This document shows positions 1 through 32,254 of a DNA stretch of 32,254 bases, piece after piece. The number at the start of each line of letters is the position of its first letter. Position 1 is the first letter of the stretch. The notes below the pieces were generated by a model, which did not search any database, had not been told where the DNA came from, and worked only from the letters and a program-made list of their open reading frames with translations. Source of the stretch: Lentimicrobiaceae bacterium. Its GTDB lineage: Bacteria; Bacteroidota; Bacteroidia; Bacteroidales; F082. The position numbers and the translations under genes are program-made. Location: positions 1-32,254 of the forward strand of contig JABJIE010000049.1 in NCBI GenBank assembly GCA_018661505.1, read 5' to 3'.

Positions 1-105
1 CTATTTGAGTCGAATTTCGACATCAAAATAATGGATACTGCATACAACTCAATAACTCCCAGACAGGACCAAGAATTATTCATCAATCTCATCAAAAAGG
101 TGTGA
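1..105 (+). CDS. C-terminal end of an unidentified protein (5' end outside window)
   Basis: An open frame runs from the first base to a TGA at 103-105 and gives 34 residues ending in QELFINLIKKV. The stretch is mostly polar with a short amphipathic end. It is followed by 54 bases and then a new ATG on the same strand, so it is probably the tail of an upstream codirectional gene. Too little is present to name a family. That it is coding at all rests only on the open frame running into the window edge. Confidence 0.5.
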   Translation, partial: LFESNFDIKIMDTAYNSITPRQDQELFINLIKKV

Positions 106-159
106 TACAAGATAATTTCTTATTATCTTAGCACATCACAATTAATTAAAGGGTTTATT

Positions 160-867
160 ATGAGCAATGATATTATACGTACAGTTGGAACAATTTTAAA
201 GAGAGAGAAACTTGCATCAGTAGTGCATGAAACAAAAAGTAAAGCGTTGATTTTAGAGTCATTGCAGCCTTTCCCTGGATATCATGGAACTACCATACCA
301 GATAAACTAGAGCCGGAAGCATTATTTGTTGTGACAAGAGTTAAGTATCATGATGAACAAATTATAAGATCAACACAAAAAATCAAAAGGATTTGTAAAA
401 TTAATTTTGATGCTGTTCCTGGTACACTATTTATTGAGAATAAGCCAGTGAATATTATTAGATTTAAAGATTTGTCATACGATATGGCAGGTGAAATAAT
501 TAATTACTTCATTGATGAAGGAATAGAATTTAAGAAGTCACGTAGAATATCACCTTACGAGAGTAAAATTTACATTCGTAAATTTTTCAATCTTAAAAAA
601 GTAGACGATGGAATATACGAAGATCTCAATATGAATGAATTCTTTTATTTAATGGTAGATGGATATCCCAAATGGGAAGTTTTCGAAGAGATAACAAAGA
701 ATATTAAGTATAATGTCCATGATATGGTTTTTGATGCTGCTCAGCTTAGTGTTTATGACACATCTGGATTAATAGACTTTGTGCGTATTTATGATCAAGA
801 TAGACACGTAGAAAGACTTGCTAAAATCAGAAAATATTACGAGAAAGCCTACTCCAAACTAAAATAG
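160..867 (+). CDS. Conserved-looking hypothetical protein, 235 aa
   Basis: I do not recognise this protein. It has no signal peptide and no membrane segment, and it is rich in Lys, Ile, Tyr and Phe, so it is probably a cytosolic globular protein. The N-terminal part (about 1-70) carries a PFPGYHG stretch that could be a loop in a folded domain. The C-terminal end is a basic helix (about 205-235). The ATG is preceded by AAAGGG about eight bases upstream, an unusually good ribosome-binding site for this group. It ends 18 bases before the mechanosensitive channel gene on the same strand, so the two are probably cotranscribed. Nothing in the sequence gives a function. Confidence 0.8.
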   Translation: MSNDIIRTVGTILKREKLASVVHETKSKALILESLQPFPGYHGTTIPDKLEPEALFVVTRVKYHDEQIIRSTQKIKRICKINFDAVPGTLFIENKPVNIIRFKDLSYDMAGEIINYFIDEGIEFKKSRRISPYESKIYIRKFFNLKKVDDGIYEDLNMNEFFYLMVDGYPKWEVFEEITKNIKYNVHDMVFDAAQLSVYDTSGLIDFVRIYDQDRHVERLAKIRKYYEKAYSKLK

Positions 868-885
868 TCTAAAATATTTCCTCCT

Positions 886-2145
886 ATGTTGTTAGAAACA
901 AAGAATTACATTATCAACTTTCTCAAAGGGATGGGTATATCAGATCATGTATCAGCAGTGCTTTTTACAATTTTTGGATATCTATTATTAATAGTAGCTT
1001 CATACCTCCTTTACAAAATAACAGTAATAGTGCTCAGAAAGGTAATAAGACCTATTGCGCACAGAACTAACAATCACTTTGATGATTTACTAATAAAAAA
1101 CAAGTTTTTCATTCGTATATCATACTTATCGCCCATTGTACTTATGTATTTTGCTTTGGAAAGTAAATTATTTATTGCTGAACCTGCAGATGTATTCATA
1201 GAAGGGTTGGTTATTATTTTTCTTTACATCATCCTAGCATTGATTTTTCAAAGTGTTTTGTCAACGGCAAATGATTATTATAATAGGTTCAACATCGCTA
1301 AGAATCATCCAATTTCTGGGATAATACAGGTTCTTAAAATTATTGTTTACATAATTACTCTTTTAGGCATTATTGGTTATTTGTTTAACAAGGATATAAG
1401 TTCAATATTAGTAGGCCTTGGTACCTTATCGGCTGTTTTAATGTTGATATTCCGTGACCCTATACTTGGGTTTGTTGGTGGGCTTCAGCTGATTTTTAAT
1501 AAAATGATTGCCATAGGAGATTGGATTACCATGCCCAAATACGGTGCTGATGGCACAGTTATGGAGATAAACTTGACCACAGTTAAGGTTCAAAATTTTG
1601 ATAAAACTATAATCACCATTCCTACTTATAGCCTAATATCAGAATCCTTTCAGAATTGGCGGGGAATGGAAGATTCCGGCGGTAGAAGAATAAAGCGTTC
1701 CATAAACATTGATATGAATAGTGTGAGGTTTTGCGATGAAAAAATGCTTGAAGAATATTCCAAGATAGATGTTTTGGCATGTTATGTTACAAATCGAGAG
1801 AAAGAAATTGTAAGTTTTAACAAGAAAAACAATATAGATACCACGGTAACGGTAAATGGAAGAAGGCAAACTAATATTGGAATATTCAGAGAATATTTAA
1901 AAGAATACTTGAAACAAAGAACAGATATTCATGATGATATGACTTTTCTGGTTAGGCATCTTCAACCAACAGAAAAGGGTTTACCTATGCAATTATATGT
2001 ATTCACAACAACTATTGATTGGGGTGAATACGAGGACATACAAGCAGATATTTTTGATCATATTCTTGCGGTAATACCTGAGTTTAATCTCAAAGTATTC
2101 CAATATCCAACCAATAATGGAGTTGATAGCATTATAGATAATTAA
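886..2145 (+). CDS. MscS-family mechanosensitive ion channel, YbdG-like
   Basis: Predicted inner-membrane channel that opens under membrane tension during hypo-osmotic shock. At 419 residues it has the length of E. coli YbdG rather than the shorter MscS. Several hydrophobic helices occupy about residues 20-200, ending in the pore-lining helix followed by the beta domain (FRDPILGF, then NKMIAIGDWI near 190-215). The stretch FQNWRGMEDSGGRRIKRSI (about 250-270) is the hallmark of the YbdG branch, and the C-terminal cytoplasmic domain keeps the alpha/beta pattern of the family. It starts 18 bases after the unknown 235-aa gene and converges on the metal efflux permease. The family call is firm; gating behaviour and physiological role are inferred. 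Confidence 0.93.
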   Translation: MLLETKNYIINFLKGMGISDHVSAVLFTIFGYLLLIVASYLLYKITVIVLRKVIRPIAHRTNNHFDDLLIKNKFFIRISYLSPIVLMYFALESKLFIAEPADVFIEGLVIIFLYIILALIFQSVLSTANDYYNRFNIAKNHPISGIIQVLKIIVYIITLLGIIGYLFNKDISSILVGLGTLSAVLMLIFRDPILGFVGGLQLIFNKMIAIGDWITMPKYGADGTVMEINLTTVKVQNFDKTIITIPTYSLISESFQNWRGMEDSGGRRIKRSINIDMNSVRFCDEKMLEEYSKIDVLACYVTNREKEIVSFNKKNNIDTTVTVNGRRQTNIGIFREYLKEYLKQRTDIHDDMTFLVRHLQPTEKGLPMQLYVFTTTIDWGEYEDIQADIFDHILAVIPEFNLKVFQYPTNNGVDSIIDN

Positions 2146-2219
2146 GTTTAAAGAATAAGTGAAGGTTAGCTAAAACCTGTTTAGATTAAAACAATTTTTG
2201 TAGAAGAATAATACAAAGT

Positions 2220-3488
2220 CTAATTGGGATTTATCCCCTTAAAACTATATCCCATCTCTGTTACTTTATTCTCAATCTTTTTTAGATCAAGGTGTTCCCC
2301 TTTGATTGATACTGACTTTGCCTCAACATCAGCATCAACAATTGCTACACCATCTAATGAATTTAAACCAGCCTCAATTTTAGCCTTACATTTCTGACAT
2401 GTCATACCATCAACACCTATTGAAATATCATCTAAATATTTCATATCAGCGAGTTTTTGATTATTAGTTTTTCTCTTAAACCACTGATGGAATGATTTGA
2501 GGAAGCTATAAAAAATAAATAATGAAAGTAATACTGCAGAAGAAACACTTAACCACATGGGTAATATTTCGTGCTGATGATCTCCCATCATTGATGCCAT
2601 GGGCATAAACCATTCATGCGGAAGAAAGTTATCAATCAATAGTCCGAATAATAGTGACCCAATTATCAGAGAGGCCATATAGACTATAAGTGTTTTTTTG
2701 CCAAGATTTTTTCCAATAACAGTAATTGTAGCTGCATTTGTGGCTGGTCCTGCCATGAGAAATACTAGTATGGCTCCTGGAGAAAGACCTTTTAAAAGCA
2801 ACACAGCTGCAATGGGAACCGATGCTGTTGCACAGATATAGAGGGGTATGGAAACAACAAGTATTAATACCATACCAGTTAGGCCTGTAATATTGAATTC
2901 ATTGAAAAATTCATCGGGTACAGCAACTGTAATAAAAGCTGCAATTAGAAGTCCGATAACTAGCCATTTTGCTATATCATCAACCATTTCTATAAAAGCA
3001 TACCTAAATATTTCTCTTAAACTAGAGCCCTTACTTTTTTTCTCTTGATTAACTTCAGTTTTAATTGATAGTCTTGTACTATCAAATTTATTTGTTAGTA
3101 TACCCCCAGCAACACCTGTAAAGAATGCTGTTATGGGTCTTATAATTGCCAATGGTAACCCAAGCATAGACCAAGTTACTAATATCGAATCTACTCCGGT
3201 TTGAGGCGTGGATATTAGAAATGACACTGATGATCCCTTCGAAGCACCATTTTTATACAGAGAGATTCCCGTTGGAAGAACACCACAAGAACATAATGGT
3301 AATGGTATACCAAACAAGCTTGCATTTATGACTGACGATGTGTTGCTTTTCCCAAGATATTTTGTCATTATATTCGCCGGCACTAATACCTTTAATATAC
3401 CAGCAATTAGAAACCCTAAAATAAGATATGGTGCCATATCAACTGACAATGATATCAGTGCACTTATGTATTGATGAATATAATCCAA
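2220..3488 (-). CDS. SO_0444-type Cu/Zn efflux permease with C-terminal HMA domain
   Basis: Predicted inner-membrane heavy-metal exporter of the two-block permease family (formerly DUF318). The first membrane block (about 15-130) includes PLPLCSCGVLPTG, a conserved cysteine-bearing permease motif, and the second block (about 170-340) includes AGPATNAATI. Residues about 352-420 form a heavy-metal-associated ferredoxin-like domain with GMTCQKC as the metal site. A His-containing loop (GDHQHE, about 307) lies between the last two helices. The annotated start is TTG, which directly follows an in-frame TAA, so it is the furthest possible start; the ATG at residue 18 would remove part of the first helix. 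A TAAATTTG box lies 17 bases upstream. Transport is known for the family; the metal is inferred. Confidence 0.88.
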   Translation of the reverse strand: MDYIHQYISALISLSVDMAPYLILGFLIAGILKVLVPANIMTKYLGKSNTSSVINASLFGIPLPLCSCGVLPTGISLYKNGASKGSSVSFLISTPQTGVDSILVTWSMLGLPLAIIRPITAFFTGVAGGILTNKFDSTRLSIKTEVNQEKKSKGSSLREIFRYAFIEMVDDIAKWLVIGLLIAAFITVAVPDEFFNEFNITGLTGMVLILVVSIPLYICATASVPIAAVLLLKGLSPGAILVFLMAGPATNAATITVIGKNLGKKTLIVYMASLIIGSLLFGLLIDNFLPHEWFMPMASMMGDHQHEILPMWLSVSSAVLLSLFIFYSFLKSFHQWFKRKTNNQKLADMKYLDDISIGVDGMTCQKCKAKIEAGLNSLDGVAIVDADVEAKSVSIKGEHLDLKKIENKVTEMGYSFKGINPN

Positions 3489-3504
3489 TTAATTCAGTTT
3501 TTAA

Positions 3505-3512
3505 CAAATTTA
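3505..3512 (-). promoter_or_regulatory. Promoter -7 box TAAATTTG before the Cu/Zn permease gene
   Basis: On the minus strand this matches the Bacteroidota consensus TAnnTTTG. Transcription would begin about five bases downstream, leaving roughly a dozen bases before the TTG start at 3488, which favours that start. No convincing -33 TTTG was seen. Confidence 0.45.
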
Positions 3513-3592
3513 CAAATTATAACTATTCAAAAATGAAAATAAGTAGGACTAAGCAAATGGTAGGCAAATGATTGTTAGTAAATCATCTCTCT

Positions 3593-4099
3593 CTAGACCG
3601 ATGATTCAGACATGAAAGAGATTACCTCTTTTAAGTCAACAGGATTACCGGAGTTTATTGCTAAGGCATCTATTTCTGAATAATGACTGCAATATTTACA
3701 ATGACTATTCCATATATGTTCTACATACCAATCGGGTTCCTTACCCCATCGTAAATCATTACTTTTTCTAACCATGAATAGGTTCTTAGATAAAGAAAGA
3801 AATATTTTCATATCCATTAAAGCATTCGTTGGCTCATGATGAAATGCGAAAATTCCTTCAACGATTACAATGTCGAATATTTTGTCATGTTCTAGAACAG
3901 TCTCATGAAACCAATTATAATCAATCGAATCTGGATGTTCCCAATCCACATGATCTTTTACCGTAGGTATTTTATCCTTTGGAAATGCATAATCATCCTG
4001 GCATAGCACAGAGACCTTTTTATCCTTAAAATAACTTTTCAATCTGCCTGCAAGGTTAGATTTTCCAGAATTACTTATTCCACCGATTCCTATAATCAT
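3593..4099 (-). CDS. P-loop nucleoside kinase, nicotinamide riboside / uridine kinase-like
   Basis: Small cytosolic kinase of 168 residues. The Walker A motif GISNSGKS (7-14) is followed by a CQDDYAFP stretch (about 34-41), where the aspartates bind the nucleoside as in uridine and NR kinases, and by a Walker B-like strand IVIVEGIFAF (about 77-86). The lid carries MVRKSNDLRWG with catalytic arginines, and WYVEHIW near residue 125 resembles the nicotinamide riboside kinase (NRK1) C-terminal region. It starts three bases after the stop of the beta-helix lipoprotein gene, so the two share a transcript. The likely reaction is ATP-dependent phosphorylation of a ribonucleoside; NR or ribosylnicotinate is favoured over uridine by the length and the lid, but this is inference. 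Confidence 0.75.
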   Translation of the reverse strand: MIIGIGGISNSGKSNLAGRLKSYFKDKKVSVLCQDDYAFPKDKIPTVKDHVDWEHPDSIDYNWFHETVLEHDKIFDIVIVEGIFAFHHEPTNALMDMKIFLSLSKNLFMVRKSNDLRWGKEPDWYVEHIWNSHCKYCSHYSEIDALAINSGNPVDLKEVISFMSESSV

Positions 4100-4102
4100 A
4101 TT

Positions 4103-5668
4103 TTATTTCAACTTTGGATAATTACCTTTTTTAATAATAGAAGTTAATTTCTTGATTGGTAACAAATGATTTGCTGGCCCCATACTTTTATCATCAGCAT
4201 TTTGACCAGGAATAAATTGATATGCTCCTACATCAGGCACTGGTAAACGAGAGTTACCTATTATGTCGAAAGGAACTGTTGATGCTATTGCTAAATCTGC
4301 TTTTCCTATTGCAGGAGAAAGTGTGTCGATTCGATAATCATTGTTTTCAATGCTTTCAAATAATGGATTTTCATTATTTAGAACATTAATATAAATGTCC
4401 GGATTAGTTATGTCATGTGTTGTTTTTATCAAACTATTTCTAAAAAAATATAAAGAATCAGTATCACCTGTCATATCAGTTTCAAATTCACTTTCATTTG
4501 ATCCATAAATTATGCTATTGTCAAAATTGCAGTTTATGGGAATTGGAATCGGATTATCTATGGAATCAAGAAGGTAATTGTTTATGAAAACCGATGGAGT
4601 ATTTCTTACAGAATATGGCCAGTATGCTGCAATTGTACTTTGAGTGAAACTATAGTAACCACCTCCTGTGAGAGCGAGGTTGTATGCGCCACAATTTGAG
4701 ACGACAGTATTTGTGGCTTCAACACTAAATATTCGCGAAAGTATTCCAATGCCATCCATGTTTTCCACGGTTACATTGTTTAATTTTAGTCTATTTTCTG
4801 TCACTCTGCTGAATGATTCAACTTGTATGCCGATAAACCCATTTTTGATTTTGGCATTCTCAATTATATGATCAAATCCTTGTCTTCCCTCCATTAACCA
4901 GATACGGTCCCATTGTCCTGGTACATCATCATAAAAATCTTCCAGCCTATCACCTTGAAAGTATACAGGCTCTTCTATTGTTCCTAAAACATTAAGAACC
5001 CCGTCAATATAGGCCCAAAGACCCGAATTATTGTGAAAGTAAACTTTTGAGCCTTCTTCTATTACCAACTTTCCATATGAGTCAATAACGGCAAACCCAT
5101 ATATTACATATGGTTTATCCTTTCTCCAATAGACTGTCTCAAGGCTATCTGCAATTATTTTAAATGGAGGTAAACCCTGGATATATGTGTCTGCAATTAT
5201 ATAATTGACATCCTGCCCCCAGGCCACAAGTTTTATGGTTTGGTTATTTCCATTGGTTATAAATTCTATTTCATCCTCAATCACATAAGGATTATTTAAA
5301 TTCTGAGGGTCAATGGTTACCCTAGCAAAGATATATAGACTATCACCTGCGGCTAGTTCAATATCTGAAAATATAAATCCAGATTCACCATCCACATTTA
5401 TCCTATAGGCTGATTGATCACCCATACCAATACTAATACTTGATATCTGTATCTTACTCTTGCTGTTGTTGTAAACTCTGAGTTGTTTAGTAGCAGAGCC
5501 TAGAGAGGTGAAAACCGTATCAAAAATTACTGAGTCAGCAGAAAAGTTAAGTGTTATGGAAGGGTTGTTATCAATTACGTTGTCCTTCCTACATGAAGAA
5601 TATAAGATAGCCATAGTGCCAACTATGATTAAAAAAATAGCTTTTATTTGAGGAAAGAAATATTTCAT
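4103..5668 (-). CDS. Lipoprotein with right-handed parallel beta-helix
   Basis: Predicted lipid-anchored envelope protein of 521 residues. The start chosen is the ATG at 5668, giving MKYFFPQIK and a hydrophobic signal segment ending in a lipobox LYSSC. A longer TTG start at 5695 is unlikely because that TTG is part of the promoter element. After the Cys comes a beta-rich, Ig-like region (about 35-150) with SVIFDTVFTSLGSATKQL. Then comes a long stretch of short hydrophobic strands and Asn/Gly turns (about 190-450), including a GSKVYFHNNSGLWAYIDGVL coil, typical of pectate-lyase-like beta-helices. The end, near AIGKADLA and DIGAYQ-like residues, matches a common beta-helix terminus. No catalytic site can be named, so binding or surface adhesion is as likely as an enzyme. 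It leads the two-gene unit with the kinase. Confidence 0.8.
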   Translation of the reverse strand: MKYFFPQIKAIFLIIVGTMAILYSSCRKDNVIDNNPSITLNFSADSVIFDTVFTSLGSATKQLRVYNNSKSKIQISSISIGMGDQSAYRINVDGESGFIFSDIELAAGDSLYIFARVTIDPQNLNNPYVIEDEIEFITNGNNQTIKLVAWGQDVNYIIADTYIQGLPPFKIIADSLETVYWRKDKPYVIYGFAVIDSYGKLVIEEGSKVYFHNNSGLWAYIDGVLNVLGTIEEPVYFQGDRLEDFYDDVPGQWDRIWLMEGRQGFDHIIENAKIKNGFIGIQVESFSRVTENRLKLNNVTVENMDGIGILSRIFSVEATNTVVSNCGAYNLALTGGGYYSFTQSTIAAYWPYSVRNTPSVFINNYLLDSIDNPIPIPINCNFDNSIIYGSNESEFETDMTGDTDSLYFFRNSLIKTTHDITNPDIYINVLNNENPLFESIENNDYRIDTLSPAIGKADLAIASTVPFDIIGNSRLPVPDVGAYQFIPGQNADDKSMGPANHLLPIKKLTSIIKKGNYPKLK

Positions 5669-5692
5669 AAATGTATTAAGCTTCTTCGGGTG

Positions 5693-5700
5693 CAAATATA
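5693..5700 (-). promoter_or_regulatory. Promoter -7 box TATATTTG before the lipoprotein-kinase unit
   Basis: Exact TAnnTTTG on the minus strand. Its TTG is the same TTG that could be read as an upstream start codon. Initiation about five bases downstream gives a leader of roughly 20 bases to the ATG at 5668, so this site decides the start of the gene. Confidence 0.6.
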
Positions 5701-5789
5701 TTATTATTAGTTGTTTCTGAGGAACTAATTATCATACGCAAAAGATTTATTTTTATTGTATTTTTATGGCACTCAAAAATTAAAGAATT

Positions 5790-6353
5790 ATGATAGGTAC
5801 ATCCATAAAGCGATTTCTAATTATTTTACTAATGGTAATATCAGCATCTTCAGTTAACGCTCAGTATCAGAATATAGGAGATGCAAAGCAGTCAGTACAC
5901 AAACCAAATCCATGGTTTCTGGGAGGTATGATTGGAGGTAGTTTCTCGAATTATGGAGGTAGTTTTGAGATATCACCTTTGGTAGGATATAAGGTTAGTC
6001 AAGATTTTCATGTAGGATCACGAATAACATATATCTACAGCAAATACGATCTGGGAGGGAGTATTGGAAAAAGAAGTTTCAATGACTATGGCGCTAGCTT
6101 ATTTGCGAGATATAGATTTCTTAAAATGTTATTTGGTCATGCTGAGTATGAGGTCCTGAGCGTTGAGTATGCTTATGATCCAACAACAAACATGCGACGT
6201 ACAATCAATAGTTTTTTTCTTGGAGGAGGTTTATATCAGCAAGTGGGTGGTCAAGGTTTTGCAACAATCGCAGTACTTTTTAATGTTTTGGAATCTCAGT
6301 ATTCACCCTATTCAAATCCAGTTATACGAATTGGATTTGGGGTTGGTCTATAG
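5790..6353 (+). CDS. Small outer-membrane beta-barrel-like protein
   Basis: 187 residues with a signal peptide (basic start, hydrophobic core about 8-22, cleavage after SSVNA). The mature part consists of alternating hydrophobic/polar strands with aromatic belts and Gly turns (for example FLGGMIGGSF, ISPLVGYKV, GSRITYIYS, GASLFARYRF), and it ends in RIGFGVGL. This pattern fits an eight-strand barrel of the OmpA/OmpW-like size class. The last strand lacks the terminal Phe or Trp common in such proteins. A TATTTTTA element close to the promoter consensus lies about 25 bases upstream. It is followed after ten bases by nth in the same direction. Function is unknown. Confidence 0.75.
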   Translation: MIGTSIKRFLIILLMVISASSVNAQYQNIGDAKQSVHKPNPWFLGGMIGGSFSNYGGSFEISPLVGYKVSQDFHVGSRITYIYSKYDLGGSIGKRSFNDYGASLFARYRFLKMLFGHAEYEVLSVEYAYDPTTNMRRTINSFFLGGGLYQQVGGQGFATIAVLFNVLESQYSPYSNPVIRIGFGVGL

Positions 6354-6363
6354 GGAAAATTGT

Positions 6364-6999
6364 ATGACCAAGAAAGAAAGATATAAACTTGTTATAGATT
6401 ATTTTAAGGAGCACCAGCCTGTTGCTGAAACGGAGCTAGATTACCGCACTCCCTATGAATTACTTGTTGCTGTTATACTGTCAGCTCAGTGCACCGATAA
6501 AAGAGTTAATCTAATAACCCCTAATTTTTTCAAGAGTTTTCCAACAGAAAATGAATTGGCAGATGCTAATGTAGAACACATTTTTGAGCTGATAAAAAGT
6601 TGCTCATATCCAAATAATAAGGCCAAACATTTAAGTGGCATGGGTAAGATGCTAGCCAAGGATTTTAATGGCATCATACCTGATGATATCAATGAGCTAC
6701 AAAAGCTGCCTGGTGTGGGAAGAAAAACTGCAAATGTTATTGCATCGGTTGTTTTTGATAAACCAGCTATGGCTGTTGATACACATGTTTTTAGAGTATC
6801 CGCTCGAATTGGTCTTACCACAAATTCAAAAACTCCCTTGGATACGGAGATGCAATTAATAAAATATATTCCCACAGATATTATCCCTTTGGCTCATCAT
6901 TGGCTTATACTTCACGGAAGATATGTATGCAAGGCAAGAAGACCATTGTGTGAAGATTGTGGGTTGAAGGAATATTGTAAATATTACTCCTCAAAATAA
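6364..6999 (+). CDS. nth: Endonuclease III (DNA glycosylase/AP lyase)
   Basis: Base-excision repair enzyme that removes oxidised pyrimidines and cleaves the abasic site. The ATG at 6364 gives 211 residues, the normal length; the frame stays open upstream to 6163, but that extension overlaps the barrel gene and is not family-like. The helix-hairpin-helix is LPGVGRKTAN with the catalytic Lys at 121, and the catalytic Asp is D139 in AVDTHVFRV. The C-terminal iron-sulfur cluster is complete, with spacing C-x6-C-x2-C-x5-C (CKARRPLCEDCGLKEYC). It starts ten bases after the barrel gene, probably on the same transcript. Confidence 0.97.
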   Translation: MTKKERYKLVIDYFKEHQPVAETELDYRTPYELLVAVILSAQCTDKRVNLITPNFFKSFPTENELADANVEHIFELIKSCSYPNNKAKHLSGMGKMLAKDFNGIIPDDINELQKLPGVGRKTANVIASVVFDKPAMAVDTHVFRVSARIGLTTNSKTPLDTEMQLIKYIPTDIIPLAHHWLILHGRYVCKARRPLCEDCGLKEYCKYYSSK

Positions 7000-7048
7000 A
7001 ATTTGGAGTTATCTCGTGGTTAAAGCACTCTTTTTTGCCTAATTACTT

Positions 7049-7663
7049 CTAATGACTATCACTAAATGGTAATCTGTTTAGTATGGAACGACCGAGGGTT
7101 ATCTCATCTGTGTATTCTAGGTCATCACCAATTGCAACACCACGGGCAATTGTTGTAATTGTTATATCAAATTCATTTACTAATTTATAAATGTAGTAAT
7201 TAGTTGTATCTCCTTCTACAGTTGCTGGTAGTGCTAAAATTAGTTCAGATAAGTTCTCATTATTAACTCTTTTGATTAGGTGTGAAATGGAAATGTCATT
7301 GGGCCCTATTCCTTCGATGGGATTTATTATACCACCTAAAACATGGTATAGACCATTGAACTGCGATGTTTTCTCTATCGCCATTACATCTCTGATATCT
7401 TCAACCACACAAACAACTGTTTCATCTCGCTTTGAGTTTGAGCATATTCCACAGACATTTGCATCGCTAAGGTTATTGCACTTATTGCAAAATAGAACTT
7501 CTTTTCTGAGATTAATAATCGAAACACCTAAGTTTTCCGAATAAGCTTTATCTTCCTTTAAAATATGAAGAGCCAACCTTAATGCAGTTTTTTTGCCTAT
7601 ACCGGGCAATCTAGAGAGTTCTGACACTGCTGATTCCAACAGTTTGGATGAATAATCGTTCAA
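7049..7663 (-). CDS. recR: Recombination mediator protein RecR
   Basis: Works with RecO (and RecF) to load RecA on SSB-coated gapped DNA. The 204 residues have the standard order: helix-hairpin-helix LSRLPGIGKKTALRLA (about 16-31), a four-cysteine zinc finger CNKC...CGIC (about 57-72), a Toprim domain beginning VVCVVEDIRDVMAIE (about 83-97) and the LGGIINPIEGIGP loop. The start is TTG; no ATG or GTG lies before the HhH region, and MNDYSSKLLE matches the usual RecR N terminus. A promoter box sits 23 bases upstream. The gene is convergent with nth and divergent from the MORN-repeat gene. Confidence 0.97.
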   Translation of the reverse strand: MNDYSSKLLESAVSELSRLPGIGKKTALRLALHILKEDKAYSENLGVSIINLRKEVLFCNKCNNLSDANVCGICSNSKRDETVVCVVEDIRDVMAIEKTSQFNGLYHVLGGIINPIEGIGPNDISISHLIKRVNNENLSELILALPATVEGDTTNYYIYKLVNEFDITITTIARGVAIGDDLEYTDEITLGRSILNRLPFSDSH

Positions 7664-7685
7664 ATCAAAAAAAATTAATTGAATG

Positions 7686-7693
7686 CAAAGGTA
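7686..7693 (-). promoter_or_regulatory. Promoter -7 box TACCTTTG before recR
   Basis: Exact TAnnTTTG on the minus strand; predicted transcription start near 7681, giving a leader of about 18 bases to the TTG start of recR. Confidence 0.6.
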
Positions 7694-7739
7694 GCATGTT
7701 CATAAAATAAATAATTTTATATCGAAATATTTTTTTAAC

Positions 7740-8438
7740 ATGAGAAACATAATTATCATTTTAGCAGCCTTAGTTCTTACTCCTTTTTATTCCATTTCAC
7801 AGGGGACAAATAAACGGGATGCTAATGGAATGAAAGAAGGTCCATATCTCAAGTCATATGAGAATGGTAAAAAGAAATATCAAGGTCAGTTTAAAAATGA
7901 TAAACCCTATGGTACTTTCACATACTACTTTAATACGGGCGACACGTCTGCCATTGTAGAATACTCTGATAATGGTATTATTGCCAATACAACAACATAT
8001 TACAAAAGTGGAAATATTATGGCAGAAGGGGTTTATTTCAATAAAAAGAAAGAAGGTAATTGGAAATACTTTATTGATGAGGATAAAAATCCAATTATTT
8101 CATCTGAAACATATAAGGATGGCACTTTGGAAGGGGAAAGCATAACCTATTACCCCGATAATGGGCAGCCCGCTGAGGTGATTGTTTATAGCAATGATAA
8201 AAAGAATGGAAAGCTATTTAAGTATTTTCAAGATGGTATATTGATGACAGAAAGTTATTATGTAGATGGTAAACCTCATGGCGCTTTTTTACATTACCAT
8301 CCAGATGGAGAACTTCAGATAAGAGGTAACTATCACTATGGTGTGCAGTCTGACAACTGGGATTATTACGATGAAAATGGTAAGCGTGTGTCTGAGGAAG
8401 AATTTTTAAAACAGGATAAGGTTTCTGAGATAAAGTAA
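7740..8438 (+). CDS. Exported MORN-variant repeat protein
   Basis: 232 residues with a signal peptide (hydrophobic about 3-16, cleavage near SISQ). The rest is a series of about 22-residue MORN_2-type repeats of the form G-x-(Y/W)-x-x-Y-x-x-(G/D)-x-x-x-x-x-G-x-(Y/F), visible as GPYLKSYENGKKKYQGQF, GTFTYYFNTGD, GNIMAEGVYF, GESITYYPDNGQ, GKLFKYFQDGI, GAFLHYHPDGELQIRG and NWDYYDENGK. Databases often label this family 'YwqK antitoxin', but no toxin neighbour is present and the protein is predicted to be exported, so I do not carry that name over. It is probably a periplasmic or surface repeat protein. It stands alone between two minus-strand genes. Confidence 0.85.
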   Translation: MRNIIIILAALVLTPFYSISQGTNKRDANGMKEGPYLKSYENGKKKYQGQFKNDKPYGTFTYYFNTGDTSAIVEYSDNGIIANTTTYYKSGNIMAEGVYFNKKKEGNWKYFIDEDKNPIISSETYKDGTLEGESITYYPDNGQPAEVIVYSNDKKNGKLFKYFQDGILMTESYYVDGKPHGAFLHYHPDGELQIRGNYHYGVQSDNWDYYDENGKRVSEEEFLKQDKVSEIK

Positions 8439-8476
8439 CATGAGCATTACAATAATAACAAACTATTATCTTTAGA

Positions 8477-9118
8477 TTAACCAAGAAACACTTCTATTTC
8501 ACTAAGCTCCGAGATAATATTACTTGTTCTAGCTTCAAGTCTTTCATGGGATTGATGTCCGCTGGATATGAGTAAACAATCTATTTCTAGGTTCTGAGCC
8601 ACCTCATAGTCATGAATTGTATCTCCTATCATTATTATATCATCCGTAGAACAGCCAATTTCAGAAATTAGTTTCTTGCCAACATCAACTTTACTGTGAG
8701 CATAATGATCAGAAATACCGCTTACATTTTCAAAGTAAGAATCTATTCCAAAATTTGATAGAGACTTGACTAGCATATTATGCTCCATTGCAGATAATAC
8801 ATGCTGCTTTATTCCTTTTTGATTAATTGTATTCAATATCGCATGGCAGCCTTTGTGCAGTTTTACGCTAGTAATTCCAGAATAATATTCATTAATAAAT
8901 TCCAGTGCTGGTTTTTCAAAATCAATTTTATTGAAGTCAAAACCAATAGCCCTGTAATAATCTTTCACTGGAAAAGTAAAATGTTTTTTGTAGATATCAA
9001 TTGTTATGTTTTCCAATTGATGATTACTAAGTACTTTATTCATGCAGCTAACACAATACTGAGTATCATTTAATAGGGTTCCATTCCAATCCCATATAAT
9101 GTGTTTCTTTTTATGCAA
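8477..9118 (-). CDS. HAD-superfamily hydrolase, phosphoglycolate-phosphatase-like
   Basis: 213-residue cytosolic HAD protein. Motif I is IIWDWNGTLLND (about 8-19), motif II the VLSAME strand (about 107-112), motif III a Lys in AHSKVDVGKKL (about 142-152), and motif IV IMIGDTIHDYEVA (about 161-173). A helical cap of about 80 residues lies between motifs I and II. The residue two after the nucleophile Asp is Asn (D-W-N) where most HAD phosphatases carry the general-acid Asp, so activity may differ from a standard phosphatase. The start is TTG at 9118; an in-frame stop lies 15 bases upstream and there is no ATG before motif I. The substrate cannot be predicted. It lies downstream of the THX gene, separated by 80 bases. 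Confidence 0.85.
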   Translation of the reverse strand: MHKKKHIIWDWNGTLLNDTQYCVSCMNKVLSNHQLENITIDIYKKHFTFPVKDYYRAIGFDFNKIDFEKPALEFINEYYSGITSVKLHKGCHAILNTINQKGIKQHVLSAMEHNMLVKSLSNFGIDSYFENVSGISDHYAHSKVDVGKKLISEIGCSTDDIIMIGDTIHDYEVAQNLEIDCLLISSGHQSHERLEARTSNIISELSEIEVFLG

Positions 9119-9198
9119 TACTGTAAGCCTTTACTTTGGTAAGGGTTTAAAATAAGTACTTAAAAACCTCCAAACCTAAATAGGTCTAATTTAAACTT

Positions 9199-9534
9199 CT
9201 ACTTCTTTGCAGTAGCCTTTTTAGCTGGAGCTTTTTTAGCGGCTTTGGGTTTGGCTTCAGCTTTTGGAGCTTCAGCTTTTGATTTCTTTGCTGTAGATTT
9301 CTTAGCAGCAGTTGTCTTCTTAGCTGTAGCTTTTTTTGCAGGTGCCTTTTTTACTTTGGCTTCTGCAGCTTCTTCAATTTTTACATCAACTTCTTCAACA
9401 ACGGGGCTAGCTTTCTTTGTAGCTTTTTTCTTTACAGGAGGAACATACAAGGGAGTTCTTTTTTTACGTCGTTTTACTCCATATGATCCAATGATTCTCT
9501 TTCCTTTCTTTGTTTTTTTATCTCCTTTACCCAT
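9199..9534 (-). CDS. 30S ribosomal protein THX with histone-H1-like Lys/Ala tail
   Basis: 111 residues. Residues 1-25 (MGKGDKKTKKGKRIIGSYGV and the following RRKK) match the small ribosomal protein THX of Bacteroidota, which is normally little more than this segment and sits in the head of the 30S subunit. Residues about 26-45 form a Pro/Lys linker, about 46-60 an acidic patch (VVEEVDVKIEEAAEAK), and about 61-111 a low-complexity run of AKK-type units (APAKKATAKK, TTAAKKSTAKK, repeated at the end). The tail resembles bacterial histone-H1-like proteins that bind nucleic acid. Whether the protein stays on the ribosome, coats DNA or does both is not decided by the sequence. The ATG is clear. Confidence 0.8.
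   Translation of the reverse strand: MGKGDKKTKKGKRIIGSYGVKRRKKRTPLYVPPVKKKATKKASPVVEEVDVKIEEAAEAKVKKAPAKKATAKKTTAAKKSTAKKSKAEAPKAEAKPKAAKKAPAKKATAKK
9202..9357 (-). repeat. Low-complexity coding repeat (AKK/PAKKA units) in the THX tail
   Basis: The 3' half of the THX-like gene encodes imperfect units of Ala-Lys-Lys with interspersed Thr, Ser and Pro, ending in a near copy (PAKKATAKK) of the unit at residues 64-72. This DNA is prone to slippage, so length may vary between strains. Confidence 0.6.
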
Positions 9535-9600
9535 GTTGTATTAATTTTTTTTATTGAAAATTGAGGGGTAAAATTAGGAAAAAACATTCACTGCACAAAA

Positions 9601-10287
9601 TCAAATAATTGTATTGAAGAAGTGCTTCTCCAATACATCCCATTTACTGACTGAATTTCTAGCCCAATTGATTAAAATATCTATGCGTTCTGATGGATCT
9701 AACTGCCATTTTATTTCACTTTTTCTTAGCCTTTGGGTGAGAGTGTATAAACACAGGGCTGCTGAAACTGAGATATTGTAGCTTTCTGTAAAGCCATACA
9801 TAGGTATCGTTAGTATTTCATCAGAATTTTCTATGGCTATATCGCTAAGGCCGGTTAATTCTGTGCCAAATAACAGAGCAGTTTTCTCGTCGATAGGAAT
9901 ATCATCAATACCATATGATTTTTTATGTGGTGTTGTTGCAACAATTTTATATCCTGATTTCTTCAAGCTGTTAATTACCTCTAAAGTATTATTATCGCTA
10001 TTGTTGTACTTCATGATATTCAGCCATTTTGATGATCCCATTGCTACTTCTGGATTGACATCATAGTTGTTTTTATTTTCTATGATGTGAACATCATGCA
10101 CACCAGTAAGGTCGCATGACCTCAGAACAGCACTGGCATTATGAGGTTGATATACATCCTCTATCACAACAGTGATATGTTTTGTACGATTTTTTATAAT
10201 ATTCTCAAACCTTTTCTTTCGTTCTTCTGATACGAAGGTCATCATGTAGTCGACTAACTTTTCTTTAACCAGAATATCGTACTCCAT
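9601..10287 (-). CDS. SpoU/TrmH-family RNA 2'-O-methyltransferase
   Basis: SAM-dependent RNA ribose methyltransferase of the knotted SPOUT fold, 228 residues. All three SpoU motifs are present: NASAVLRSCDLTG (about 49-61) with the catalytic Arg, ALLFGTELTGLS (about 135-146), and IPMYGFTESYNISVSAAL (about 156-173), which forms the knot and SAM site. The short N-terminal helical part and C-terminal RLRKSEIKW extension match tRNA (Gm18) methyltransferase TrmH rather than the rRNA enzyme RlmB. Modification of tRNA G18 is therefore the likely role, but the target is inferred from overall layout. It is separated from the DUF4301 gene by 84 bases and from the THX gene by 66, all on the minus strand. 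Confidence 0.9.
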   Translation of the reverse strand: MEYDILVKEKLVDYMMTFVSEERKKRFENIIKNRTKHITVVIEDVYQPHNASAVLRSCDLTGVHDVHIIENKNNYDVNPEVAMGSSKWLNIMKYNNSDNNTLEVINSLKKSGYKIVATTPHKKSYGIDDIPIDEKTALLFGTELTGLSDIAIENSDEILTIPMYGFTESYNISVSAALCLYTLTQRLRKSEIKWQLDPSERIDILINWARNSVSKWDVLEKHFFNTII

Positions 10288-10371
10288 TGGTTTTTTTAAG
10301 AGTAAAAATAGGCAATTTAGTATACGATAATACCAATACTACTTCCTTTTGACTAATTATAATAGCTGTTT

Positions 10372-11925
10372 TTATTTGTTTTGATGTTCTGGTCTTAGCA
10401 AATCGTTGATGGTCTTAACCGGATTAAATGTTACCAAGGGAGTTTCGACAAAAACTGTTATCCAATCGGACATTGCACCATTCCATAATCCAGGTAATTC
10501 CTGTACCTTTAGACTACTATTTCCCTGTGATTTTATGGATATCAGTCCAGTGTTGGGATCTACGTAATCTTTTAGGTTGAAATTATTACCCTCAAAATCT
10601 CTAACCCCGCATACAAGGTCAACTGGGTTAAAATGGGATGAGTTAGCTAAAATATCTTGCTGATTTTTATCGGATAGGTTCATTTGTGATGACTCTACAA
10701 TTTGCAATGACCTACCTTGTGTAAAATCATTAACCCAAAAAGGTCCTCCACCTGGCTCTCCTTCATTTTTAACCATTCCACATACTCTTATTGGTCTGTT
10801 AAGTTTGTTAAAGAGGTGATCTATTTTTTCTATTTTATCAAACCCATGATATGAATCAGGCAGGAAAATATTTAAGTCTTTTTGAATGTAATCTTCAATA
10901 TCTGCAAGCTCCTGTGACGTAGGATTACCACTATCAAGTATTTCAAGATAATCAAATACAGTTTCTTGAATTTTTATGAGTAGACCTCCTATTACTTTCT
11001 TGAATTTATATGTAGTTTCTCTAAGATTATCAGGGACTACATTGTCAATGTTTTTTATGAATATAATTTCAGTATTTAGATCATTTAGGTTTTCTATTAA
11101 TGCACCATGACCTCCAGGACGAAAGAGAATTGAGTCATCTTCATTTCGAAAAGGTTTATTATCACTGGTAACTGCTATTGTATCTGTTGAAGGTTTTTGT
11201 TTGGAAAAGGTTATCTCATAATTTACTCCAAAACGCTTTTGATATTTATCTACCTTTTCTGCAATTAGATCATTAAATTTAGACTTGTGCTCAGGAGATA
11301 CAGTCAGGTGTATTCTTGATTTTTTGTTTTTATTAGTTGAGTAGATTGCTGCTTCCACAAGATGTTCTTCAACCGAGGTTCTTGGTCCGTCTTGGTAGTC
11401 ATGAAATAACAATAATCCCTTGGGTAAATTAGCATAATCCATTCCCTTTTTTGATAGGAAGTAATCAATAATAAGTCCCAGATCAAAATTAGAAATAAGA
11501 TTTTCAATTTCTAACCCATCATCAAGCATGAGTTCCTTTAGCTGCGGATAGAATGCAAACTTTTTTATGTTTTTGAAAAAAAGTTTAACAGGTATTAGCT
11601 CTTCATCATTGTTAAACAGATTAATACACTCTTTGTTGTTTTCAAAAGACTGGCGAAATTCATATAAGCCCTTGAACATTCTGCTTGCGGCTCCAGATGC
11701 CGGCACAAACTTTATGATTTTATAGTTATCATGCTTTTCCAAAAAATAATCTTCCAATTTATTGATTTCAGTTTCTGAAAATACACTGAGCCCATTACCA
11801 TCAGAGACAGGTGCTAACAAATCCATATATGGAAAACCGTTCTTAAAGTTAGATATTTGCTCATGTACGATATCTTCAGTAAGACCTCTTTTCTTTATTT
11901 GATTTATATCTTTAGTAGTAAACAT
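10372..11925 (-). CDS. DUF4301 protein with nucleotidyltransferase-like motifs
   Basis: 517-residue cytosolic protein of a family without an established function. Sequence features suggest a distant sugar-nucleotide pyrophosphorylase fold: a Gly-rich turn PASGAASRM (75-83) in the place of the N-terminal nucleotide loop, HLTVSPEH (206-213) resembling the 'I-M-T-S-x-H' strand of UDP-sugar pyrophosphorylases, RPGGHGAL (269-276) like their P-x-G-N/H-G loop, and FIKNIDN (289-295) like the V-D-N metal site. A second Gly-rich stretch, GEPGGGPFW, lies near 385-400. The family assignment is firm in my judgement; the enzymatic class is my inference from motif order. The gene stands alone, 84 bases upstream of the methyltransferase gene. 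Confidence 0.85.
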   Translation of the reverse strand: MFTTKDINQIKKRGLTEDIVHEQISNFKNGFPYMDLLAPVSDGNGLSVFSETEINKLEDYFLEKHDNYKIIKFVPASGAASRMFKGLYEFRQSFENNKECINLFNNDEELIPVKLFFKNIKKFAFYPQLKELMLDDGLEIENLISNFDLGLIIDYFLSKKGMDYANLPKGLLLFHDYQDGPRTSVEEHLVEAAIYSTNKNKKSRIHLTVSPEHKSKFNDLIAEKVDKYQKRFGVNYEITFSKQKPSTDTIAVTSDNKPFRNEDDSILFRPGGHGALIENLNDLNTEIIFIKNIDNVVPDNLRETTYKFKKVIGGLLIKIQETVFDYLEILDSGNPTSQELADIEDYIQKDLNIFLPDSYHGFDKIEKIDHLFNKLNRPIRVCGMVKNEGEPGGGPFWVNDFTQGRSLQIVESSQMNLSDKNQQDILANSSHFNPVDLVCGVRDFEGNNFNLKDYVDPNTGLISIKSQGNSSLKVQELPGLWNGAMSDWITVFVETPLVTFNPVKTINDLLRPEHQNK

Positions 11926-12045
11926 ATAATAAATTAATTTTTGATAAAATTACTCATTTCAATTAATCAATTTGCCACTTAACGACTATTTTATAGTTGG
12001 AATTTAATTTTTTCAATGCGAGTTAAATTCAGACATAAAAATAAC

Positions 12046-12053
12046 TATTTTTG
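12046..12053 (+). promoter_or_regulatory. Promoter -7 box TATTTTTG before tRNA-Leu
   Basis: Exact TAnnTTTG, eleven bases before the mature 5' end of the tRNA, leaving a short 5' leader for RNase P to remove. Confidence 0.6.
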
Positions 12054-12064
12054 CAGCCAATTAA

Positions 12065-12148
12065 GCCCAGATGGCGGAAATGGTAGACGCGCATGGTTGA
12101 GGGCCATGTTCTCGCAAGGGAGTGCAAGTTCGATTCTTGTTCTGGGCA
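12065..12148 (+). tRNA. tRNA-Leu (anticodon GAG)
   Basis: The acceptor arm GCCCAGA (12065-12071) pairs with TCTGGGC (12141-12147), and A12148 is the discriminator. The anticodon stem is CATGG/CCATG around the loop TTGAGGG, giving GAG for CUC/CUU leucine codons. A long variable arm (TTCTC...GGAG) confirms a class II tRNA, and the T arm contains GTTCGATTC. CCA is not encoded. Confidence 0.95.
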
Positions 12149-12317
12149 CAATTACTCGGTTTTAGACTTATATTAGGGATTTGATACCAAATATTACCTA
12201 TTACTAATGTAATTTCATTTTTTATTCCTCTAACCATTCCGTGATTATTCTTAACATCTACCCACATTTCATAAATTGCTATTTTAGCAAGTATATGTGT
12301 CAATAAAACAGATAATT

Positions 12318-12656
12318 ATGGATTTGATAGATTGGAATGATTTTGAAAAAGTGGAATTGAGGTCAGGTACAATAATTAATGCCATTGAATTCACACAGGC
12401 CATAAAACCAGCATTTATAATTACTGTTGATTTTGGATCAGAATTAGGCATAAAGAAAACCAGCGCACAGGTTACAGACTTGTATACTACTACGGAGCTA
12501 GTTGGCAAACAAATTATGGGTATTGTAAATTTTCCTCCAAAGCAAATTGGCCCAATAATATCAGAGTTTTTACTTACTGGATTAATTCAGGATGATGGCT
12601 CTGTTGTGCTTGCAATACCTGACAAGAAAGTAAAGAATGGTCTTAAACTCGCTTAG
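12318..12656 (+). CDS. csaA: CsaA-like tRNA-binding-domain protein (putative chaperone)
   Basis: 112-residue cytosolic protein with the EMAP-II/Trbp111 OB fold. Recognisable family stretches are FEKVELRSGTI (about 8-18), VDFGSELGIKKTSAQVTDLY (about 36-55) and the dimer-forming IMGIVNFPPKQIGPIISEFLLTG (about 66-88). CsaA of Bacillus and E. coli YgjH are about 110 residues, so the ATG at 12318 is preferred over a GTG at 12297. The family binds tRNA or acts as an export-linked chaperone; which applies here is not shown. The gene lies 169 bases after tRNA-Leu, and its stop is two bases from the convergent msrA stop. Confidence 0.9.
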   Translation: MDLIDWNDFEKVELRSGTIINAIEFTQAIKPAFIITVDFGSELGIKKTSAQVTDLYTTTELVGKQIMGIVNFPPKQIGPIISEFLLTGLIQDDGSVVLAIPDKKVKNGLKLA

Positions 12657-12658
12657 AA

Positions 12659-13297
12659 TTACTTTTTTAATTTATCCGAGAACACCTTCTCAAATTTCTC
12701 AACTTTAGGAGTGATAACAACATTGCAATATTGACTATACGGATTTCTTTCGTAGTAATCTTTGTGATATGATTCTGCAGGATAAAATGTATCCAGCATT
12801 TGGATTTCAGTTACAATAGGGTCATCCCAAATGCCTGCGTTACTGAGTTTATCAAGATATTTAGTTGCAATTTGTTTTTGTGTATCATCACTACAAAAAA
12901 TAGCAGACCTGTACTGTGTTCCATAATCTGCACCTTGTCGGTTTAATGTTGTTGGGTCATGAGTTTGCCAGAAAATCTCAAGTAAATCTTCGTAGCTAAT
13001 TTTTTCTGGGTTGAAGGTTATCTGAGTAACTTCAGCATGGCCAGTCTCGCCAGATACAACTTCTTTATAGGTTGGGTTTTTGGTTGTGCCTCCTGCAAAT
13101 CCTGGCTCAACAGTTTTTACACCATCGACTCTTTCAAAAATTGCCTCTGTGCACCAAAAACAACCTGATCCAAATGTGGCTATTTCTGTATTCATAATAC
13201 TTTTACTATTTGCTTTATTTTGTGAGTAGGTAATGTTAGACAAAGAAACAAAAAAAAATATTTGTAATAATAATAGGGTTTTGGAATTTAATTTCAT
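12659..13297 (-). CDS. msrA: Peptide methionine sulfoxide reductase MsrA, predicted exported
   Basis: Reduces methionine-S-sulfoxide in oxidised proteins. 212 residues: a signal peptide (hydrophobic about 8-20, cleavage near TYSQ) followed by a complete MsrA domain from about residue 37. The nucleophile is C46 in GSGCFWC, and later family motifs are GHAEVTQITFNP, FWQTHDPTTLNRQGADYGTQYRSAIF and the C-terminal YSQYC, whose Cys can serve as the resolving thiol. No MsrB domain is fused. The promoter box ends only four bases before the ATG, so the mRNA is probably leaderless. M35 (MNTEIATFG) sits exactly where cytosolic MsrA proteins start and could yield a second, cytosolic form. The export prediction is from sequence only. 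Confidence 0.95.
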   Translation of the reverse strand: MKLNSKTLLLLQIFFFVSLSNITYSQNKANSKSIMNTEIATFGSGCFWCTEAIFERVDGVKTVEPGFAGGTTKNPTYKEVVSGETGHAEVTQITFNPEKISYEDLLEIFWQTHDPTTLNRQGADYGTQYRSAIFCSDDTQKQIATKYLDKLSNAGIWDDPIVTEIQMLDTFYPAESYHKDYYERNPYSQYCNVVITPKVEKFEKVFSDKLKK

Positions 13298-13301
13298 GTG
13301 G

Positions 13302-13309
13302 CAAAGATA
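13302..13309 (-). promoter_or_regulatory. Promoter -7 box TATCTTTG abutting the msrA start
   Basis: Exact TAnnTTTG on the minus strand, followed by CCAC and then the ATG. With the usual spacing of about five bases, transcription would start on the A of the start codon. Confidence 0.6.
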
Positions 13310-13365
13310 GCAGTATAAAATGTGTAATCACTGAATTAACAACGATTTAACCTATTCAATATAAT

Positions 13366-13950
13366 CTACAGTAGTATGAGTTTTTTACCGTAAATGAGCT
13401 CTTCAATTTCTGGCGATGGTCCAAGGTACTTTTCTCTAAAACCATTCATTTCATCTGTTGTTTTTTCAGATAGTAAGCCAGCCATTTTTTTCATCGCATT
13501 TTCACCTATGATAATAGGAGGGGTGTTCAAGATCATTTTATTTCCTTTGAACTGCGCAACCAGTTGATATTCATTCATGTTTTTTATTTCTTCTCCATAG
13601 AAGAAACATGTGGATAACCAATTATCTAGATTGAAGCTGTTCATGTCTATCATAATTGGCTGTGAGCCTTTACTTGACATTACTTCATTGTGGTAATTAT
13701 GCAGGCTTTGAAGAGATTCCGGAGACATGGTTTGTTGCATCTTTGTATGGCATTTTTGACAAATTGCAAACTCATATATTGTTGATGAAAAAGTGTGACC
13801 TTCATAGTTTCTCATAGCTTTTTCCACCACGTAAGGTTCTTCATTGTCCAATAAATTTATATTACAAATATTACAATTCTCAAATGGTTGATCGGTGATA
13901 TCTGAATAAAAACGTTTTGGAATATCCTGCGAAAACTCTCGTTGATTCAT
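13366..13950 (-). CDS. Unknown protein with two CxxC pairs (putative zinc site)
   Basis: I do not recognise this 194-residue protein. It has no signal peptide or membrane segment. The N-terminal third carries two cysteine pairs, CNIC (27-30) and CQKC (64-67 region), spaced about 35 residues apart around a hydrophobic strand pair (SSTIYEFAIC), which fits a four-Cys treble-clef or rubredoxin-like zinc knuckle. A helical, Met- and Gln-rich stretch follows, with a second globular part from about residue 105 to the end. It is transcribed away from the DUF3127 gene and lies 68 bases upstream of the msrA promoter region. No function can be assigned. Confidence 0.8.
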   Translation of the reverse strand: MNQREFSQDIPKRFYSDITDQPFENCNICNINLLDNEEPYVVEKAMRNYEGHTFSSTIYEFAICQKCHTKMQQTMSPESLQSLHNYHNEVMSSKGSQPIMIDMNSFNLDNWLSTCFFYGEEIKNMNEYQLVAQFKGNKMILNTPPIIIGENAMKKMAGLLSEKTTDEMNGFREKYLGPSPEIEELIYGKKLILL

Positions 13951-14040
13951 TGTTGAGAAATTATATACAAAAGTATTAGATTTAAATAAGATGGCAATAT
14001 AATAAGACTTTATCTATAATCATTTATTTACTATTTTAAT

Positions 14041-14048
14041 TACTTTTG
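14041..14048 (+). promoter_or_regulatory. Promoter -7 box TACTTTTG before the DUF3127-EamA unit
   Basis: Exact TAnnTTTG. Predicted initiation near 14053 leaves about 17 bases to the ATG at 14070 and supports that start over the in-frame TTG at 14061. Confidence 0.6.
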
Positions 14049-14069
14049 TTAATCTAAAAATTGTTAATA

Positions 14070-14420
14070 ATGAGTCTACAAGTAAAAGGCAAGCTAATCC
14101 AAAAATTGCAAGCCGAAACCGGTGAAGGTAAAAATGGAAAGTGGGAGAAGCAACAGTTTGTAATCGAAACGGACGAGCAGTTTCCAAAGAAAATATGCAT
14201 CATGCTATGGGGTGATAAAATAACCATGCTCGAGAAGGTGACAGAAGGTGACATATTAAATGTTTCCATTAATATTGAGTCTAGGGAGTTTAACGCAAGG
14301 TGGTATACCGATATTAAGGCATGGCGAATTGAAAAGGAAGCTGATGAAGGTGTTTCTACCCCAATGCCTGAAGCACCACCTGAGGATCTTGGTCTTCCGG
14401 ATGATGATCTCCCTTTCTAA
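14070..14420 (+). CDS. DUF3127 protein with SSB-like acidic C-terminal tip
   Basis: 116-residue cytosolic protein. Residues 1-90 match DUF3127, a Bacteroidota family that reads as a small OB-fold-like beta barrel: VKGKLIQKL, KWEKQQFVIET, FPKKICIMLWGD, VSINIESREFNARWYTDIKAWRIE. A Pro- and acid-rich linker follows and the protein ends DDDLPF, very close to the DDDIPF tip by which single-stranded DNA-binding protein recruits repair and replication partners. The combination suggests a nucleic-acid-associated protein, but binding is not shown by the sequence. The ATG at 14070 gives MSLQVKGK. The transporter gene begins three bases after its stop, so the two are cotranscribed. Confidence 0.9.
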   Translation: MSLQVKGKLIQKLQAETGEGKNGKWEKQQFVIETDEQFPKKICIMLWGDKITMLEKVTEGDILNVSINIESREFNARWYTDIKAWRIEKEADEGVSTPMPEAPPEDLGLPDDDLPF

Positions 14421-14423
14421 GTA

Positions 14424-15317
14424 ATGTCAAGAAAATTAATTTTTGCCCATCTTGCTATTCTTGGTGCTAACATTATATATGGCCTTAACTATGTTATAGC
14501 CAAGGATATAATGCCCGACTACCTTGAGCCAAGAGCTATTATTTTTTTAAGAGTAGCTGGTGCATCTGCGGTTTTTTGGCTTGTAAGTGTTTTTGGTTTT
14601 GGAGAAAAGGTTGCCAGAAAAGATTTAATCAGATTAGGTTTAATTTCTTTTTTAGGTGTTGGTCTTAACCAGATTATGTTTTTTGAGGGATTAAATTTAA
14701 CAACACCAATTAATGCCTCGGTTATAATGGTGGGCATTCCCATTTTAGTTCTTGTATTTTCTCATTTTTTCATCGGAGATAGACTTACTTCAAATAAACT
14801 TATAGGTATTTTACTGGGGTTCTTAGGAGCAGCCTACTTAATATTTCAGTCTGGTCCCATATCATTCAAATCAGATACTTTTGTAGGAAACTTATTCATA
14901 TTCATTAATGCAACAGCATACTCACTATACCTGGTTTTAGTTAAACCTTTAATGGTAAAATATCATCCCTTGACAATAATGAAGTGGGTATTTTTGTTTG
15001 GACTTTTTTATGTTACTCCTTTCACCATAAATTTAGCCCTCACATCTGATTATAGCGTTATTCCTCTTAGTATATGGCTATCCATAGGTTTTGTGATAAT
15101 ATTTACAACTATTTTTGCGTACTTCTTAAACAACTATTCATTGAAAACAATCAGCCCTACCATAAACAGTGCATATATTTTTCTCCAACCAGTGGTAGCA
15201 TCTCTTGTGGCATTGATTTTTGCAAAAGATCACCTTTCCATTCATACCATTATTTCAGCAGTTATGATATTTATTGGTGTTTATTTTGTTAGTTTTAAAA
15301 AAACAAACATAAATTAG
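14424..15317 (+). CDS. EamA-family (DMT superfamily) transporter
   Basis: 297-residue inner-membrane protein with ten predicted helices in two EamA repeats (about 8-140 and 150-290). Family marks include the first-helix LGANIIYGLNYVIAK, the loop RPT-like ARAIIFLRVAGASA, and the second-repeat end TISPTINSAYIFLQPVVASLVALIFAKDHLS, typical of drug/metabolite exporters. Substrates in this family range from amino acids to nucleobases and cannot be read from sequence. It begins three bases after the DUF3127 gene; the pairing is probably transcriptional convenience, since no functional link is visible. Confidence 0.92.
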   Translation: MSRKLIFAHLAILGANIIYGLNYVIAKDIMPDYLEPRAIIFLRVAGASAVFWLVSVFGFGEKVARKDLIRLGLISFLGVGLNQIMFFEGLNLTTPINASVIMVGIPILVLVFSHFFIGDRLTSNKLIGILLGFLGAAYLIFQSGPISFKSDTFVGNLFIFINATAYSLYLVLVKPLMVKYHPLTIMKWVFLFGLFYVTPFTINLALTSDYSVIPLSIWLSIGFVIIFTTIFAYFLNNYSLKTISPTINSAYIFLQPVVASLVALIFAKDHLSIHTIISAVMIFIGVYFVSFKKTNIN

Positions 15318-15379
15318 CAGACTGATTCAATGATTTTCACTTCTGTGATATAAGTATATTTAAAGAATATTGATATTTA

Positions 15380-16216
15380 ATGTTATTAGATATGTTACCT
15401 GAATTAAAAAAGTTAAAACATACCGATTCTGGCAACTTTTTTTTGCTTGCCGGTCCATGTGTAATTGAAGATGCCTCAATGGCATTCCCCATTGCTGAAA
15501 GACTTTGCACAATATCTGATAAACTTAAGATACCATTGGTATTTAAAGCTTCTTTCAAAAAAGCAAACCGAACCAAAGTTGACTCATTTGTGGGTATTGG
15601 AGATGAGAATGCTCTTAAAGTATTGAGAAACGTAAGCGATCAATTTGATATCCCTGTTGTTACTGATATTCATACATCTGATGATGCAGAAAGAGCATCA
15701 CAATATGTAGATATACTGCAAATACCTGCTTTTTTATGTCGACAGACCGATTTGCTTATTTCTGCTGCAAGCACTGGCAGAATCGTTAATATAAAAAAGG
15801 GACAGTTTCTTTCGGGTGATTCTATGAAGTATGCAGTTGAAAAGGTAAAAGGTGCAGGAAATAATGGGGTTATGCTAACGGAAAGAGGCTCTATGTTTGG
15901 GTATGCTGACTTGGTTGTGGATTATCGAAATATTATTGCCATGAAATCTTTTAATGTACCTGTGGTTATGGATGTAACTCATTCCTTGCAGCAACCTAAT
16001 CAAAAATCAGGTGTAACTGGTGGTCAACCTGAATTGATAGAAACAATTGCCAGGGCTGGCATAGCAGTGGGTGCAGATGGTATTTTTATGGAAACACATT
16101 CTAATCCTGGTAAAGCTAAATCAGATGCTGCAAATATGCTTCATCTAGACCTTGTGGAAGATTTGATGTCTAGATTGGTAAGCCTAAGAAAAGTTATAAA
16201 TGAATTTGGTGAATAG
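15380..16216 (+). CDS. kdsA: 3-deoxy-8-phosphooctulonate (KDO-8-P) synthase, metal-dependent type
   Basis: Condenses arabinose-5-phosphate and phosphoenolpyruvate to KDO-8-phosphate for the lipopolysaccharide core. The 278-residue TIM barrel shows LAGPCVIED (24-32), FKASFKKANRT (about 55-65), VVTDIHT, FLCRQTDLL, LTERGSMFGYADLVVDYR, VMDVTHSLQQPN and IFMETHSNPGKAKSDAANML. The Cys in AGPC (C27), with the downstream His, Glu and Asp, matches the metal-binding class (as in Aquifex), whereas E. coli KdsA has Asn at that place. An alternative ATG lies four codons in. The gene ends one base before the convergent DUF4831 stop. Confidence 0.97.
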   Translation: MLLDMLPELKKLKHTDSGNFFLLAGPCVIEDASMAFPIAERLCTISDKLKIPLVFKASFKKANRTKVDSFVGIGDENALKVLRNVSDQFDIPVVTDIHTSDDAERASQYVDILQIPAFLCRQTDLLISAASTGRIVNIKKGQFLSGDSMKYAVEKVKGAGNNGVMLTERGSMFGYADLVVDYRNIIAMKSFNVPVVMDVTHSLQQPNQKSGVTGGQPELIETIARAGIAVGADGIFMETHSNPGKAKSDAANMLHLDLVEDLMSRLVSLRKVINEFGE

Positions 16217-16217
16217 C

Positions 16218-17333
16218 TTATTCACGAACAATCCTAAGAAGATTTCCTGTTTCAGAATCAAATTGTAGCTGCATATTAGTCAGCGGAGCAGTAATTATAG
16301 TACCTAGTTGATTTACATTAAACCTACCTGAAAAATGAGTAGTATTATTCGAATTAATTTCAATTGTTGCAGCAACTGGGATCCTATAAAATATACCATT
16401 ACCACTAAAAACAGGGCTATCTGGTAGATTTTTATTTACATTTGTTGTAATTATGATATCTACGGATTTATCATCTTCAAAATCAAATATTTCTGATGAT
16501 GATGTTTTCTTCTCTGGAACATAATATATGGTTTTGCTATCAAGTGTTTTTATGGTTTTTCCTGTAAATAACTCTAGATATTCAGCTTCCATTTCTCTTA
16601 ACTGGTTATCCATGTATATTATACTTGTTCCGTAGTTAACCTCCTGATAACCGGATATTAGGTTGTATCTGCTTTCTCTTAATTTTTCAATTTGAAGAGA
16701 TGCCTCTTTAGCCTTATCAGCAGTAGTCATATCAACCCATGAGGTTTTAAACAAGAATCTGTCAATCACTACAGTATCTATGTTTATTGTTCGAATTATG
16801 GTATCTGTTTTCTTCTTTTTATTGTATTGTGAGTAGTATGGAAAAGATTTATCTTCATCAGAATAAATGTAACTCACATTGGTTTCATCAATTATTACCG
16901 ATTCTAATTGTGCATCATCGGAATTATACGATGATATTCCTCCTAAGTCTGTGAGGGTGAATTTATTAGATTTGGCATCTTTTTCTCTTTCATCTGCAAA
17001 TTGAACGAAAAATATCTGATTTGGATCTGCTTCATAAAAGCTACTTACATCCGCACTCAAAAGTTTATATTCTGATTTATCTGAAGATATGATGTCAATT
17101 AAACCCAAATATTCCTTGGCGTAGTCCGAAAGAGGTCCCTTTATTGATTCAACTTTCTCAAATACTAAATCTATTTTAAGTACTGTTTGCGGTAATGAAT
17201 AATAGAACCCATTCGCTGTATTAGGTATATTAGTGTCATCAGCTCTACTTGATATAACTTGGGCATAAACTGTAGTTGCAGATAAAATAAAACTAGCAAC
17301 CAAGAGGCAGGAAAGAATAATTTGTTTTTTCAT
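16218..17333 (-). CDS. Exported DUF4831-family protein
   Basis: 371 residues with a clear signal peptide (KKQ start, hydrophobic about 5-20, cleavage after TVYA). The mature protein begins with a GFYYSLPQTVLKIDLVFEK segment characteristic of DUF4831, a family seen in Bacteroidota and without a known role. It is beta-rich with a central charged part holding a poly-Lys loop (YNKKKKTDTI, about 170-180), and a C-terminal stretch FSGNGIFYRIPVAATIEI that resembles the N-terminal motif. Location is probably periplasmic or outer-membrane associated; there is no lipobox. It is transcribed toward kdsA and lies 119 bases after glnN in the same direction, too far to call one operon. Confidence 0.85.
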   Translation of the reverse strand: MKKQIILSCLLVASFILSATTVYAQVISSRADDTNIPNTANGFYYSLPQTVLKIDLVFEKVESIKGPLSDYAKEYLGLIDIISSDKSEYKLLSADVSSFYEADPNQIFFVQFADEREKDAKSNKFTLTDLGGISSYNSDDAQLESVIIDETNVSYIYSDEDKSFPYYSQYNKKKKTDTIIRTINIDTVVIDRFLFKTSWVDMTTADKAKEASLQIEKLRESRYNLISGYQEVNYGTSIIYMDNQLREMEAEYLELFTGKTIKTLDSKTIYYVPEKKTSSSEIFDFEDDKSVDIIITTNVNKNLPDSPVFSGNGIFYRIPVAATIEINSNNTTHFSGRFNVNQLGTIITAPLTNMQLQFDSETGNLLRIVRE

Positions 17334-17452
17334 ACTTCCAATTTGATAATTAGGTATATACTTTACAAAGTTGCATCCAAATTAGTTATTTGCTAAAAAC
17401 CAATATTGATGATCAAATTTACTCCGAAGATACATTAATTATTCCTAAATTA

Positions 17453-19642
17453 TTATTTGATAAATAATAATTCACGATACTTTGGCAATGGCCACATCTC
17501 ATCATCTACCAATATTTCAAGCTTATCGGCATGGTATCTTATAATCTCAAAGAAATCTTTTATAATGTCTTTGTATGCCATTGCTTTTTCCAAATCGCCA
17601 TCCAATTTGTTAGCTTTCTTTCTGGCTTCTGTCATTTGTTCCACATATTCTTTTATTTCAGAAATGTGATTTGATATATCCTTGATAGTATTAAGCTGAT
17701 TCTTGGATAATTTTACAAACGATTTTGAATCAAGTACCTCCTTTAGACCTTTTGTATTCTCTATTAATCTATTTTGATAGTTTATAGCAGTTGGAAGAAT
17801 ATGGTTTGTGGCTAGGTCACTCATCGTTCGAGATTCTATTTGTATCTTTTTTGTATACTTTTCAAGTTTTATTGAATAACGAGCTTCCAATTCTGTTTTT
17901 GTCATAACATTGTGTCTCTCAAAAAGGTCTATGCTTTTCTCAGAAACAAATGCTCCAAGGGCCTCTGGTGTTGTTCTATTGTTAGAAAGACCTCTACGAG
18001 CTGCCTCTTTTTCCCATTCCTTTGAGTATGAATTACCTTCAAACCGAATGCTTTTGGATTCAATAATATATCTTTTTGCAACATCAAACATTGCATCTTT
18101 TTTCTTAAGACCTTTTTCTATTAGAGTGTCAACATCAACTTTAAATTTACTAAGCTGATCTGCCATTATAGTATTTAGCACAAACATTGGTTTTGCAGTA
18201 TTTGCAGCTGAACCAACCGCTCTAAACTCAAACTTATTTCCTGTAAATGCAAATGGTGATGTTCGATTTCTATCAGTATTATCAAATAATATCTCTGGTA
18301 TCTTGGGAATGTCAATTGTGATATCCTTTTCCGTTGTTGTATCCAGATTGCCTGCTGATGGCATATTTTCTATTTTTTCCAGAGTAGCAGTTATTTGATC
18401 ACCAACAAAAACAGATATTATTGCAGGTGGGGCCTCGTTGGCTCCCAGACGTAAGTCGTTACCGGCTGATGCAATACTTGCTCTCATAAGTTCTTCGTTA
18501 TCATGAACCGCTTTAAGTATGTTCGCTAAAATTGTAATAAATCGGAAGTTCTCTTGAGGGTTTTTACCAGGTGATAATAAGTTAACACCTGTATCTGTTG
18601 ACATGGACCAATTGTTATGCTTCCCAGATCCATTAACTGCATCATATGGTTTTTCATGCAAAAGAACATTAAAGTGATGTCTTCTGGCAACTACATCCAT
18701 TAAATGCATTAATAATTGATTGTGATCAACGGCTATATTAGTTTCCTCAAATACTGGAGCGCACTCGAACTGACTGGGGGCTACTTCATTATGACGCGTT
18801 TTTAAGGGTATACCCAACATATGTGATTCTATCTCCAAATCTTGCATGAACGCTAGCACACGATTGTGGATTGTGCCAAAATAATGATCGCTCAGTTGCT
18901 GATCTTTAGCACTTGAATGTCCAAATACAGTTTTTCCAGTTAGCACAAGATCAGGACGCGCTAAATATAATGCTGTATCAACAAGGAAATATTCCTGTTC
19001 CCAACCAAGGTTTGGATATACTTTTTCTATATCCTTATCAAACATTTTACATACATCTACCGTAGCTATATCAAGCGCCTGCATCGATTTTAGCAGAGGG
19101 GTCTTATAATCCAATGACTCTCCAGTATAGCTCACAAAGATTGTTGGTATACATAATGTATTCTGAATTATAAATGCTGGAGAGGTAGGATCCCATGCAG
19201 TATACCCTCTTGCTTCAAAAGTACTTCTAATACCTCCATTTGGAAAACTAGAGGCGTCTGGTTCTTGCTGAATTAGAGCATTACCCTGAAATTCTTCAAT
19301 TGCTTTCCCTTTTTCAATAGGACTTATAAAGGCATCATGCTTTTCGGCAGTACTACCCGTAAGCGGATGAAACCAATGAGTATAATGGGTAACTCCCTTA
19401 TTCATAGCCCATGCTTTCATTGCTGAAGCAATTTGGTCAGTTATATTCCTGTCAATTCTAACTCCCTTATCCATGGCTTGAACTACACCTTTGAATGATT
19501 CTCCAGTTAAGTATTCCTTCATTACCGAACGGTTAAATGTCATGGAACCATAATAATCTGATGCCTTATCCGATGGGTAGTTAATGGGTAATGGTTGTCT
19601 GTCAAGTGTCTTTCTTAAAGCTGCGAATCTGAAATTTGCCAT
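17453..19642 (-). CDS. glnN: Glutamine synthetase type III
   Basis: ATP-dependent ligation of ammonium to glutamate. At 729 residues it is the long GSIII type found in Bacteroidota and cyanobacteria, a double-ring dodecamer, not GlnA. Markers include the N-terminal KGVTHYTHWFHPLTGSTAEKHD (about 79-100), the PNLGWEQEYFLVD active-site strand (about 212-224), MLGIPLKTRHNEVAPSQFECAP (about 278-299), the VNGSGKHNNWSMST nucleotide/glutamate loop (about 340-353) and the RTSPFAFTGNKFEFRAVGSA stretch. The C-terminal 180 residues are helical, as in the family. It starts eight bases after the symporter stop, so it is the last gene of the gmhA-gmhB-symporter-glnN run. Confidence 0.97.
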   Translation of the reverse strand: MANFRFAALRKTLDRQPLPINYPSDKASDYYGSMTFNRSVMKEYLTGESFKGVVQAMDKGVRIDRNITDQIASAMKAWAMNKGVTHYTHWFHPLTGSTAEKHDAFISPIEKGKAIEEFQGNALIQQEPDASSFPNGGIRSTFEARGYTAWDPTSPAFIIQNTLCIPTIFVSYTGESLDYKTPLLKSMQALDIATVDVCKMFDKDIEKVYPNLGWEQEYFLVDTALYLARPDLVLTGKTVFGHSSAKDQQLSDHYFGTIHNRVLAFMQDLEIESHMLGIPLKTRHNEVAPSQFECAPVFEETNIAVDHNQLLMHLMDVVARRHHFNVLLHEKPYDAVNGSGKHNNWSMSTDTGVNLLSPGKNPQENFRFITILANILKAVHDNEELMRASIASAGNDLRLGANEAPPAIISVFVGDQITATLEKIENMPSAGNLDTTTEKDITIDIPKIPEILFDNTDRNRTSPFAFTGNKFEFRAVGSAANTAKPMFVLNTIMADQLSKFKVDVDTLIEKGLKKKDAMFDVAKRYIIESKSIRFEGNSYSKEWEKEAARRGLSNNRTTPEALGAFVSEKSIDLFERHNVMTKTELEARYSIKLEKYTKKIQIESRTMSDLATNHILPTAINYQNRLIENTKGLKEVLDSKSFVKLSKNQLNTIKDISNHISEIKEYVEQMTEARKKANKLDGDLEKAMAYKDIIKDFFEIIRYHADKLEILVDDEMWPLPKYRELLFIK

Positions 19643-19650
19643 GATATAAA

Positions 19651-21105
19651 TTAATTAGTGAACTGTTTGCGTGTTAGATATAAACCTATAAAAGTTATTA
19701 AACCGTTTATTAATAATAATTCAAACCCTATTTGATAGCCATTTAATAATACTTCGCTATACCTGCTTAAGGCATAAGAAATAAGCGGCGAAATTAATGC
19801 AATTACTGGTATTAATTTGCCATTTGCTTTGTAACTTGTTAATAACCCAAAAGAATAAAGTCCAAGAAGTGGCCCATATGTATATCCTGCAAATGTAAAA
19901 AGCTGAGCAATAATTGCCTGATTATTAATTAATTTGAAAGAAATAATGACAAAAATAATTAATATGGACATGCCAATGTGTATCAGATATCTATTTTTTT
20001 TCAAAAGTTTTCCATTGTCTGAATATTTCTTATCCAGTTCAAGTATATCTATTGTAAATGAGGTTGTAAGTGACGTTAATGCACTATCTGCACTTGAATA
20101 CGCAGCTGATATTAATCCAATAATGAATATAATACCAGCAACAGGTCCAAGATAGTTGAAGGCTATGAACGGAAATGCATGATCCGTGGCTTCTGGCAAT
20201 TGAATACCATTTTTTGTAGCAAACAGAAACAATATAGCACCAAGAAAGAGAAAAATAAGATTAACCGGCACAAGTATCAGACTCAAAGTGGTCATATTTT
20301 TCTTGGCATCATTAAGATTCCTACAACTTAGATTCTTCTGCATCATATCCTGATCAAGACCAGTCATAACGATTGTGATAAATATCCCACTCAAAAATAG
20401 TTTTATGAAGTTTTGTTTGGAGTTAATATCAGTTATAAACATCTCAGATAAACTGCTATTTCCAACTAAATTAGTTAGTTCAACAATGGAGGTGTCCATG
20501 TTTTGAGCAATCATAAAAACAGTTATAACCACAGCTGCTAGCATAAATGTGGTTTGAAGTGAATCTGTCCATATTATTGTTTTTATACCACCCCTTATGG
20601 TGTATATCTGAATTATAACCATAAACAGAATCGCTGTTGACCAGAAAGGAATACCAAAATGATCAAAAACGAATACCTGTAATACAGATATAACGAGAAA
20701 CATCCTAAATGAGGCTCCGATAATTCGAGATAATAAAAAATAAGCAGATCCTGTTTTATATGCTGATTTACCAAATCGTATGTCAAGATATGTGTAAATA
20801 GATGTAAGGTTAAGCTTATAGTAAATGGGGAGTAGTACTGTTGTTATTACTGCATAACCAACTACATATCCTAAAACTATTACAAAGTACGAAAATCCAG
20901 TTGTGCTTACCCAGCCAGGTATGGAAATAAATGTTACGCCCGATAGACTAGCACCTATCATGCCATAAGCAACAATAAACCATGGTGATTTATGGTTGCC
21001 AATGAAGAAGCTTTGATTATCGGCTTTTCTAGATGTTATCCATGAAATGAGTAATATAACAAATGTATATACAATGAAAGTTCCAAATATCAGTTCAGGA
21101 GTCAT
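19651..21105 (-). CDS. Sodium:solute symporter (SSS family)
   Basis: Inner-membrane sodium-coupled uptake transporter of about 484 residues with 13 predicted helices. The first helices carry GMIGASLSGVTFISIPGWV, the sodium- and substrate-binding unwound region of the LeuT-like fold; TIRGGIKTIIWTDSLQTTFML is the SSS signature segment, and ISAAYSSADSALTSLTTSF (around helix 8) provides the Ser/Thr of the second sodium site. The ATG at 21105 overlaps the gmhB stop as ATGA, so it is preferred over an ATG three codons upstream at 21114; both are compatible with the family. The solute is unknown; position before glnN makes an amino acid or other nitrogen source plausible, but this is inference. Confidence 0.92.
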   Translation of the reverse strand: MTPELIFGTFIVYTFVILLISWITSRKADNQSFFIGNHKSPWFIVAYGMIGASLSGVTFISIPGWVSTTGFSYFVIVLGYVVGYAVITTVLLPIYYKLNLTSIYTYLDIRFGKSAYKTGSAYFLLSRIIGASFRMFLVISVLQVFVFDHFGIPFWSTAILFMVIIQIYTIRGGIKTIIWTDSLQTTFMLAAVVITVFMIAQNMDTSIVELTNLVGNSSLSEMFITDINSKQNFIKLFLSGIFITIVMTGLDQDMMQKNLSCRNLNDAKKNMTTLSLILVPVNLIFLFLGAILFLFATKNGIQLPEATDHAFPFIAFNYLGPVAGIIFIIGLISAAYSSADSALTSLTTSFTIDILELDKKYSDNGKLLKKNRYLIHIGMSILIIFVIISFKLINNQAIIAQLFTFAGYTYGPLLGLYSFGLLTSYKANGKLIPVIALISPLISYALSRYSEVLLNGYQIGFELLLINGLITFIGLYLTRKQFTN

Positions 21106-21671
21106 TTTATGCATAACTCTATTTTGCTTTTTAGATCTTCAAGACAAGATGCTGACAAATCAGCCATTGCAATGGCTCTCTTATCCAAAGTATTATTTGT
21201 TATAAAAACAGTCTTCATCCCCGAATTTATTCCAAACTCCAAATCAGATATTGAATCTCCAACCATTAGGCTTTTTTTGAAATCAATCTCATCAAAATAA
21301 GATTTAGCCAAGTTTGCCATCTTCACTGAAGGCTTTCTGCAATTGTTTTCAGACTCTGCTAGATGAGTGCAGTAATAGATTGCATCAATGTGCCCTCCAT
21401 TTTTTAAGACTTGGCTCTCCATGTAGTCATGGACTGAACTTAGTTGATCCTCTGTCATAAGACCTTTTCCAACTCCTTGTTGATTGGTAACCACTATAAT
21501 ACGACCAAAGATGCGGGTGAAATAATTTATGCTTTCCAAGGCACCTGACACAAAATCAAATTCCGATTCTGAAGTTACATAACCTCCAATTATTCTTTTA
21601 TTAATAACGCCATCACGATCTAGAAAAAGCGTCCATGTTTTGTCTATATTTTCAAGGAAGCCATTATTCAT
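21102..21671 (-). CDS. gmhB: HAD-IIIA phosphatase, D-glycero-manno-heptose-1,7-bisphosphate 7-phosphatase-like
   Basis: Removes the C7 phosphate in nucleotide-heptose synthesis. 189 residues from the ATG at 21671; a TTG three codons upstream (21680) is possible but unneeded. Motif I is FLDRDGVINKR, motif II the VVTNQQGVGKG strand, motif III NCRKPS with its Lys, and motif IV MVGDSISDLEFG. The zinc loop of typical GmhB (CxH...CxC) is shortened to C-T-H-x7-N-C: one Cys is replaced by Asn. The role is supported mainly by position 21 bases after gmhA. A histidinol- or other sugar-phosphate phosphatase is the alternative. The stop overlaps the symporter start by four bases. Confidence 0.82.
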   Translation of the reverse strand: MNNGFLENIDKTWTLFLDRDGVINKRIIGGYVTSESEFDFVSGALESINYFTRIFGRIIVVTNQQGVGKGLMTEDQLSSVHDYMESQVLKNGGHIDAIYYCTHLAESENNCRKPSVKMANLAKSYFDEIDFKKSLMVGDSISDLEFGINSGMKTVFITNNTLDKRAIAMADLSASCLEDLKSKIELCIK

Positions 21672-21692
21672 CTGAAACAATATATTTATTAC

Positions 21693-22268
21693 TTAGTCTT
21701 TTGGGAATAATGTATTTTCAATTTCTTCACAAATCACATGCCCGATTAATATGTGAGTTTCTTGTATTCTGGCAGTATTACTTGAAGGCACTTTTATGCA
21801 ATAATCAACAATACCATCAACGATACCTTTTTTAGAACCTGTTAACGCCACCGTAACCATACCTTGTTTTCTGCCCTCTTCCAGAGCTTTTACAATATTT
21901 TTGGAATTACCAGAAGTGCTAATGCCTATAAGCACATCACCTCTTTTACCAGCTGCTTTTACCATCCTGCTAAAAGAAACATCATACGAATAATCATTAG
22001 CCACAGCAGTTAGGTAGGAACTGTTCACATGGAGAGCCTCTGCAAAAAGTGGATCCCTGTCGTAGTTGAATCTGCCAGAAAGTTCTGCAGCAATATGCTG
22101 AGCATCACTGGCACTTCCTCCATTACCGCATAGTAAAACCTTTCCATCGTTATTAAATGTAGCAATACATTTACTGACAACATCCTTAATAAGTTTCAGA
22201 TTATGATTGTCTTGAAGAAACTGTTTTTTAGTTTCTATGGACTCTTCAATTGATTTTTTAATACTCAT
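21693..22268 (-). CDS. gmhA: Sedoheptulose-7-phosphate isomerase
   Basis: First step of nucleotide-activated heptose synthesis, converting sedoheptulose-7-phosphate to glycero-manno-heptose-7-phosphate in the cytosol. The 191-residue SIS domain shows CGNGGSASDAQHIAAELSGRF (about 45-65), the phosphate loop and metal His of the family, then IGISTSGNSKNIVKALEEG (about 108-126) and QETHILIGHVICEEIE near the end with the Glu/His of the active site. Length and motifs match GmhA rather than DiaA. It leads the four-gene minus-strand run and is preceded by a promoter box at 22398-22405. The later steps (kinase and nucleotidyltransferase) are not in the window, so ADP- versus GDP-heptose is undecided. 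Confidence 0.93.
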   Translation of the reverse strand: MSIKKSIEESIETKKQFLQDNHNLKLIKDVVSKCIATFNNDGKVLLCGNGGSASDAQHIAAELSGRFNYDRDPLFAEALHVNSSYLTAVANDYSYDVSFSRMVKAAGKRGDVLIGISTSGNSKNIVKALEEGRKQGMVTVALTGSKKGIVDGIVDYCIKVPSSNTARIQETHILIGHVICEEIENTLFPKD

Positions 22269-22397
22269 TTTACAAATGGAATTGTATTATCATTTACAAA
22301 TTTATTGTTTTTTATTTCAATGTATTGTTTTTTTCAAAATGTGTGTTGATTAAAAGTATACTTTCGACAAAAAACTGAATGTAATTATGGTGCTATG

Positions 22398-22405
22398 CAA
22401 AGGTA
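22398..22405 (-). promoter_or_regulatory. Promoter -7 box TACCTTTG before gmhA
   Basis: Exact TAnnTTTG on the minus strand in the 155-base gap between the ClC gene and gmhA. It would give a leader of about 125 bases, long for this window. No -33 TTTG was seen. Confidence 0.45.
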
Positions 22406-22423
22406 TGCATAGTAATAAAATAT

Positions 22424-24202
22424 TTAATGTTCATCAATATCCGAGATCATATTTTCTCTATATTCCCTTAGTAAGTTAGCCCTGGATACAATACCTATGT
22501 ACCTTTTGTCTTCCAAGATTATCATATTATAATTATTTGTCTTCTTAAACTTGTTCAATATGTCCCGAGCATCTGTTTTAACATCAGCTTTTTCATCAGA
22601 CTGGGGCCTATATAGGTAATTTGATATTGGGTCATTATATTTTGACTGATCAAACATATCTTTTCTTACAGTATCGAGCAGTATTACACCTACAAAGTTG
22701 TCATTAGAATCATTTACAATAAATAAATTCCTTGGTGATTGTTTAATCAATTCAATCAAATTACCCAAACTACTTGTTGATTCAAGTTTAAGTAGATCGT
22801 ATTCTAGCAACTTCGTTATATCTATTTGTTTTACAACAGTCATATCCTTATACTGATACATATCTCCCTGCTCTGCAAGTTTATGGGTGAAAATGGAATG
22901 CTTGTTGAATTTTTTGGCAATTAGGTATGCAATTGATGTTGAAAGCATCAAGGGAACAATTAGTTCGTATCCATTGCTCATTTCTGCTATTAGAAATATT
23001 GCAGTTAGAGGAGCCATAAGAACAGCACCCAAAACAGATGCCATGCCAATTAGGGTAAAGCTACTTTCATGTAAATTAAATCGTGCATTCAATTCATTTA
23101 AACCTCTCGATAATGCAAAACCAGTAAAACCTCCCATTACAGCTGCTGGTGCGAATATACCACCTATACCTCCTGCTTCTGTTGTTAGTGTTGTGGCTAT
23201 AACCTTGAAAAATATCAGAAGTATAACAAAACCTAAGAGAACAAATGCAACATTAGAACCATCCACAAAAGTATAGTTCAATAAATCAATGGATTTTCCA
23301 TTAATAATTTGCCTTATTGAGTCATACCCCTCCGAGTATAGCGGAGGAAAAAAGTATACTAATATTCCCAATGCACCACCACCTATTAATGCCTTACTCC
23401 ACAACGTTTTCAAATTACTGAAAAGGTGAATGATTTTAAAATGCATGAAATGAAAGTAAACAGCAACAAATCCTGCTAAAACTCCTAAAATCAAAAAGTA
23501 TGGTATATCTTGAATGATAAAATCTTGAGTTATTGTAAAGTGAACTAAGTATTGCTCTGCTGTTAAAAGTTTTGTAGTAACTGCGCCAGTTACAGACGCC
23601 ATTAATATTGGTATAATTGAAGCTGCAGAGAGATCTAACATTAACACTTCAAAAGCAAATATAACAGCAGCAATTGGTGTTGTAAAAATAGAAGCCATAG
23701 CTCCTGCAGCTCCACATCCAATTAGAAGGGTTTTATGCTTATAGCCCAATTTTAGTGATTGCCCTATTGAAGACCCAATGGATGCCCCTGTTGAGATAAT
23801 TGGTGACTCCAAACCAACTGAACCCCCAAATCCTCCTGTTAATGAACCACCAATTAAAGATGAAAAGGTTTTATGGTAACGCATACTTCCATCCAATTTT
23901 GATATTGCATATAGTATTCTGGGTACACCGTGATCCACATTATCTCTGATTATGTACTTTAGAAATACAATGGTTAGTATGATACCTATGATTGGAAAGA
24001 TAATCAGTGGAAGTATGGTGTCAGAGTCGGAGTAAAAGCTAAATAGAGTTTCGCCAATGGTTATTACAGTAACTTTCAGAAGGGCAGCAGCCACACCTGA
24101 AAGAAACCCAATGATGATACTAAGTATCAAAACAAATGATCGATCGTTGAGATGATGAACACGCCAACTCAAAAAATCTTTGAATAATTTTTGTCTATTC
24201 AT
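22424..24202 (-). CDS. ClC-family chloride channel/transporter with C-terminal CBS pair
   Basis: 592-residue inner-membrane anion protein: a ClC domain (about 20-440) and a tandem CBS region (about 448-590), a common nucleotide-sensing module. The gating Glu is kept as E132 in VGLESP, and GGIGGIFAP (344-352) and Tyr412 (GYELIVP) line the ion path. At the intracellular proton-glutamate position (E203 of E. coli ClC) the sequence is FEVLML, with Val186, as in vertebrate ClC channels; the pore Ser of the GSGIP motif aligns with His91 (DHGVP). It may therefore be a channel or an uncoupled transporter rather than a Cl/H exchanger, though that is inference from aligned motifs. A promoter box lies 20 bases before the ATG. 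Confidence 0.93.
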   Translation of the reverse strand: MNRQKLFKDFLSWRVHHLNDRSFVLILSIIIGFLSGVAAALLKVTVITIGETLFSFYSDSDTILPLIIFPIIGIILTIVFLKYIIRDNVDHGVPRILYAISKLDGSMRYHKTFSSLIGGSLTGGFGGSVGLESPIISTGASIGSSIGQSLKLGYKHKTLLIGCGAAGAMASIFTTPIAAVIFAFEVLMLDLSAASIIPILMASVTGAVTTKLLTAEQYLVHFTITQDFIIQDIPYFLILGVLAGFVAVYFHFMHFKIIHLFSNLKTLWSKALIGGGALGILVYFFPPLYSEGYDSIRQIINGKSIDLLNYTFVDGSNVAFVLLGFVILLIFFKVIATTLTTEAGGIGGIFAPAAVMGGFTGFALSRGLNELNARFNLHESSFTLIGMASVLGAVLMAPLTAIFLIAEMSNGYELIVPLMLSTSIAYLIAKKFNKHSIFTHKLAEQGDMYQYKDMTVVKQIDITKLLEYDLLKLESTSSLGNLIELIKQSPRNLFIVNDSNDNFVGVILLDTVRKDMFDQSKYNDPISNYLYRPQSDEKADVKTDARDILNKFKKTNNYNMIILEDKRYIGIVSRANLLREYRENMISDIDEH

Positions 24203-24221
24203 CTAATTTTTTTCAATATTA

Positions 24222-24229
24222 CAAATCTA
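24222..24229 (-). promoter_or_regulatory. Promoter -7 box TAGATTTG before the ClC gene
   Basis: Exact TAnnTTTG on the minus strand; initiation about five bases on would leave a leader of about 15 bases to the ATG at 24202. Confidence 0.5.
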
Positions 24230-24316
24230 AAAAGAAAACAATTTAAACTATAATTGTCTTTTCTTATGAGTATGACTTATAGATTTTAATTTTTGGTACT
24301 GCATATAGAGTAGTAA

Positions 24317-25591
24317 CTATCTTAATATCTCATTGGCATAATTATTCCAACTCATATCTTTTGAAGTGGCGGCAACATTTTTACGATCTATTGGATTTTC
24401 AATTGACTTATTCATTGCTTTCACCATTGAATCAATATCGTTAGCTTCCGCCATATAACCGTTATAACCATCAATTACTGTTTCAGGAAAATGTCCAACA
24501 TTGGTGGCCAACATAGGCATATTAAAATTATATCCAATGGACTCAACTCCCGAAGGCGTGGCGGTTAGGTAATACAACATTATGGTATCGCTCACTTGAA
24601 AATATTTTGGAACCTCTTCATTTGGAACAAATTCATTATTCAGAAATACTAAATCATCTATCTGGTAATCTTCTATGAGAGCCAGAGGGTTATAATCTTG
24701 TTTGTTATCCTGATTTCTAAGGAATAATTTTTTTGCTAAACCAAATGTGGCATTCTTAATTCTGGTAGATAATTTCTTTTTATCAAGAGTATTCCAAAAT
24801 GACTCTCCACATATGATTAAAGATACATCATCTCTTTCATTAGAGAGTATATTAAATGCTTCAATTACATTGTGAAGGCCCTTATATTTTCGTATAAACC
24901 CAAAAAATAGAAATACATTTTCTTTCAGACCCATTTCTTTCTTTGTTTTAGATTTATCAAAGTTAGAATCAGGTTTGAACATATCATATACCGGATGGTA
25001 TAGCTTTAGTACTTTAATACCATCACCTTCTATGGAATCTCCTTTTTTAATTATTTCAAATTTTCTTTTTGGAAATAATTGTTTTAGCTCCTCGGCGGTT
25101 TTAAATGCATGGACTATATATGAGTCAGCATTTATAATACCAAGTCTTGTTAATCTATTGTCCAATGCACTACCTTCCTTCTGAATAACAAAATGTAAAT
25201 CAAAAAACACTTCGATATTTGATTCTTTTTTTAGGTTTTTAGCAATGAAACCAAGAGGGATGCCCTGTATTGCAATTGCCCATTGAAATATTACTTTATC
25301 TGGATTTAAACTTTTGATAAGCTTAACTGTTGCTTTCCAACTAAGAGGGTTATTATAATTGGTGATATAGTGCACATTTATATTTGTTCCTTCCAATTGG
25401 TCTACTTTACTTTTTCTATCTATAAAATCCCTTGGAATTATTGCTGGATATTGCTGTGTCCATGAAACTATATGAACTTCAGTATTTTCAATTTTATCAA
25501 ATGCTTTTGCCAAGGAAGTGTTATAATTAGCAATTCCACCCTTGAACATTGGGCCTGGTCCGAAACAAACAATCCTTTTTTTACTTTTCAT
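24317..25591 (-). CDS. GT4-like glycosyltransferase (GT-B fold)
   Basis: 424-residue cytosolic or membrane-associated glycosyltransferase. The N-terminal Rossmann domain starts VCFGPGPMFKGGIANYNTSLAKAF, where the Gly loop binds acceptor or donor, and the C-terminal domain begins near NVFLFFGFIRKYKGLHNVIEAF (about 230-251). The donor site contains SLIICGE, the DLVFLN strand and PSGVESIGYNFNMPMLATNVGHFPE (about 344-368), an E-x7-E type region. It is the last gene of the glycan run and lies 83 bases after the epimerase gene. The likely role is addition of a sugar to lipopolysaccharide, capsule or another surface glycan; donor and acceptor are not predictable. Confidence 0.9.
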   Translation of the reverse strand: MKSKKRIVCFGPGPMFKGGIANYNTSLAKAFDKIENTEVHIVSWTQQYPAIIPRDFIDRKSKVDQLEGTNINVHYITNYNNPLSWKATVKLIKSLNPDKVIFQWAIAIQGIPLGFIAKNLKKESNIEVFFDLHFVIQKEGSALDNRLTRLGIINADSYIVHAFKTAEELKQLFPKRKFEIIKKGDSIEGDGIKVLKLYHPVYDMFKPDSNFDKSKTKKEMGLKENVFLFFGFIRKYKGLHNVIEAFNILSNERDDVSLIICGESFWNTLDKKKLSTRIKNATFGLAKKLFLRNQDNKQDYNPLALIEDYQIDDLVFLNNEFVPNEEVPKYFQVSDTIMLYYLTATPSGVESIGYNFNMPMLATNVGHFPETVIDGYNGYMAEANDIDSMVKAMNKSIENPIDRKNVAATSKDMSWNNYANEILR

Positions 25592-25674
25592 TGTTTTGCA
25601 TCATGATTAAAATAATCCCAAATATGGTATTGTATTTACTAGAGGATTATCAATTTACTTAGAAGCAGTTTTGT

Positions 25675-26718
25675 TTAAATCCTTTTTCGTGCTGCGTCAT
25701 ATACCCTTTTCATTCCTTCTTCTAATGAAATTTTAGCCTTCCATCCAAATTTTTCTTCCACCAATGACATGTTACAATATCTAGAGTGCACACCCACTGG
25801 TTTATCAAGTAAGGGTTTGATTGTTGGCTTATATCCAGCAAAAGAAGTAAAAACATCTATTAGATCTAGGAATGAGGTTAACTTGCCTGAACCTATATTA
25901 TATGCTGATCCATCACTAACATTATCCATAAGAATTTGAATGAAGTCGATTATGTCATCGATATGCACAAAGTCACGCCCTTGTTTTCCCGAACCCCATA
26001 CCTCAAATGGATTTTCTTTTAGAGCTGCTCTTCTTGCGATTGCAGGCACTGGATAATCAGTTTCCTGATCCTCACCATATCCTGAGAATGGGCGAATACA
26101 TACAATGGAAATCCCATAATGCTTTGCGGCTATTTGAGCTAAAAATTCTCCTGTTAATTTAGTCCAGCCATAGGTCATATCAGGAGTTCCTAAATTCTTC
26201 TTAAAGTCAATATCACCCTCACTTAATGCTATGGCTCCTTCTGTGGTTTGAAGACTCGTTGGATATGCAGCACTTGAGCTTGGATATAATACACGACTTG
26301 GTTTATGCCTAGTTATCCAATAGAAAAATTCTGAGTCAATACTTAAGTCTAGAGCAACCATTAATGGATCACCATCTATTTTCAATCTTCCACCAACAAT
26401 GGCAGCAAAGTGAAATACATCACTAAACTTATCAAACTCAATACCATATTTCTCTTGTATGTACTGCGGTTTTTGACGCATATAAAATAGCAGGTCTCTA
26501 AAATCACCCTTCCAGAAATAGAGCCTTTTATCTTCACCTATGATTTCAAGATCATTTTTCATCTCGGAGGTGAAATCTCCCTCTAACCATTGCTTTGGGT
26601 GTCTTCCTATACTGAGGTCGTCAACCATAAAGACTCTGTCTGAAGTTGTATTAAGAAGTCTTTTTACAACATTTCTGCCAACAAATCCGCAACCTCCGGA
26701 AACCAAGTGTATTTTCAT
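25675..26718 (-). CDS. NAD-dependent nucleotide-sugar epimerase/dehydratase (extended SDR)
   Basis: 347 residues of the extended short-chain dehydrogenase fold. The NAD loop is VSGGCGFVGRNVV (about 5-17), then MVDDLS at the adenosine-ribose site, AAIVGG (about 104-109), Ser-rich LYPSSSAAY carrying the catalytic Ser, and YGWTK (about 184-188) as the YxxxK pair. IRPFSGYGEDQ and GRDFVHIDDIIDFI are the substrate-side motifs of UDP- and GDP-sugar enzymes. Epimerase versus dehydratase cannot be separated by eye. It lies in the minus-strand surface-glycan run, 88 bases after the GT2 gene and 83 before the GT4 gene, and probably makes a sugar nucleotide for one of them. Confidence 0.9.
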   Translation of the reverse strand: MKIHLVSGGCGFVGRNVVKRLLNTTSDRVFMVDDLSIGRHPKQWLEGDFTSEMKNDLEIIGEDKRLYFWKGDFRDLLFYMRQKPQYIQEKYGIEFDKFSDVFHFAAIVGGRLKIDGDPLMVALDLSIDSEFFYWITRHKPSRVLYPSSSAAYPTSLQTTEGAIALSEGDIDFKKNLGTPDMTYGWTKLTGEFLAQIAAKHYGISIVCIRPFSGYGEDQETDYPVPAIARRAALKENPFEVWGSGKQGRDFVHIDDIIDFIQILMDNVSDGSAYNIGSGKLTSFLDLIDVFTSFAGYKPTIKPLLDKPVGVHSRYCNMSLVEEKFGWKAKISLEEGMKRVYDAARKRI

Positions 26719-26806
26719 TTATTTAATGTTTTTAGATTACTATGACAACACAATAAAGTTTTAGTTGCCTTGAATAACTGTGATAATTTTTTTAGGAAAT
26801 AATGAT

Positions 26807-27760
26807 TTAACTCTCTTCTTTTATATTAATGCGTTCTTTGATTTGATATTTACTTTTGTTTCCTGAAGTTCTGGATATCATCTCGGCAAGAAAACCAGTT
26901 AGGAAAAGCATTACACCCAATATCATTGTCAGTAGTCCGAAATAAAACAAAGGGCGCTCTGTCATTCTATACCCATCCATGAAAAATTTAGCGTAAGCAA
27001 GATATGAGGCAGTTAAAAACCCAAAAAGGAAAAGTACACTCCCCATGGAGCCAAAAAAGTGCATTGGCCTTTGAGAGAATCTTGAAACAAAGTTGATTGA
27101 GATTAGGTCGAGGTAGCCCTTAACAAATCTATCCAACCCAAACTTTGTTACTCCATATTTACGCTTTTGATGTACCACAACCTTTTCGTCTATCTTAGAA
27201 AAACCAGCTGCTTTGGCGATTATGGGTATGTAGCGATGCATTTCACCATAAACTTCAATGTTCTTAACGACTTCATTCTTATAGGCCTTTAGACCACAAT
27301 TCATGTCATGAAGATTTGATTTGAAAAGCTTTCTTGATGTCCAATTAAATATTTTTGACGGAATATTTTTTGCAAGTGTGGAGTCATACCTCTTTCTTTT
27401 CCAACCTGAAACAATATCTAGGTCATTTTCTATTAACATGTTATATAAACCGGGAATTTCGTCAGGACTGTCCTGAAGATCAGAATCCATTGTTATTACA
27501 ACCTTTCCATTCGCTATTGCAAATCCTTCATTCAAGGCAGCAGATTTCCCGTAATTTCTTCTGAATCTCAGTGCTTTTACGGATGCATAATTTACAGATA
27601 AGCCTTTCACTATATTCCAAGAACCATCATTTGAACCATCATCTATATAAATGATTTCAAATGAAAAATGATTGGACTCCATAACTTTGTAAATCCAATC
27701 ATTTAGCTCAGTGAGTGACTCTTCCTCATTATAGAAAGGAACTACTACCGATATGTCCAT
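26807..27760 (-). CDS. GT2 glycosyltransferase, polyprenyl-phosphate type (GtrB/DPM1-like)
   Basis: 317 residues. The GT-A domain begins DISVVVPFYNEEESL, with YIDDGSNDGSW (about 40-50), the donor/metal motif MDSDLQDSPDEIP (about 93-105) and DMNCGLKAYK (about 152-161). Two hydrophobic helices (about 235-260 and 270-295) anchor the protein in the inner membrane, as in GtrB and ArnC. Such enzymes usually move a sugar from a nucleotide to undecaprenyl phosphate so that it can be flipped for periplasmic glycosylation. It starts 15 bases after the stop of a DUF4199 gene and is probably cotranscribed with it. Confidence 0.93.
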   Translation of the reverse strand: MDISVVVPFYNEEESLTELNDWIYKVMESNHFSFEIIYIDDGSNDGSWNIVKGLSVNYASVKALRFRRNYGKSAALNEGFAIANGKVVITMDSDLQDSPDEIPGLYNMLIENDLDIVSGWKRKRYDSTLAKNIPSKIFNWTSRKLFKSNLHDMNCGLKAYKNEVVKNIEVYGEMHRYIPIIAKAAGFSKIDEKVVVHQKRKYGVTKFGLDRFVKGYLDLISINFVSRFSQRPMHFFGSMGSVLFLFGFLTASYLAYAKFFMDGYRMTERPLFYFGLLTMILGVMLFLTGFLAEMISRTSGNKSKYQIKERINIKEES

Positions 27761-27775
27761 ATTATGCTATTTTGA

Positions 27776-28297
27776 CTACGCAACATTCTTATTTTCACGC
27801 TTTGCAAAGATAGCAATAATTAATGAAAAAATTGTTGACACCACAAGGTTTCCAACAAATCCCCAAATCCCCATCATTGCTGGTGAAGTGAATTTTTCTG
27901 TCATGGTTAAAGCCTGGTCAATTTGTTCATCAGACATATTAGGATTATTTTCCAGCATTTCTGTTTCTGCACGCGTAAGAATTTCTTCTGTTAAACCTAC
28001 ATCAATGTATTGGGCATACACATAAGCAAAAATACCAGCTATTACTGATGCTATTAAACCTGTGTAAAAACCTGTGATGAACGCTCCCTTGTAATCCAAG
28101 AAACCGCTCATGTGCTTATCACGGTAAGAAACCATAGACCAAAATAAACCACCAGCAATAATTAGATATGAAAAATATCTGAAAGGAGAATCTAAGTCAA
28201 TGTCAAGTAGGAACATCAATAAAGAGAAAATAATAAGGGCTATTCCAAGGTAAAAGCCAGATAATGATGCGGGACCAAAAGCGGATTTTTTTTCCAT
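27776..28297 (-). CDS. DUF4199 membrane protein (second of a tandem pair)
   Basis: 173-residue inner-membrane protein with four hydrophobic helices (about 12-32, 38-56, 68-95 and 140-165). The loop after helix 2 holds the FLDYKGAFITGFYTGLIASV segment and the large third loop is acidic (ILTRAETEMLENNPNMSDEQIDQ), both typical of DUF4199. The family is common in Bacteroidota next to glycosyltransferase genes; its function is not established. It is separated by 72 bases from a DUF4199 relative upstream and by 15 from the GT2 gene downstream. A promoter box lies 54 bases upstream. Confidence 0.88.
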   Translation of the reverse strand: MEKKSAFGPASLSGFYLGIALIIFSLLMFLLDIDLDSPFRYFSYLIIAGGLFWSMVSYRDKHMSGFLDYKGAFITGFYTGLIASVIAGIFAYVYAQYIDVGLTEEILTRAETEMLENNPNMSDEQIDQALTMTEKFTSPAMMGIWGFVGNLVVSTIFSLIIAIFAKRENKNVA

Positions 28298-28351
28298 AGT
28301 AGTAATTTTTTATTGTTTAATAAATTCAATCATTATCATGATTTATATGTG

Positions 28352-28359
28352 CAAATATA
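28352..28359 (-). promoter_or_regulatory. Promoter -7 box TATATTTG before the second DUF4199 gene
   Basis: Exact TAnnTTTG on the minus strand in the gap between the two DUF4199 genes, which suggests that the second gene and the GT2 gene have their own transcript. Confidence 0.55.
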
Positions 28360-28369
28360 CATAATGAGG

Positions 28370-28894
28370 TTAAAAAGTATTTGAGATTGCCTGTTTTCGT
28401 ATAAAAAAGGAAGATATAACTGCAAAAACTATTACATATACCATGTAGTAGGCTAAGTAGAATAATGATGATACGAATGGATCATAAGAGAATTCAAGGA
28501 ACTCAAGCCTGTTATTGATAAGTTCCTGATTGTTATCACCGTAATACTTTAATATATTGCTTTTAGTGTTGCCAACTATTTGGTTAATATCAGCCACATT
28601 GATGAATTTTAGGTAGATATACCTAACCGATGCTATTGTTAACGATGCGGCTAAACCAATCAACAGATAATTTTTTAGAGAGTTCCAATAATTAAAAATT
28701 CCATTGTAAAAATCTTCTCTAATTTTAATTGTTGCCAAGGAAACGCCACTTAAAAAAAATATAAATATGAAAATATTAAGCAGTTTATAATACTCTAGAT
28801 CAAGTAGGTGAAATAAGGTATCCAATAAACCGGTACCCACACCAACAATAAATCCAAATAAACTTATTGTAAGTATTGACCTGGTTACCATCAT
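28370..28894 (-). CDS. DUF4199 membrane protein (first of a tandem pair)
   Basis: 174 residues with four hydrophobic helices (about 6-26, 36-58, 76-98 and 138-166) and a lumenal acidic loop between helices 3 and 4 (NTKSNILKYYGDNNQELINNRLEFLEF). Arrangement and length match the neighbouring DUF4199 protein, and IREDFYNGIFNYWNSLKNYLL aligns with the equivalent post-helix-2 segment of the partner, although the two have diverged widely. The ATG at 28894 is followed directly by a second ATG. It opens the minus-strand glycan run. Function is unknown. Confidence 0.8.
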   Translation of the reverse strand: MMVTRSILTISLFGFIVGVGTGLLDTLFHLLDLEYYKLLNIFIFIFFLSGVSLATIKIREDFYNGIFNYWNSLKNYLLIGLAASLTIASVRYIYLKFINVADINQIVGNTKSNILKYYGDNNQELINNRLEFLEFSYDPFVSSLFYLAYYMVYVIVFAVISSFFIRKQAISNTF

Positions 28895-28965
28895 TTGGAA
28901 ATGATTAATTTAAGTGTAAAACTAAATATTTTTTTCAATTTTATATTTTGTGTTATAACAATACT

Positions 28966-28973
28966 TATTTTTG
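28966..28973 (+). promoter_or_regulatory. Promoter -7 box TATTTTTG before the SRP RNA
   Basis: Exact TAnnTTTG; initiation five bases on falls on G28978, which is exactly the first base of the RNA's terminal helix. A TTTG at 28947-28950 is too close to be an ideal -33 element. Confidence 0.65.
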
Positions 28974-28977
28974 CCGC

Positions 28978-29074
28978 GGGTAAGTCTCATACGACCAGCT
29001 CCCGCTGAATTCCCCCAGGACCGGAAGGTAGCAAGGGTAGGCGGTTGTAGCGGTGCGATATGAGTAGCTTACCC
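28978..29074 (+). ncRNA. ffs: Signal recognition particle RNA, 4.5S-like small type
   Basis: RNA partner of Ffh in cotranslational membrane targeting. The ends GGGTAAG (28978-28984) and CTTACCC (29068-29074) pair to close one long hairpin. The tip contains the conserved SRP helix-8 sequence CAGGACCGGAAGGTAGCA with a GGAA tetraloop. At about 97 bases with no Alu domain it is the small bacterial type. A promoter and a T-run flank it. Confidence 0.93.
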
Positions 29075-29081
29075 TTTTTTT
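29068..29081 (+). terminator. Intrinsic terminator of the SRP RNA
   Basis: The 3' strand of the terminal helix (CTTACCC) runs directly into seven T residues, so the RNA's own long hairpin plus U-tract would end transcription. Confidence 0.6.
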
Positions 29082-29213
29082 ATTTCGTTTTTTTTGAAAT
29101 CTCTAACCTACACAATATAAATTCGATTTTTAACTAAAATCTAATGCAATATTAGGGTTTAATAAGACCTAAGTTTTTTCTAATTTAGCAGACTTTCAAA
29201 ATTGAAATAGAAT

Positions 29214-29828
29214 ATGCTTCTCAAGATATATCCAGATTCCCCATCAATTCAAAATATTGAGACAGTGGTTGATATATTCAACAAGGGGGGAGTGGTAATA
29301 TTTCCAACCGACACTATATATGGTTTAGGATGCGGTATTAGGCACCTAAAAGCTGTAAATAGGATTTCAATGATAAAGGGACTTAAAAAAGGTCATACTA
29401 ATTTTTCAATGATAATTAATAACATGAGTATGCTCTCAGATTTTACCAAACCAATTCCGAATCATATTTTTAGATTAATGAGAAAAAATTTACCTGGTCC
29501 ATTTACCTTTATTTTAAATGCAAGTAGCAGTGTTCCAAAGATATTCCAAAGTAAGAAGAAAACAATTGGTGTAAGGATGCCTGACAATAATATTATTCGT
29601 ACCATAGTTGAGGAATTAAATATGCCAATATTAACTACTTCCATAAGAGATGAAGATGAGATAGTGGAATACACCACCGACCCTGAATTAATATATGAGA
29701 AATACATGAAAATGGTTGATATTGTTATAGATGGAGGTTATGGTGATAATGAAGCTTCAACCATTGTAGATTGCACATCTGAAGTGCCTGAGATACTAAG
29801 GCAGGGAAAGGGAATATTGGAGGAGTAA
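29214..29828 (+). CDS. YciO-like Sua5/YrdC-family protein
   Basis: 204-residue single YrdC domain. It opens with GGVVIFPTDTIYGLGC (about 25-40), the Thr/ATP-binding strand, and continues with SMIKGLKKGHTNFSMI, the KNLPGPFTFIL signature (about 91-101), KKTIGVRMPDN (about 119-129), ILTTSIRDEDE and STIVDCTSEVPEILRQGKG at the end. These stretches follow E. coli YciO closely, including its 206-residue length, more than TsaC or long Sua5. The family makes threonylcarbamoyl-AMP for t6A at position 37 of ANN-decoding tRNAs; YciO members have weak or uncertain activity, so the role is inferred. It lies 139 bases after the SRP RNA and before tRNA-Lys, itself a t6A tRNA. Confidence 0.9.
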   Translation: MLLKIYPDSPSIQNIETVVDIFNKGGVVIFPTDTIYGLGCGIRHLKAVNRISMIKGLKKGHTNFSMIINNMSMLSDFTKPIPNHIFRLMRKNLPGPFTFILNASSSVPKIFQSKKKTIGVRMPDNNIIRTIVEELNMPILTTSIRDEDEIVEYTTDPELIYEKYMKMVDIVIDGGYGDNEASTIVDCTSEVPEILRQGKGILEE

Positions 29829-29844
29829 AAAAAGTAAAAAAAAG

Positions 29845-29874
29845 TTTGGTAGATAAAAAAAAATACTACTTTTG
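29845..29874 (+). promoter_or_regulatory. Full promoter before tRNA-Lys (TTTG, 18-base spacer, TACTTTTG)
   Basis: Both Bacteroidota promoter elements are present: TTTG at 29845-29848 and TACTTTTG at 29867-29874, 24 bases before the mature tRNA end. It is the clearest two-part promoter in the window. Confidence 0.7.
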
Positions 29875-29898
29875 CACACCCAAAATGATGAAAACGTT

Positions 29899-29971
29899 GA
29901 TTCGTTAGCTCAGCTGGTAGAGCATCTGCCTTTTAAGCAGAGGGTCCCGAGTTCGAACCTCGGACGAATCA
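29899..29971 (+). tRNA. tRNA-Lys (anticodon TTT)
   Basis: The acceptor arm GATTCGT pairs with ACGAATC, with A29971 as discriminator. The D arm is GCTCAGCTGGTAGAGC, the anticodon stem TCTGC/GCAGA with loop CTTTTAA, and the T arm CCGAGTTCGAACCTCGG. CCA is not encoded. Confidence 0.97.
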
Positions 29972-29979
29972 CAAAAAAA

Positions 29980-30007
29980 GCCCGTTTGTTTTAAACGGGC
30001 TTTTTTT
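29980..30007 (+). terminator. Rho-independent terminator after tRNA-Lys
   Basis: GCCCGTTT (29980-29987) pairs with AAACGGGC (29993-30000) around a five-base loop and is followed by seven Ts; seven As precede the stem, so the hairpin can extend and may also act on the opposite strand. Confidence 0.9.
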
Positions 30008-30082
30008 ATTTATTCTAAAAAATCTACCCTCCTAATTTCCATAACTTTATCTGCTAGTTTATCGTAAGGTCATCATATTTAT

Positions 30083-30090
30083 TAAATTTG
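30083..30090 (+). promoter_or_regulatory. Promoter -7 box TAAATTTG before the S9 peptidase gene
   Basis: Exact TAnnTTTG; initiation near 30095 leaves about a dozen bases to the ATG at 30107. Confidence 0.5.
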
Positions 30091-30106
30091 AACCTTCAAA
30101 TTAAAC

Positions 30107-32194
30107 ATGAATAAAATGAATAAATTTTCTCTTTTAGTTATCTTACTAATCTTTGCAGTGCAATTGGAAACCAATGCACAACAAGATCTTCAAATTATTG
30201 ATAAGCCCAATATTACCATGGATGGTAATTTGATGACACCAGAGGCACTATGGTCTTTTGGTAGAGTTAGTGATCCGCAGGTTAGTCCTGATGGAAAAAC
30301 TGTTATTTATGGCGTATCATATTATTCCATTGATCAGAACAAAGGGAATCGGGATTTATACTCAATTGGATTAAATGCTGAAAGTTCAAGAAGACTCACA
30401 AAAACAGTAAAAAGTGAATTCAATGCTATTTGGCGTCCCGATGGTAAAAAAATAGGTTTCCTAACATCAGAAAGTGGATCAGTGCAGTTATGGGAGATGA
30501 ACCCAGATGGATCCGGCAGAGAAAGAGTATCTGATATAGAGGGTGGAATAACAGGTTTCAAATATTCACCAGATCAAACAATGGTTCTGTATACAAAGGA
30601 AGTTGAACTTGAAGATAAATTTAAAAACCTTTACGAAGGATTACCGCTTGCAAGTGGAAGACTTATGGATGATCTGATGTACAGACATTGGGATCATTGG
30701 GTTGATACCTATAGTCATGTATTTTATTCTGACTATGAAGATGGTAAACTTCTTAATCATAAGGATATAATGGAGGGGGAGCCATGGAGCGCACCTCTCA
30801 GCCCATTTGGCGGTGTTGAACAAATTGAATGGTCTTCGGATGGAAAAACAATTGCCTATACATGTAAGAAACTTGTTGGAAAGGACGCAACAATATCAAC
30901 GAATTCGGAAATTTATTTCTACGACATAAACAACGGCATCACAAAGAATATGACAGAAGGAATTATGGGTTTTGATGTTGCACCTTCTTTTTCACCTGAT
31001 GGCAAATGGATGGCTTGGGAGAGTATGGAAAGAGATGGCTATGAGTCAGATCAGTCTAGGCTATATCTACTCAATTTACAAAGTGGAGAGAAAATATATG
31101 CAACAAAGGACTTTGATCAGAATGTTAGAAGTTTATCATGGACAGAAAATAGTGAGTCAATATATTTTACGAGTGATTGGCATGGTGCTTTTCAGATTTA
31201 TAGATATGATCTCAATAATGGAAAGGTAAAGCAAATAACTGAAGGCTTGCATGATTTCCGTTCAGTTTCAGTTGCTGGAGATAATCTGGTTGCCACAAAG
31301 CAGACAATGTCAAAACCAACCGAATTATATTTAGTTAATCCAAAGGATGGTTACACCCAACAGATGACATTTACCAACAAGGACCTTTTGGATCAGATAT
31401 CAATGGGCGAAACCGAAGAAAGATGGATCAAAACACATGATGGTGAGGATATGCAGGTTTTTGTAATCTATCCCCCCAATTTTGATAAAAACAAGAAATA
31501 CCCAACTCTATTGTATTGTAAAGGAGGACCGCAAGGACCGCTAAGTCAGAGCTTTCATTATAGATGGAATTATCAGATTATGGCTGCCAATGGTTATATC
31601 ATAGTAGCGCCTGCACGCAGAGGAGTCAGTGGTTTTGGTCAGGCATGGCAGGAGCAAATAAGTGGTGATTACCATGGAAAAAGTATGCAGGACTATCTTA
31701 CTGCGATTGATGAATTATCCAAGGAGCCGTTTATTGATGAAGACAGATTAGGAGCGGTTGGTGCGAGTGCAGGTGGATATGCTGTTTTTTATCTAGCGGG
31801 AAATCATGATAAGAGGTTTAAAGCATTTATTGCTCATGATGGTATCTTCAACGAGGAAGCTCAATATTTAGAAACCGAAGAAATGTGGTTTGAAAATTGG
31901 GATAAGGGTGGGCCATTTTGGGAAGAAGATAATGAAATTGCCCAAGAAGCTTATGCCCATTCTCCTCACAAGTATGTTCAGAATTGGGATACTCCAATAT
32001 TAGTGATCCATGGTGAGCTTGATTATCGCGTTGTTGTAACTCAGGGTATGACAGCTTTTAATGCTGCAATACTCCGCGATGTTCCGGCTGAATATTTGTA
32101 TTTCCCGGATGAAAATCATTGGGTGTTAAAACCCCAAAATGGGATTCTATGGCAACGTACTTTTTTCAATTGGTTAGATAAATGGTTAAAATAA
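30107..32194 (+). CDS. Exported S9-family serine peptidase, DPP5-like
   Basis: Predicted periplasmic dipeptidyl-/acylaminoacyl-peptidase of 695 residues. A signal peptide (about 1-24, cleavage after ETNA) is followed by a WD40-like beta-propeller (about 45-400; PDGKTVIY, WRPDGKKIGFLT, WSSDGKTIAYTC, FSPDGKWMAWES, WTENSESIYFTSD mark the blades) and a C-terminal alpha/beta-hydrolase domain. The catalytic triad is Ser554 in GASAGG, Asp639 in HGELDYRV and His671 in ENHW. GIFNEEAQYLETEEMWFENWDKGGPFWE near 585-610 resembles the region that shapes the S1 pocket in Porphyromonas DPP5. The likely role is release of dipeptides for an asaccharolytic or protein-using nutrition. A second ATG three codons in is equally possible. 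Confidence 0.93.
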   Translation: MNKMNKFSLLVILLIFAVQLETNAQQDLQIIDKPNITMDGNLMTPEALWSFGRVSDPQVSPDGKTVIYGVSYYSIDQNKGNRDLYSIGLNAESSRRLTKTVKSEFNAIWRPDGKKIGFLTSESGSVQLWEMNPDGSGRERVSDIEGGITGFKYSPDQTMVLYTKEVELEDKFKNLYEGLPLASGRLMDDLMYRHWDHWVDTYSHVFYSDYEDGKLLNHKDIMEGEPWSAPLSPFGGVEQIEWSSDGKTIAYTCKKLVGKDATISTNSEIYFYDINNGITKNMTEGIMGFDVAPSFSPDGKWMAWESMERDGYESDQSRLYLLNLQSGEKIYATKDFDQNVRSLSWTENSESIYFTSDWHGAFQIYRYDLNNGKVKQITEGLHDFRSVSVAGDNLVATKQTMSKPTELYLVNPKDGYTQQMTFTNKDLLDQISMGETEERWIKTHDGEDMQVFVIYPPNFDKNKKYPTLLYCKGGPQGPLSQSFHYRWNYQIMAANGYIIVAPARRGVSGFGQAWQEQISGDYHGKSMQDYLTAIDELSKEPFIDEDRLGAVGASAGGYAVFYLAGNHDKRFKAFIAHDGIFNEEAQYLETEEMWFENWDKGGPFWEEDNEIAQEAYAHSPHKYVQNWDTPILVIHGELDYRVVVTQGMTAFNAAILRDVPAEYLYFPDENHWVLKPQNGILWQRTFFNWLDKWLK

Positions 32195-32234
32195 TCAAAA
32201 GCAAAAAATATATAAGTTATAGTGCTAAAAGCTG

Positions 32235-32242
32235 TACTTTTG
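32235..32242 (+). promoter_or_regulatory. Promoter -7 box TACTTTTG at the window end
   Basis: Exact TAnnTTTG, twelve bases before the window ends. It probably serves a gene or RNA just outside; TTTTGCGCC context resembles that seen before the stable RNA genes in this window. Confidence 0.45.
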
Positions 32243-32254
32243 CGCCATAGAAAC

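Follow-up and report, generated by a model that had tools for sequence, protein, structure and literature searches.

Predicted fold and conserved active-site residues support placing DUF4301 in the UDP-glucose/UDP-GlcNAc pyrophosphorylase superfamily as a divergent member of Bacteroidota type

The DUF4301 gene and its family

The window, meaning the whole 32,254-nucleotide stretch of Lentimicrobiaceae DNA that was analysed, carries on its minus strand an open reading frame of 517 amino acids that starts with an ATG at 11925 and ends with a stop codon closing at 10372 (Table 1). The encoded protein matches Pfam PF14134 (DUF4301) over residues 4–515 (E 3.2e-214) and is therefore a full-length member of that family; an NCBIfam scan returned no family up to E 10, the GalU model TIGR01099 included. 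Literature searches limited to main texts, one of them with the word DUF4301, found no assignment of function; among the papers covered, a single one mentions DUF4301, in one row of a table of proteins (PMC7035244). Just upstream of the gene is a tRNA gene (12065–12148, plus strand); elsewhere the window has a Bacteroidales small SRP RNA (28971–29078, plus strand) and another tRNA gene (29899–29971, plus strand). A Lys/Ala-rich protein of 111 amino acids encoded at 9199–9534 on the minus strand has repeated A-K-K-A runs and, by eye, a histone-like basic look.

In a set of 41 genomes, made up of the window's own and its near relatives, 40 have DUF4301; in a sample of 296 genomes from across the phylum, 51 do. 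Each has a single match, apart from three genomes where two neighbouring pieces of one gene were matched (G032:C11:24410-25972, G180:C42:34110-35705 and G329:C54:1491357-1492843); in G329 an internal stop leaves two separate frames. Conservation was read from an alignment of 141 rows, made up of proteins from 140 loci plus the window protein, with redundancy kept and one locus (L126) being the window's own gene again. The loci came from GTDB contigs (80, the top-ranking among 584 confirmed), from the relatives (30) and from the phylum-wide genomes (30).

Table 1. The DUF4301 gene and the assigned or predicted elements of its product
Feature	Coordinates	Strand	Basis
DUF4301 protein, 517 aa, UGPase/UAP-like predicted fold	10372..11925	-	ORF, Pfam match, model, structure comparison
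PASGAASRM, residues 75-83, putative nucleotide-binding loop (counterpart of L-N-G-G-x-G-T)	11677..11703	-	conservation; motif, order, fold
Residues 86-167, mostly helical stretch from nucleotide loop to P-K, ~80 residues longer than in UGPase L142	11425..11670	-	model secondary structure; L142 spacing
P168-K169, likely catalytic lysine (A. nidulans UGP Lys135)	11419..11424	-	141/141; element order, inferred
HLTVSPEH, residues 206-213, predicted end of second strand and start of next helix	11287..11310	-	model, conservation
Q243, likely base-site Gln (A. nidulans UGP Gln198)	11197..11199	-	141/141; Gln-to-His spacing 30; inferred
RPGGHGAL, residues 269-276, GHG loop, H273 as putative counterpart of phosphate-binding His228	11098..11121	-	hhalign global mode, conservation, PMC10470519 (part of text)
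FIKNIDN, residues 289-295, N292 and putative metal-site D294 (Asn256, Asp258)	11041..11061	-	hhalign global mode, conservation, PMC10470519 (part of text)
E411 of VESSQ, putative sugar-site Glu (Glu307)	10693..10695	-	hhalign, conservation, PMC10470519 (part of text)
N433 of HFNPVD, putative sugar-site Asn (Asn329)	10627..10629	-	hhalign, conservation, PMC10470519 (part of text)
FNPVK, residues 500-504, K504 as putative counterpart of Lys403	10414..10428	-	hhalign, conservation, PMC10470519 (part of text)

Predicted fold and homology to UDP-sugar pyrophosphorylases

A sequence-only reading of the window had singled out four motifs in this protein, at residues 75–83, 206–213, 269–276 and 289–295, as falling in the order known from UDP-sugar pyrophosphorylases, and had proposed that DUF4301 may be a divergent nucleotidyltransferase. 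The motifs lie exactly at these positions in the translated frame and prove nearly invariant in the family. Residues P75, A76, S77, G78, A79, A80, R82 and T208 are the same in all 141 rows, as are R269, P270, G272, H273, G274, A275 and L276 of the third motif and F289, K291, N292, D294 and N295 of the fourth. Close behind are M83 and S210 (140 rows each), H206 (139), H213 and I293 (138 each), while G271 (123) and S81 (116, with Thr in 25) are more variable. The second motif had been described as a T-S-x-H strand; it is present and conserved, but in the model its T-x-S-x-x-H stretch (208–213) runs from the last part of a strand into the beginning of the helix that follows. This stretch also lies outside the set of catalytic residues named for Aspergillus nidulans UDP-glucose pyrophosphorylase (UGP) in the accessible part of its description (PMC10470519).

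An AlphaFold model of the window protein, built from a 58-row alignment, reached a pLDDT of 91.5 and a pTM of 0.91 and has a GT-A-like core with UGPase topology. Along the chain it runs through a strand (70–74), the nucleotide loop, the P-K pair, a short strand (173–175), a helix (184–195), a strand (202–208), a helix (211–232), a strand (235–241), Q243, the GHG loop with its helix (272–281) and a further strand (287–290). Foldseek gave 54 matches in the PDB at E up to 0.001, and the best 50 of these 54 are all UDP-glucose or UDP-N-acetylglucosamine pyrophosphorylases, the top one with an E of 6.1e-11 and a TM-score of 0.46 by query length. VIA-align placed yeast Ugp1p (2i5k) at the top, with a Z of 24.8 and 18% identity at 3.3 A over 319 residues, followed by other UGPs, UAP, USP and GlmU. 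On the strength of the model and these comparisons, DUF4301 almost certainly has the fold, and belongs to the superfamily, of UGPases and UAPs, as the sequence-only reading had anticipated. Neither outcome that would have spoken against that reading, a different predicted fold or motifs that vary within the family, was observed.

Evidence from sequence profiles is fainter and is concentrated in the C-terminal part. The window protein itself has no match to Pfam PF01704 (UDPGP; curated cut-off 22 bits) up to E 10, though the UDPGP profile picks up 22 of 58 members of the family weakly, with an E of 0.0027 at best. Among the 41 genomes its sole match is the DUF4301 gene of G040 (1.4e-4, 21.7 bits), and among the 296 genomes it finds matches in eight, one of which is the DUF4301 gene of G049 (5.5e-4, 18.5 bits); both fall below the cut-off and cover UDPGP positions 240–348, the C-terminal part of the profile. 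In the other seven genomes the match is on genes other than DUF4301. Seven loci (L143–L147, L150 and L151, in G079, G054, G118, G073, G206 and G294) have open frames of about 1110–1144 aa that match UDPGP in part, and in each case the contig also carries a GalU-like match no more than about 4 kb away. By the curated cut-off, DUF4301 is not a member of PF01704; its predicted fold and the active-site counterparts described below place it with the UGPase/UAP superfamily.

Profile–profile comparison supports homology to UGPases in the C-terminal half. When the 141 DUF4301 rows, of which hhalign's own filter retained 101, were compared with four UGPases, residues 313–512 aligned with a probability of 79.5% (P 1.5e-5, score 49.8); another comparison, with three UGPases, gave a probability of 42% only. 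The score of 49.8 stands well above those of 60 column-shuffled UGPase profiles (26.8 at most) and of a reversed profile (24.2). The local alignment covers the C-terminal half only; when the posterior cut-off is switched off, the N-terminal half is aligned wrongly. A two-sequence GalU profile gave no profile–profile signal (score 16.8, probability 0.2%).

These results bear on the possibility that the motif order is coincidental and the fold something else. The missing PF01704 match of the window protein is in line with it, as are PDB sequence searches with the protein and with the 58-row profile, neither of which reached a UGPase; each returned one match (E 0.0056 and E 0.19, respectively) that was read as chance. 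Against this stand the model, Foldseek, VIA-align, and hhalign with its shuffled controls, which leave coincidence with hardly any probability. The motif match exceeds chance, since the Foldseek matches among the best 50 are all UGPase/UAP and the UDPGP profile weakly reaches family members.

Active-site counterparts and proposed chemistry

A. nidulans UGP is described as having a uridine site formed by Leu121, Gly123, Gly124, Gln198 and Gly227, phosphate binding by Lys135, His228 and Lys403, Mg binding by Asp258, and a sugar site of Asn256, Asn329, Asn331 and Glu307; the role of Lys292, in the K-G-G sugar-binding loop, is there called uncertain (PMC10470519). The putative uridine-site counterparts in DUF4301 were assigned as P75, S77, G78, Q243 and G272, those for phosphates and metal as K169, H273, K504 and D294, and those of the sugar site as N292, N433, V435 and E411. 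All are the same in 141 of 141 rows save V435 (140 of 141, with Thr in one). Several lie outside the four motifs picked out beforehand, namely P168-K169, Q243, E411, N433 and FNPVK (500–504). In hhalign, G-H-G and N-x-D-N align in global mode and E411, N433 and K504 in local mode, and two spacings are equal in DUF4301 and A. nidulans UGP (Glu-to-Asn 22, Gln-to-His 30).

The assignments differ in firmness. All of the phosphate and metal residues (Lys135, His228, Lys403 and Asp258) have a putative match, in K169, H273, K504 and D294. K169 is likely to be the catalytic lysine, judging from the order of elements in the model, and K85 (138 of 141) is a less likely candidate for this role; Q243 is likely the base-site Gln, judging from element order and spacing. 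Although S77, G78, Q243 and G272 are invariant, the loop around the first two differs from that of UGP and a Gln leaves the base unfixed, so that Q243 does not prove the choice of base; the Gln and the GHG loop are compatible with UTP. The sugar site of glucose-specific UGPs is reproduced in part, with N292, E411 and N433 kept and V435 in fourth place. This replacement of Asn331 appears to be the one clear loss among the listed site residues. No counterpart of Lys292 is apparent in DUF4301 where UGPases have K-G-G.

Taken with the model, these residues suggest how DUF4301 might work. An NTP, most likely UTP, would lie on the loop 75–83, its base next to Q243 and the GHG loop and its triphosphate in contact with R82 and K169. 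The phosphate of the acceptor would be held by H273 and K504, the metal by D294, and the sugar by N292, E411 and N433. The acceptor phosphate would then attack the alpha-phosphate, PPi would leave, and an NDP-sugar would form. That the acceptor is a sugar-1-phosphate is a guess, favoured because the sugar-site residues are kept. R82, K169, Q243, H273, N292, D294, E411, N433 and K504 are each found in 141 of 141 rows.

It is conceivable that the UGPase fold has been kept and nucleotide transfer lost, leaving a binding or regulatory protein. The canonical G-G-x-G has been lost from the loop, and DUF4301 differs from UGP at the places of Asn331 and Lys292; invariance of R82, K169, H273, D294 and K504 in all 141 rows would, however, be unexpected for a dead enzyme, and this alternative is judged quite improbable. 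DUF4301 is thus viewed as very probably an active Mg-dependent nucleotidyltransferase, likely working in the manner of a UDP-sugar pyrophosphorylase, and the balance leans slightly toward UTP and a sugar-1-phosphate as its substrates. A family of unknown function in this way gains a predicted fold and active site along with a small set of assays; since both are those of enzymes that produce activated sugars, UDP-glucose among them, the family can now be assayed as an enzyme.

Substrate candidates, gene context and related systems

Gene neighbourhoods offer little guidance to the substrate. None of the 28 commonest neighbour clusters among 179 loci points to a sugar, and outside a single lineage with PnuC, described below, they include no recurring metabolic partner. 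The commonest is a divergent gene at position -1 in 25 of the 179 loci, RelA/SpoT-like by eye (seen in L028, L029, L031 and L033, among others).

A special case of the preferred UTP and sugar-1-phosphate pairing is that DUF4301 is the UDP-glucose pyrophosphorylase of Bacteroidales, acting on glucose-1-phosphate and UTP. UDP-glucose pyrophosphorylase activity has been reported in Prevotella bryantii (PMC4432691), as has a UDP-glucose-dependent glycogen synthase in this organism, which is without glgC (PMC7935935); should DUF4301 produce UDP-glucose, its gene may be the one responsible for that activity. In G270 and G278 a GT3 synthase match occurs together with DUF4301, with no UDPGP match and with distant GalU matches only (best 4.8e-10 and 1.5e-9). 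On the other side, five genomes (G089, G112, G186, G226 and G282) have the synthase without DUF4301, UDPGP or strong GalU, so that another enzyme must exist; GT3 over its cut-off goes only weakly with DUF4301 (4/51 genomes with it versus 6/245 without, P 0.07). G000 has no GT3 match and has four PF00483 proteins, which by eye we take to be RmlA, a GDP-mannose type, a MurU-like protein and one more of 299 aa. A PF00483 protein, GalY, has moreover been predicted to carry out uridylyl transfer to galactose-1-phosphate, in a prediction covering 70 gut genomes (PMC5583593). Glucose-1-phosphate in particular is therefore a doubtful acceptor, and serves as a good first assay and not as a conclusion.

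The argument from a missing UGPase was rejected as proof of a UDP-glucose role. Of the 296 genomes, 9 have a GalU match that scores about 298 bits or higher (in 5 it is over the cut-off), 2 of the 51 with DUF4301 versus 7 of the 245 without, and across the 296 genomes absence of GalU or UDPGP does not track DUF4301. Co-occurrence was further compared in 53 hand-chosen genomes, 37 with DUF4301 and 16 without, by Fisher tests that, like the one on GT3, ignore kinship. In this set galT was found in 2/37 versus 6/16 (one by two short pieces; P 0.0065), a difference that is suggestive but was given no weight in view of the hand-picked genomes and the uncorrected kinship.

In one lineage the gene order is a thiamine-binding-like protein or GGGPS, then PnuC, a NadR-type kinase and DUF4301, with overlapping ends, and ArfB and a TonB receptor often follow. 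The names ArfB, GGGPS and TonB receptor are presumptive. The kinase is a separate upstream gene in eight loci (in L048 with another frame between) and forms one frame with DUF4301 in 13 of the 179. These fusions (L127–L136 and L138–L140, for instance L129:925-3036 on the plus strand and L127:1495-3612 on the minus strand) lie directly downstream of PnuC and overlap it wherever a PnuC gene was called. The fused domain matches AAA_28 (E 2.1e-38 and 3.1e-43) and the kinase part of TIGR01526, and the neighbour of a fusion passes the PnuC equivalog cut-off. The small thiamine-binding-like gene precedes PnuC in nine loci; the one tested scored 23.7 against a Pfam cut-off of 24.9 bits. No riboswitch reached the Rfam threshold in 12 loci of this lineage and the window, most of these loci having little upstream sequence, and a thiamine link for DUF4301 is not supported.

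This arrangement raises the alternative that DUF4301 transfers nucleotides to a nucleoside monophosphate, NMN for example, and with its GT-A fold takes the place of NadR's adenylyltransferase half, acting after the nicotinamide riboside kinase. The consecutive, overlapping genes, the 13 fusions and the identities of the fused domain and its neighbour all fit such a role, and an NMN-using DUF4301 would be a new enzyme class. However, the operon continues with ArfB, so that adjacency alone is weak evidence. In 52 of the 53 genomes NadD exceeds its cut-off, the exception being G028 (98% complete; best match 3.0e-5). Among the 37 with DUF4301, 20 have no full-length kinase match, defined here as nearly the whole AAA_28 model at E 1e-12 or better, and 12 have no PnuC. 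Neither the kinase (17/37 with DUF4301 versus 10/16 without, P 0.37) nor PnuC (25/37 versus 13/16, P 0.51) follows the family. The window's genome has PnuC and the kinase together on a different contig from DUF4301, and L137 keeps PnuC and DUF4301 with no kinase between. Given the prevalence of NadD and the 20 genomes without a full-length kinase, a role in NAD synthesis is unlikely; use of NMN is considered very unlikely, and it is just as hard to credit that the fusions are a second, independent invention of NadR in Bacteroidota, with DUF4301 joining a nucleotide to an NMN-like monophosphate.

Among known systems, NadR itself, an NMN adenylyltransferase with a nicotinamide riboside kinase, is linked to DUF4301 by the fusion of the kinase part of TIGR01526 in the 13 loci, where the other half is DUF4301; a Pfam scan of the window protein found no NadR-like kinase domain, so that this protein is not bifunctional in the NadR manner. 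Of the bacterial GT-A pyrophosphorylases (GlmU and GalU; PF00483), GlmU aligns from DUF4301 residue 68 on (Z 16.6), and the loop run G-x-x-[ST]-R-M presumably resembles the loops of GlmU and GalU. Leishmania major USP (3oh0; Z 18.5) and UAP/AGX (6tn3 and 1jv1; Z up to 21.8, with 6tn3_B) share the predicted fold of DUF4301 at scores below that of UGP. The eukaryote-type UGP (PF01704, represented by yeast Ugp1p) is the best structural match. UGP ranges aligned to the model by VIA-align end at 371–411, and the C-terminal left-handed beta-helix domain of UGP is missing from DUF4301, since the protein ends 13 residues after K504. The loop reads S-G-A-A in DUF4301 and G-G-x-G in UGP, and P75 is separated from K169 by 94 residues compared with 14 in A. 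nidulans UGP, so that some 80 mostly helical residues are added in DUF4301. Around these differences, UGP and DUF4301 have a common order of G-H-G, N-x-D-N, E-S-x-Q, F-N and F-x-P-V-K.
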